Part shown: one piece after another, positions 1-45,660 of the stretch
How positions within the stretch are numbered: position 1 is the first letter of the stretch
How the letters are laid out: every line of letters starts with the position of its first letter
NCBI GenBank assembly: GCA_007280895.1
Contig: QYQN01000017.1
Span: forward strand, 1-45,660
Length of the DNA stretch: 45,660 bases
Origin: Methylococcaceae bacterium
Lineage (GTDB): Bacteria > Pseudomonadota > Gammaproteobacteria > Methylococcales > Methylomonadaceae
Direction: 5' to 3'
Position numbers and translations under genes: made by a program
Notes under the pieces: model-generated
The model's database searches: none
Seen by the model: only the letters and a program-made list of their open reading frames with translations
Told to the model about the DNA's origin: nothing

Positions 1-1
1 C

Positions 2-3000
2 AAATTCAAGAAACAGGCTTACCAAACCAATGCCGTCGAAGCCGTAGCCAATTGCTTTGCGGGGCAACCGTTAAGCACCGGCTTTAAATATGATATTGAT
101 CCGGGTTTGGTTAAATCAGGTCAAGATCAGAGTTTACTTGAGAATTCTGGCTTTAGGAATCATGAGATCAGCAAGTCAATTAACGTGCTGGAAAACATTC
201 ACGCGGTTCAACATCACCAGAATTTACCGCTTTCTTCAACGCAGGTAGTCGGTGCAAAAACCGGTTGCGCCATTAATCTTGATATTGAAATGGAAACCGG
301 TACCGGTAAGACCTATTGTTATATCAAGACCATCTTTGAACTGAATAAACGCTATGGCTGGAGCAAGTTTATCATCGTCGTACCCAGTATTGCGATACGG
401 GAGGGCGTCTATAAATCACTGACGATAACCGCTGATCACTTTCTGGAAGACTACAAAAAAAAGATACGTTTTTTTATCTATAACTCTAAACTGCTGACCA
501 ATCTTGAAAGTTTTTCCTCGGATGCCAACATCAATGTGATGGTGATTAACGTGCAGGCGTTTAATGCGACCGGTAAAGATAATCGGCGTATTTATGAAGA
601 GTTGGATGATTTTCAATCACGACGTCCGATTGATGTAATTGCCGCTAATCGCCCCATTTTGATTCTGGATGAACCGCAAAAAATGGAAGGGATAAAAACG
701 CTGGAATCTTTTAAGGGCTTTAATCCGCTGATGATTTTGCGCTATTCAGCGACCCATAAAACCGAACACAATAAAATTCATCGTCTGGATGCGCTGGATG
801 CCTATAACCAAAAACTGGTAAAGAAAATTGCTGTGCGTGGTATTTCTGTTAAAAATCTGACAGGTACCCATGCTTATTTGTATTTGGGTGGGATTGGTTT
901 GTCGAGCAGTAAACCGCCTGTGGTGCAGGTGGAGTTGGAAATTAAACAGAAAACTGGCATTAAGCGCGTGTTACGTACCTTGCATAAGGGCGATAATTTA
1001 TATGATTTGTCGGGTGGGCTGGATCAATATAAACAAGGCTTTGTGGTGGCAGATATTAATGCTAATTCGCAGACCTTAAGTTTTACCAATGGGGTGGAGT
1101 TGGTAGTAGGCGATGCCACGGGGGATGTTGATGAAGCGGCGTTGCGGCGTATCCAAATCCGTGAAGCGATTAAAGCGCATTTTGAAAAAGAGCAGGCTTT
1201 ATTTCATCAGGGCATTAAGGTGTTGTCGTTGTTTTTTATTGATAGTGTTGCTAAATACCGTTGCTATGATGAGCATGGGGAATCGAGTGGCGAATATGCT
1301 GCGATGTTTGAAGAGGAGTATAACCGTCAGCTTAATGACGTGTTGACGCTTGATGACAATCCTTACAATGCTTATTTGCGCGGTATTGAGACCGCTAAAA
1401 CCCATCAAGGCTATTTCTCGATTGATAAAAAATCCAAACGTTTGGTTGATCCTGTCACGGGCAAAAAATCCACTGAAACGGATGACGTGGCGGCTTATGA
1501 TTTGATTTTGAAAGATAAGGAACGTTTGTTATCGCTGACTGAGCCTGTGCGTTTTATTTTTTCGCATTCTGCATTGCGCGAAGGCTGGGATAATCCTAAT
1601 GTGTTTGTTATTTGTACGCTCAAGCACAGCGATAATAGCATTTCACGACGGCAAGAAGTGGGGCGAGGCATGCGGCTTTCGGTTAATCAATTGGGTGAGC
1701 GCATGGATAAACTTGAGACGGTGCATACAATCAATGTGCTGACTGTTGTCACCAGTGAAAGTTACACTGAGTTTGTTACTGCCTTGCAACGCGATATGAG
1801 CGAGTCCTTGTCTGAACGGCCACGTATTGCTGATGAAAAATACTTTAAGGGTAAGGTTTTAGTTACGCCGTCTGGGGATGTGGTGGTGACGCCAATACTT
1901 GCCAAACAACTTTGTCATTATTTGATTCAAAATGGTTACACCGATTTGGCTGATAAAATAACTCAAACTTATCATGACGCGAAAAAAGCGGGGCAGCTTG
2001 CCGAGTTGCCGCCTGATTTAGCCCTTCATGCCCAGCAGGTATTCCAATTGATTGATACGGTGTTCAGTGACGCCAAATTGCCGCCTGTTGATAACGGGCG
2101 CACTCAACAAATCAATCCCTTGAATGCTAATTTTGAGAAACAGGAATTTATCGCCTTGTGGCAGCATATCAACCATAAAGCGGCGTACACCGTTAACTTT
2201 TCTAGCGAAGAATTGATTGCCAAATGCGTGGCTGAATTGGATAAGACGCTGAGTGTGAGTGCGTTGCAGTACACCATTAAACGCGGTGAGCAAAAGGCGG
2301 ATGTTACTTATGAGGAGGTGCTACAAAGAGAGTCGTTTAAGGTGATGGAAACGCAAACTGAGGTGATGAAGCATTCTGTTCATTCTGCGGTTAATTATGA
2401 TCTTATTGGCAAATTGGTAGCACAAACGCAGTTGACGCGCCGAACGGTTGCCCAGATTTTGCAAGGGCTTAGGCTGGATACGTTTAGTCAGTACAAAACC
2501 AATCCTGAGGCATTTATCGCTAAAGCCAGCCAGCTGATTAATGAGCAGAAAGCCACGGTGGTGATTGAGCATTTGAGCTATGACACCCGTGCCGGAACTT
2601 TTGATACGAGCATTTTTACTCAAGCTAAAACAACGCTGGATTTCAGCACGGCTGGAGATAAGCTTACTCGACATATTTATGATTATTTGGTGACGGATTC
2701 TAATATTGAGCGCGAGTTTGCTAAGGAGCTTGATACGTGTACCGATGTGGTGGTATATGCCAAATTGCCCAAGGATTTTTATATTTCTACGCCCGTAGGC
2801 AATTACAATCCTGACTGGGCAATTTCTTTTAAAGAAGGGGTGGTTAATCATGTTTATTTTGTTGCTGAAACTAAAGGTTCTATGTCGTCACTGGAATTAA
2901 GAAAAAGTGAGGACTTTAGAATTGATTGTGCGACGAAGTTTTTTGAGGCGCTTAATAAACTTAATGCTGCTCAGGTTAGTTATGCAAAGGTGGATAGTTA

Positions 3001-3031
3001 TGGTGAGTTAATGGCGTTGGTGAAGAAATGA
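2..3031 (+). CDS. Type III restriction enzyme, Res (helicase/endonuclease) subunit, 5'-truncated by window
   Basis: ATP-dependent translocase and nuclease subunit that acts with a Mod methyltransferase subunit to cut foreign DNA. The frame is open to base 2, and codons before the first possible internal start (TTG at 107) still read as typical N-terminal Res sequence ([14 protein letters not shown]), so the true start lies outside the window. Seen, numbered from 107: Walker A ETGTGKT near residue 63, a DEP-type motif II ([10 protein letters not shown]) near 187, SATH motif III, and motif VI ([11 protein letters not shown]). Near the C-terminus NPDW (about 902) followed by AETKG (about 921) fits the PD-(D/E)xK nuclease. 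The family normally runs about 900-1000 residues, so little is missing. The mod gene is expected just upstream, not visible. The stop overlaps the next start by 4 bp. No frameshift seen. Confidence 0.93.
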
Positions 3032-3363
3032 GCGACCTTAGCTTGCCTGTAGTGAGTAATATTTTGGCTGTGCGTTCTGTGGCTAATGACGCTGAGCAAT
3101 TTTTTCCATTACTGACCACATCGGCACTAAGGGTAGAGAAAATTGAGTCACATGGTTGTCCAAGTCCAGCAGGTGTTTGGTATGACCAAGCCCAGATTGA
3201 GTGGGTGATGCTCGTTACGGGTAGTGCGACATTGGTCTTTGCATCGGGTGACTCGCTGGCATTAACGGCTGGTGATTATGTTACCTTGCCTGCACATTGT
3301 AAGCATCGTGTTGAGTGGTGTTCGGAAGATGCTTGCTGGTTGGCGTTGCATTTTGGTGATTAA
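3028..3363 (+). CDS. Small cupin-domain protein coupled to res
   Basis: A 111-residue single-domain protein. The second half has a cupin signature: VTGSATLVF, then [19 protein letters not shown], with the G-D-Y-x-x-L-P-A and H-R-V positions typical of small cupins of the kind annotated as 'cupin domain-containing protein'. The start ATG overlaps the res stop (ATGA, 4-bp overlap), so it is probably translated by coupling with the restriction subunit. The chemistry is unknown: cupins may bind metal, sugars or act as isomerases, and only a subset of the usual metal-binding histidines is obvious (H in AHCKHRV). The physical coupling to a restriction gene may be chance operon membership. No signal peptide, so cytoplasmic. 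Confidence 0.8.
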
Positions 3364-3369
3364 CTTGTT

Positions 3370-4128
3370 ATGAGCGATTATTATGAGCAGTTACTGGTGT
3401 TTGGTGCGTCGTTAGTTGCCAATACATTTTCTGCCTTGGCAGGCGGCGGAGCGGGGTTGATTCAATTTCCTGTGTTAATTTTTTTAGGTCTGTCGTTTAG
3501 CGTGGCGTTAGCGACGCATAAAATTGCGTCGGTTGCGTTGGGCGTTGGGGCATCGGTTCGGTATTTAAAAGAAGATGTGTTGGAGCGACGCTTTGCTTTT
3601 TTTATGGCTGCGGTGGGTATTCCAGCAGTAATTTTAGGTTCATTTACTGTTGTCCATATTCCAGATGCCTTGGCAAAAGCTATATTGGGTGTATTGACTA
3701 TTGCTTTGGGCGTGCATTCTTTAGTTAATAAACAGTTGGGCAAGCAATATCAACCTATACACCGTGAATTAAGTGGCTTGGTTAAAGGGGGTATTGTGTT
3801 GTTTGTGGTTGGTTTTTTAAATGGTTCGATCGCTTCAGGTACGGGTTTATTTGCTACGCTGGTGTTGATAGCTTGGTTTGGTATGGATTACAAACGTGCC
3901 GTGGCTTATACCTTGGTGATTGTTGGTTTATTTTGGAATGGCTCAGGTGCGTTCGTGTTGGCAATGATTGCAACGGTTAAATGGAGTTGGCTGCCAGTGT
4001 TGTTATTGGGCTCGTTTGTGGGAGGCTATCTTGGCGCACACTTGGCTATTTTAAAAGGCAATCAATGGATTAAACGCAGTTATGAGGTGATGACCATTGC
4101 TGTGGGAATAAAATTGTTATGTTTTTAA
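3370..4128 (+). CDS. TauE/SafE (UPF0721) family membrane permease
   Basis: A 252-residue integral membrane protein, the usual length for the TauE/SafE family, with about eight hydrophobic segments in two similar halves. The N-terminal half carries ALAGGGAGLIQFPVL and the second half FLNGSIASGTGLFATLV, the two glycine-rich repeats of the family. Family members export or import sulfite, sulfoacetate and other small sulfur or organic anions, but the substrate cannot be read from sequence. It starts 6 bp after the cupin stop and so probably belongs to the same transcript as res and the cupin. Its stop faces the STAS gene on the other strand 12 bp away, and no clear terminator hairpin is visible between them. 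Confidence 0.88.
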   Translation: MSDYYEQLLVFGASLVANTFSALAGGGAGLIQFPVLIFLGLSFSVALATHKIASVALGVGASVRYLKEDVLERRFAFFMAAVGIPAVILGSFTVVHIPDALAKAILGVLTIALGVHSLVNKQLGKQYQPIHRELSGLVKGGIVLFVVGFLNGSIASGTGLFATLVLIAWFGMDYKRAVAYTLVIVGLFWNGSGAFVLAMIATVKWSWLPVLLLGSFVGGYLGAHLAILKGNQWIKRSYEVMTIAVGIKLLCF

Positions 4129-4140
4129 CTGGCTATGTTT

Positions 4141-6165
4141 TTAAGAGGTTTTGTGCGCATTAAAGCGTGTATAAAGTTGAGTAAGCTGTGCGCATTCTTC
4201 GTGCGAGGGTTTGCTCCAGCCACTAAAACCTAGTTCTGCAAGGGCTTGTCTGCCTTGGCTGTTGAGCCCCATATTTAATAACACATCGTGTAATGCCGTG
4301 TTGAGGTGCATACTTTGCGGTGCCGTGAGAAACATGGGGTAAGCGCATTGAGTGTCACTTTGTCCGAGTATGCGCAGACTTTTTTTGCTTAGCGAGGAGA
4401 GGCTTTGATAAGTTTGGCTGAGCATAAACAGTATATCTGCTTTGCCCTTAAGCAGTAATTGCAGGGCTTTGATGTCATGACCAGTCAACACATAGTTTAG
4501 GGTGTTTGCGTTGCAGGGGTGTTCTTCCAGTATAACGCGTCCTTGTAAATAAACTGTGGTGTTTGCAGAGGTGGTGGCACAGGTGCTGTGCTGAAAGTCT
4601 TCTAGGGTTTGGCGTGTATCATCAGCTCTGATGAGTACGGTTACTTCTTCAAATTGGTTGAGCGGACGTTGGCAGGGTTGAAAGTGATGCGTGAGTTGTA
4701 ATTGGGCGGCAACAAATGGATTGGTATAGACAATGTCCATGGTTTCAATGGCTTTAGGGTGCTCAGTCGCGGTGCCGTGTATGAGTTCTAAATTAAAGGT
4801 TCTGCCTAAGTGTTGTTGTAAATACGTTGAAAAAAACTGCCAAGCTTGGATGTGTTGGCTTCTTTGCGCATTAATCCATACGTTTAGTTTTTCTGAATTA
4901 AGTGCGGCTATAGGGGGCGTGAGCGTATGCTGTGGAGCCGAATAGCCCGTTGTGGGTGCCGCAGTTTGGGCGCGGTGCTGCGGTGTGGGGGCGGTGGGGG
5001 CGGCCTCGATGTTATTGGCTAAAAAACGTGTTAAGCCCGTCATTTTAAACAAAATGCCAATCATCCGATTGGTGTTGATGATTTGAATTTGGATGTGTTG
5101 TTCTTGCCAGTATTCAAAGAGTTTAAGCAGTTGTGCAAGACCCATCGAGTTAACGCGTAAGACCTGAGCAAAATTTAGTTGTGCGGTGGTGTAGGGTGGG
5201 ACTGCCCATAAGCTTTGTAAACAGGGCAATGCGGTGGCATCGATAATACCTATTAACTCGAAATGGTGAGTATTAGGCTCTGTTTGGTGGACGGTTTTTA
5301 TTTGTAAGCCATGCTCTTGCGTTAGTTGATGTGCGGGTTGTGCTGATTGCGCAGCGTGCGCTGCTAAAGCAAGGTGATGTGCGGTATGGAGTGGCGGCAG
5401 CGTTGGCGTTTGGATGACGTAGTGGGGGACTTTATCTGCTGTGCTGGTGGGGGTAAAGGCGGGAGTTTGGGCGGTGGTGGCTAGCGTTGTCGAGTTGGTC
5501 GCGGCGGCGTCACTTATAAAACGGGTTAAGCCTGTCATTTTAAAAAGCACAGAAATCATGCGATTAAGATGGCTTACTTGGATGCTGATCTGTTGTTTTT
5601 GCCAGTGTTCAAAGAGTTGTAGCAGTTGCGCTAAACCCATTGAATTAATGCGTTCTACATTGGAAAAATCTAATTCAATGTGGCGTTGTTTGGCTATTTG
5701 GTAAAGTGGCAAGAAGGTTTCTGCAGCACTGGCGTCAATGTTGCCAATTAATTGGATGCATTGTGATGACGCTTGACGATCTTGAGGGAAAACAAGTTGC
5801 AGCATTGCCGTGGCGTTGGGTGTTGTTGGCTGGGCAGTTGAGGCGTTTGGACAGTCTTGATTAAGTAAATGTGTTAAGCCTGTTTGGTTGAACATTAAGC
5901 CAATGGTTTGATTTGCTGAGGTGATACGAACGGTGATGTTATTTTTTTGCAAGTGTTCAATTAGTTTGAGTAATTCAGCTAAACCGATGGAGTTCATGCT
6001 GTTGACTTGCGAAAAATTTAATTCTGTCGTGGTATTTGAGGGCAATGTGTATAAATTTCTTAACGCAGGTTGGCTATCAGAATCAATGTTGCCAATGAGC
6101 GTAAACAGTTGAGCATAAGGCTCATTGATGGTGTTCTGTTGAATAGTTAATTTTGCATTATGCAT
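4141..6165 (-). CDS. Triple STAS-domain protein with C-terminal PhnD-like solute-binding domain
   Basis: 674 residues. Three STAS-like repeats (about 1-100, 120-220, 285-385), each with the core LxFxxVxxxNSxGLAxLL and a closing TGLT motif, are joined by Ala/Thr/Pro/Gln-rich linkers. The position equal to the phosphorylated serine of SpoIIAA/RsbV is kept in all three (about Ser59, Ser175, Ser340), but the preceding Asp is Asn and the next Ser is Ile or Met. Residues about 425-670 resemble a PhnD/phosphonate-type periplasmic binding fold (DIVYTNPFVAAQL, GKADILFMLSQTY, LNMGLNSQGRQALAELGFSGW). There is no signal peptide or membrane segment, so the binding domain should be cytoplasmic. The start overlaps the stop of the SpoIIE phosphatase gene by 8 bp with GAGGT about 7 bp upstream. 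Expected role: phospho-switch antagonist plus ligand sensor. The fusion is unusual and its target is unknown. Confidence 0.82.
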   Translation of the reverse strand: MHNAKLTIQQNTINEPYAQLFTLIGNIDSDSQPALRNLYTLPSNTTTELNFSQVNSMNSIGLAELLKLIEHLQKNNITVRITSANQTIGLMFNQTGLTHLLNQDCPNASTAQPTTPNATAMLQLVFPQDRQASSQCIQLIGNIDASAAETFLPLYQIAKQRHIELDFSNVERINSMGLAQLLQLFEHWQKQQISIQVSHLNRMISVLFKMTGLTRFISDAAATNSTTLATTAQTPAFTPTSTADKVPHYVIQTPTLPPLHTAHHLALAAHAAQSAQPAHQLTQEHGLQIKTVHQTEPNTHHFELIGIIDATALPCLQSLWAVPPYTTAQLNFAQVLRVNSMGLAQLLKLFEYWQEQHIQIQIINTNRMIGILFKMTGLTRFLANNIEAAPTAPTPQHRAQTAAPTTGYSAPQHTLTPPIAALNSEKLNVWINAQRSQHIQAWQFFSTYLQQHLGRTFNLELIHGTATEHPKAIETMDIVYTNPFVAAQLQLTHHFQPCQRPLNQFEEVTVLIRADDTRQTLEDFQHSTCATTSANTTVYLQGRVILEEHPCNANTLNYVLTGHDIKALQLLLKGKADILFMLSQTYQSLSSLSKKSLRILGQSDTQCAYPMFLTAPQSMHLNTALHDVLLNMGLNSQGRQALAELGFSGWSKPSHEECAQLTQLYTRFNAHKTS

Positions 6166-8266
6166 TATCTAGCACCTCGTAAAATTCATTGTGGTAGAGA
6201 AATTGAAAGCTTTTATCGTTATTTGGTTCAAAGGGCGTGTTGAAGTCTATAAATGCACAGACTTGGGTTTGTTGATGTGGAAAAACGCGTATTTGTAAAT
6301 AATCTGACATGCGCCAAATTAAGTATAAGCCACCTCCGCCTACGCCCGCTTCTAAGCCTTGCCCTTGAATATGCAGACTGAGACGAGTTAAAAATATTTT
6401 TGGCGTTAAGGTGCCCCAGTTGTCGATTAAGGAAATACCAAGTAGTCCGTTTTGCAGTGATAAATCAAGTGTTAAGAGTTCATCGTCAGCTAATTCACGG
6501 GGCTGTCCTTTTGGGTATAAGGCACGACCTTTGCCATCACGCGGTGCAGCACAAACGCCATTTTCAATGAGTTCGTCAAGTAAAAAGATAACGGTATCAA
6601 TGCGTTCAGGGTAGGGCAGTGTTTGTTCTTCTAGCCATGCTTGAATTTCATTGAGAATAAAGAATTTATCTTCTGTGTGCGTGAGTTGAAATTCGCGGCG
6701 TTGATCTGGGTAGCGTAGTAATGAGACTAAGTCGTCGCGCTGTGGCGTGAGGTGTTGATTGCGTAAAGTGGTGATGTCTAGGTGCTGATGCACTGGGTGC
6801 GAGGGCATTAAGACGCGGCGAATACCTTGTTGAGCCAAGCTAGGAATCAATTCAGAAAAATCGTGTTCAGCAAGCAGGATGATGACTTGACGTTGAATGT
6901 CGGCGGAAATAATGGGCTGTGTGTCGCGAAAATAACTGTCAGTAAAGACCGTAAGCTTACTGCTGTCTGAGCTAGTTTTGGATTGTTCGGTATTGCTTAG
7001 TGTTAATTGTGGGCTGCGTTCCAGAGTGCGTTCTAGGTGTTCTACACTAAACAGCGTGACATCATCATAAAATACGGCACGCCCCAAAAATTGCGTGAGC
7101 AGGTGTAGCAAGTCTGTGTTGAGGCTGTGAATGTCGTTGTCGCATAGATCAATCAATGCGGCTTCTAAGCGATCATAGCCAAAACATTCGCCGTCAGCAT
7201 TTTCTTCTTCAACAATGCTGTCTGTGTACAGAAATAAGCGGTCGCCCATATCAATTTCAGTGCTGGCGTGCTCGTATTGGGTGTGTTCATTTTTACCTAA
7301 GGGTAAGCCGCCTAATTCTAAGCTGTCTAGTTGGCTGAGTATGGCGCGATAGATATATGCAAATTGATGGCCCGCATTGGCATAGTGTAATGCACCCGTT
7401 TGGGTGTCAATACAGACCGCAAACATAGTCATTAGCAACGATTGGTGTGCTGTTTTAAAAATAATTTGATTCAGTCTGGCAAGAATAAGGTGCGGTGCTT
7501 TTTCTTGTTCAGATTCTAAAAAATTAACGCCTGCTTTTGCCGCACAGACAATTGTTCCTGCTGCGATACCATGACCACTGACATCACCGACTAAGATGAT
7601 GACCCAACGCGCGTCAACAACATAATAATCGTAAAAATCTCCGCCTACTTCGCTAGAGGTTATCATGGTAGCTTGACCTTGTAAGCCTGGTAATTCAATG
7701 CATGCTGGGCGTAATAAGTTTTTTTGTAAGGTTGCTGCGTTTTCTACTTCATCGTTTAAGCGAGCACTTAATTTCACCATGGCTTCTATTAGTGTGCCTT
7801 GTGCTTGCGACATGCTAAGAATTAAATCTGCAATTTTTACTAGACCTAAGAGCTCGTGTTGATCGATAACTGGGATGGCTTCATGTGTAAAGCCTGGGTC
7901 GATGGTTAAAAATTTAACAATAACTTGGTCAATGCGATCATTTGCTTCAACGATTAAGGGCGCTATAAATATATGTCCATGACTGGTCAGTAAAAAAGAC
8001 AGTTTTTTTCGTGCAAATAACTCACGTGCAAAGGCACGAGTCATGAGATTTAGGTAATTTTTTCTGGAAATTACGCCAAAATAGCGATTGTGTGCGTCTA
8101 AAATGGGTAAAGCAGAGAGTGTGGCTTGATCTTGAAACAGGTGCAATACATCTAAAATGTAAGTGTCTATGGAGATGGGCTTAACTTGATAGGTTAAATT
8201 GCGTACGCAAGGTTCGGAAAAGTTTTCTACGTTACTTTGCTGTAAGGCTGTTTCTTGTTCAAACAT
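6158..8266 (-). CDS. CBS-like / SpoIIE (PP2C) phosphatase / HATPase signalling protein
   Basis: 702 residues, no signal peptide or membrane segment. Residues about 20-155 look like a CBS pair (ALPILDAHNRYFGVISRKN and AIPVIDQHELLGLVKIADL). About 180-410 is a SpoIIE/PP2C phosphatase with all acidic metal motifs: SEVGGDFYDY, GDVSGHG, NAGH, LFLYTDSIVEEENADGE and DDVTLF. About 545-680 is an RsbW/SpoIIAB-like HATPase: N-box LDELIENG (about 563-570), a degenerate G1 (DNWGTLTP) and a glycine-rich G2 (GVGGGGLYLIWRMSD). The 415-545 stretch between them is unassigned. Phosphatase and kinase-like modules in one chain, co-transcribed with a STAS protein, imply a partner-switching circuit setting STAS phosphorylation. 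Whether the HATPase is an active kinase is uncertain because of the altered G1 box. Confidence 0.88.
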   Translation of the reverse strand: MFEQETALQQSNVENFSEPCVRNLTYQVKPISIDTYILDVLHLFQDQATLSALPILDAHNRYFGVISRKNYLNLMTRAFARELFARKKLSFLLTSHGHIFIAPLIVEANDRIDQVIVKFLTIDPGFTHEAIPVIDQHELLGLVKIADLILSMSQAQGTLIEAMVKLSARLNDEVENAATLQKNLLRPACIELPGLQGQATMITSSEVGGDFYDYYVVDARWVIILVGDVSGHGIAAGTIVCAAKAGVNFLESEQEKAPHLILARLNQIIFKTAHQSLLMTMFAVCIDTQTGALHYANAGHQFAYIYRAILSQLDSLELGGLPLGKNEHTQYEHASTEIDMGDRLFLYTDSIVEEENADGECFGYDRLEAALIDLCDNDIHSLNTDLLHLLTQFLGRAVFYDDVTLFSVEHLERTLERSPQLTLSNTEQSKTSSDSSKLTVFTDSYFRDTQPIISADIQRQVIILLAEHDFSELIPSLAQQGIRRVLMPSHPVHQHLDITTLRNQHLTPQRDDLVSLLRYPDQRREFQLTHTEDKFFILNEIQAWLEEQTLPYPERIDTVIFLLDELIENGVCAAPRDGKGRALYPKGQPRELADDELLTLDLSLQNGLLGISLIDNWGTLTPKIFLTRLSLHIQGQGLEAGVGGGGLYLIWRMSDYLQIRVFPHQQTQVCAFIDFNTPFEPNNDKSFQFLYHNEFYEVLDNA

Positions 8267-8468
8267 AAGATAATGAAGGCTGAGGGCAAGTGAAGTGCCT
8301 TAAATTTTGTACTGAATTACCCTCTACTTTAGTAGTAAATGATGACAGTTTAATTAAAAATAAAGGTGATAAGATTAAGTAATGAGGGCGTTGTATAAAT
8401 GAGTGATGACGTGTGGCGTGCTGTATTTAGCACTAAGTTAAGCCTGTACTTCTTAGTTGACAATAAAG

Positions 8469-8513
8469 CCCTAATGAAAATTACTGGCTTTACGTCAGTA
8501 ATGCTCATTAGGG
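8469..8513. repeat. Long inverted repeat / hairpin
   Basis: CCCTAATGA (8469-8477) pairs with TCATTAGGG (8505-8513), followed after a 2x2 internal loop by ATTACTG (8480-8486) with CAGTAAT (8496-8502), closing a 9-nt loop. Sixteen base pairs in all. There is no T-run on either side, so a simple intrinsic terminator is unlikely. It lies in the spacer between the SpoIIE leader and the lpxD 3' end and may be a dispersed repeat unit or an RNA element. Confidence 0.7.
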
Positions 8514-8539
8514 TCATCACAGTAAATAGCGTGTCTGAT

Positions 8540-8571
8540 GGCTTTAGGTATTGTTTAAAAAAGCTAAAGCC
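8540..8571. terminator. Weak hairpin near lpxD 3' end
   Basis: GGCTTTAG (8540-8547) and CTAAAGCC (8564-8571) form an 8-bp stem with a 16-nt loop just beyond the lpxD stop codon (lpxD reads leftward and ends at 8585). The lack of a clear U-tract in the lpxD direction makes terminator function only a possibility. Confidence 0.3.
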
Positions 8572-8584
8572 TTGTTACGCCTGC

Positions 8585-9628
8585 TTAGCTTTTATGATGA
8601 AGTAAGTCATGCAGTTGGTCTTCAAGCTGTTTTACTTTTTTGAGTAATTCTGGCAGTTTTGTGAGGGCTACTTGCTCTTTGTAGGCGGTGCGTTTATCTT
8701 TGGCGGGACTACCAAAAACATGGCTTGCTGCAGGGACGTCGTTGGCTACTCCGGCGCGCGCCATAACCACGGCACCTTGACCAATCGTAAGGTGATCGGC
8801 AATGCCTGCACTGCCAGCAAAAATAGCATAATCATGGATGTTGCAAGAGCCTGATATCCCCACTTGACCGCACATGATGACGTGTTTGCCCACTTGATTG
8901 TTATGACCTATTTGCACTAAGTTATCAATTTTACTGCCTTGACCAATCACGGTGCTGCCTAAAGCACCACGGTCGATGCAGGTATTGGCGCCAATTTCCA
9001 CATGATCATCAATGCGCACATTGCCCACTTGGGGGACTTTAATATGCTGGTGATTTCTAAATTTATAGCCAAAGCCATCGGCGCCAATAATGGCGCCAGA
9101 GTGAATGATCACATGGTCGCCTATTTCAACATTGTCATAAATAACAGCATAAGGATGAATTTGACAGTGTTGACCAATTTTGCAGTGTTTGCCAATATAG
9201 GCTCCCGCCATAATCTGGCTATGATTGCCTATGCTGGTGTGGTCGTTGATGATTGCATACGGGCCGATATGAATCGCTTCGCCTAAGTTTACGTTATCAG
9301 CAACGACGGCTTGAGGCGCAATGCTGAGGGCAGGGACGGGAGCTGGATGAAGTAAGTGTAAAGCGTTGATAAAGCTAAGTTCTGGATCGTCGCAAATCAG
9401 TAAGGCAAGCTGTTTTGGGACGGCAGGTAGTTTAAAATCGGCACCAATAATACAGGCGCTGGCTGTTGAGGTTTCAAGGTATTTGCTGTATTTAGGATTG
9501 GTTAATTGGGTGAGTTGTCCTGCGTGGGCGGCAGTAATATCTGCGGCTGAGTCAATAAGGTCGGCTGGATTGCCGCCTTCAAGTCGAGCATGGCAGTGTG
9601 TGGCGAGTTCTTGTAGAGTTATTGACAT
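8585..9628 (-). CDS. lpxD: UDP-3-O-acylglucosamine N-acyltransferase
   Basis: Third step of lipid A synthesis: transfers a 3-hydroxyacyl chain from acyl-ACP to N2 of UDP-3-O-acyl-glucosamine; cytoplasmic trimer. At 347 residues it matches family length. An N-terminal uridine-binding domain (about 1-100) is followed by left-handed beta-helix hexapeptide repeats (IGPYAI, IGNHSQIMAGAYIG, IGADGFGYKF). The catalytic histidine sits in LVQIGHN (about His242), and the C-terminal helix LPELLKKVKQLEDQLHDLL supports trimer contacts. It stands alone, without bamA, fabZ or lpxA, which usually accompany lpxD. A second lpxD in the canonical cluster, or a dispersed lipid A pathway, are both possible. Upstream (9629-9733) is a 105-bp spacer before moaC. 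Confidence 0.93.
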   Translation of the reverse strand: MSITLQELATHCHARLEGGNPADLIDSAADITAAHAGQLTQLTNPKYSKYLETSTASACIIGADFKLPAVPKQLALLICDDPELSFINALHLLHPAPVPALSIAPQAVVADNVNLGEAIHIGPYAIINDHTSIGNHSQIMAGAYIGKHCKIGQHCQIHPYAVIYDNVEIGDHVIIHSGAIIGADGFGYKFRNHQHIKVPQVGNVRIDDHVEIGANTCIDRGALGSTVIGQGSKIDNLVQIGHNNQVGKHVIMCGQVGISGSCNIHDYAIFAGSAGIADHLTIGQGAVVMARAGVANDVPAASHVFGSPAKDKRTAYKEQVALTKLPELLKKVKQLEDQLHDLLHHKS

Positions 9629-9733
9629 AAAATAGCTGCGTTAGAAATAATGTAAGCGGTTAGTATTCTGATGCACTGAGTGTATCAATTTAGGATTAAC
9701 ATTTTTGTTACAAAGTGAATAATTTTTGTTAGC

Positions 9734-10213
9734 TTAAATTTCTGCTTGCCAATGCCCTGATTTGCCGCCTTGTTTTTCAATTACGTGTATATTTTGAATT
9801 ATCATGCCACGATCCACTGCTTTACACATATCATAAATCGTTAATAACGCACAGGTGGTTGCGGTAAGCGCTTCCATTTCCACGCCCGTTTGACCAGTGG
9901 TTTTAGCAGTGCTTCGACACGTTATGTGATTTTTTTCAAGGTTAGGGGTAAAGTGAATATCAATATGCGTTAAAGGTAAAGGGTGGCAAAGTGGAATAAT
10001 ATCAGCAGTTTTTTTTGCCGCCATGATGCCAGCAATTCTGGCAACCGCAAGTACGTCACCTTTTTTAGGCGTGCCGGCAAGTATTAATTGTAGGGTTGCA
10101 GGCTGCATTGAAATGCTGCCCTCAGTCACGGCGAGGCGTTGCGTGAGGGCTTTGTTGCCTACGTCTACCATGTGAGCTTCGCCCGTGGCATTGAAGTGTG
10201 TCAAGGTTGTCAT
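9734..10213 (-). CDS. moaC: Cyclic pyranopterin monophosphate synthase
   Basis: Converts the MoaA product 3',8-cyclo-GTP to cyclic pyranopterin monophosphate in molybdenum cofactor synthesis. At 159 residues it is standard length. Signatures: [20 protein letters not shown] at the N-terminus, [13 protein letters not shown]-like stretch ([20 protein letters not shown]), the [10 protein letters not shown] metal/substrate segment, [20 protein letters not shown] and KQGGKSG near the end. The motifs expected for an active enzyme are all present. It is divergent from moaD, 42 bp away, so the moa genes share a compact control region. moaA is not in the window. Confidence 0.96.
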
Positions 10214-10255
10214 GGCTTGTTTATTAAGTAGTTAGGGTAAGTTTAGGGAGTTAAT

Positions 10256-10501
10256 ATGAACCAACAGTGTGGCATTGTCGTTAAGTATTTTGCTAGTTTA
10301 AAAGAAAAGTTAGGCCGATCTGAAGACTATTTTACGTTAACAAGAAGCATGACGGTTAGCGATGTGTGGGCACAGCTTAATCCAGAGCTAACGCCGCCAG
10401 AGCAGCTTAAAGTGGCGGTAAATTTAGATTACGTTAGCTGGGATTGGGTTGTTAATCCGGGTGATGAAGTGGCTTTTTTTCCACCCGTGACAGGAGGTTA
10501 G
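10256..10501 (+). CDS. moaD: Molybdopterin synthase sulfur-carrier subunit
   Basis: Ubiquitin-like small subunit of molybdopterin synthase that brings sulfur as a C-terminal thiocarboxylate to MoaE. It is 81 residues, normal for the family, with the beta-grasp pattern (VVKYFASLKEKLG, VAVNLDYVSWDW, VNPGDEVAFFPPVTGG) and the essential terminal Gly-Gly. It begins 42 bp from moaC on the opposite strand and is followed by moaE after 7 bp, so moaDE should be one transcript and one heterotetrameric enzyme. AGGGAGTTAAT precedes the ATG as ribosome binding site. Confidence 0.95.
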   Translation: MNQQCGIVVKYFASLKEKLGRSEDYFTLTRSMTVSDVWAQLNPELTPPEQLKVAVNLDYVSWDWVVNPGDEVAFFPPVTGG

Positions 10502-10508
10502 TTAAATC

Positions 10509-10961
10509 ATGATAACTATTGTACAAGAAACATTTAATCCTTGGGATGCGCTGCAAACGTATCAACAGCAGATGGAGCTTAGGGTGCTGCGTACACTGGG
10601 AGCGACCAATGTATTTGTCGGTTCCATGCGTGATTTTAACCAAGAGGTGCAGGTGGAACGGATGGTGTTGGAGTATTATCCAGGCATGACGGAAAAGCAG
10701 TTAGGGATGATTACAGCACAAGCCAACGAGCAGTGGTCGTTAATTGATAGTCTGATTATTCATCGCGTAGGCGAGGTTTTTCCAACAGATGTGCTGGTCT
10801 TGGTGGCGGTTTGGTCGGCGCATCGGGCTGATGCGTTTGAGGCGTGCCGATTTTTAATGGAAGCCTTGAAGTCACAGGCACCCTTTTGGAAAAAAGAATG
10901 TGTGGCGGGGCAGCAAGCGCGTTGGGTTGCTGAAAATACCGTAGGCTATAAGCATTATTAA
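10509..10961 (+). CDS. moaE: Molybdopterin synthase catalytic subunit
   Basis: Large subunit of molybdopterin synthase, which inserts the dithiolene sulfurs into cyclic pyranopterin monophosphate using MoaD thiocarboxylate. It has 150 residues as expected. Typical segments: GATNVFVGSMRDFN (the family FVGxVRdxN motif), MVLEYYPGMTEKQL (normally 'LeYypgMae'), IIHRVGEVFPTDVLVLVAVWSAHRADAFEACRFLMEALK split over about residues 90-130, and PFWKKE with the active-site lysines. It starts 7 bp after moaD with an AGGAGG overlapping the moaD end (ACAGGAGGTTAGTTAAATC), an excellent ribosome binding site. Confidence 0.96.
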   Translation: MITIVQETFNPWDALQTYQQQMELRVLRTLGATNVFVGSMRDFNQEVQVERMVLEYYPGMTEKQLGMITAQANEQWSLIDSLIIHRVGEVFPTDVLVLVAVWSAHRADAFEACRFLMEALKSQAPFWKKECVAGQQARWVAENTVGYKHY

Positions 10962-11002
10962 TTTAGCTTTTTAGCAAAAAATCTTATTTTCCTTATCATT
11001 TC

Positions 11003-11031
11003 CTGCAATTTTAAACTGAATGGGATACAAT
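11003..11031 (+). promoter_or_regulatory. Candidate sigma-70 promoter for the DEAD-box helicase gene
   Basis: CTGCAA (11003-11008), 17-bp spacer, TACAAT (11026-11031), about 60 bp before the helicase start. The -10 is good (5 of 6) and the -35 is weak. The resulting leader of about 50 nt contains a repeated CGCGCATTCGCGCATTC that could affect folding. Confidence 0.5.
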
Positions 11032-11090
11032 TCGCGGCTATTAATATTTCTCCGCGCATTCGCGCATTCTCAATTTTACAAGGTAAATCC

Positions 11091-12839
11091 ATGCTCAATG
11101 ATGTTTCTACATTACCCACTTTTCAAGATTTAGCGCTGATAGAACCGGTGCTAAAAGCATTGGAAGATGTTGGTTATGAAACACCTTCGCCGATTCAGGC
11201 ACAAGTTATTCCCCATATGTTGTTAGGTAAAGATGTATTGGGGCAAGCACAAACAGGGACAGGTAAAACAGCTGCTTTCGCACTTCCTATTCTGTCACGT
11301 ATCGATCTTAAACAAAAAGACCCACAAGTATTAATTTTAGCGCCAACCCGTGAATTGGCTATTCAAGTTGCTGAAGCTTTTCAGCGTTATGCTGCACATT
11401 TAAATGGTTTTCATGTTTTGCCTATTTACGGTGGTCAAGATTACAGCACGCAATTGCGACAATTAAAACGCGGTGCGCATGTAGTTGTGGGGACGCCTGG
11501 TCGTGTTATGGATCACATGCGCAAAGGCACGTTAAATCTTAATGGACTTACCACCTTGGTTTTGGATGAAGCCGATGAAATGTTGCGCATGGGATTTATC
11601 GATGATGTTGAATGGATTCTTGAACAAACGCCAGATAATCGTCAGATCGCTTTATTTTCCGCAACAATGCCAACGGCTATTCGAAAAATTGCACAAGAAT
11701 ATCTGCATGAGCCAGTGCAAGTTACGATTAAAGTCACCACTGCGTCGGCAGAAAATATTCGCCAACGGTTTTGGGTGGTCAGTGGTATTCACAAATTAGA
11801 TGCTTTAACCCGTATCTTAGAGGTGGAAACCTTCGATGGCATGATTATTTTTGTTAGAACTAAAACAGCTACCGTTGAATTAGCAGAAAAATTAGAGGCT
11901 AGGGGGTATTCAGCTGCTGCAATTAATGGCGATATGTCACAAACATTGCGCGAACGTGCAATCAATCATCTAAAAGCAGGTAAATTAGATATTTTGATCG
12001 CCACGGATGTTGCAGCGCGTGGTTTAGATGTGGATCGTATCACTCACGTGGTCAATTACGATATTCCTTACGATACAGAATCGTATGTGCATCGTATTGG
12101 TAGAACAGGCAGGGCAGGGCGTACTGGTGATGCCATTTTGTTCATTGCCCCACGTGAAAGAAAATTATTAATGAACATCGAAAAAGCCACTAAACAGAAA
12201 GTGGAAGAGATGGGCTTACCTTCTACAGAAGTTATTAATAATAAACGTATTGCTCGTTTTAAGCAGAATATCACCGATACTTTAGCCGCTGAAGAATTAA
12301 GCTTTTTTAGTCAATTAATTGAGCAATATGAGCGTGAGCATAATGTTGCAGTGATTGAAATTGCCGCAGCGCTAGCAAAATTAGTGCAAGGTGAAACGCC
12401 TTTATTGATACAAAATCCACCTAAAAAAGCCAAAGAACCTTATGAAGAGCGTCCTGTTCGTGCCCGAGTTGAACGTTCAAGGAATGAGCGTGGTCCGCGT
12501 CGGGATACCATGGGCGGAGATATTGAAATGGAAGTTTTTCGTATTGAAGTGGGCCATGTGCATGGAGTGAAGCCAGGTAATATTGTGGGTGCTATTGCTA
12601 ATGAAGCGGGTATTGATGGTAAGCACATTGCAAGAATTAAAATTGAAGACGATTACAGTACGGTTGAGTTACCTGCTGGCATGCCTAAGGAATTGATTCA
12701 AGATTTACGGCGCGTGCGCGTTGCTGGACAGCCTTTGAATATTTCTAAAGTTGATGGCATGGCTGTTAAAAAGGTAGATAAAAGCAAAAAGCGTATAGGT
12801 AATCCTTCGCGTCGTGCTAAACCAAAAGCTGAAGACTAA
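11091..12839 (+). CDS. deaD: DEAD-box ATP-dependent RNA helicase, DeaD/CsdA type
   Basis: RNA unwinding enzyme for ribosome assembly and mRNA decay, especially in the cold. 582 residues. Q-motif GYETPSPIQAQVIP (about 28-41), Walker A AQTGTGKT (about 53-60), PTRELA, TPGRVMDH, DEAD (about 159), SAT, then helicase C with RTKTATVELAEKLEARG, ATDVAARGLDVDRI and HRIGRTGRAGR. The C-terminal region has a basic Arg-rich linker (about 450-475) and a DbpA-type RNA-binding domain (FRIEVGHVHGVKPGNIVGAI, SKVDGMAVKK), which places it with DeaD/CsdA rather than RhlE or SrmB. It is monocistronic, with its own promoter candidate and a strong terminator-like hairpin after it. Confidence 0.94.
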   Translation: MLNDVSTLPTFQDLALIEPVLKALEDVGYETPSPIQAQVIPHMLLGKDVLGQAQTGTGKTAAFALPILSRIDLKQKDPQVLILAPTRELAIQVAEAFQRYAAHLNGFHVLPIYGGQDYSTQLRQLKRGAHVVVGTPGRVMDHMRKGTLNLNGLTTLVLDEADEMLRMGFIDDVEWILEQTPDNRQIALFSATMPTAIRKIAQEYLHEPVQVTIKVTTASAENIRQRFWVVSGIHKLDALTRILEVETFDGMIIFVRTKTATVELAEKLEARGYSAAAINGDMSQTLRERAINHLKAGKLDILIATDVAARGLDVDRITHVVNYDIPYDTESYVHRIGRTGRAGRTGDAILFIAPRERKLLMNIEKATKQKVEEMGLPSTEVINNKRIARFKQNITDTLAAEELSFFSQLIEQYEREHNVAVIEIAAALAKLVQGETPLLIQNPPKKAKEPYEERPVRARVERSRNERGPRRDTMGGDIEMEVFRIEVGHVHGVKPGNIVGAIANEAGIDGKHIARIKIEDDYSTVELPAGMPKELIQDLRRVRVAGQPLNISKVDGMAVKKVDKSKKRIGNPSRRAKPKAED

Positions 12840-12856
12840 ACAAAGCTAACTAAATT

Positions 12857-12928
12857 GGAGTTGATGTGGCTTAGCGATGCAGTAGATTATTCACTGCACT
12901 GGCTAGCCCCATCGGACTCCTTTTTTTT
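12857..12928 (+). terminator. Elaborate intrinsic terminator after deaD
   Basis: GGAGT (12857-12861) pairs with ACTCC (12916-12920). Inside it GATG/CATC, GGC/GCC, a bulged TAGC/GCTA and finally TGCAGT/ACTGCA (12878-12883 with 12893-12898) close a 9-nt loop. An uninterrupted run of eight T (12921-12928) follows directly. This is a long, multi-segment stem of about 22 pairs, far longer than needed to terminate, and it abuts the dnaQ stop codon of the opposite strand. Confidence 0.85.
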
Positions 12929-13661
12929 AAGGCGTTGGTGCATTCCAAAGGCAAGTGCCAGCGGTGCGTTCAATTGTAGCGAGACACTTTTCATGCAGCA
13001 CGCGCTCTTCTTCTGAGCAATAAATGATTGTTAAGGGTTTTCTATGCTCATTGAAGAGTGGTTGCGCTACTGTTGTGGGGCGTGTTTTGTTATCTTGAGT
13101 TGTTTGTTCTAATAATGAAAACTGTCCGCCTGTCATTAATAAGAAAACATCGGCAAGAATTTCAGCATCCAATAATGCGCCATGTAAGTCGCGTTGACTA
13201 TTATCTACACCGTAACGTTTACATAACGCATCTAAGCTATTACGCTGTCCTTGGTGCTTTTGTTTAGCAAATTTTAAGGTATCAAAGACAGTGCAATAAT
13301 CAGTAATGGTTTTATTGAAGTTTTCTAATAAAGAAAATTCATAATTAATAAAGCCCACATCAAATGGTGCGTTATGAATAATCAATTCGGCGCCCTCGAT
13401 AAAGTCAATAAAATCACCTGAAATCTCTTTGAACAGTGCTTTGTCAGTTAAAAATTCATTACTGATGCCATGAACGGCTAATGCGCCTTCGTCAATAAAT
13501 CGTTCTGGATTAAGATACGCATGAAAACGTTTGCCGGTGAAGCGCCGATTAAGCAATTCTATAGCGCCAATTTCGATAATACGGTGTCCGTCTTGAGAAC
13601 TAAGTCCGGTGGTTTCTGTATCTAAAACAATCAGTCGATGAGTAAATTTAAGTGAATCCAT
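12927..13661 (-). CDS. dnaQ: DNA polymerase III epsilon subunit (3'-5' proofreading exonuclease)
   Basis: Proofreading subunit of the replicative polymerase. 244 residues, as in the family. ExoI LDTETTG (catalytic D14, E16), ExoII HNAPFDVGFIN and ExoIII with the histidine and aspartate in LHGALLDAEILADV, i.e. the DEDDh class. The C-terminal tail after about residue 185 is the variable linker and contains QFSLLEQ, near the place where epsilon carries its clamp-binding QLSLPL-like peptide. The gene is not next to rnhA as it is in many enterics. It converges with deaD, sharing the terminator region. Upstream, 94 bp separate it from divergent thiD. Confidence 0.95.
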   Translation of the reverse strand: MDSLKFTHRLIVLDTETTGLSSQDGHRIIEIGAIELLNRRFTGKRFHAYLNPERFIDEGALAVHGISNEFLTDKALFKEISGDFIDFIEGAELIIHNAPFDVGFINYEFSLLENFNKTITDYCTVFDTLKFAKQKHQGQRNSLDALCKRYGVDNSQRDLHGALLDAEILADVFLLMTGGQFSLLEQTTQDNKTRPTTVAQPLFNEHRKPLTIIYCSEEERVLHEKCLATIERTAGTCLWNAPTP

Positions 13662-13755
13662 TACGTTGGGTTTTTATATACTAGGTTAAGAAAGTAGTGT
13701 GCTGAAGCGTTGTTTTGGTTAGGGTCGCGTAAATATTAATATTTTAAGGTAAACC

Positions 13756-14547
13756 ATGATGTTATTTCGTCCAGTGGTATTGTCATTTTCAGGTCATGAT
13801 CCAAGTGGTGGAGCTGGTATTCAAGCTGATATTGAAACATTAAGCAGTCATCAATGTCATTCTGCCAGCGTCATTACTGCATTAACTGAACAGGATACGC
13901 ATAATATTAAGAAATGTATTCCGCAAAGTTCAGAAAATATTATTAGTCAGGCAACCACCTTGCTAAATGATTTTGCCGTGAATGTCTTTAAAATTGGCTT
14001 GCTTGGGCATCATGAAACAGCGTTGGCTATTTATGCGCTCTTAAAGCAATATCCTAATATACCCGTGGTGTTAGATCCAGTATTAGCTGCTGGGGGTGGT
14101 GCGCGTTTAGCTAATGAGCGATTATTATCAAGTATTATTGATTTATTATTACCTTGCACCACTGTAATAACACCAAATAGCCATGAGGCGCGACAGTTAA
14201 CGGGCTTAGAGTCATTAGAAGAATGTGGCTTAAAATTATTGGCGATGGGCTGTCGTTATGTGTTGATTACAGGAACCCACGAAGCCACTGACGTGGTTCA
14301 TAACATGATGTTTTATGACGGGAGATTGTGGGAAACCTATTCATGGGAGCGATTGCCCGCCAGTTATCATGGTTCTGGCTGCACGCTTGCAAGCAGTATC
14401 GCGGCGTTAATGGCGCATGGCTTAGATCCCATTCAAGCCGTGGCAGAGGCGCAGGAATATACCTGGAATTCTTTGCAAAGTGGTTACCAAATCAGTCGCG
14501 GGCAATATTTGCCCAATCGATTTTTTTGGGTGGAAGGTGAGGAGTGA
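13756..14547 (+). CDS. thiD: Hydroxymethylpyrimidine / phosphomethylpyrimidine kinase
   Basis: Phosphorylates HMP and HMP-P in thiamine synthesis. 263 residues, normal for the family. Ribokinase-like fold: LSFSGHDPSGGAGIQADIE at the N-terminus, VVLDPVLAAGGGARL, TPNSHEARQLTG and the anion-hole/catalytic segment SYHGSGCTLASSIAALMA. Two adjacent ATGs (13756, 13759) are possible starts; TAAGGT lies 6-8 bp before them. The stop overlaps the thiE start by 4 bp, so ThiD supplies HMP-PP directly to ThiE from one message. No TPP riboswitch was recognised in the 94-bp leader, which is too short for the full THI element. Confidence 0.95.
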   Translation: MMLFRPVVLSFSGHDPSGGAGIQADIETLSSHQCHSASVITALTEQDTHNIKKCIPQSSENIISQATTLLNDFAVNVFKIGLLGHHETALAIYALLKQYPNIPVVLDPVLAAGGGARLANERLLSSIIDLLLPCTTVITPNSHEARQLTGLESLEECGLKLLAMGCRYVLITGTHEATDVVHNMMFYDGRLWETYSWERLPASYHGSGCTLASSIAALMAHGLDPIQAVAEAQEYTWNSLQSGYQISRGQYLPNRFFWVEGEE

Positions 14548-15158
14548 AATGTCCGGTGCGTGGACTTTATGCCATTACGCAGGCAGAAAATAAAAGCTTA
14601 GCGGCTATTCTTAATGAGGTCGAGGCGGTTCTCAAGGGTGGTGCAGTCATGCTGCAATACCGCAATAAAAGTCCTGTTAATCACTTCGTTATTGCCAAGC
14701 ACGTGCATACACTTTGTCAGCGCTATCACGTGCCATTAATTATTAATGACGATATGCACTTAGCGCAGGCACTGGGTGCCGAAGGTGTGCATTTAGGGCA
14801 ACACGATGGTGACTTACACGATGCGCGTGCGTTATTGGGTGCTCAGGCGATTATCGGCATCACGTGTTATCAATCGCTTGATTTGGCGCAACTGGCTCAG
14901 CAACAAGGTGCTAATTATGTTGCCTTTGGGCGATTTTTTCCATCACGTTCTAAGCCGTTGGCAGGGCATGCCCCACTTAGTTTATTAACCGAAGCTAAGC
15001 AGCATATAAATATTCCTATTGTAGCCATTGGTGGGATTTTACCTAGTAATGCTGGGGATTTGCTTGCTGCTGGCGCCGATCTGTTAGCTGTGATTGATGG
15101 CTTGTTTGCCAGTAATCCAGAGGCAGCAGTCAGTGCATATCAGGCATTATTCAGCTAG
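14544..15158 (+). CDS. thiE: Thiamine phosphate synthase
   Basis: Joins HMP-PP and thiazole phosphate to give thiamine phosphate. 204 residues, TIM barrel. RGLYAITQ, VMLQYRNKS (substrate phosphate binding), LIINDDMHLAQALGAEGVHL (pyrophosphate/Mg2+ site with paired Asp), HLGQHDGDL, GITCYQS, YVAFGRFFPSRSKP and VAIGGI match the family in order. The start is a GTG at 14544 that overlaps the thiD stop (GTGA); GGAAGG lies 7 bp upstream. The next ATG in the same area is out of frame. Translational coupling with thiD is likely. Thiazole-branch genes (thiG, thiS, thiO) are not in the window. Confidence 0.94.
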   Translation: MKCPVRGLYAITQAENKSLAAILNEVEAVLKGGAVMLQYRNKSPVNHFVIAKHVHTLCQRYHVPLIINDDMHLAQALGAEGVHLGQHDGDLHDARALLGAQAIIGITCYQSLDLAQLAQQQGANYVAFGRFFPSRSKPLAGHAPLSLLTEAKQHINIPIVAIGGILPSNAGDLLAAGADLLAVIDGLFASNPEAAVSAYQALFS

Positions 15159-15308
15159 AGCTTATTTTTTATGCAAAAGCCAAGTATTTTGCGATATTCA
15201 ATTTTTTTAAAAGAGATTCGCTAGAAAATACTATAAAATACTTAGCTGAATTTTATTTGCAAAATTCTGTCAAATAAAGAAACTATCATTTTAGTTAGTC
15301 ATAGATAA

Positions 15309-15965
<657 letters not shown>

Positions 15966-15979
15966 CCAAGAAAAACCTT

Positions 15980-17386
15980 ATGTCAGGCAAAACTCTTTAC
16001 GATAAATTATGGGATGACCATGTTGTTTACACAGAAAACGATGGTACATCAATTATTTATATCGATCGACACTTAGTGCATGAAGTCACCTCGCCGCAAG
16101 CATTTGAAGGGTTGCGGATAGCAGGACGTAAGCCTTGGCGTGCTGCGAGTAATCTTGCTGTTGCCGATCATAATGTTCCTACCGCCGAGCGCGAGCAAGG
16201 CTTTACCGATCCTATTGCGCGCTTGCAAGTGGAGACCTTAAGTAAAAATTGTACTGAAGTAGGCATCACAGAGTTTTCGATGACCGATTTACGGCAAGGT
16301 ATTGTGCATGTGATGGGGCCTGAGCAAGGTTTTACCTTACCTGGTATGACGGTAGTTTGTGGTGATTCGCATACCTCAACTCATGGTGCGTCTGGCGCAC
16401 TGGCGTTTGGTATTGGCACCTCTGAAGTAGAGCATGTTTTAGCGACGCAATGTTTGCTGCAGAAAAAAGCACACAACATGTTGATACGCTTAATTGGGGA
16501 AGCTGCGTCTGGTGTCACTGCAAAAGACATCGTGTTAGCGATTATAGGTAAGATTGGCACAGCCGGTGGTAATGGTTACACCCTTGAGTTTCAGGGCGCG
16601 GCAATTCGTGCGTTGTCTATGGAGGGGCGCATGACTGTCTGTAATATGGCAATCGAAGCCGGTGCGCGTGCAGGTTTGATTGCTGCTGATGAAGTAACCT
16701 TTGCCTATTATCATGGGCGTCCTTATGCCCCTAAAGGTGAGGCGTGGTATAAAGCTGTAGCCGCATGGCAAGATTTGCATTCTGATGAAGATGCCGTGTT
16801 CGATAACGTCGTTGAAATTGATGCTACGCAGATTAAGCCACAAGTCACTTGGGGAACCTCTCCAGAATTAGTGCTTGCTATTGATAGCTGTATTCCTGAT
16901 CCCGAGCAAGAAACTGATGCGGTAAAGCGTCAAAGTATGCAGCGTGCTTTGGACTATATGGGCTTAACCGCAGGGCAGGCAATCGTCGATATTTCTGTCG
17001 ATAAAGTTTTCATTGGCTCGTGCACTAATTCTAGAATTGAAGATTTACGCGCGGCAGCAGCTGTTGTAGAAGGCAAGCATATCGCTAAAAATATTAAGCT
17101 GGCGTTGGTTGTGCCAGGTTCGGGCTTGGTAAAGCAACAGGCTGAAGTAGAAGGGCTTGATAAGCTATTTATCGCCGCAGGATTTGAATGGCGAGAACCT
17201 GGATGTTCCATGTGTTTAGCCATGAATGCAGATCGTTTAGAGCCGGGTGAGCGTTGTGCCTCAACGTCTAATAGAAATTTTGAAGGTCGACAAGGTTATG
17301 GTGGACGCACGCATTTAGTTAGTCCAGCCATGGCAGCGGCAGCGGCCATTGCAGGACATTTTGTCGATGTGCGACAGTTGTGCTAA
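15980..17386 (+). CDS. leuC: 3-isopropylmalate dehydratase, large subunit
   Basis: Aconitase-family subunit carrying the [4Fe-4S] cluster for leucine synthesis. 468 residues, full length. Visible family segments: [71 protein letters not shown] and [11 protein letters not shown], the last two supplying the cluster cysteines together with the VCGDSH region. LeuD (small subunit) is needed for activity but does not follow: the next gene is hisB after 42 bp containing a T-rich stretch. leuD and leuB must be elsewhere, or have been displaced. Start chosen at the ATG 15980, 14 bp after adk. Confidence 0.95.
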
Positions 17387-17428
17387 CACGCAGTACTTTT
17401 TTGTTTTTTTTAACGTACTTAATTACTT

Positions 17429-18022
17429 ATGAATGCACGTGAAGCTCAGGTTGAGCGTAATACCTTAGAAACTCAAGTAACCGTGAGTATTAATTTGGAT
17501 GGTACGGGCGTGGCTAAATTAGCCTCAGGCGTGCCCTTTCTCGATCACATGTTAGAACAAATTGCTAGACATGGTTTGATAGATATCAGTGTTCAAGCGT
17601 ATGGTGATTTGCATATTGATGCACATCATACCGTTGAGGATATTGGCATCACCTTAGGACAAGCAGTGGCTAAAGCAATCGGCGATAAAAAAGGCATTAC
17701 CCGTTATGGTCATGCTTATGTACCTTTAGATGAAGCGTTGAGTCGTGTGGTGATCGATTTTTCAGGTCGGCCAGGCTTATTTTACAACGTCGTTTTTCCT
17801 AAAGGGATGGTAGGCAGTTTCGATGTGGATTTGTTTAGAGAATTTTTTCAAGGTTTTGTTAATCATGCGCAGCTAAGTTTGCATATTGATAATTTAAAAG
17901 GTGCGAATTCTCACCATATAGCAGAAACAATTTTTAAAGCACTTGGGCGTGCTTTGCGTATGGCAGTCACTGTCGATTCGCGTATGGCAGGAATGATGCC
18001 GTCGACCAAAGGTGTACTGTAA
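17429..18022 (+). CDS. hisB: Imidazoleglycerol-phosphate dehydratase
   Basis: Sixth step of histidine synthesis. 197 residues, so the monofunctional dehydratase and not the bifunctional enteric HisB, which has an extra phosphatase domain. Two half-repeats with metal-binding motifs: [13 protein letters not shown] and [11 protein letters not shown] in the first, and [11 protein letters not shown] and [19 protein letters not shown] in the second, giving the Mn-binding histidines and glutamates. It begins the contiguous hisB-H-A-F-I-E run. hisG, hisD, hisC and a histidinol phosphatase are not seen in the window. Confidence 0.96.
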
Positions 18023-18049
18023 CTTTTCTACTTTCTTTTGTTAACTGAT

Positions 18050-18700
18050 ATGGCCTTTGTTGCAGTGATTGATTATGGCATGGGGAATTTACACTCTATT
18101 GCCAAAGCTTTACAACATACCAGCAGTAATGACGATACTATCGTTATTACGGGTGATCCAAAAACTATTTTATCAGCGGATAAAGTGGTTTTTCCTGGTG
18201 TTGGTGCTATGCGTGATTGTATGCAGGCATTAACTCAAACAGGGCTAGTCGAGGTAATTAAAGACGTTGCGCTCACTAAACCGTTACTTGGCATTTGTTT
18301 GGGAATGCAGGCGTTAATGACGACCAGTGCTGAAGCACCCGATACAGAGTGCTTAAATATTTTTTCAGGTCAGGTGCTGAAATTTTCAGATCACTTACAC
18401 GATAGTGCAGGAAATAGCTTAAAAATTCCTCACATGGGCTGGAATCATGTTGAGCAAAAGGTGCACCCTTTATGGCAAAACATTCCCCAAAATAGTCGAT
18501 TTTATTTTGTTCACAGTTATTATGTGCAGCCAGAAGCATTAAGTTGTATTGTCGCCACAGCAAATTATCCAACGTCTTTTCCTTGTGCTATAGCGAGAAA
18601 TAATATTTTTGCTGTTCAATTTCATCCAGAAAAAAGTCAAACAGTGGGTTTGCAATTGCTCAAGAATTTTTTATCTTGGGATGGGACTGTTGCTTTTTAA
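18050..18700 (+). CDS. hisH: Imidazole glycerol phosphate synthase, glutaminase subunit
   Basis: Class I glutamine amidotransferase that delivers ammonia to HisF. 216 residues from the ATG at 18050 ([21 protein letters not shown]). An in-frame TTG at 18038 would add four residues but the family begins at this ATG. Nucleophile in [11 protein letters not shown] (about Cys83), oxyanion segment [10 protein letters not shown], and catalytic His/Glu in [10 protein letters not shown] near the C-terminus. A small insertion [10 protein letters not shown] near residue 25 is slightly longer than usual. The ribosome binding site is weak. hisA follows after 26 bp. Confidence 0.94.
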
Positions 18701-18726
18701 TCATTTTGTTACCGAGGTTTTTTACT

Positions 18727-19461
18727 ATGTTGCTAATACCCGCTATCGATATTAAAGATGGTAAATGTGTGCGTTTACGTCAAGGACGAATGGAAGATGA
18801 CACGGTGTTTTCAGATGATCCCGTTGCTGTTGCCGCGCGTTGGGTGGGCTTAGGTGCAAAGCGCTTACATTTAGTGGATTTAGATGGTGCGTTTGCAGGT
18901 AAGCCAAAAAATGCGGCCGTGATTCATGCTATTGTCGATGCCTTTCCCGGCGTTCCCGTGCAAATTGGTGGAGGGATTCGCGATGAAGAAACCATCGAAG
19001 CCTATCTTAATGCTGGTGTTGAGTATGTCATTATTGGCACTAAAGCCGTTAATGAACCGCATTTTATTCGTGATATTGCTATGGAATATCCACGTCGTAT
19101 TATTATTGGCTTAGATGCTAAAGACGGCAAAGTTGCTATTGATGGCTGGTCAAAATTATCAAAACATGACGTTATTGATTTAGCGCAGCATTTTGAAGCT
19201 GATGGCGTTGAAGCGATTATTTATACAGATATTTCACGTGATGGCATGATGCAAGGCGTTAACATTGAAGCCACTGCAAAATTAGCCAGTGCCATTACTA
19301 TTCCGGTGATTGCCTCAGGAGGTATTACTAATCTTGATGATATTCGTGCCTTAGGTTTGGTTGCAGGTGAAGGTATTATGGGCGCAATCACAGGACGAGC
19401 AATTTATGAAGGAACCTTAGATTTTGCTATAGCTGAGCAATTAGCAGAGTCTTTTGCTTGA
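18727..19461 (+). CDS. hisA: ProFAR isomerase (1-(5-phosphoribosyl)-5-[(5-phosphoribosylamino)methylideneamino]imidazole-4-carboxamide isomerase)
   Basis: Amadori-type isomerisation of ProFAR to PRFAR. 244 residues from ATG 18727; the frame is open further upstream over the hisH end, but [17 protein letters not shown] is the canonical N-terminus (catalytic Asp8) and ACCGAGGT lies just upstream. Half-barrel phosphate motifs [13 protein letters not shown] and [13 protein letters not shown], and the second catalytic Asp in [13 protein letters not shown], are visible. Paralogue of hisF two genes on, showing the same two-fold half-barrel repeat. Confidence 0.95.
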
Positions 19462-19497
19462 TTTATTTTATGTCAAACGGCATTTTGGATACTTGTC

Positions 19498-20271
19498 ATG
19501 AGTTTAGCTAAGCGCATTATTCCTTGTCTTGATGTTGATCAAGGTCGGGTTGTAAAGGGGGTTAAGTTTGTAAATATTCGGGACGCAGGTGATCCAGTTG
19601 AAATTGCGCGTCGTTACGATCAGGAAGGCGCGGATGAGCTTACTTTTCTTGATATTACCGCTACTCATGCTAACCGAGACACCCTGATTCATGTGGTCGA
19701 ACAGGTCGCTAGTGAGGTTTTTATCCCGTTAACAGTTGGCGGGGGTATTCGCAGCGTAACGGATATTCGTAATATGCTTAATGCTGGTGCAGATAAAGTA
19801 GCAATCAATAGTGCAGCGGTGGTCAATCCTTATTTTGTCGATGAGGCAGCAACACGGTTTGGTTCGCAATGTATTGTTGTGGCCATTGATGCTAAAAAAG
19901 TAAGTGCGGACAATGAGGCTGAGCGCTGGGAAATTTTTACTCATGGTGGTCGTAAAGCGACCGGTATTGAGGCCGTCGCGTGGGCAGAAAAAATGGTGCG
20001 CTTGGGTGCAGGCGAATTATTATTAACCAGTATGGATCGTGATGGTACTCGCAGTGGTTTTGATTTACACTTAACTAAAGCTATTAGTGAAGCGGTTTCT
20101 GTACCAGTCATTGCTTCAGGTGGCGTTGGCAGCTTAGAACATTTAGCAGAAGGTATTTTGCAAGGTAAAGCAGATGCAGTCTTGGCAGCAAGTATTTTTC
20201 ATTTTGCGGAATATACTATTCACCAAGCTAAAGAATATTTGCAAGCACAAGGGATTGAGGTGCGTTTATGA
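19498..20271 (+). CDS. hisF: Imidazole glycerol phosphate synthase, cyclase subunit
   Basis: Combines PRFAR with ammonia from HisH to make imidazole glycerol phosphate and AICAR. 257 residues, TIM barrel. [19 protein letters not shown] (catalytic Asp11), [43 protein letters not shown] (second catalytic Asp) and [16 protein letters not shown] match the family. The stop overlaps the hisI start by 4 bp (ATGA), so hisF and hisI are translationally coupled. The 36-bp gap from hisA contains no terminator. Confidence 0.96.
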
Positions 20272-20651
20272 GTTGGGTGGATGACATTCGCTGGACGGCA
20301 GAAGGCTTAGTGCCGGTGATTGCTCAGCAAGCAGACACGGGAAAAGTGCTGATGTTTGCATGGATGAATAAAGCATCGTTGATGTTAACTGTGCAGGAAG
20401 GTTATGCAGTGTATTGGTCACGTTCGCGTGGGCAATTATGGCGAAAGGGCGAAAGCTCTGGGCATCGGCAAAAAATACTGAGTATTTCTTTAGATTGTGA
20501 TGAAGATGTTATTTTGCTTGAGATTGAGCAAGAAGGTGGTATCGCTTGCCATACTGGACGACAAAGTTGTTTTTATCGACGCTTAATTGACGGTAGCTGG
20601 CAAACCGTCGAGCCAGTCATTAAAGCCCCAGAACTTATTTACCATCGTTAA
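20268..20651 (+). CDS. hisI: Phosphoribosyl-AMP cyclohydrolase
   Basis: Third step of histidine synthesis, opening the adenine ring of PR-AMP; Zn- and Mg-dependent. 127 residues, the monofunctional form (enterics fuse it to HisE). Motifs: [32 protein letters not shown] and the metal-binding run [20 protein letters not shown] with [10 protein letters not shown], containing the zinc cysteines and the acidic Mg site. It overlaps hisF by 4 bp and is followed by hisE after 17 bp. Confidence 0.96.
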
Positions 20652-20668
20652 TTTATTTTAAGAGAGCA

Positions 20669-20986
20669 ATGAACACAACCCTTACGCAATTAGCTGAAGT
20701 CTTAGAGCAACGTAAAAGCCAATCAGCAGACACTTCTTACGTCGCTAGTTTATATGCTAAAGGCTTGGATACAATTTTAAAAAAACTAGGTGAGGAAGCC
20801 ACCGAGACGGTTATCGCTGCAAAAAATTTAGATAAAGATCAGTTAGTTTATGAAATGGCTGATTTATGGTTTCATTGTATGGTGTTATTAGCGAATGAAT
20901 CTTTACATCCCAATGATGTGTTACACGAATTAGAGCGTCGCTTTGGTTTATCTGGATTAGACGAAAAAGCGTCACGCACACAATAA
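20669..20986 (+). CDS. hisE: Phosphoribosyl-ATP pyrophosphatase
   Basis: Second step of histidine synthesis. 105 residues, all-alpha MazG-like fold. [32 protein letters not shown] (metal-binding glutamates, preceded by the G-E of the previous segment) and [15 protein letters not shown] (second acidic site) fit HisE. It is a separate gene 17 bp after hisI with AAGAGAG before the ATG. It is followed by tatA after 30 bp, the his-tat adjacency often found in beta- and gammaproteobacteria, so the tat genes may be read from the his transcript. Confidence 0.95.
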
Positions 20987-21016
20987 TCGCGATTTAGTAT
21001 TTTTGGAGAATTAATT

Positions 21017-21238
21017 ATGGGTTTAAGTATTCCGCATTTATTAGTTGTATTAGGTATTGTCATTTTAGTGTTTGGAACTAAACGTTTACGCAATTTAGGC
21101 GGTGACTTAGGTGGCGCAATTAAGGGGTTTAAATCTGCGATTAAAGACGGTGAAAATGCTAACAATAGCAACACGGTTGTGCATGATGAGCCGGTGATTG
21201 AGGGTGATGTCACGTCTAAAAAAAATGACAAACCATAA
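21017..21238 (+). CDS. tatA: Sec-independent translocase subunit TatA
   Basis: Pore- or membrane-destabilising subunit of twin-arginine export. 73 residues: one N-terminal transmembrane helix (about 4-19), hinge [10 protein letters not shown], amphipathic helix [17 protein letters not shown] and an acidic, Lys-rich soluble tail. The FG-x-K-R-L-x-x-L-G hinge and the lack of a proline-containing 'GPE' hinge separate it from tatB next door. GGAGAATT lies before the ATG. tatB begins 2 bp after the stop. Confidence 0.94.
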
Positions 21239-21240
21239 TC

Positions 21241-21570
21241 ATGTTTGAGGTTGGTTTTTCTGAGTTATTTATGGTCGCCTTAGTCGCGTTATTAGTTATT
21301 GGACCAGAAAAATTGCCTAAAGCAGCCAGGCTCACTGGCTTTTGGTTAGGTAAGTTGCGCACGATGGTAGAGTCTGTAAAAACCGAAGTAAATGAAGAAT
21401 TGCGTGCTGAAGAAATGCGCCAGTTAATTCGTGAGCAGAGTGGTTTCGATGAAATTCGTCAGTTACATGAAGAGGTCATTGCTGAGACGTTTTCTATCCA
21501 GTCGTCACTCAATCACACTGCTGAGGCGGTGACAGTTCAGAGCGAGTTAAATGACCCAGAAAAAAACTAA
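21241..21570 (+). CDS. tatB: Sec-independent translocase subunit TatB
   Basis: Substrate-receptor partner of TatC. 109 residues: N-terminal membrane helix with a glutamate ([20 protein letters not shown]), the TatB-type hinge [10 protein letters not shown] and a long charged amphipathic helix ([21 protein letters not shown]). The C-terminal tail is shorter than that of E. coli TatB. Its last 20 bp overlap the start of tatC in another frame, implying coupled translation of TatB and TatC, which act as a 1:1 complex. Confidence 0.94.
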
Positions 21571-22336
21571 TACGGTAGAAGAGTCTTCTTTTATTGCTCA
21601 TTTAATTGAGCTGCGCGATCGTTTACTGCGCAGCATCTTAGCTATTCTTTTAATTTTTTTGAGCTTAGTCGCCTTTGCCAAAGAAATTTACAATTATCTC
21701 GCAGGCCCGTTGTTGGCGCATTTGCCCGAAAACAGCACAATGATTGCCATTGATGTGGCCTCGCCTTTTTTTACGCCGTTTAAATTAACCATTATTCTCG
21801 CAACATTTCTCGCTATTCCTTTTATTTTGTATCAATTTTGGGCCTTTGTTGCGCCAGGCTTATATAAAAAAGAACGGCGCTTAGTTTTGCCTTTATTAGT
21901 GGCCAGTTCCTTGTTATTTTATTTGGGAATTGCGTTTGCTTACTTCGTTATTTTTCCAATTGTCTTTGGTTTTTTAACCGCTGCTGCGCCTGAAGGTGTT
22001 GCAGTGATGACGGATATTGCAAAATATTTAGACTTTGTGTTGGCACTCTTTTTTGCTTTTGGCGTGAGTTTTGAAGTACCCATACTGACCATTGTTATGG
22101 TTTGGACAGGCATGACAACACCTGCTGAGTTAGCAGAAAAACGACCGTATGTGGTGGTGTTGATCTTTGTTATTGCGATGTTTTTAACGCCGCCTGATGC
22201 GATCTCACAAACATTATTAGCGGTGCCAATGTGTATCTTATTTGAATTAGGCATCTTTTTCTCACGTTTTTTTATAGCGAAAGAACGTGCTGACTTAGCA
22301 GAAGAAGAGGAGCCTCACCGTTTGGAGAAAAAATAA
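21551..22336 (+). CDS. tatC: Sec-independent translocase subunit TatC
   Basis: Six-helix membrane protein that binds twin-arginine signal peptides. 261 residues. The N-terminal cytosolic segment [17 protein letters not shown] carries the conserved HLxELRxRL signal-recognition motif with its glutamate. It is followed by [29 protein letters not shown] (the conserved F-x-x-P-G-L-x-x-x-E-R/K-R loop), a central acidic residue in [14 protein letters not shown] (Glu of helix 4) and the ending [18 protein letters not shown]. All family landmarks are present. It starts inside tatB, 20 bp before that stop. Confidence 0.96.
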
Positions 22337-22351
22337 TCGTTAATTATTTTT
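22329..22351. terminator. Weak A/T bidirectional hairpin between convergent tatC and ELM1-like gene
   Basis: AAAAATAAT (22329-22337) and ATTATTTTT (22343-22351) form a 9-bp all-A/T stem with a 5-nt loop, placed exactly between two converging genes. Thermodynamically weak, but the position and A/T runs on both sides suit a bidirectional terminator. Confidence 0.35.
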
Positions 22352-22352
22352 G

Positions 22353-23348
22353 TTAAACTGCGCGGCTGAGGTCGTGACGGTGCAGTGTAGCCTGCGAGCG
22401 TTGTAAAATAGCCTCAGCAATTTGCTGGGTAGTATCAATGGCGGGATATGTCCAAGGCTCATAAGGTGTGCTCATTGTTTTTGCAGCGCCGTGTTCAATG
22501 AGTTTACCAATGATGTCGCGGTGATAACATTCCGTTACGTTCTCATTTAAATCCACTAATACTGGTTTGCCAGTAAAAACCGCTTCAGAACACATAGATA
22601 GCGAGTCACCTGTAACAATAAATAATTCAGCACGGGCTAACAGTGCGGTATAAAAGCTGGGGTGACTGGTTTGCCAATCAAAAAAATCATACGGTAGTTG
22701 ACCAAATTCTGTAAGCATCGTTGATATTGCCTCGACCGGCGTTCTGCGACTATTTGTAATCACCAGTATGGCTTTTAAAGATTGGCTAATGTGTATGACT
22801 TGTTGGGCAAAGTGTCGTGCATAAGCTTCGTTAAAGCCATTGCAGTAGCGAGTATTGCCACCTATTAATAAGCCAATGATGGGCTGAGTTAGTGCGTGAA
22901 AATAGCGTTTATGTTCAAGGGCTGCGTGGGCAAGTTTGTTTTTAGTTTGGTTGTGTGGCACCCCTAACAATGAAACAACATTATCGCCTGTTAACTGTGG
23001 TGAAGCAATTAAGTCATACTCAGTTAAGCGTGGATGAGGGACTTCGGGCAAAATGGAGGCAAGAAAAATAGTGAATAATTGCTTAGGGAAAATCTTTCGT
23101 AAATCAGCAATTTCGGCTGTGGTTTCTTCACCCGTACCGCTGATGATAAAAATGGCTTGATAGCCACCGCGTTGCACATAGCGTTTTTTTAGTAAGTCGT
23201 GGTATTCCTGTTGATTTGCACTTGGTCGTGGAATGCGTTCATAGCCAAACCCCAAGTGTTCAGCTAAGCCAATACGTGCATTAAGTTCACCCGTGTAGTC
23301 GCTATCAACAATCCAGACAAGGGGTGCAGGTTTCATGAGAGTATGCAT
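22353..23348 (-). CDS. ELM1/GtrOC1-like family protein (putative glycosyltransferase-like)
   Basis: 331 residues, resembling the bacterial 'mitochondrial fission ELM1 family' proteins. Visible: LVWIVDSDYTGELNARIGLAEHLGF at the N-terminus (split here into VWIVDSDYTGE and RIGLAEHLG blocks), ISGTGEETT, PRLTEYDLIASPQLTGDNVV, IGLLIGGNTRYCNGF, ILVITNSRRTP, and the nucleotide-sugar-like end FIVTGDSLSMCSEAVFTGKPV. The two-domain layout with GGN near the hinge resembles GT-B glycosyltransferases, but the bacterial function is not established. The ATG overlaps the stop of the upstream flavoprotein by one base (TAATG), so the two are translationally coupled and probably act together. The C-terminus is full length. 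Confidence 0.78.
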   Translation of the reverse strand: MHTLMKPAPLVWIVDSDYTGELNARIGLAEHLGFGYERIPRPSANQQEYHDLLKKRYVQRGGYQAIFIISGTGEETTAEIADLRKIFPKQLFTIFLASILPEVPHPRLTEYDLIASPQLTGDNVVSLLGVPHNQTKNKLAHAALEHKRYFHALTQPIIGLLIGGNTRYCNGFNEAYARHFAQQVIHISQSLKAILVITNSRRTPVEAISTMLTEFGQLPYDFFDWQTSHPSFYTALLARAELFIVTGDSLSMCSEAVFTGKPVLVDLNENVTECYHRDIIGKLIEHGAAKTMSTPYEPWTYPAIDTTQQIAEAILQRSQATLHRHDLSRAV

Positions 23349-24322
23349 TAGTTTAAGTGTTGGCTTAAGTCACGTGCAGCTAAGGCACCTTCGGCGAGCG
23401 CATTGACTACAGAAGGGTCGTCTGAGTTAGTTACATCGCCAATCGCATAAATTCCAGGAATATTAGTACGCTTAACGTGGTCAGTCAGAATATAGTTTTG
23501 ATTTGTTGCCACGCGTTTCAAGAGCTCACTATTTTGTAAAAACTCAGTGTTTGCTTTAAAGCCGCAGCGGATAAAGATTTTGTCGACCGACAGTGTTTGG
23601 CGTAAAGAAGGGCTTTGCGTAAGTGCTAAGCCAATTTTGTTTTGTTCAGCGTACATGCTTGTTATGGTTGAGTGGCTGTGCTCGATAAGTTTATTTTCCT
23701 GAATTAACGTGATGATGTCATTCCGAATTAGTGTTTGTGCTATTGCGCTTGAGCGCATAATGAGATGTATTTTATCCGCTCTTGTTGCAATATCTTTTGC
23801 TGTATAATGGGCATTATCGCCACCGCCAAGAATTGCAATTGTTTTTGTGCTTAGGTGAGGTAGTTGCTCAAGATGATCTGTTGGTAAAAAAAACACCCGA
23901 TTGCTGATGAGTTCAGGTGTGAAGCCCTCGATATTTTCTATTACTTCATAGCCAACCGGACGTGCGCCCGTGGCAATGATTAAGGCTTTTATAGAAAAAG
24001 TTTCACGACTAAGCGCGTTTTTTTGTATGACTAACTGAAAGCCATGACTATTTTGTTGTATTGCAAGTAATTGGTAAGAGTAGTAAACGCTAATGTCGGT
24101 GGACTGAATATGTTTGGTATAAGCGGCTGCAAGTTGTTGGCTGGTATGTTCGCTAAACCCTAAAACCCAGCGATTTATTGTTGGGAGGGTTGTTAATTGT
24201 CCACCTAGGCACGTGTTTTTTTCCAAAATAATTGGCTTAAAACCCAAGTTTTTAAGCCATAACGCACAGGACATGCCGGCAACACCTCCACCTAAAATAG
24301 CAATCGTTGGTTGTACTGACAT
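23348..24322 (-). CDS. Thioredoxin-reductase-fold NAD(P)/FAD oxidoreductase without CxxC
   Basis: 324 residues, the length of low-molecular-weight thioredoxin reductases and YumC/YpdA-type flavoproteins. FAD Rossmann motif ILGGGVAGMSCALWL with ILEKNTCLGGQLTTLP, ATG motif IIATGARPVG, NAD(P) motif ILGGGDNAHYTAKDIA, and the C-terminal GIYAIGDVT plus ALAEGALAA. The NAD(P) domain lacks the Cys-x-x-Cys pair of true TrxR (the equivalent region reads VFFLPTDHLEQLPHL), so a ferredoxin/flavodoxin-NADP reductase or disulfide-independent reductase is more likely. The coupled ELM1-like gene downstream suggests a shared but unknown pathway. Upstream (24323-24458) is 136 bp without recognisable features. 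Confidence 0.85.
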   Translation of the reverse strand: MSVQPTIAILGGGVAGMSCALWLKNLGFKPIILEKNTCLGGQLTTLPTINRWVLGFSEHTSQQLAAAYTKHIQSTDISVYYSYQLLAIQQNSHGFQLVIQKNALSRETFSIKALIIATGARPVGYEVIENIEGFTPELISNRVFFLPTDHLEQLPHLSTKTIAILGGGDNAHYTAKDIATRADKIHLIMRSSAIAQTLIRNDIITLIQENKLIEHSHSTITSMYAEQNKIGLALTQSPSLRQTLSVDKIFIRCGFKANTEFLQNSELLKRVATNQNYILTDHVKRTNIPGIYAIGDVTNSDDPSVVNALAEGALAARDLSQHLN

Positions 24323-24458
24323 GAATTAATTAAGCTAAGGCTGAGTAAACAGTTTAAAGGTAGTAACGTCACAGCATGTTTTTGAGTTATCAATGGCTAA
24401 TTTAGCTTAAATTTGCCGTTAAGCAAGTAACTTAGTGTGACCTTAGTAAGCACTATTT

Positions 24459-24962
24459 TTATAATAGTAGCTCAGAATACGCTATTTTTTTTTGCTTAAC
24501 TGTGCGTTTATCCATCGCTAACCACAGTGCTAAGTACGTGATTTTTTTTGTTGGGTGCACTAGATTGGGGGCGATTTCTGCTAGAGGTTCAAGGACGAAG
24601 GGATAGATTTCAATATCTTTACGGGGAAGGTTGAACTGTTCGTGAGCAAGTACGGCATCGCCAAATAATAACAAATCAAGATCTAAGGCACGGGAGGTAA
24701 ATTTTTCTTTTGTAACACGGCAGTCATAAGGGTGTTCAATATCTTTAAGTCGTTGATATACCGAAAAGACATCGTCGTGTGTAGTAAAGCTAACCACGAG
24801 ATTGAAAAAAGGCGGCGCACTAAAGCCAATCGGCATAGATTCATACACACTAGAAATATGCAATGCGCCAACCTGTTGTTGCAAAGCGTTAATTCCAGCG
24901 CGTATATTTTGATGGCGCTCAATATTACTGCCAACCCCTATAAATACTTGTGTTGAACTCAT
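24459..24962 (-). CDS. folK: 6-hydroxymethyl-7,8-dihydropterin pyrophosphokinase
   Basis: Transfers pyrophosphate from ATP to hydroxymethyl-dihydropterin in folate synthesis. 167 residues. VFIGVGSNIERHQNI at the N-terminus, SSVYESMPIGFSAPPFFNLVV (pterin loop) and the metal-binding RALDLDLLLFGD with its two aspartates, then LPRKDIEIYPFVLEPLAEIAP. In the usual GPRxLDxDLL motif the GP is replaced (FTSRALDLDLL), a modest change. The start overlaps the folB stop by 4 bp, so FolB (which makes its substrate) and FolK are coupled. Confidence 0.94.
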   Translation of the reverse strand: MSSTQVFIGVGSNIERHQNIRAGINALQQQVGALHISSVYESMPIGFSAPPFFNLVVSFTTHDDVFSVYQRLKDIEHPYDCRVTKEKFTSRALDLDLLLFGDAVLAHEQFNLPRKDIEIYPFVLEPLAEIAPNLVHPTKKITYLALWLAMDKRTVKQKKIAYSELLL

Positions 24963-25312
24963 TTTTTACCGCGCTCAATGATAATGCCTACGTCGATATC
25001 TTTGCCTACCGCACCGCGTTTATTCAATTTAATCTGCACCCATGTGAGGTTAAACTCAGTTAAAATCAGCTCAGCGACTTCAGAAATTAAGCGTTCAATT
25101 AAATAAAATTGCGTATTTTGTACGAATTCTATTACTCGATCAGACACTTTTTTATAATCAAGCGTGTACTGAATATCGTCTGTTTGCGCGGCTTTGTTTA
25201 TATCAAATGCCATGGCAATATCAAAAATAAGGGTTTGTTTAGTTGATCTTTCCCATTCATAAATACCGATAATGGTGTCAATACATAGCCCGTTTAAAAA
25301 AATAGTATCCAC
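24959..25312 (-). CDS. folB: Dihydroneopterin aldolase
   Basis: Cleaves dihydroneopterin to hydroxymethyl-dihydropterin and glycolaldehyde. I place the start at GTG 25312 (giving VDTIFLNGLCIDTIIGIYEW, the canonical beginning; 117 residues), because AAGGAAAT lies 6 bp upstream of it and the 16 codons before it (from 25360) do not resemble FolB. Motifs: GIYEWER (tyrosine/glutamate near the pterin), DYKKVSD, FYLIERLISEVAELIL (catalytic Glu of the family) and the terminal lysine region VQIKLNKRGAVGKDIDVGI. Divergent from plsY. The 4-bp overlap with folK indicates a two-gene folate operon. Confidence 0.93.
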   Translation of the reverse strand: MDTIFLNGLCIDTIIGIYEWERSTKQTLIFDIAMAFDINKAAQTDDIQYTLDYKKVSDRVIEFVQNTQFYLIERLISEVAELILTEFNLTWVQIKLNKRGAVGKDIDVGIIIERGKK

Positions 25313-25351
25313 GTTAAATTTCCTTGTATGATGTGCTTTGAAGTAATGGGT

Positions 25352-25380
25352 AGTATTCAAGAAATACTTTTAGTTGACAA
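25352..25380 (-). promoter_or_regulatory. Candidate promoter for folB-folK, sharing its -35 with the opposite strand
   Basis: On the minus strand TTGTCA (25380-25375), 17-bp spacer, AATACT (25357-25352), 40 bp before the folB GTG. The -35 overlaps a perfect TTGACA on the plus strand (25374-25379), oriented toward plsY, but no good -10 follows that one at 17 bp. Confidence 0.42.
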
Positions 25381-25405
25381 GTTTTGAGCAAATTTTTGTG
25401 TACGT

Positions 25406-25984
25406 ATGATTGATTATAGCTGGTTGTTAGTAATAATTGCCTATTGTATAGGTTCAATTTGTAGTGCCATTGTGGTGTGTCGTGTGATGGGTTTACCTGA
25501 TCCACGTGAGCAAGGTTCCGGTAATCCTGGCGCCACCAATGTGATGCGTTTTGGTGGTAAAAAAGCGGCTGCAATTACCTTGTTAGGAGATTTATTTAAA
25601 GGTTTACTTCCGGTTCTTGTCGGTCAGTTTGTAGGGTTGCCTTCGGTATTCGTTGCAGGTCTTGGTGCGGCTGCATTTTTAGGACACTTGTATCCAATTT
25701 TTTTTGGATTTAAAGGTGGCAAAGGCGTGGCAACATCTGTTGGTGTATTGTTGGGTTTTTCTTGGCAGCTAGGGATACTGGTGATAGCAACATGGTTATT
25801 GGTGTATAAACTCAGCAAAATTTCTTCGTTATCGGCGCTCATTGCCTCCGTATTGTCATCAGGTTTTGCTTGGTGGTTGGGTATGAGTGAAGCGATTATT
25901 TATGCATCATTGATGATGACTGTCTTTTTGTTATGGCGCCATCAAGCAAATATAAAGCGCTTGTTAGCTGGACAAGAGAAGTAA
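25406..25984 (+). CDS. plsY: Glycerol-3-phosphate acyltransferase (acyl-phosphate dependent)
   Basis: Membrane enzyme that acylates glycerol-3-phosphate from acyl phosphate, the first step of phospholipid synthesis in the PlsX/Y route. 192 residues with five or so hydrophobic segments. Three conserved cytosolic motifs are visible: YCIGSICSAIVV with DPREQGSGNPGATNVMR (substrate-binding), GHLYPIFFGFKGGKGVAT (catalytic His and Gly-rich loop) and LLWRHQANIKRLLAG at the C-terminus. Divergent from folB (93 bp), convergent with tsaD. The plsY-tsaD-rpsU neighbourhood is common in proteobacteria. Confidence 0.96.
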   Translation: MIDYSWLLVIIAYCIGSICSAIVVCRVMGLPDPREQGSGNPGATNVMRFGGKKAAAITLLGDLFKGLLPVLVGQFVGLPSVFVAGLGAAAFLGHLYPIFFGFKGGKGVATSVGVLLGFSWQLGILVIATWLLVYKLSKISSLSALIASVLSSGFAWWLGMSEAIIYASLMMTVFLLWRHQANIKRLLAGQEK

Positions 25985-26040
25985 CGTTGGGTTAGCTTTA
26001 ATCTATTTTTGACTATAGCTTAATGCGTGGGTAGAGCGAG

Positions 26041-27048
26041 TTAGTAGTTAATCTCATCAATTGCCCAGCGTGCATGTGCAGTGAAATTAAGATCGTTATG
26101 TTGTCCTAATAATAATCGTTGGCAACCAGCATAGGCGATCATTGCGCCGTTATCAGTGCAGAATTCGGGTCGTGGAAAAAATATTTTGCACTTTTCTTTG
26201 GCCGTCATGTCCGATAATACGGTGCGAATATGTGTATTTGCGCTCACGCCACCACCAACAACTAACGTTGTTAGTTGAGTTTGCTTTAAGGCTCGTTTGC
26301 ATTTAATGGCTAAGGTGTCAGCAATGGCTTGTTGAAAAGCGGCGGCAATATTGGCTTTATCCTGTGTTGTTTTTTCAGAAGCGTGATAGGTGTTAAGTGC
26401 GAAGGTTTTTAAGCCACTAAAGCTAAAATCCAAGCCAGGCCTATCAGTCATTGGGCGAGGAAAAGAGGCAATGGGCTTACCTTGCTCTGCTAATTTGGCT
26501 AATTTAGCTCCACCTGGATAATTTAAGCCAAGTAATTTAGCGGTTTTATCAAATGCTTCGCCAACAGCGTCATCAAGAGATTCACCTAATAATTCATAGT
26601 TACCAAGTGCATTAACGCGGATAAGTAAGGTGTGCCCACCAGAAATAAGTAGCGCTAAAAAAGGAAAATCTGGCTTCTCTTTTTCTAACATGGGTGCTAA
26701 TAGATGCCCTTCCATGTGATGCACGCCAATTGCAGGTATTTGCCATGCCCAAGCTAAGCTACGCGCGGTTGCAGCGGCTACTAATAGTGCGCCCACTAAC
26801 CCAGGTCCCGCAGTATAGGCAATGCCGTTAATAGCGTTAGCACGAAGTTTACTGTCCTCAAGCGAAGCCTTAATTAAGGGAATTAATTTTCGGCTATGGT
26901 CGCGAGACGCAAGCTCAGGTACCACGCCGCCATAGTCTTTATGCATATCAATTTGACTATATAGGGTATGATGGATTAATCCATGTGAAGAATGATAAAT
27001 GGCAACGCCAGTTTCATCACAGGAGGTTTCGATGCCTAAAACGTACAT
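26041..27048 (-). CDS. tsaD: tRNA N6-adenosine threonylcarbamoyltransferase
   Basis: Transfers the threonylcarbamoyl group to A37 of ANN-decoding tRNAs, with TsaB and TsaE. 335 residues from ATG 27048: [18 protein letters not shown] is the canonical N-terminus. The frame is open 19 codons further (to 27105) but that extension runs through the rpsU promoter and looks non-coding. Metal-binding [12 protein letters not shown] (His at about 111 and 115), [45 protein letters not shown] and [15 protein letters not shown] all match. The gene is divergent from rpsU and convergent with plsY. Confidence 0.97.
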
Positions 27049-27055
27049 TGAGTTT

Positions 27056-27084
27056 TTGATAATTAATGAAGTAAAGGGTATAAT
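27056..27084 (+). promoter_or_regulatory. Strong sigma-70 promoter for rpsU-yqeY-dnaG-rpoD
   Basis: TTGATA (27056-27061), exact 17-bp spacer, TATAAT (27079-27084): -35 with one mismatch, perfect -10. It lies 70 bp before the rpsU ATG and in the tsaD leader, just outside that coding start. This is the clearest promoter in the window and fits the known strong promoter of the macromolecular synthesis operon. Confidence 0.8.
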
Positions 27085-27153
27085 TTCGCTCTTTTTTAAG
27101 TTCAATGGACTTAACCATCCTTTTTAAATATTAACATAGTTGGATAATTAATA

Positions 27154-27387
27154 ATGCCGTCAGTGAAAATTAAAGAAAATGAGCCGTTTGATATTGCAAT
27201 TCGTCGTTTTAAGCGTGCGTGCGAAAAAGCAGGTGTTTTGGCTGAAGTACGTCGTCGTGAGTTTTATGAAAAGCCAACGGCTGAACGTAAACGTAAAGGT
27301 GCCGCAGCAGTAAAAAGACATCTTAAAAAATTGGCTAGAGAGCGTTATGCATTGAAGAATTTACGTCGTGGTCGCCCAACTGTTTAA
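27154..27387 (+). CDS. rpsU: 30S ribosomal protein S21
   Basis: Small basic ribosomal protein that helps the 30S subunit initiate. 77 residues, a few longer than the 71 of E. coli at the C-terminus. [20 protein letters not shown] and [19 protein letters not shown] are the family signature, followed by a highly basic tail ending NLRRGRPTV. First gene of the rpsU-yqeY-dnaG-rpoD cluster, with yqeY 20 bp downstream. Bold position next to divergent tsaD is the usual arrangement. Confidence 0.97.
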
Positions 27388-27407
27388 TTATTAGATAAAA
27401 ATTTGTT

Positions 27408-27860
27408 ATGGAAGCACTATTACTAACGCGCATCAAAGATGACATGAAGTCTTCGATGAAAAGTGGCGACAAAGCAAGACTAGGCGTGATTCGTTTAATT
27501 TTATCTGCTGTCAAGCAGATAGAAGTTGACGAGCGAATTACGCTTGATGATGTGCGGGTGCTGCAAGTTCTTGATAAGATGTTAAAGCAACGTCGTGAGT
27601 CCATTCGGCAATTTTTAGATGCGGGGCGAATGGATTTAGTGACAATTGAAGAATTTGAGGTGGGTGTAATACAGGAGTTTATGCCAGTGCCTTTAACAGA
27701 AGAAGAAATTGATAAAATTATTCATCAGGTCATAGAAGAGGTCGGAGCTACTTCTATCAAAGAAATGGGCAAGGTCATGGCGTTAGTGAAAGATAAATTG
27801 CAGGGACGAGCGGATATGGCCGAAGCAAGTGCGCGAATTAAAGGGTTTTTAACTGCTTAA
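27408..27860 (+). CDS. yqeY: GatB/YqeY domain protein
   Basis: 150-residue protein of the YqeY family, related to the C-terminal tRNA-binding tail of GatB amidotransferase. Helical throughout: RIKDDMKSSMKSGDKARLGVIRLILSA is split by me into KDDMKSSMKSGDK and RLGVIRLILSAVKQIEVDER; further on LKQRRESIRQF, EEFEVGVIQEFMP and the C-terminal MGKVMALVKDKLQGRADMAE. A role in tRNA-dependent amidation is suggested by homology, but its cellular function is not settled. It lies between rpsU and dnaG in many proteobacteria, as here, and is probably co-transcribed with both. Confidence 0.92.
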   Translation: MEALLLTRIKDDMKSSMKSGDKARLGVIRLILSAVKQIEVDERITLDDVRVLQVLDKMLKQRRESIRQFLDAGRMDLVTIEEFEVGVIQEFMPVPLTEEEIDKIIHQVIEEVGATSIKEMGKVMALVKDKLQGRADMAEASARIKGFLTA

Positions 27861-27885
27861 AGTTCTCCATCTTTAAGTATTAATT

Positions 27886-29628
27886 ATGTCCACAGGCAGG
27901 ATACCTCGAGAGTTTATTGAAGAATTGCTGTTAAGGGTTGATATTGTCGATGTCATCGCATCCCATGTACCATTAAAAAAGTCTGGCTCTAATTTTGTAG
28001 CGCGTTGTCCATTTCATTCGGAAAAGACGCCTAGTTTTTCAGTTAATCGTAAAAAGCAATTTTTTCATTGTTTTGGTTGTCGAAAAAGTGGCAATGCGAT
28101 TGGTTTTTTAATGGAGTTTAGTCAGCTTGATTTTATTGAGGCGGTAACGGATCTTGCTATTTTTGCAGGATTGTCCGTTCCTTCTGAACTTATTCAGCAA
28201 AATACTTCCCAGACACAAATTAATTTTGCCGCACATTATGCTGTGATGGATGGTATTGCTGCTTATTATGTTAATGAGTTGCGTACTACAGAAGCAGCTA
28301 AAAAAGCAGTTACCTATTTAAAATCCCGTGGCATTGATAGTGAGACAGCGGCTTGTTTTATGTTGGGTTATGCATTGGGTGATTGGCAAGCGTTAACTAA
28401 ACAGTTTGAACAAGCTGTGTTAATTGAGGTCGGCTTGTTGGGTGAAGGTGAGGGGGGTCGTCCCTATGCAAGGTTTAGGGATAGATTGGTTTTCCCCATT
28501 CGTGATAAGCGAGCACGTATAATTGGTTTTGGTGGTCGAGTGCTAGGAGATGGGCAACCAAAATACTTGAATTCCCCAGAATCGCCACTATTTCACAAGT
28601 CTAAAGAAGTATATGGTTTATATGAGGTGCTTAAAAAACACGCTAAGCCAGTTCAAATTCTTGTTGTAGAAGGATATTTAGATGTTATTACTTTGGCGCA
28701 AGCAGGTGTTGATTATGCTGTTGCTACTTTAGGAACAGCAGTATCTGAAGCGCATTTAGAATTAATTTATCGATATACGCCAGAAATTGTATTTTGTTTT
28801 GATGGTGATAAGGCGGGTCGCGAAGCTAGTTGGAAAGCCGTGACGGCAATTTTTTCTGTCCTGAAAGAAGGTCGATTATGTCGTGTTATGTTGCTACCCA
28901 GCCAGCATGATCCTGATTCTTATCTTCGAGAGCACGGTAAAGCCCCGTTTTTAGAATTAATTCAGCAGGCACAAGCGTTATCAGATTATTTTTTTTGGTA
29001 TTTGACTGAGCACTTAGATTTATCTGAATTAGAATCGCGCGCAAGCATTGTTAATAAATCAAAGCAGTATTTAGAAAAAATGCCACCAAGTATCTATAAA
29101 GACATGATGCTTGAAAAACTACAAGAGTTGTCTAAAGTTAATGTCACTACTTACATTAAGGACACTGACCGGAACACAGGCAAACCATTTGATCATCAAC
29201 GCAATAGTTTGACATCAATTCGTTTATCTTTAGAGAGGCGTGCATTGATTATGCTAATTCAACATCCAGTACTTGTTAAATGCATCGAGGAAGATCAATT
29301 CGAATTGGCTAGTTTAGATTTTAAAGGCGTTGAAATATTTTTATCAATTTTCCAGTTTATTCGAACGTCCAGGCCAGTAAATACTGCGCTGTTATTGGAA
29401 ATGTTTAGAGGTCACCCACAAGAGTTGGTAGTTAATCAGTTGGCTGGTATAGAGTTAGATATTCCTATTAGTGGACTAGATGCAGAGTTTATAGGATCAA
29501 TAAATAGATTAGTTGAGCAAGCTAAAATTAATAAATTTAATAAGTTATTGCTTAAATTTGAAAATAAATCATTAAATTCAACAGAACAAGAAGATTTTAA
29601 GCAACTGTCAAAGCATAGAATTAAATGA
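27886..29628 (+). CDS. dnaG: DNA primase
   Basis: Makes RNA primers at the replication fork with DnaB helicase. 580 residues, full length. N-terminal zinc ribbon: ARCPFHSEKTPSFSV and FFHCFGCRKSGNAIGF provide the Cys-His-Cys-Cys ligands (about residues 39-65). Catalytic core: YLKSRGIDSETAACFMLGY, RLVFPIRDKRARIIGFGGR, YLNSPESPLFHKSKEVYGL. TOPRIM acidic residues in LVVEGYLDVITLAQAG and VFCFDGDKAGREA plus HDPDSYL. The C-terminal third (about 440-580) is the DnaB-binding domain, poorly conserved as usual. rpoD follows after 72 bp. Confidence 0.96.
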   Translation: MSTGRIPREFIEELLLRVDIVDVIASHVPLKKSGSNFVARCPFHSEKTPSFSVNRKKQFFHCFGCRKSGNAIGFLMEFSQLDFIEAVTDLAIFAGLSVPSELIQQNTSQTQINFAAHYAVMDGIAAYYVNELRTTEAAKKAVTYLKSRGIDSETAACFMLGYALGDWQALTKQFEQAVLIEVGLLGEGEGGRPYARFRDRLVFPIRDKRARIIGFGGRVLGDGQPKYLNSPESPLFHKSKEVYGLYEVLKKHAKPVQILVVEGYLDVITLAQAGVDYAVATLGTAVSEAHLELIYRYTPEIVFCFDGDKAGREASWKAVTAIFSVLKEGRLCRVMLLPSQHDPDSYLREHGKAPFLELIQQAQALSDYFFWYLTEHLDLSELESRASIVNKSKQYLEKMPPSIYKDMMLEKLQELSKVNVTTYIKDTDRNTGKPFDHQRNSLTSIRLSLERRALIMLIQHPVLVKCIEEDQFELASLDFKGVEIFLSIFQFIRTSRPVNTALLLEMFRGHPQELVVNQLAGIELDIPISGLDAEFIGSINRLVEQAKINKFNKLLLKFENKSLNSTEQEDFKQLSKHRIK

Positions 29629-29700
29629 TACGAAATATAAAAGTTGTAGTAATATTTGCTGTTGAACAGTGTAGTGTTGAATACAGTATTTGGTGAGGAC

Positions 29701-31509
29701 ATGATGAATCAAGAACAACAGCAATCCCAGCTTAAACAATTAATAGCTAAAGGTAAGATGCAAGGCTATCTTACGTATGCTGAGGTGAATGATCATTTAC
29801 CGAGTGATATTGTTGATCCAGAACAAATTGAAGATATCATCAGTATGATGAATGATATGGGCATTCAAGTGTATGAGGTTGCCCCTGATGAAGATTCATT
29901 AATTACAGATTCTGCAACCGTAACTACTGATGATGAAGATGCTGAAGAAGTCGCTGCACTTGCTTCTGTAGATAGTGAGTTTGGTAGAACTACCGATCCT
30001 GTTCGGATGTACATGCGTGAGATGGGGTCGGTTGAATTATTAACCCGTGCAGATGAATTAAAAATTGCTAAACGAATTGAAGAAGGTCAGCAGCAGTTAG
30101 TTAAAGCAATTTGTCGATCTCATTTAGTAGTTGAAGATTTTTTAAACTCCTATGCAGCAATCTCAGGCGAGGAAGGCGGTATTCGTTTGAGTGATCTTAT
30201 TGCAGGTTTCGTTGATTTAAGTGAACCAGAAGATTTAGTTAATGTGCAACCTGTAAGTGAAGCAGTTGATGCAGTGGTTGAAGAAGAGTTAAAAGGACTT
30301 AATCTTGAAGAAGTTGAAGATAAGGTTCAGGCACTAAGAAAACAATTAGATCATACAATTGTTGTTTTAAAAGATCATGGTTATGGTCATGAAACTACTG
30401 AAATTGAATTAGAAAAGTTGGCACTTTTATTTATCGAATTTAAGTGGATGCCACATTATTTAAAGAAATTAACGTCAATTGTACCAAATTGCATTGCCAG
30501 AATTCGTGAACAAGAAAAAGTTATTTTAGAGATTTTCATTAAACATGCAAAATTCTCTCGTAAAGATATTATTAGCTCATTCATAGAGCATGAATCAGAT
30601 TCTGTATGGTTAAATGGTTATTTGAATGCCGCGAACGAGCATTCAACCGCACTTTTACCCTACGAGAAAGAGCTTAAAAAAGCACAAAAAATTCTTGCAG
30701 ATATAGAAGCAGAATATGATTTAAGTGTAGGTAATCTTAAAGATATCAATCGCCGTATGTCTATTGGCGAGGCAAAAGCTAGGCGTGCAAAAAAAGAAAT
30801 GATTGAAGCCAATTTACGTTTGGTTATTTCCATTGCTAAAAAATATACTAATCGTGGTTTACAATTCTTAGATCTTATTCAAGAAGGTAATATCGGCTTA
30901 ATGAAAGCGGTTGATAAATTTGAATATCGTCGTGGTTATAAGTTTTCAACTTACGCCACGTGGTGGATTCGACAAGCTATTACACGTTCTATTGCTGACC
31001 AAGCAAGAACAATTCGAATTCCAGTTCACATGATAGAAACCATTAATAAGTTAAATCGAATTTCTCGTCAGATACTGCAAGAAATGGGGCGTGACGCAAC
31101 GCCAGAAGAATTAGCAGAAAAAATGGAAATGCCAGAAGACAAGGTCAGGAAGGTATTAAAAATTGCCAAAGAACCAATTTCTATGGAAACACCTATTGGT
31201 GATGATGAAGATTCTCATTTGGGAGATTTCATTGAAGATGGTAAAGTATTATCTCCAGTTGAAGCCGCGACCATTGCTGGTTTGCGTGAATCAACTCAAA
31301 ATGTATTGGCGGGTTTAACTGCAAGAGAAGCTAAAGTTCTGCGTATGCGCTTCGGTATTAATATGAATACTGACCATACCCTAGAAGAAGTGGGTAAGCA
31401 GTTTGATGTTACTCGTGAAAGAATCCGTCAAATCGAAGCGAAAGCATTAAGAAAACTTCGACATCCGTCAAGATCTGAACAGCTTCGATGTTTTTTAGAC
31501 GGAGAGTAA
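29701..31509 (+). CDS. rpoD: RNA polymerase primary sigma factor (sigma-70)
   Basis: Housekeeping sigma factor. 602 residues from ATG 29701 (adjacent ATG at 29704 equally possible); GGTGAGGAC sits just upstream, and the longer TTG-started frame from 29656 is not needed. Region 1.1: [20 protein letters not shown] and [20 protein letters not shown]. Region 1.2: [21 protein letters not shown] charged non-conserved region sits between. Region 2: [37 protein letters not shown] (-10 recognition). Region 3 follows. Region 4.2: [20 protein letters not shown] and KALRKLRHP. Last protein gene of the macromolecular synthesis cluster; the CAU tRNA begins 9 bp after the stop, so it may be processed from the same transcript. 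Confidence 0.97.
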
Positions 31510-31518
31510 AAAAGCAAA

Positions 31519-31595
31519 GGGCCCTTAGCTCAGTTGGTTAGAGCGTCCGACTCATAATCGGCAGGTCGTAGGTTCAAGTCCTACAGGGCCCACCA
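31519..31595 (+). tRNA. tRNA with CAU anticodon, probably tRNA-Ile2 (lysidine-modified)
   Basis: 77 nt with encoded CCA. Acceptor GGGCCCT/AGGGCCC perfect, D-stem GCTC/GAGC, T-stem GTAGG/CCTAC, anticodon loop CTCATAA (anticodon 31553-31555). The anticodon stem has four pairs (CCGA/TCGG); position 27-43 is a T-C mismatch. By the sequence around the anticodon (GACTCATAATCG) and the acceptor it resembles the AUA-decoding isoleucine tRNA (ileX) whose C34 is modified to lysidine by TilS; an elongator methionine tRNA is the alternative. In E. coli ileX also lies close to rpoD. No independent promoter is seen in the 9 bp after rpoD. Confidence 0.9.
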
Positions 31596-31604
31596 AACAA
31601 AGCT

Positions 31605-31625
31605 GGCTGCTATATGCAGCCTTTT
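31605..31625 (+). terminator. Intrinsic terminator after the tRNA
   Basis: GGCTGC (31605-31610), loop TATAT, GCAGCC (31616-31621), then TTTT. A compact GC-rich stem 9 bp after the CCA end; it closes the rpoD-tRNA unit. Confidence 0.75.
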
Positions 31626-31665
31626 GATTATCTGGACTTTAATAAACTTAGGGGTAGTTGTATAT

Positions 31666-32826
31666 ATGAGCAATAATTTCATTTTCACTTCAGAATCCGT
31701 TTCAGAAGGGCATCCAGATAAAGTAGCTGATCAAATTTCAGATGCTATTTTAGATGCTATTTTGGCGCAAGATCCTAAAGCTCGGGTTGCTTGTGAAACA
31801 TTAGTAAAAACAGGTATGGTTGTTTTGGCTGGTGAAGTGACAACAAACGCGTGGGTTGATACTGAAGCTGTAGTTAGAAAAGTAGTGTGTGACATCGGTT
31901 ATGATCATGGCGACATTGGCTTTGATGGTCAAAGCTGCGCAGTATTGAATGCTATCGGTAAACAATCTGCTGATATTGCAATGGGTGTAGATGAAAGCGA
32001 TGATCATGAGCAAGGTGCTGGTGATCAAGGCTTAATGTTTGGTTATGCCTCTAATGAAACTGATGTATTTATGCCTGCACCCATTACGTACGCACATTTA
32101 TTAGTAAAGCGTCAGGCTGAAGTCAGAAAAAGCAAAGTTTTGCCTTGGTTAAGACCCGACGCTAAAAGTCAGGTTACTTTCCGTTATGAAAATAACAAAC
32201 CTGTAGCCATTGATGCAGTTGTACTATCTACCCAGCATTCACCAGAAATTTCACAAAACTCCTTGCGCGAAGCTGTGATGGACGAAATCATTCTGCACGT
32301 TTTGCCAAAAGAATGGTTACATAAAGACACTAAGTATTTTATCAATCCCACAGGACAATTTATTATTGGTGGCCCAGTAGGCGATTGCGGACTAACAGGG
32401 CGTAAAATTATCGTTGACACATACGGTGGTATGGCACGTCACGGTGGTGGTGCTTTTTCTGGAAAAGATCCTTCAAAAGTTGATCGTTCAGCTGCATATA
32501 TGGCGCGTTATGTTGCTAAAAATATAGTTGCTGCAGGTTTAGCAGAACGTTGTGAGATTCAAGTTTCTTACGCAATTGGTGTAGCTGAACCTACCTCGAT
32601 CACTGTAGAAACTTTTGGTACAGGTAAATTAAGCGAAGAACGAATGGAACAATTAGTTCGTGAACACTTTGATTTAAGACCTAAAGGCTTAATCGCTCAA
32701 CTTGATTTATTAAAACCAATCTATCAGACTACTGCTTCGTATGGTCATTTTGGTCGTACGGAAGAAACATTTAGCTGGGAAAAAACAGATAAAGTTGATG
32801 TTTTAAAAGATGCAGCTGGTATATAA
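31666..32826 (+). CDS. metK: S-adenosylmethionine synthetase
   Basis: Makes SAM from methionine and ATP. 386 residues from ATG 31666 (an earlier in-frame start at 31624 lies in the terminator and is rejected). [20 protein letters not shown] (catalytic His near residue 16, Mg site), [14 protein letters not shown] (methionine loop), [19 protein letters not shown] split by me as [10 protein letters not shown] and [29 protein letters not shown] (P-loop-like) and YMARYVAKN all match. The 70-bp leader has no room for a SAM riboswitch. ahcY follows after 21 bp, so the two genes of the SAM cycle are an operon. Confidence 0.97.
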
Positions 32827-32847
32827 AACCCAAATACAGGATATAAA

Positions 32848-34140
32848 ATGAACTTTCAAGATTATAAAATTGCAGATATTGCGTTGGCTGCATGGGGACG
32901 TAAAGAAATTAATATCGCTGAAACAGAAATGCCTGGCTTAATGGCATTACGTGAAGAATTTGGCGTTGAGCAACCTTTCAAAGGGGCGCGTATTGCTGGT
33001 TGTTTGCACATGACAATCCAAACAGCAGTATTAATCGAAACCTTAACTGCTTTAGGTGCGGAAGTTCGTTGGTCATCATGTAATATTTTTTCAACACAAG
33101 ATCAAGCCGCTGCTGCAATTGCTGCTGCGGGTATTCCTGTTTTTGCATGGAAAGGTGAAACAGAAGAAGAAGCTGATTGGTGTATTGAGCAAACAATTGT
33201 GGGGCCAAATGGCTGGCGTCCAAATATGATTTTGGATGATGGTGGTGATTTAACCAACATGATGCATGATAAATTCCCAGAATTAATGGCTGATGTTAAA
33301 GGCTTATCTGAAGAAACAACAACAGGTGTTTTACGTCTTTATGAACGCGTTGCTAAAGGCACACTAAAAGTACCTGCATTTAATGTAAATGATTCTGTAA
33401 CAAAATCAAAATTTGATAACTTATATGGTTGCCGTGAGTCATTAGTTGACGGTATTAAACGTGCAACTGATGTAATGGTTGCAGGTAAAATTGCAGTGGT
33501 CTGTGGTTACGGTGATGTGGGTAAAGGTAGTGCGCAATCATTACGTGGTTTAGGTGCAACGGTATGGATCACTGAAATTGATCCTATCTGTGCATTACAG
33601 GCAGCAATGGAAGGTTACCGTGTGGTAACAATGGAAGAAGCAGCACCCATTGCAAATATCTTTGTTAGTGCCACAGGAAACTATCACATCATTACTCATG
33701 AACACATGAAAATGATGAGAAATCAAGCTATCGTTTGTAATATTGGTCACTTTGATTCAGAAATTGACATCGCTTCATTACGTCAATACGAATGGGAAAA
33801 CATTAAGCCACAGGTTGACCATGTTATTTTCCCAGATGGCAAACGTTTAATTATTTTAGCCGAAGGTCGTTTGGTTAACTTAGGTTGTGGAACGGGACAT
33901 CCAAGTTTTGTGATGTCAAATTCATTCTGTAATCAAGTGTTAGCTCAGCTTGAAATATGGAAAAATCATGCAAACTATGCAAACGAAGTGTACATTCTGC
34001 CTAAACATTTAGATGAAAAAGTAGCTAGAGCGCATTTAAGTCAATTAGGTGTAAATTTAACAGTATTAACAGAAGAACAATCACGTTACATCAACGTGCC
34101 TGTTGAAGGCCCTTATAAAGCGGATCATTATCGTTATTAA
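32848..34140 (+). CDS. ahcY: Adenosylhomocysteinase (SAH hydrolase)
   Basis: Reversible hydrolysis of S-adenosylhomocysteine to adenosine and homocysteine; NAD-dependent tetramer. 430 residues, full length for bacterial Ahc[45 protein letters not shown]-type segment replaced by standard 'DDGGDLT' ([15 protein letters not shown]), [18 protein letters not shown] (NAD Rossmann), [22 protein letters not shown] and the C-terminal [13 protein letters not shown], whose Lys and Tyr bind NAD of the neighbouring subunit. Presence of ahcY in place of the Pfs/LuxS route is typical of many non-enteric gammaproteobacteria, including methylotrophs. Confidence 0.97.
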
Positions 34141-34195
34141 TAGGGATTGTTTTACACACTAGGTTGTCATAAAAGACCTGCTTTGCACAAATATT

Positions 34196-34232
34196 GGAGT
34201 ACAAAACTTTGTTTTTGTACTCCTTTTTTTTT
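34196..34232 (+). terminator. Strong intrinsic terminator after ahcY
   Basis: GGAGTACAAAA (34196-34206) pairs perfectly with TTTTGTACTCC (34213-34223), 6-nt loop, followed by nine T (34224-34232). 56 bp after the ahcY stop. Confidence 0.9.
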
Positions 34233-34370
34233 GTAATGAGCGCACTGAGATTATGCTAGTCTTTTGATTGATGAAGACTCTACTCTTTAAAATAACTACG
34301 TTTTTCATGTTATGAATGAAAACAGACCAAGGCATGTGCCATAATTTAATAATTTTTAGTAGGTAGAATT

Positions 34371-35219
34371 ATGATGGAAACAATAAATAATGACAGTGAG
34401 TTGTTTAGTTTCGAGTTTTATCCACCCAAAACTGAAGAAGGGCAGATCAGTTTGTTAGAGGTAATTGATAAACTTGCGGTGGCAAAACCTGAGTTTTTTT
34501 CTGTTACTTTTGGAGCAGGTGGTTCAACACGTGATAAAACTTTTGACACAGTGATGGCTATTAATGCAAAAGGCTATTCTGCCGCCCCACATTTGTCCTG
34601 TGTTGCCTCCACAAAAGAAAATATTAAAGCAATAATTGATACCTATAGTGCTAATGGCATTAATAAAATCGTAGCCTTACGAGGCGATTTACCCTCGGGC
34701 ATGTTGTCAGCGGGTGAGTTTCGTTATGCGAATGAATTAGTAGACTTTATACGTAAAGAAACAGGGGATCATTTTGAAATTCATGTTGCCGCGTATCCAG
34801 AAGTTCATCCGCAAGCGATGACGGCTGATGCTGATTTTAAAAACTTCAAACGCAAGGTTGATGCAGGAGCCAATGCTGTTATCACGCAATATTTTTATAA
34901 TGCAGAAGCGTATTTTTATTTTGTTGAGCGTTGTGAACAAAACGGTATTACCGTACCCATAGTGCCAGGCATTATGCCCATAACGCAATTTTCCCAATTA
35001 TCACGATTTTCTGAAATGTGTGGTGCTGATATCCCACGTTGGTTAAGAAAACGCTTAGAAGCGTACGGCGATGATCGTGACTCAATACAAGCATTAGGTT
35101 TAGATTTCGTCAGTCAGTTATGCCAGCGTTTACTTGATAATGGTGCGCCAGGGATTCATTTTTATACAATGAATCAAGCCGCGCCTAGCTTGGCAATTAT
35201 TGAAAATTTAAGCCTATAA
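34371..35219 (+). CDS. metF: 5,10-methylenetetrahydrofolate reductase
   Basis: NADH-dependent FAD enzyme forming 5-methyl-THF for methionine synthase. 282 residues. SFEFYPPKTEEG (with the conserved Glu), FFSVTFGAGGSTRDKTFDTV, APHLSCVASTKENI, IVALRGDLPSG, AAYPEVHPQA, FKRKVDAGANAVITQYFYNAE and VPGIMPITQF are all family landmarks; the AGGS and RGD segments contact FAD. Two adjacent ATGs (34371, 34374). It has its own leader after the ahcY terminator, so it is separately transcribed although it belongs to the same cycle. Downstream bioA is 44 bp away. Confidence 0.96.
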   Translation: MMETINNDSELFSFEFYPPKTEEGQISLLEVIDKLAVAKPEFFSVTFGAGGSTRDKTFDTVMAINAKGYSAAPHLSCVASTKENIKAIIDTYSANGINKIVALRGDLPSGMLSAGEFRYANELVDFIRKETGDHFEIHVAAYPEVHPQAMTADADFKNFKRKVDAGANAVITQYFYNAEAYFYFVERCEQNGITVPIVPGIMPITQFSQLSRFSEMCGADIPRWLRKRLEAYGDDRDSIQALGLDFVSQLCQRLLDNGAPGIHFYTMNQAAPSLAIIENLSL

Positions 35220-35263
35220 GTAACAAATATTACCGAGGTGATGATTATTAAGCTATTGATTTT

Positions 35264-36613
35264 ATGAATAACAATCAGTTTTTTCAACGTGATTTCAAGT
35301 TGTTATGGCATCCTTGTACACAAATGAAAGACCATGAACAGTTTCCCATTATCCCCATAAAATTTGCACAAGGTGTGTGGTTGGAAGATTTTGACGGAAA
35401 TCGATATCTTGATGCTATTAGCTCATGGTGGGTAAACTTATTTGGGCATGCAAATCCAATAATTAATGCTGCGTTAAAAGACCAATTAGACACCCTAGAA
35501 CAGGTTATTTTTGCAGGATTTACGCACGAATCAGCCATACTCTTAGCAGAAAAATTAGTTGCTCTCACACCAGCAGGGCTTAGTCGTTGTTTTTATGCAG
35601 ACAATGGCTCTGCAGCGGTGGAAGTGGCTTTAAAAATGAGTTTCCATTATTGGCAAAACATAGGGCAACACCAAAAAACAAGATTTATCAGCTTAGAAAA
35701 TAGTTATCACGGCGAAACTTTTGGTGCTTTGGCGGTTGGTGATGTGGCTTTATACAAGAAGACCTACGCACCATTATTAATGGACGTGATTACTGTACCC
35801 AGTCCTGATTGTTTTTATCGTGCAGCTGAGGAAAGTGATTATGACTACACGGTTCGACAATTTTCTTTCATGGAGCAAGCTTTAGCACGTTATGCAGATA
35901 ACGTGTGCGCCGTCATTATTGAACCCTTAGTGCAATGTGCCGGCAATATGCGAATGTATGATGCGGTATACCTACAGTTATTACGCGCCGCTTGTGATCG
36001 TTATGGCGTGCATTTAATAGCCGATGAAATTGCTGTAGGTTTTGGTCGAACAGGTACCTTGTTTGCGTGCGAGCAAGCCGCGATCAGTCCAGATTTTTTA
36101 TGTTTATCAAAAGGTTTGACAGGTGGTTATTTACCGTTATCAGCGGTATTAACACACGAGCCAATCTATCATGCGTTTTATGAAGATTATGCCAAACAAG
36201 CTGCTTTTTTGCATTCACATAGTTACACAGGCAATGCTTTAGCTTGTCGTGCGGGATTGGCGAGCTTAAGTATTTTTGAATCGCAGGATGTACTAGGACA
36301 AAATAAATGCTTAGCAATGTTAATGGCAAAGGCGGTAACGCATTTTCATTGCCATCCAAATGTTGCCGAAGTGCGCCAGACAGGCATGATTTTAGCCATA
36401 GAATTAGTAAAAAATAAACACACCAGAGAACCTTATGCGTGGCAAGAACGCCGTGGTCTAAAAATTCATCACTTTGCGTTGTCCAAAGGTCTGTTATTAC
36501 GACCGTTAGGCAATGTTATCTACTTTATGCCACCTTATGTAATCACTGAAACTGAACTACAGTGGATGGTCGACATAACTTGGCAAGCCATTTTATCTAT
36601 TTGCAGTGAGTGA
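35264..36613 (+). CDS. bioA: Adenosylmethionine-8-amino-7-oxononanoate aminotransferase
   Basis: PLP enzyme of biotin synthesis converting KAPA to DAPA, using SAM as amino donor. 449 residues, class III aminotransferase. WHPCTQMKDHE at the N-terminus (BioA-specific), YLDAISSWWVNLFGHANP, FYADNGSAAVEVALKMSFHYW, SLENSYHGETFGALAVGD, VIIEPLVQCAGNMRMY, ADEIAVGFGRTGTLFACE and the PLP lysine in CLSKGLTGGYLPLSAVL. The tryptophans and tyrosines near WW and HGE are those of SAM-using BioA. It is isolated from bioB/F/C/D, at least in this window, and lies after metF and 3 bp before rsmE. Confidence 0.95.
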   Translation: MNNNQFFQRDFKLLWHPCTQMKDHEQFPIIPIKFAQGVWLEDFDGNRYLDAISSWWVNLFGHANPIINAALKDQLDTLEQVIFAGFTHESAILLAEKLVALTPAGLSRCFYADNGSAAVEVALKMSFHYWQNIGQHQKTRFISLENSYHGETFGALAVGDVALYKKTYAPLLMDVITVPSPDCFYRAAEESDYDYTVRQFSFMEQALARYADNVCAVIIEPLVQCAGNMRMYDAVYLQLLRAACDRYGVHLIADEIAVGFGRTGTLFACEQAAISPDFLCLSKGLTGGYLPLSAVLTHEPIYHAFYEDYAKQAAFLHSHSYTGNALACRAGLASLSIFESQDVLGQNKCLAMLMAKAVTHFHCHPNVAEVRQTGMILAIELVKNKHTREPYAWQERRGLKIHHFALSKGLLLRPLGNVIYFMPPYVITETELQWMVDITWQAILSICSE

Positions 36614-36616
36614 TTA

Positions 36617-37357
36617 ATGCGCGTATCTCGTTTATTTGTGTCAATGGAATTAAGCAGCGGTGACTTACTAACCTTAGATAATGAAAGCAGTCATTATGTA
36701 AGAACAGTACTGCGGTTAAAAAAAAATGATGCGCTGTGTTTGTTTAATGGGTCAGGCGTTGAATACAGTGCAGACGTGTATTTAGTCACGCGTAAACTTG
36801 TGCAAGTTCAGTTAGGACAAGCTGCCGAACGCAGTGTTGAATCACCCTTAACGCTGGTGTTTGGTTTAGGGATAGCCCGAGGTGACCGCATGGATTGGGC
36901 TATCCAAAAAGCGGTGGAGTTAGGCGTATACAGCATAACGCCCTTACTCACAGCGCGAACAGTGGTGCAGGTTAAAGACGATAAAAAACAACAGCGCACC
37001 GAACATTGGCAAAAAATTATGATTCATGCGGCAGAACAATGCCAGCGCACGATGGTGCCTGAATTAACAGAAATTGTAGCGTTAGAACACTGGGTGCAGC
37101 GGCAAACTGGGCTTAAATTATTTTTAGATCCGTATGCCCAATTAAGCTTAAATGATGTGCAACCAATTGATAACAAAGTAAGCTTGTTATCAGGCCCAGA
37201 AGGTGGCTTCACCCAGAACGAGCGTGACCTTGCCAAAGCTGCGGGGTTTATACCTATTCGCTTGGGGCCGCGCGTTTTGCGCAGTGAAACGGCAGCATTA
37301 GCAGCCATCTCAGCTGTGCAAATGCTCTGGGGAGATTTTGCGGTGCTTGAGGGCTAA
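36617..37357 (+). CDS. rsmE: 16S rRNA m3U1498 methyltransferase
   Basis: SPOUT-class enzyme that methylates U1498 in helix 44 of 16S rRNA with SAM. 246 residues. N-terminal PUA-like RNA-binding domain (RVSRLFVSMELSSGD, HYVRTVLRLKKNDAL, CLFNGSG) and C-terminal trefoil knot (FGLGIARGDRMDWAIQKAVE, LTARTVV with KWQKI-like 'HWQKIMIHAAEQCQR', SLLSGPEGGFTQNE, RLGPRVLRSETA). The GPEGGF and LGxRVLRxETA segments bind SAM. 3 bp after bioA and 5 bp before the CPBP gene, so co-transcription is likely. Confidence 0.95.
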   Translation: MRVSRLFVSMELSSGDLLTLDNESSHYVRTVLRLKKNDALCLFNGSGVEYSADVYLVTRKLVQVQLGQAAERSVESPLTLVFGLGIARGDRMDWAIQKAVELGVYSITPLLTARTVVQVKDDKKQQRTEHWQKIMIHAAEQCQRTMVPELTEIVALEHWVQRQTGLKLFLDPYAQLSLNDVQPIDNKVSLLSGPEGGFTQNERDLAKAAGFIPIRLGPRVLRSETAALAAISAVQMLWGDFAVLEG

Positions 37358-37362
37358 GTTTT

Positions 37363-38274
37363 ATGAGCAGTTACCTACTGCGTTCATTCGTTTACGCATT
37401 AATTCCTTTCGCAGTATTAGTGCTTGCAGCCAGTCTTGCCTGCGTGTTTGCCTACATTGCGTGCCAATTTGTTGGCGACTGTGCGCTAGCCAAAGTCATC
37501 GATAAAATTACCCAAGCCCTATTAGTGCTGAGTATTTTTCCTGCCATGATGGTTTTAAAAATCAAGCGTAAAGCACTGGGTTTTGCACCACGAACACTTT
37601 TTTTAAAACAACTTGCCTTAGGATTTTTGCTAGGAATTATCACATTATTGCCAGTGTTTGCTATTTTGTATGGCTTACACATCAGTGTGATTGATCTAAC
37701 ACAGCCGTGGACAGTGCTGTGGTGTGTGCAAAAAAGTGGGCTTGCCTTGCTGTTGGCGCTGCTGATTTCCTTGATTGAAGAACCTTTATTCCGAGGCATT
37801 TTGCTGGTTAGTTTTAAGCGGTCTATCTCTGTGTTCGCGGCGATTAGCTTAAGTGCAGGTTATTATGCTGTGTTACATTTTTTAAAAACTACAACAGTTA
37901 TCCCCGAAGCAGAACGAAGCTTCAGCAGTGGTTTTCAGTTATTATGGATGGCGTTCGGCAATGTCTTAAATCCAGAAATTATTTCTGCACTACTTGCCTT
38001 AGTCATGGTGGGCATTTTTTTAGCGTTGATCAGAATCAATTATCCAGCAAGTTTAGGCGTGTGCATTGGCTGCCATACGGGCTGGGTCTGGTTGATTAAA
38101 ATGAATAAAAGCTTTTTTAATACAGACGTTACAGCAGACTATGCGTTTTTAGTGAGTCCTTATGACGGCGTTATTGGTTATTTGGTTGCTGGCTGGTTAG
38201 CGGTGATACTGCTGTGTTTAGTTGGTTTACGTCAACTAGTTAAAAAACGTAAACCACTGTTGCACCTGTCTTAG
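37363..38274 (+). CDS. CPBP-family intramembrane metalloprotease-like protein
   Basis: 303 residues with about eight hydrophobic segments. The Abi/CPBP (CAAX protease-like) signature is present: EEPLFRG (EExxxR, near residue 140), AGYYAVLHFLK (an FxxxH-like motif in YYAVLHF) and a later histidine segment CIGCHTGWVW. Members include eukaryotic CAAX prenyl endopeptidases and bacterial proteins of mixed function (bacteriocin immunity, stress response); no particular role can be assigned. It is the last gene of the metF-bioA-rsmE run, 5 bp after rsmE, and its stop is 61 bp from the converging yajQ end without a clear terminator. Confidence 0.82.
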   Translation: MSSYLLRSFVYALIPFAVLVLAASLACVFAYIACQFVGDCALAKVIDKITQALLVLSIFPAMMVLKIKRKALGFAPRTLFLKQLALGFLLGIITLLPVFAILYGLHISVIDLTQPWTVLWCVQKSGLALLLALLISLIEEPLFRGILLVSFKRSISVFAAISLSAGYYAVLHFLKTTTVIPEAERSFSSGFQLLWMAFGNVLNPEIISALLALVMVGIFLALIRINYPASLGVCIGCHTGWVWLIKMNKSFFNTDVTADYAFLVSPYDGVIGYLVAGWLAVILLCLVGLRQLVKKRKPLLHLS

Positions 38275-38335
38275 CCGCGCAGCAACGAGGAGATAGTTTT
38301 AGCGGTGATGAGCAAGATTAAAAACACGCTTCACG

Positions 38336-38818
38336 TTAATCTCTAAAATTTTCAAATTGCAGAGGCATGTCAATTTCTTCTGTGCGCAGCATTTTTATTA
38401 CCTCTTGCAAATCATCACGATTTTTACCAGTCACTCTTACCTGATCACCTTGAATTGCCGCTTGCACTTTAAGCTTTTTATCTTTAATTAATTTGACAAT
38501 TTTTTTCGCCAGCGTTGAATCTAAACCTTGTTTAAGGGTTATTTCTTGACGCACCACTTTGCCGCTGGGTTTAGCCTCGCCAACGTCAAGGCAAGCAATA
38601 TCAATACTTCTACGGGTTAACTTATTGCACACAATGCTAAATATTTGTTGTAATTGAAATGTTGATTCAGAAATCATAATCACTTTTTCATCAGTTAATT
38701 CAACGGAAGATTCGGTCCCTTTAAAATCAAAACGGGTATCAAGTTCTTTAGTCACTTGATCAATAGCATTTTTTACTTCGTGTTTATCAAATTCAGAAAT
38801 AATATCAAAAGAGGGCAT
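38336..38818 (-). CDS. yajQ: YajQ-family nucleotide-binding protein
   Basis: 160 residues, the usual length. Two ferredoxin-like domains: MPSFDIISEFDKHEVKNAID at the N-terminus, RFDFKGTESSVELTDEKV, AKPSGKVVRQEITLKQGL and the C-terminal VRVTGKNRDDLQEVI with LPLQFENFRD-like ending (MPLQFENFRD). YajQ homologues bind nucleotides, and some (XC_3703 of Xanthomonas) are reported cyclic-di-GMP receptors; which ligand this one binds cannot be told. Monocistronic, 94 bp upstream of the cca gene end, with no other signalling gene beside it. Confidence 0.93.
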   Translation of the reverse strand: MPSFDIISEFDKHEVKNAIDQVTKELDTRFDFKGTESSVELTDEKVIMISESTFQLQQIFSIVCNKLTRRSIDIACLDVGEAKPSGKVVRQEITLKQGLDSTLAKKIVKLIKDKKLKVQAAIQGDQVRVTGKNRDDLQEVIKMLRTEEIDMPLQFENFRD

Positions 38819-38912
38819 AAATATAATGTGGGTAAAAAAGGAAAGTATTTTAACCTAAGTAGGCAATCAAAAGTCTTTTAACACATGTGCGCCAGCAATG
38901 CTTATGAGGGCC

Positions 38913-40169
38913 TCAACGTAAATCAGGCGTGCCAGGTTGCTTAGCTGTGTCGAAACGCATTAACTCAGCAATAACCGCTATACGAGCTTGACGAATAGCA
39001 ACACCAATTTCTGCACCCATGGCGTTAGTGGTTAAAATGGTTTTCATATCTATAGCATTCGCTTTTTCAGCGGCAACTCTAAAAAAAGCTGCTTGATAAT
39101 AAGGACAGTGTTCAAAACCAGTTCGACCACGCGCGTCCGCTTCACAGGCAAGTAAAAAATCATTAAGTGAATTGACAGGTTTAAATGCCCCTAATTGCAT
39201 CAAGGTATCAACAAGCGTGCTTGGTTTTAATTGTTCAACACGATGACAATGAGTGTGAAAACGCATCACCTGTTGCGCTAAATTTTTAAAAGAATTAGGG
39301 ATGCGAAGACGCTGACACAGCATTTCTAAAATAGGTAAGCCATTAATTTCATGCTGATGATGATGAGGTAAGTTTGCCTTTGGAGACACCGCCTTGCCTA
39401 AGTCGTGGACAAGAGCAGCAAAGCGTACTTCTGGACTTTTGCTTAATAAGGCGGCTTGTTCAAGAGCCAGTAAGCTATGAAGGCCTGTATCAATTTCAGG
39501 ATGATAAAGTTCAGGTTGAGGAACACCAAATAACTGGTCAATTTCAGGGAAAATACGCGCCAGTGCACCACAGTCCTGCAATACTAAAAAAAAGGCTGAA
39601 GGCGTAAATTCGTGCAAGGCTTTAAACAACTCAGCCCACACCCGTTCAGCAACTAAATAATCAACCTCGCCAGAAGCAACCATCGTCTGCATCAACGCAC
39701 GGGTTTCAGGTGCTAAGGTAAAACCAAGATGCGCATAACGGGCTGCAAAACGTGCCACCCGTAAAATACGTACAGGGTCTTCACTAAAGGCGGGCGACAC
39801 ATGGCGAAAAATACGCTCAGCTACATCACGTTGTCCACCATAAGGATCAATGATCGACCCGTCAGCAGTCATTGCCATGGCATTAATGGTCAGGTCACGA
39901 CGCAGTAAATCTTCTTCAAGACTCACTGTAGGTGACGCATAAACACTAAAGCCAGTATAGCCAGGAGCTGTTTTTCGTTCTGTTCTAGCCAGCGCGTATT
40001 CTTCTTGAGTTTGTGGGTGTAAAAACACAGGGAAGTCGCGTCCAACAGATCTAAATCCTTGTTTCTTCATTGTTTCTGGTGTTTCTCCTAACACCACCCA
40101 ATCGTGTTCGATTACTGGAAAATTTAGTAATTTGTCGCGTACTGCGCCGCCAACAAGAAATATCTGCAT
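38913..40169 (-). CDS. cca: Multifunctional CCA-adding tRNA nucleotidyltransferase with HD domain
   Basis: Adds or repairs the 3' CCA of tRNA; the HD domain has phosphodiesterase/phosphatase activity in E. coli Cca. 418 residues, same layout. N-terminal class II nucleotidyltransferase: FLVGGAVRDKLL, EHDWVVLG (catalytic Asp; E. coli has RDWVVVG, aspartate pair partly shared), EYALARTERK, EEDLLRRDLTINAMA and GQRDVAERIFRHVS. The middle body reads EDPVRILRVARFAARYAHLG. C-terminal HD motif FAALVHDLGKA (about residue 260) with DADARGR-like EADARGRTG. The visible tRNA gene encodes its own CCA, so Cca here should mainly repair. Starts at ATG 40169. Confidence 0.95.
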   Translation of the reverse strand: MQIFLVGGAVRDKLLNFPVIEHDWVVLGETPETMKKQGFRSVGRDFPVFLHPQTQEEYALARTERKTAPGYTGFSVYASPTVSLEEDLLRRDLTINAMAMTADGSIIDPYGGQRDVAERIFRHVSPAFSEDPVRILRVARFAARYAHLGFTLAPETRALMQTMVASGEVDYLVAERVWAELFKALHEFTPSAFFLVLQDCGALARIFPEIDQLFGVPQPELYHPEIDTGLHSLLALEQAALLSKSPEVRFAALVHDLGKAVSPKANLPHHHQHEINGLPILEMLCQRLRIPNSFKNLAQQVMRFHTHCHRVEQLKPSTLVDTLMQLGAFKPVNSLNDFLLACEADARGRTGFEHCPYYQAAFFRVAAEKANAIDMKTILTTNAMGAEIGVAIRQARIAVIAELMRFDTAKQPGTPDLR

Positions 40170-40255
40170 GATGCTTTTAAAGTTAAGTCAGTTTTTAACA
40201 ATGTAACCTGTTGCATAAAAATAGCACAAGTAAAAAAACTGAGCTTAGCAGTATT

Positions 40256-41194
40256 TTATTGCGGCGTAATTTTTAAAAACCAATTACTGACAATTTGTTG
40301 ATGAAGTTCATTTAATTGATTTTGTAACTCATCCAAAATCATGCGTAGTTGTAATTGGGTTGTTTGATGTGTATCAATGGCATCAACATAGGCTTGTAAT
40401 TCAGCGGTTTTACTAGGTAATGAATCATGATTGGGTAGTTCGTTAATACAATCATAAATTTCAATTAAGCAACAGCCAATCGAACGCGGTAATTTTTTAT
40501 CTAAGAGTAAAAAATTGAGGACGTCATCGCCATCAATTCGACTGCGAACATGCTGGCGATACATTAATAAGGCATTTAACGAAGAGAGAATATTCATCCA
40601 TAGCAAGGTTTCATATTGCCTAAGATTAGCACTGCGCGATTCAGAAAGTAATAACGACGCTAAATCTAAGATACGACTGGTCATATCAGCGCGTTCAATA
40701 TTTTTGCCTAAACGTATAAAACGATACGGATGATGATGGCTCATATAGCTGGACAATAAACCATTATAGCCCTGACAGCCTTTAAGAATTTCATTGAGAA
40801 ATTGCACACGGCTACTCCGATTAGTCAGGGAATCAAGATTTGATTTAGCAAACAAATACATTTCATTAACTTGTTGCCACGCTTCATCAGGCAAGAGTTC
40901 GCGGGTGGTGCGAATATTTTCTCGGGCGGCATTTAATGATGAAATTAACGAACCAGAATGACTGGTGTCAGCTAATAAAAAGCGTGTGACGTTACGTTCA
41001 TTCGCTAATTTAGTGTGATCACTAAAAGAACTGGACTGACCATTAATACTAATAAGTTGTTGCCAGCCCATTTCTACATCTTTGGGTAAATCCATTAATA
41101 AGTTCATGTGTACACTGACTAATTTAGCTGTGTTTTCAGTGCGTTCCATATAACGAGCAAGCCAATACAAACGTTCTGCTGAGCGGGATAACAT
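40256..41194 (-). CDS. Alpha-E domain protein (DUF403)
   Basis: 312 residues from ATG 41194, which overlaps the stop of the ATP-grasp gene by one base (TAATG); MLSRSAERLYWLARYMERTENTAKLV (given here as LSRSAERLYWLARYMERTEN) is the usual N-terminus, and the nine upstream codons to 41221 are not typical. Predicted all-alpha throughout: FLLADTSHSGSLISSLNAAR, NIRTTRELLPDEAWQQVNEM and RADMTSRILDLASLLL are family segments. This protein nearly always travels with a circularly permuted ATP-grasp; biochemical function is unknown. Coupling shows the pair is made together. No transglutaminase-like gene, the third member found elsewhere, is next to it here. Confidence 0.9.
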   Translation of the reverse strand: MLSRSAERLYWLARYMERTENTAKLVSVHMNLLMDLPKDVEMGWQQLISINGQSSSFSDHTKLANERNVTRFLLADTSHSGSLISSLNAARENIRTTRELLPDEAWQQVNEMYLFAKSNLDSLTNRSSRVQFLNEILKGCQGYNGLLSSYMSHHHPYRFIRLGKNIERADMTSRILDLASLLLSESRSANLRQYETLLWMNILSSLNALLMYRQHVRSRIDGDDVLNFLLLDKKLPRSIGCCLIEIYDCINELPNHDSLPSKTAELQAYVDAIDTHQTTQLQLRMILDELQNQLNELHQQIVSNWFLKITPQ

Positions 41195-42645
41195 TAGTTT
41201 TCCTCCATATTGATAATCCACGTGTCTTTACTGCCACCCCCTTGCGAAGAGTTGACGACCAGTGAGCCTTTTTTAAGTGCCACGCGCGTTAAACCACCAG
41301 CAGTAACAAAAGTATTTTCACCTTGCAAGATAAAGGGGCGTAAATCGATATGGCGTGGTTCAAGTTTGCCTTTACATAAAGTGGGCGCAGTGGAAATAGC
41401 TAAGGTGGGTTGACCAATATAATTACGTGGATTTTCTTGAATAATTTTTCTAAACGCAGCAACTTCTTTAGCCGTTGCGTGAGGTCCCACCAACATGCCA
41501 TAACCACCCGATTCATTCGCTGGTTTAACCACTAATTTAGCCAAATTATCCAGCACATATTCCATATCCTCTGAAATGCTGCATAAATAGGTAGGAACAT
41601 TGGGTAAGATAGGTTCTTCGTTAAGAAAATAACGAATCATTTCAGGGACGTAAGCATAGACCACTTTGTCATCAGCAACCCCAGCACCGGGTGCATTAGC
41701 CAGGGCAACATTGCCTGCTTTCCAAGCACGCATTAAGCCGCGCACGCCCAAGGTTGAATCGGCACGAAATACTTCAGGATCAAGAAAATCATCATCGATA
41801 CGTCGATAAATGACATCAATTTTTTCAAGTCCTTCAATGGTTTTCATGTACACGCAATCATCTTCTTTAACGACTAAATCACTCCCTTCAACTAATTGCG
41901 CGCCCATTTGTTGGGCTAAATAAGCATGTTCAAAATAGGCAGAATTATAAATGCCAGGGGTTAACACAACGATTTGAGGTTTGCCAACAGGATGCGGAGC
42001 AAGTGATGACAACATATCTTGAAGTTGAGTAGGATAATCATCAATAGGCAGGATATTAATATCTTGCAGTAACTCAGGAAAAACGCGTTTAGTAATCACC
42101 CGATTTTCTAACATATACGATACGCCAGAAGGCACGCGCAAGTTATCCTCTAAGACATACATCACGCCATCTTTATCGCGAACAAGGTCAGAACCACAAA
42201 TATTAGCCCAGACTGAATGTTTGGGTTTCATGCCTACGCATTCGGGACGAAAGTTTTTTGAGCTATTAATTGTTTCGCTAGGAATTTTGCCGGCTTTAAT
42301 AAACTCTTGATTGGCATAAACATCACTAATAAAACAGTTTAATGCGGTGAGGCGTTGTTTTAAGCCTTGTTCAATTTTTTGCCATTCTTTAATATCAATA
42401 ATGCGTGGAATAATATCAAAAGGCCAGGCACGATCAATATTGCCTTCATCACTGTAAACGGTAAAAGTAATGCCCATTTCCATGATGGCTAATTCGGCAG
42501 CCATTTTACGTTGATCAAAATCTGTTTTTTTTAAAGTATTTAGGTATTGGCATAAACGGTGGCTTACTGGACGTGGCTGAGATTCTGAATACATCAATTC
42601 ATCGTAAGCCGCATCAGTTTTATAGTTTTCCCAGATTGATTTCAT
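41194..42645 (-). CDS. Circularly permuted type 2 ATP-grasp protein
   Basis: 483 residues, family length. YDELMYSESQPRPVSHRLC at the N-terminus, FTVYSDEGNIDRAWPFDIIPR, NFRPECVGMKPKHSVWANICG, DLVRDKDGVMYVLEDNLRVPSG (given in part: YVLEDNLRVPSGVSYMLENR), IYRRIDDDFLDPEVFR, NALANAPGAGVADDK-like (VALANAPGAGVADDKVVYA) and KPANESGGYGMLVG match the CP_ATPgrasp_2 (DUF404/407) family. ATP-grasp folds make acyl-phosphate intermediates for peptide-type ligation, but the substrate here is unknown. It is the first gene of a two-gene operon with the alpha-E gene (one-base overlap). Upstream 42646-42753 holds nothing recognised. Confidence 0.92.
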   Translation of the reverse strand: MKSIWENYKTDAAYDELMYSESQPRPVSHRLCQYLNTLKKTDFDQRKMAAELAIMEMGITFTVYSDEGNIDRAWPFDIIPRIIDIKEWQKIEQGLKQRLTALNCFISDVYANQEFIKAGKIPSETINSSKNFRPECVGMKPKHSVWANICGSDLVRDKDGVMYVLEDNLRVPSGVSYMLENRVITKRVFPELLQDINILPIDDYPTQLQDMLSSLAPHPVGKPQIVVLTPGIYNSAYFEHAYLAQQMGAQLVEGSDLVVKEDDCVYMKTIEGLEKIDVIYRRIDDDFLDPEVFRADSTLGVRGLMRAWKAGNVALANAPGAGVADDKVVYAYVPEMIRYFLNEEPILPNVPTYLCSISEDMEYVLDNLAKLVVKPANESGGYGMLVGPHATAKEVAAFRKIIQENPRNYIGQPTLAISTAPTLCKGKLEPRHIDLRPFILQGENTFVTAGGLTRVALKKGSLVVNSSQGGGSKDTWIINMEEN

Positions 42646-42753
42646 GGCGTCATTATTAAGTGATTTAAGTTTGTAATAATTTCAGCATGAAATATGCCAC
42701 TTTTAATTTACCTAAGTATTCATTAACAACGGGCATAAATACATCAAGGTTTA

Positions 42754-42900
42754 GGCCACCAACTTAACACGGGACACTCAACAAGGCTTGACCGTTCGGC
42801 CTGGGCTTGTCGAAGGAGGGATGGTTAAGCCGCTTATGGTTCGACAGGCTCACCACGAACGGCTTAACCCTTAACTGTGTCCCTCTTTAAGTTGGTAGCC
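42754..42900. repeat. 147-bp MITE-like element with terminal inverted repeats
   Basis: Both ends carry a 24-bp imperfect inverted repeat, GGC(C/T)ACCAACTTAA followed by three variable bases and GGGACAC (42754-42777 and, inverted, 42877-42900). The inside holds a second hairpin, GGTTAAGCCG with CGGCTTAACC, and a pair of CTTGTCGAAGG / TTCGACAGGCTCA-type sequences, a well-known dispersed bacterial repeat core. Flanks AAGGTTTA and AAGATTTA could be an imperfect 8-bp target duplication. No transposase within, so it would be non-autonomous. Confidence 0.7.
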
Positions 42901-43177
42901 AAGATTTAAGATAAAGAAAGGGTAGCAAGCTTAACAGCACACACTAACGAGCTATTTTGGTTACGCGCGTGCGTCAAACAGGTGCAGTGAGTAACAAATC
43001 TTAGAAAGCCAAAAAATGTAGCCTGATTAAGGTGCAGTATTGTGACGATGATCAGCTTTGATCAACGTGAAGCAGTCTCTTTAGGCAATGGCTGCAAGAG
43101 TAAAATAGCGTTAGCTGTTGAAGACTTGCTGTAGTGAGCGACTAATTTTTTATGTTAGTGTTTTTGTCATAATAACG

Positions 43178-43340
43178 GGCTACCAACTTAAGGTGCCACA
43201 GTGTAAGAAGCTTAAGCCGTTTGTAGTAATCATGAGCTTGTCGAATGATCGAACTCTGAACAGTTTAACCGTCCATCCTTCGACAAGCTCAGGGCGAACA
43301 GTTAAGCCCTTTCGGTTTGTCCCGCCTTGAGTGTACGGTC
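43178..43340. repeat. Second, diverged copy of the MITE-like element
   Basis: Begins GGCTACCAACTTAAGG with CACAG following, the same end as the neighbouring element. The right end, TTGTCCCGCCTTGAGTG (43317-43333), aligns with that element's right end with several changes. Internally there are an imperfect GAGCTTGTCGAA and a perfect CCTTCGACAAGCTCAGGGCG (43274-43293) that are inverted with respect to each other, and GTTTAACCG / GTTAAGCCC sequences. About 163 bp. Confidence 0.6.
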
Positions 43341-43466
43341 TCGTGTGTTTTAAAAACTGAGCCGCAGGCAAGACAAATTTATATGCACTGAATAAATAAA
43401 TGTATCCCTACTGTAAGCCTTGCCTAAACCACGGTGCGCAAGGAGAGCTAGTGTTGTTACCAGTCA

Positions 43467-44558
43467 TCAAGCACTAGCGGTAAAAATGGACGTCATCGTG
43501 ACTAAGCGACAGAGTAGGCTTAATAGCTCAGATTGTTTAGTGGTGTTGGTTTTTTTAAAGATAGATTTCAAATGGGTGCGTGAAGTATTGACACTAATAT
43601 TATAATTTGTTGAATATTCTGTAAGCGAAGTACCCTTTAAAAGCTCTAAGGTAAGAATTAATTCAGCAGGTGTTAATTGGTACAAATTACGAATAAGCTG
43701 TACAGTTTCATTATTTTATTTAAGCTTAATATCTAAAAATAACAGTAGCTTATAAGAAGATAATTCATTGATAAGCGTCTTTTCAGCGACTAAAAAATTA
43801 AGATTATTACTGACAAAAAAATGATTAATACCATCAATAGGTTTTAGAACAAATTTGCGGTGTAAATATTGATAACTAAGCGTGTCAAGAGGGGGTATTT
43901 CAGTGACTGCATGCGTGTTTTCAGTTAATAATTGCTGGGCGGCGGTATTCATAAAATCAATGTTACCTAAGTTATTAGCTATAAATACAGGAATATCTAA
44001 GGCGTTATAAATGTCAAAAAACAAATGACTATGTGATTGTAAGTTTTTATGAGCAATTAACAGAAGAAAGGCGGTTTTTATATGGAAAGCAAGGCGTTGA
44101 CAAATGGTTGCTTGTTTTTCAGAAAACTCAGAGTGGTCGGCGTGTAACACGATAGCAAAGGTAAATTTTATAGAATTAAAAGTAATGGTATAACAAAAAA
44201 TTTGATGAATACTTGCCAAGTTGTTGTTTTTAAAATGTTCTGTAGTGTCTTTACTATTAGGAGGAAGACTTGTGTTAAATATTAAAAAGTCGTCATTTAC
44301 ATGTTTACTATTATGATTTAACTCATTAAATAACTGTTTTTTATGCGCACACACAACCTTAATATCTTGCCCACGGCCCGTATGACTTGAAGAATAAAAC
44401 ACTTTTTCCTTGGTTAATTTATTTTCTTCTATAACAAAGATATCAACGTCAGTTAAAAGATCCGCACAGGCTTTCAGGGCATAGCCCCAATCATTTTCAT
44501 TATTTCTAACGGCATATAATGTTTCTACAACAGTATCAAATTTAGCTTGGTTATACAT
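43467..44558 (-). pseudogene. LuxR-type regulator interrupted by one in-frame TAA
   Basis: Two open stretches in the same frame, 280 codons (44558-43719) and at least 72 codons (43685-43467), are separated by a TAA at 43718-43716 and ten sense codons without any frameshift. The first part looks like a sensor region, with a PAS-like end (HLFFDIYNALDIPVFIANNL and GNIDFMNTAAQQLL). The second is a LuxR DNA-binding domain: YQLTPAELILTLELLKGTSL, YNISVNTSRTHLKSIFKKTN, QSELLSLL. Ten codons after the stop read NNETVQLIRN and continue directly into it, as expected in an intact gene. So this is most likely a nonsense-mutated regulator (364 codons in all), or a sequencing error, or a gene with readthrough. 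It is divergent from the adhesin gene. Confidence 0.85.
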
Positions 44559-45243
44559 TGTGGCTATCCGAGTTTAAGTATTAATAAAATACGCATGAAC
44601 GTATTGGTAAGGTCATGTTGCTAGAACAATAATGCTAGTTTGCATTACACTCGCGACAAAACGTGGCATTTCAGATTATTTTTTTAACTCTTTTTTGATT
44701 AAGTTAATTATTTCTGTTTACACATTTTCTGGAAGAAATTCTTAAAAAGTAAGACAAATCACTATTTCTAAAATTGCAATAAATAAATAAGGCCTATCTA
44801 TGTTTAAAGTTGTAGATCATGAGTCACTAGATCTTAGCATTAAGCCGTCCTACTAACGTTCAATAAAAGCTAAGATTCAGTCATTTTTTGCTTAAAATAC
44901 TAGTTGAAATGCACAATATGCTTTTAATGTATTGTATTAATTATTTATTTATTTGCAGTGTTAATAAAAGCCAATATTTTCATTTCCAGTGAGAATATAA
45001 GTGATTTTTTTTTAAAGCGGTATCACCCAAATGGGTGAGAAAGAGAGAAAATAAATTATAAATACCCTTCATTACGATGATTGTGGAAGTTATGTGATGC
45101 GATTATTCTAAGACCCAATTCGGCTTGTAACGCATTCCTTTTTAGCCATAAGGAAAGCACTTAATCAATAAATATGATTCTTTGCCTAAGATCAATATCA
45201 CGATTTAAAAATAATCTTTCACTTTACGCAGGTTAAATTTGTT
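44559..45243. other. 685-bp AT-rich divergent spacer between luxR remnant and adhesin
   Basis: No gene seen. Contains the TCACCCA-AA-TGGGTGA palindrome (listed separately), a loose inverted repeat ATCTTAGC/GCTAAGAT (44831-44838, 44869-44876) followed by a T-run, and many A/T runs suitable for promoters and long 5' leaders. Size and composition are typical of the control region of large surface-protein genes. Confidence 0.6.
45023..45038. promoter_or_regulatory. Palindromic candidate operator
   Basis: TCACCCA-AA-TGGGTGA: 7-bp perfect arms with a 2-bp centre, size and symmetry of a dimeric regulator site. It lies 205 bp before the adhesin ATG and 465 bp before the luxR remnant start. The luxR-type protein is the obvious candidate ligand because of position, but nothing else ties them together. 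Confidence 0.45.
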
Positions 45244-45660
45244 ATGAATGAAACAGTCTTTCAAGGCAGTGCGCTGCTTCGCGCAAAAGCCATAAAACCT
45301 AAGCTTGTTATAAAAACTGATAACGACAACCTGAGTGCAGGCGAAGTAAGCGAAGTGACATTTACTTTTAGCAAAGTGATTCGTGGCTTTAGCATGACCG
45401 ATGTGGCTGTTAAAGGTGGCACGCTCAGCAACCTAAGCAACAGCGGTGACAACAAAACATACACGGCAACGTTTACCCCCACAGCTAACGTCAACAACCT
45501 AAACGGCACACTCAGCATTGCGGCAGGCAGTTACACCGACATAGCAGGTAATAAAGGCACTGCCAGTAATAAGCTCAGCATAGGTGGCGATACTTTAGCG
45601 CCCAGCGTCACATTAAGCAGTAACAAAGCCCTGTTACGAATCAATCAAACAGCCAAGCTC
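45244..45660 (+). CDS. Ig-like repeat surface protein/adhesin, 3' end beyond window
   Basis: The frame from ATG 45244 is open to the last base (139 codons). After about 20 residues without a signal peptide comes a bacterial Ig-like repeat of the Big_12 kind: LSAGEVSEVTFTFSKVIRGF, MTDVAVKGGTLSNLSNSGD, YTATFTPTANVNNLNGTLSI, AAGSYTDIAGNKGTASNKLS. A second repeat starts at DTLAPSVTLSSNKALLRINQ. Proteins of this type usually have many such repeats and C-terminal RTX/type I secretion signals, which would explain the missing N-terminal signal; that part is outside the window. Base use shifts here to more GC and AAC/AGC-rich codons than neighbours. GCAGGTT lies 8 bp before the ATG. Confidence 0.8.
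   Translation, partial: MNETVFQGSALLRAKAIKPKLVIKTDNDNLSAGEVSEVTFTFSKVIRGFSMTDVAVKGGTLSNLSNSGDNKTYTATFTPTANVNNLNGTLSIAAGSYTDIAGNKGTASNKLSIGGDTLAPSVTLSSNKALLRINQTAKL

Follow-up and report, generated by a model that had tools for sequence, protein, structure and literature searches.

A partner-switch operon of Methylococcales with a STAS-PhnD fusion protein and a candidate link to a small-GTPase gene cluster

The known targets of partner switches are mainly sigma factors. In the SpoIIA and Rsb circuits of Bacillus (SpoIIAA/SpoIIAB/SpoIIE and RsbV/RsbW/RsbU) the kinase and the antagonist are separate single-domain proteins, and the position of the phosphoserine in SpoIIAA and RsbV is known. HsbA of Pseudomonas aeruginosa and CrsA of Shewanella oneidensis are STAS proteins that are not known to carry further domains, and the input of CrsR is a receiver domain. 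The operon described here shares with the Bacillus circuits the STAS fold, a HATPase-like kinase and a SpoIIE phosphatase. According to the available sections of a study of such switches, HsbR carries receiver, PP2C and kinase/anti-sigma domains in one chain and acts on the antagonist HsbA, CrsR carries phosphatase and kinase/anti-sigma domains and acts on the antagonist CrsA, and the diguanylate cyclase HsbD is among the later targets (PMC6482189). As described in those sections, HsbR-HsbA and CrsR-CrsA resemble our operon both in joining a phosphatase and a kinase domain in one chain and in having a phosphorylatable partner, which in their case is an anti-sigma factor antagonist. The one-chain arrangement, which a first-pass annotation of this DNA had presented as a departure from the classical circuits, is therefore already on record for HsbR and CrsR (PMC6482189). 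The differences lie in the input, which is a receiver domain in HsbR, a pair of CBS domains here and TM-PAS in long-form relatives, and in the partner, in which one to three STAS domains are fused to a PhnD-like domain that the same sections do not mention for HsbA or CrsA (PMC6482189).

The window, that is, the whole stretch of 45,660 nucleotides that was analysed (contig QYQN01000017.1 of the Methylococcaceae assembly GCA_007280895.1), contains the two genes on its minus strand. They overlap by 8 bp and lie exactly where the first-pass annotation had placed them (Table 1).

Table 1. Positions of the two genes and their domains in the window.
Feature	Residues	Position in window	Strand	Basis
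Gene 1, CBS pair + SpoIIE (PP2C) phosphatase + HATPase-like kinase	702 aa	6158..8266	-	ORF call, Pfam, motifs
CBS pair, probable adenine-nucleotide input (ligand class inferred)	16-160	7787..8221	-	Pfam, Foldseek
SpoIIE/PP2C phosphatase	171-415	7022..7756	-	Pfam + motifs GGDFYD, GDVSGHG, TDSIVE, DDVT
HATPase-like kinase domain, hand-set boundary	521-702	6161..6706	-	motifs; no Pfam match in window copy
Gene 2, STAS x3 + PhnD (PF12974) fusion	674 aa	4141..6165	-	ORF call, Pfam
STAS domain 1, acceptor Ser59 (codon 5989-5991)	14-107	5845..6126	-	motif/domain mapping
STAS domain 2, acceptor Ser175 (codon 5641-5643)	130-223	5497..5778	-	motif/domain mapping
STAS domain 3, acceptor Ser340 (codon 5146-5148)	295-387	5005..5283	-	motif/domain mapping
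PhnD-like domain, type 2 periplasmic-binding-protein family by profile, inferred cytosolic	426-670	4156..4890	-	Pfam, hhalign

Gene 1 had been read as a phosphatase joined to a kinase-like HATPase. The first assignment holds through Pfam (PF07228 at residues 222-409, E 1.2e-34) and the second is suggested by motifs; the two CBS stretches that Pfam places at the N-terminus (E 1.8e-8) had been overlooked. The C-terminus of the window copy has no Pfam match and was recognised by an N-box (DELIEN, 564-569), DNWGT (615-619) and GVGGGGLY (641-648); the phosphatase, kinase and STAS motifs are read here in their usual sense. Among nine family proteins scanned with Pfam, the window copy included, HATPase_c_2 exceeded its cut-off in L117 alone (28.4 bits), stayed under it in L072, L060 and L068, and was unreported in L058, L034, L037 and L051. 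The structure models, each built from an alignment of 5 sequences, have low mean pLDDT values (51.9 for gene 2 and 44.9 for gene 1). The Foldseek search with the gene 1 model was informative for the CBS pair only, and the best 50 matches listed were CBS proteins, several with AMP, ADP or ATP. The CBS pair is a more obvious input sensor of the window copy than the PhnD domain.

In gene 2, Pfam recovers the three STAS stretches (PF01740, E 3e-22) and, C-terminal to them, the PhnD-type domain (PF12974) of the earlier reading. The STAS parts are modelled as RsbV-like domains with pLDDT of about 70-85, and their top Foldseek match is RsbV of the RsbV/RsbW complex 6m36. By analogy with SpoIIAA and RsbV we take Ser59, Ser175 and Ser340 to be the phospho-acceptors. 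A hydropathy scan (mean > 1.6 over 19 residues) gave no such stretch for the fusion protein of the window, in agreement with the claim that its PhnD-type domain has no signal peptide; across the 61 fusion proteins of the family hydrophobic segments occurred in 4, all within STAS regions. By their domain make-up, the SpoIIE-HATPase gene and the STAS-PhnD gene together form a partner-switch operon.

Neither a STAS-PhnD fusion nor any other fusion of a partner switch to a periplasmic-binding protein was found in the open-access literature, and the earlier statement that no system with this architecture has been described agrees with that search. The open-access papers found on tandem or multiple STAS domains concern, judged by title and abstract, sulfate transporters or SLC26 proteins, and the available portion of a review of STAS-only proteins does not mention the terms "fused", "tandem" or "multi-domain" (PMC8256260).

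To place the operon in a family we collected 60 relative loci, which with the window make 61, all selected for a fusion of one to three STAS domains to PhnD; the relatives include two Methylovulum MAGs, one Methylococcaceae MAG and one Methylococcales MAG. A profile search of 61 genomes gave matches in 43, many through the PhnD part alone. In 60/61 loci the fusion is directly preceded by a SpoIIE-HATPase gene in the same orientation. The remaining locus, L044, starts at the edge of its contig; in L056 the contig includes just a 95-aa end of the upstream gene. The intergenic gap ranges from -179 to +62 bp, with overlaps that depend on the chosen ORF starts. The fusions have one STAS domain in 42 loci, two in 12 and three in 7. 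Three STAS domains are thus one state of a 1-2-3 series, and the triple arrangement named in the earlier reading is not the defining feature. The Asn-Ser acceptor pair is kept in all 88 STAS domains (as NSxGL in 87/88). The phosphatase motifs GGDxYD, GDxxGHG and DDxT occur in 56/59, 58/59 and 56/59 SpoIIE domains, with contig-edge fragments counted, and the N-box DExxEN and DxWGT in 59/60 sequences; the one that does not show them comes from a gene truncated by a contig edge.

There are two types of operon, assigned by hand for L042, L044, L050 and L056, in which the first gene is cut or absent. In 26 loci the first gene encodes a CBS-SpoIIE-HATPase protein of about 700 aa and the fusion has one to three STAS domains. 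In the other 35 the first gene is a long form of about 900 aa and each fusion has a single STAS domain; two hydrophobic segments are usual in the complete long forms, and all four scanned of the 35 (L072, L060, L058 and L068) contain PAS, one of them also matching a PilJ N-terminal domain. Within the order, the fusion profile matched in 40/201 genomes at E 1e-60, two of these matches (G348 and G471) being partial, and in an even sample of the class the full fusion was present, besides the window genome, in 1/275 genomes (G225).

The identity of the PhnD domain rests on profiles. PF12974 (Phosphonate-bd) matches residues 434-656 of gene 2 with 89.7 bits (Pfam cut-off 27; E 2.6e-25), and hhalign joins the fusion family to a family of free-standing PhnD proteins with probability 100 (E 2.9e-50). 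The PhnD part of the gene 2 model is mostly below pLDDT 50, so the type 2 binding-protein fold is supported by the sequence profiles and not by the model. Searched against PDB profiles, the fusion alignment matched STAS entries alone and none of the PtxB/PhnD type, and the free-standing PhnD alignment matched PtxB, PhnD, ArrX and AioX. The domain thus shares a profile with phosphite/phosphonate-binding proteins (PtxB 5o2j, PhnD 5jvb, ArrX, AioX), and the fusion differs from periplasmic PF12974 proteins in having no signal-like segment, in being joined to STAS domains and in not keeping the anion loop.

That loop bears on the proposal of a cytosolic sensor for phosphonate, phosphite or phosphate that would tune the switch. 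PtxB has a Ser-Thr-Ser site (printed as AStsSHLIP in the PDB profile alignment), which we take to be its anion-holding loop. With the correspondence traced by eye across two alignments, one place of this site is Phe in 58/58 other fusions and the window has Asn-Thr-Thr, with Thr in place of the Phe; in the free-standing PhnD of the gene cluster described below the loop is acidic. Nor did the window genome yield a phosphonate importer of that family, gene 2 being the sole PF12974 protein found in it. The name of the Pfam family, the matches of the free-standing kin to PtxB and PhnD, and a window loop that is nearer to Ser-Thr-Ser than the Phe-bearing loop of the other fusions all speak for an oxyanion ligand. 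With the loop not conserved, however, phosphonate sensing is very improbable, and we dropped both it as a leading idea and the phosphonate/phosphate-type sensor of the earlier reading. The annotation "phosphonate-binding" may mislead for proteins of this PhnD clade.

The nearest free-standing PhnD proteins are about 248 aa long and share a W..(F)NT.LQ motif with the fusion. None of the 14 examined has a strongly hydrophobic N-terminal stretch (best 15-residue mean 0.83). They end a gene cluster with the order F1 - F2 - small GTPase - F4 - roadblock - PAS - PhnD, in which Pfam assigns the GTPase to ATP_bind_1/Ras and the roadblock protein to Robl_LC7. We found the cluster in L139-L146, L148 and L072, with some members missing or unrecognised (F5 in L139, F2 and F5 in L143). 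The earlier suggestion of a "scavenged" domain is partly apt, but the nearest free-standing kin already have no signal-like segment and belong to a GTPase/roadblock cluster, so the source of the domain was probably not a periplasmic transporter. The pairing of a small GTPase with Robl_LC7 is also found in MglA/MglB and in the Streptomyces conservons; unlike these, the cluster adds PAS, PhnD and three further proteins. The available main text of a survey of prokaryotic Ras proteins mentions neither PAS nor phosphonate (PMC4316618).

A quick tree of 74 rows groups 60 fusions in a single clade (SH-aLRT 98) and 10 cluster PhnDs in a second (99); the program warned of long branches meeting near these nodes. 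L050, whose PhnD is cut by a contig end, was left out, and a second, very divergent PhnD of L139 is in the tree as a long branch and was excluded from the position count. The single fusion clade suggests a single origin of the STAS-PhnD fusion.

The operon lies inside or beside cluster genes in 4/61 loci. It sits between F4 and the roadblock gene in L072, where PAS and PhnD are kept; it precedes F1-F2-GTPase-F4-roadblock in L065/L159, adjoins F1-F2-GTPase in L067 and directly follows a roadblock gene in L123. The stretches fetched around the operon in the remaining 57/61 loci contain no confident cluster gene, and one of these (L058) has a weak F2-like match only (3e-12). In L159 (genome G038) and L155 (G037) the roadblock gene is the last of the cluster, with neither PAS nor PhnD after it, and a search with the profile of the free-standing PhnD found nothing but the fusion in these two genomes. 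There the fusion may take the place of the free-standing protein, although a PhnD gene could have been missed because the assemblies are incomplete (91% for G038 and 87% for G037). Among the 61 relatives, the free-standing PhnD is missing in 4/26 genomes that have both the roadblock marker and the fusion vs 0/14 with the marker only, a difference in hand-made tallies that is not significant (Fisher 0.28).

Co-occurrence of the two systems was scored with one gene, the roadblock marker, as proxy for the cluster. Across the order sample (201 genomes, 48 genera; fusion and marker tallies taken as the same genomes) the marker is present in 38/40 fusion genomes vs 58/161 others (Fisher 1.8e-12, with kinship handled to genus level only), or in 36/38 fusion genomes when the partial matches G348 and G471 are left out. 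By genus it is present in 18/18 with the fusion vs 14/30 without. In the relatives sample, which overlaps the order sample, the counts are 26/28 vs 14/33; all these counts, apart from those without the partial matches, were tallied by hand from match listings. The out-of-order fusion genome, G225, also has the marker, and G028 and G009 keep it without the surrounding cluster.

Of all the fusion genomes, just the two of the window lineage, G000 and G004, lack the roadblock marker. A profile search did not find F1 in them either, and two genomes of the same genus (G008 and G017) have neither marker nor fusion. From these comparisons the GTPase cluster appears to be gone in the window lineage, and the PhnD domain of this lineage has moved further from its relatives than the other four domains compared. 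The mean distance of the window copy from 16 relatives, divided by their mutual distance, is 2.99 for PhnD, and the same ratio is 1.52 for CBS, 1.24 for SpoIIE, 1.74 for HATPase and 1.49 for the last STAS domain. PhnD identity is 50.8% between the window and the relatives and 75.1% among the relatives themselves, and 18 of the 59 positions conserved at 90% or more in the 58 other fusions are changed in the window copy. The G000/G004 pair has a PhnD/HATPase dN ratio of 2.56 vs 0.56-1.10 in eight other pairs, some of which share loci; the PhnD/STAS ratio is 0.80 (PhnD dN 0.079, STAS dN 0.098), inside the 0.41-1.07 of the other pairs. In a comparison of 13 loci, both genes of G000 and G004 have little G at third codon positions (0.08-0.18) in every domain. 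Since every domain shares this bias, it is not the sole explanation of the PhnD change, and we rejected a compositional artefact as sole cause.

One alternative is that the PhnD domain of this genome is a decaying passenger, the part still at work being the CBS-SpoIIE-HATPase/STAS circuit, which would act as an ordinary sigma-factor switch of the HsbRA/CrsRA kind. The failure to find the marker genes in G000 and G004 and the faster change of PhnD speak for this account, but PhnD dN/dS between the two genomes is 0.165 and the reading frame is intact, which means that purifying selection on the domain continues, and we regard decay as unlikely.

The 41 of 59 family-conserved positions that the diverged window copy has kept are consistent with a further alternative, in which PhnD is a cytosolic small-molecule sensor whose non-phosphonate ligand tunes the switch, and its association with the GTPase cluster arises because both systems read one ligand. 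The effector domain of LysR regulators offers a comparison for such a sensor. The account also fits the membership of PF12974 at the score given above and the solved structures related to the free-standing form, which include the binding proteins PtxB and PhnD. The loss of the canonical loop weighs against oxyanions only, and in the unreliable PhnD model a ligand pocket is indistinguishable from a protein interface. We consider this account possible, if somewhat unlikely.

We favor, with a probability of roughly 55%, a reading based on comparative genomics and motifs in which the operon is a CBS-fed partner switch whose PhnD domain serves as an effector or recognition domain, rather than as a phosphonate sensor, and couples the switch to the GTPase module, a partner apparently lost in the window lineage. 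The CBS pair of gene 1 would sense a cytosolic signal and set the phosphorylation state of gene 2; judging from their motifs, the HATPase domain would phosphorylate the three acceptor serines and the SpoIIE domain would dephosphorylate them. In relatives, the genomic comparisons suggest that the PhnD fusion probably acts alongside the PhnD that ends the cluster, or in its place, and given the kinship of the two, STAS phosphorylation would gate the engagement of the GTPase module by PhnD. In the window lineage this coupling is probably broken. There PhnD would have diverged under relaxed but not absent constraint and, with the cluster apparently gone, the switch would work without its ancestral partner and with a putatively altered output.

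The loss in the window lineage supports, and does not prove, a constraint of the GTPase module on PhnD, because it is one event common to G000 and G004. The window lineage also has no long-sensor paralogue, and the relaxed constraint could for this reason have another cause. A more specific version of the favored reading is that STAS-PhnD replaces, under the control of phosphorylation, the PhnD subunit of the GTPase/roadblock/PAS module, that a Ser/Thr partner switch thereby controls the small-GTPase system directly, and that in the window lineage, where the module was lost, PhnD is being repurposed; this we put forward tentatively, at somewhat less than even odds. Coupling through PhnD to a roadblock-regulated GTPase would, if real, join two forms of bacterial signalling that are usually treated separately, and the PhnD family without signal peptides would gain a testable role.

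A third operon member or a sigma target was also considered and set aside: no further gene is common to most loci. Some neighbouring genes recur in up to 12/41 loci and look like housekeeping genes (presumably LpxD, MoaC, MoaE and GlnS-like). Among ORFs of at least 80 aa, to 14 kb, no sigma factor gene lies directly beside the operon. Scans of the DNA gave 3 promoter-like sites vs 9.2 in shuffled sequences and 6 terminator-like sites vs 5.5.

SiaA/SiaB/SiaC is a further system in which a SpoIIE-type phosphatase is found with a kinase and a phosphoprotein. The operon differs from it in having phosphatase and kinase-like domain in one chain and, as partner, a STAS protein instead of SiaC. The window genome also encodes, on contig C61, a CBS-SpoIIE/DUF6272/SiaC set.

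The genome that contains the window encodes other putative partner-switch components. On one contig, a gene for a CBS-SpoIIE phosphatase is followed by DUF6272 and SiaC genes, the DUF6272 protein being presumably SiaB-like. The CBS match of this phosphatase falls slightly under the cut-off; the set is possibly a second partner switch of this genome, and one that could be under CBS control. On another contig, a STAS protein and an ATPase, which we take from their motifs to be RsbV-like and RsbW-like, are encoded by two separate genes. Directly downstream lies a gene for a protein of 1104 aa that, judged from sequence, resembles NAD-type glutamate dehydrogenase.

Coordinates of putative partner-switch, possible split-fusion and GTPase-cluster loci
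Feature	Locus	Contig	Basis
CBS-SpoIIE/DUF6272/SiaC set	L152:5969-8248	C61	
RsbV-like STAS/RsbW-like ATPase pair	L150:7296-8068	C64	sequence
STAS and STAS-PhnD reading frames	L044:104-1637		
GTPase/roadblock/PAS/PhnD cluster, example	L148:2857-7679		

At locus L044, STAS (147 aa) and STAS-PhnD (359 aa) occupy two distinct reading frames, a layout that suggests either that this genome has a split or frameshifted double-STAS fusion or that the assembly is wrong here.

In genomes of the window's class, a PhnD gene lacking a signal peptide ends a cluster of conserved order, F1-F2-Ras-like GTPase-F4-roadblock-PAS-PhnD (loci L139-L146, L148 and L072, the last with a STAS-PhnD operon inside the cluster). 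No Pfam family reaches its cut-off in F1, F2 or F4, and no description of the cluster was found among the literature matches listed. A second PhnD type (277-292 aa; L137, L138 and L147), also without a signal-like segment, bears a C-terminal extension and adjoins gene F11 (product 128-134 aa) and genes that we assume from sequence to be ThiF-like and TatD-like.

The GC skew of the window peaks (0.306) at 4001-6000, over the STAS-PhnD gene, and in every domain that the two operon genes encode, the coding strand is G-poor at third codon positions.
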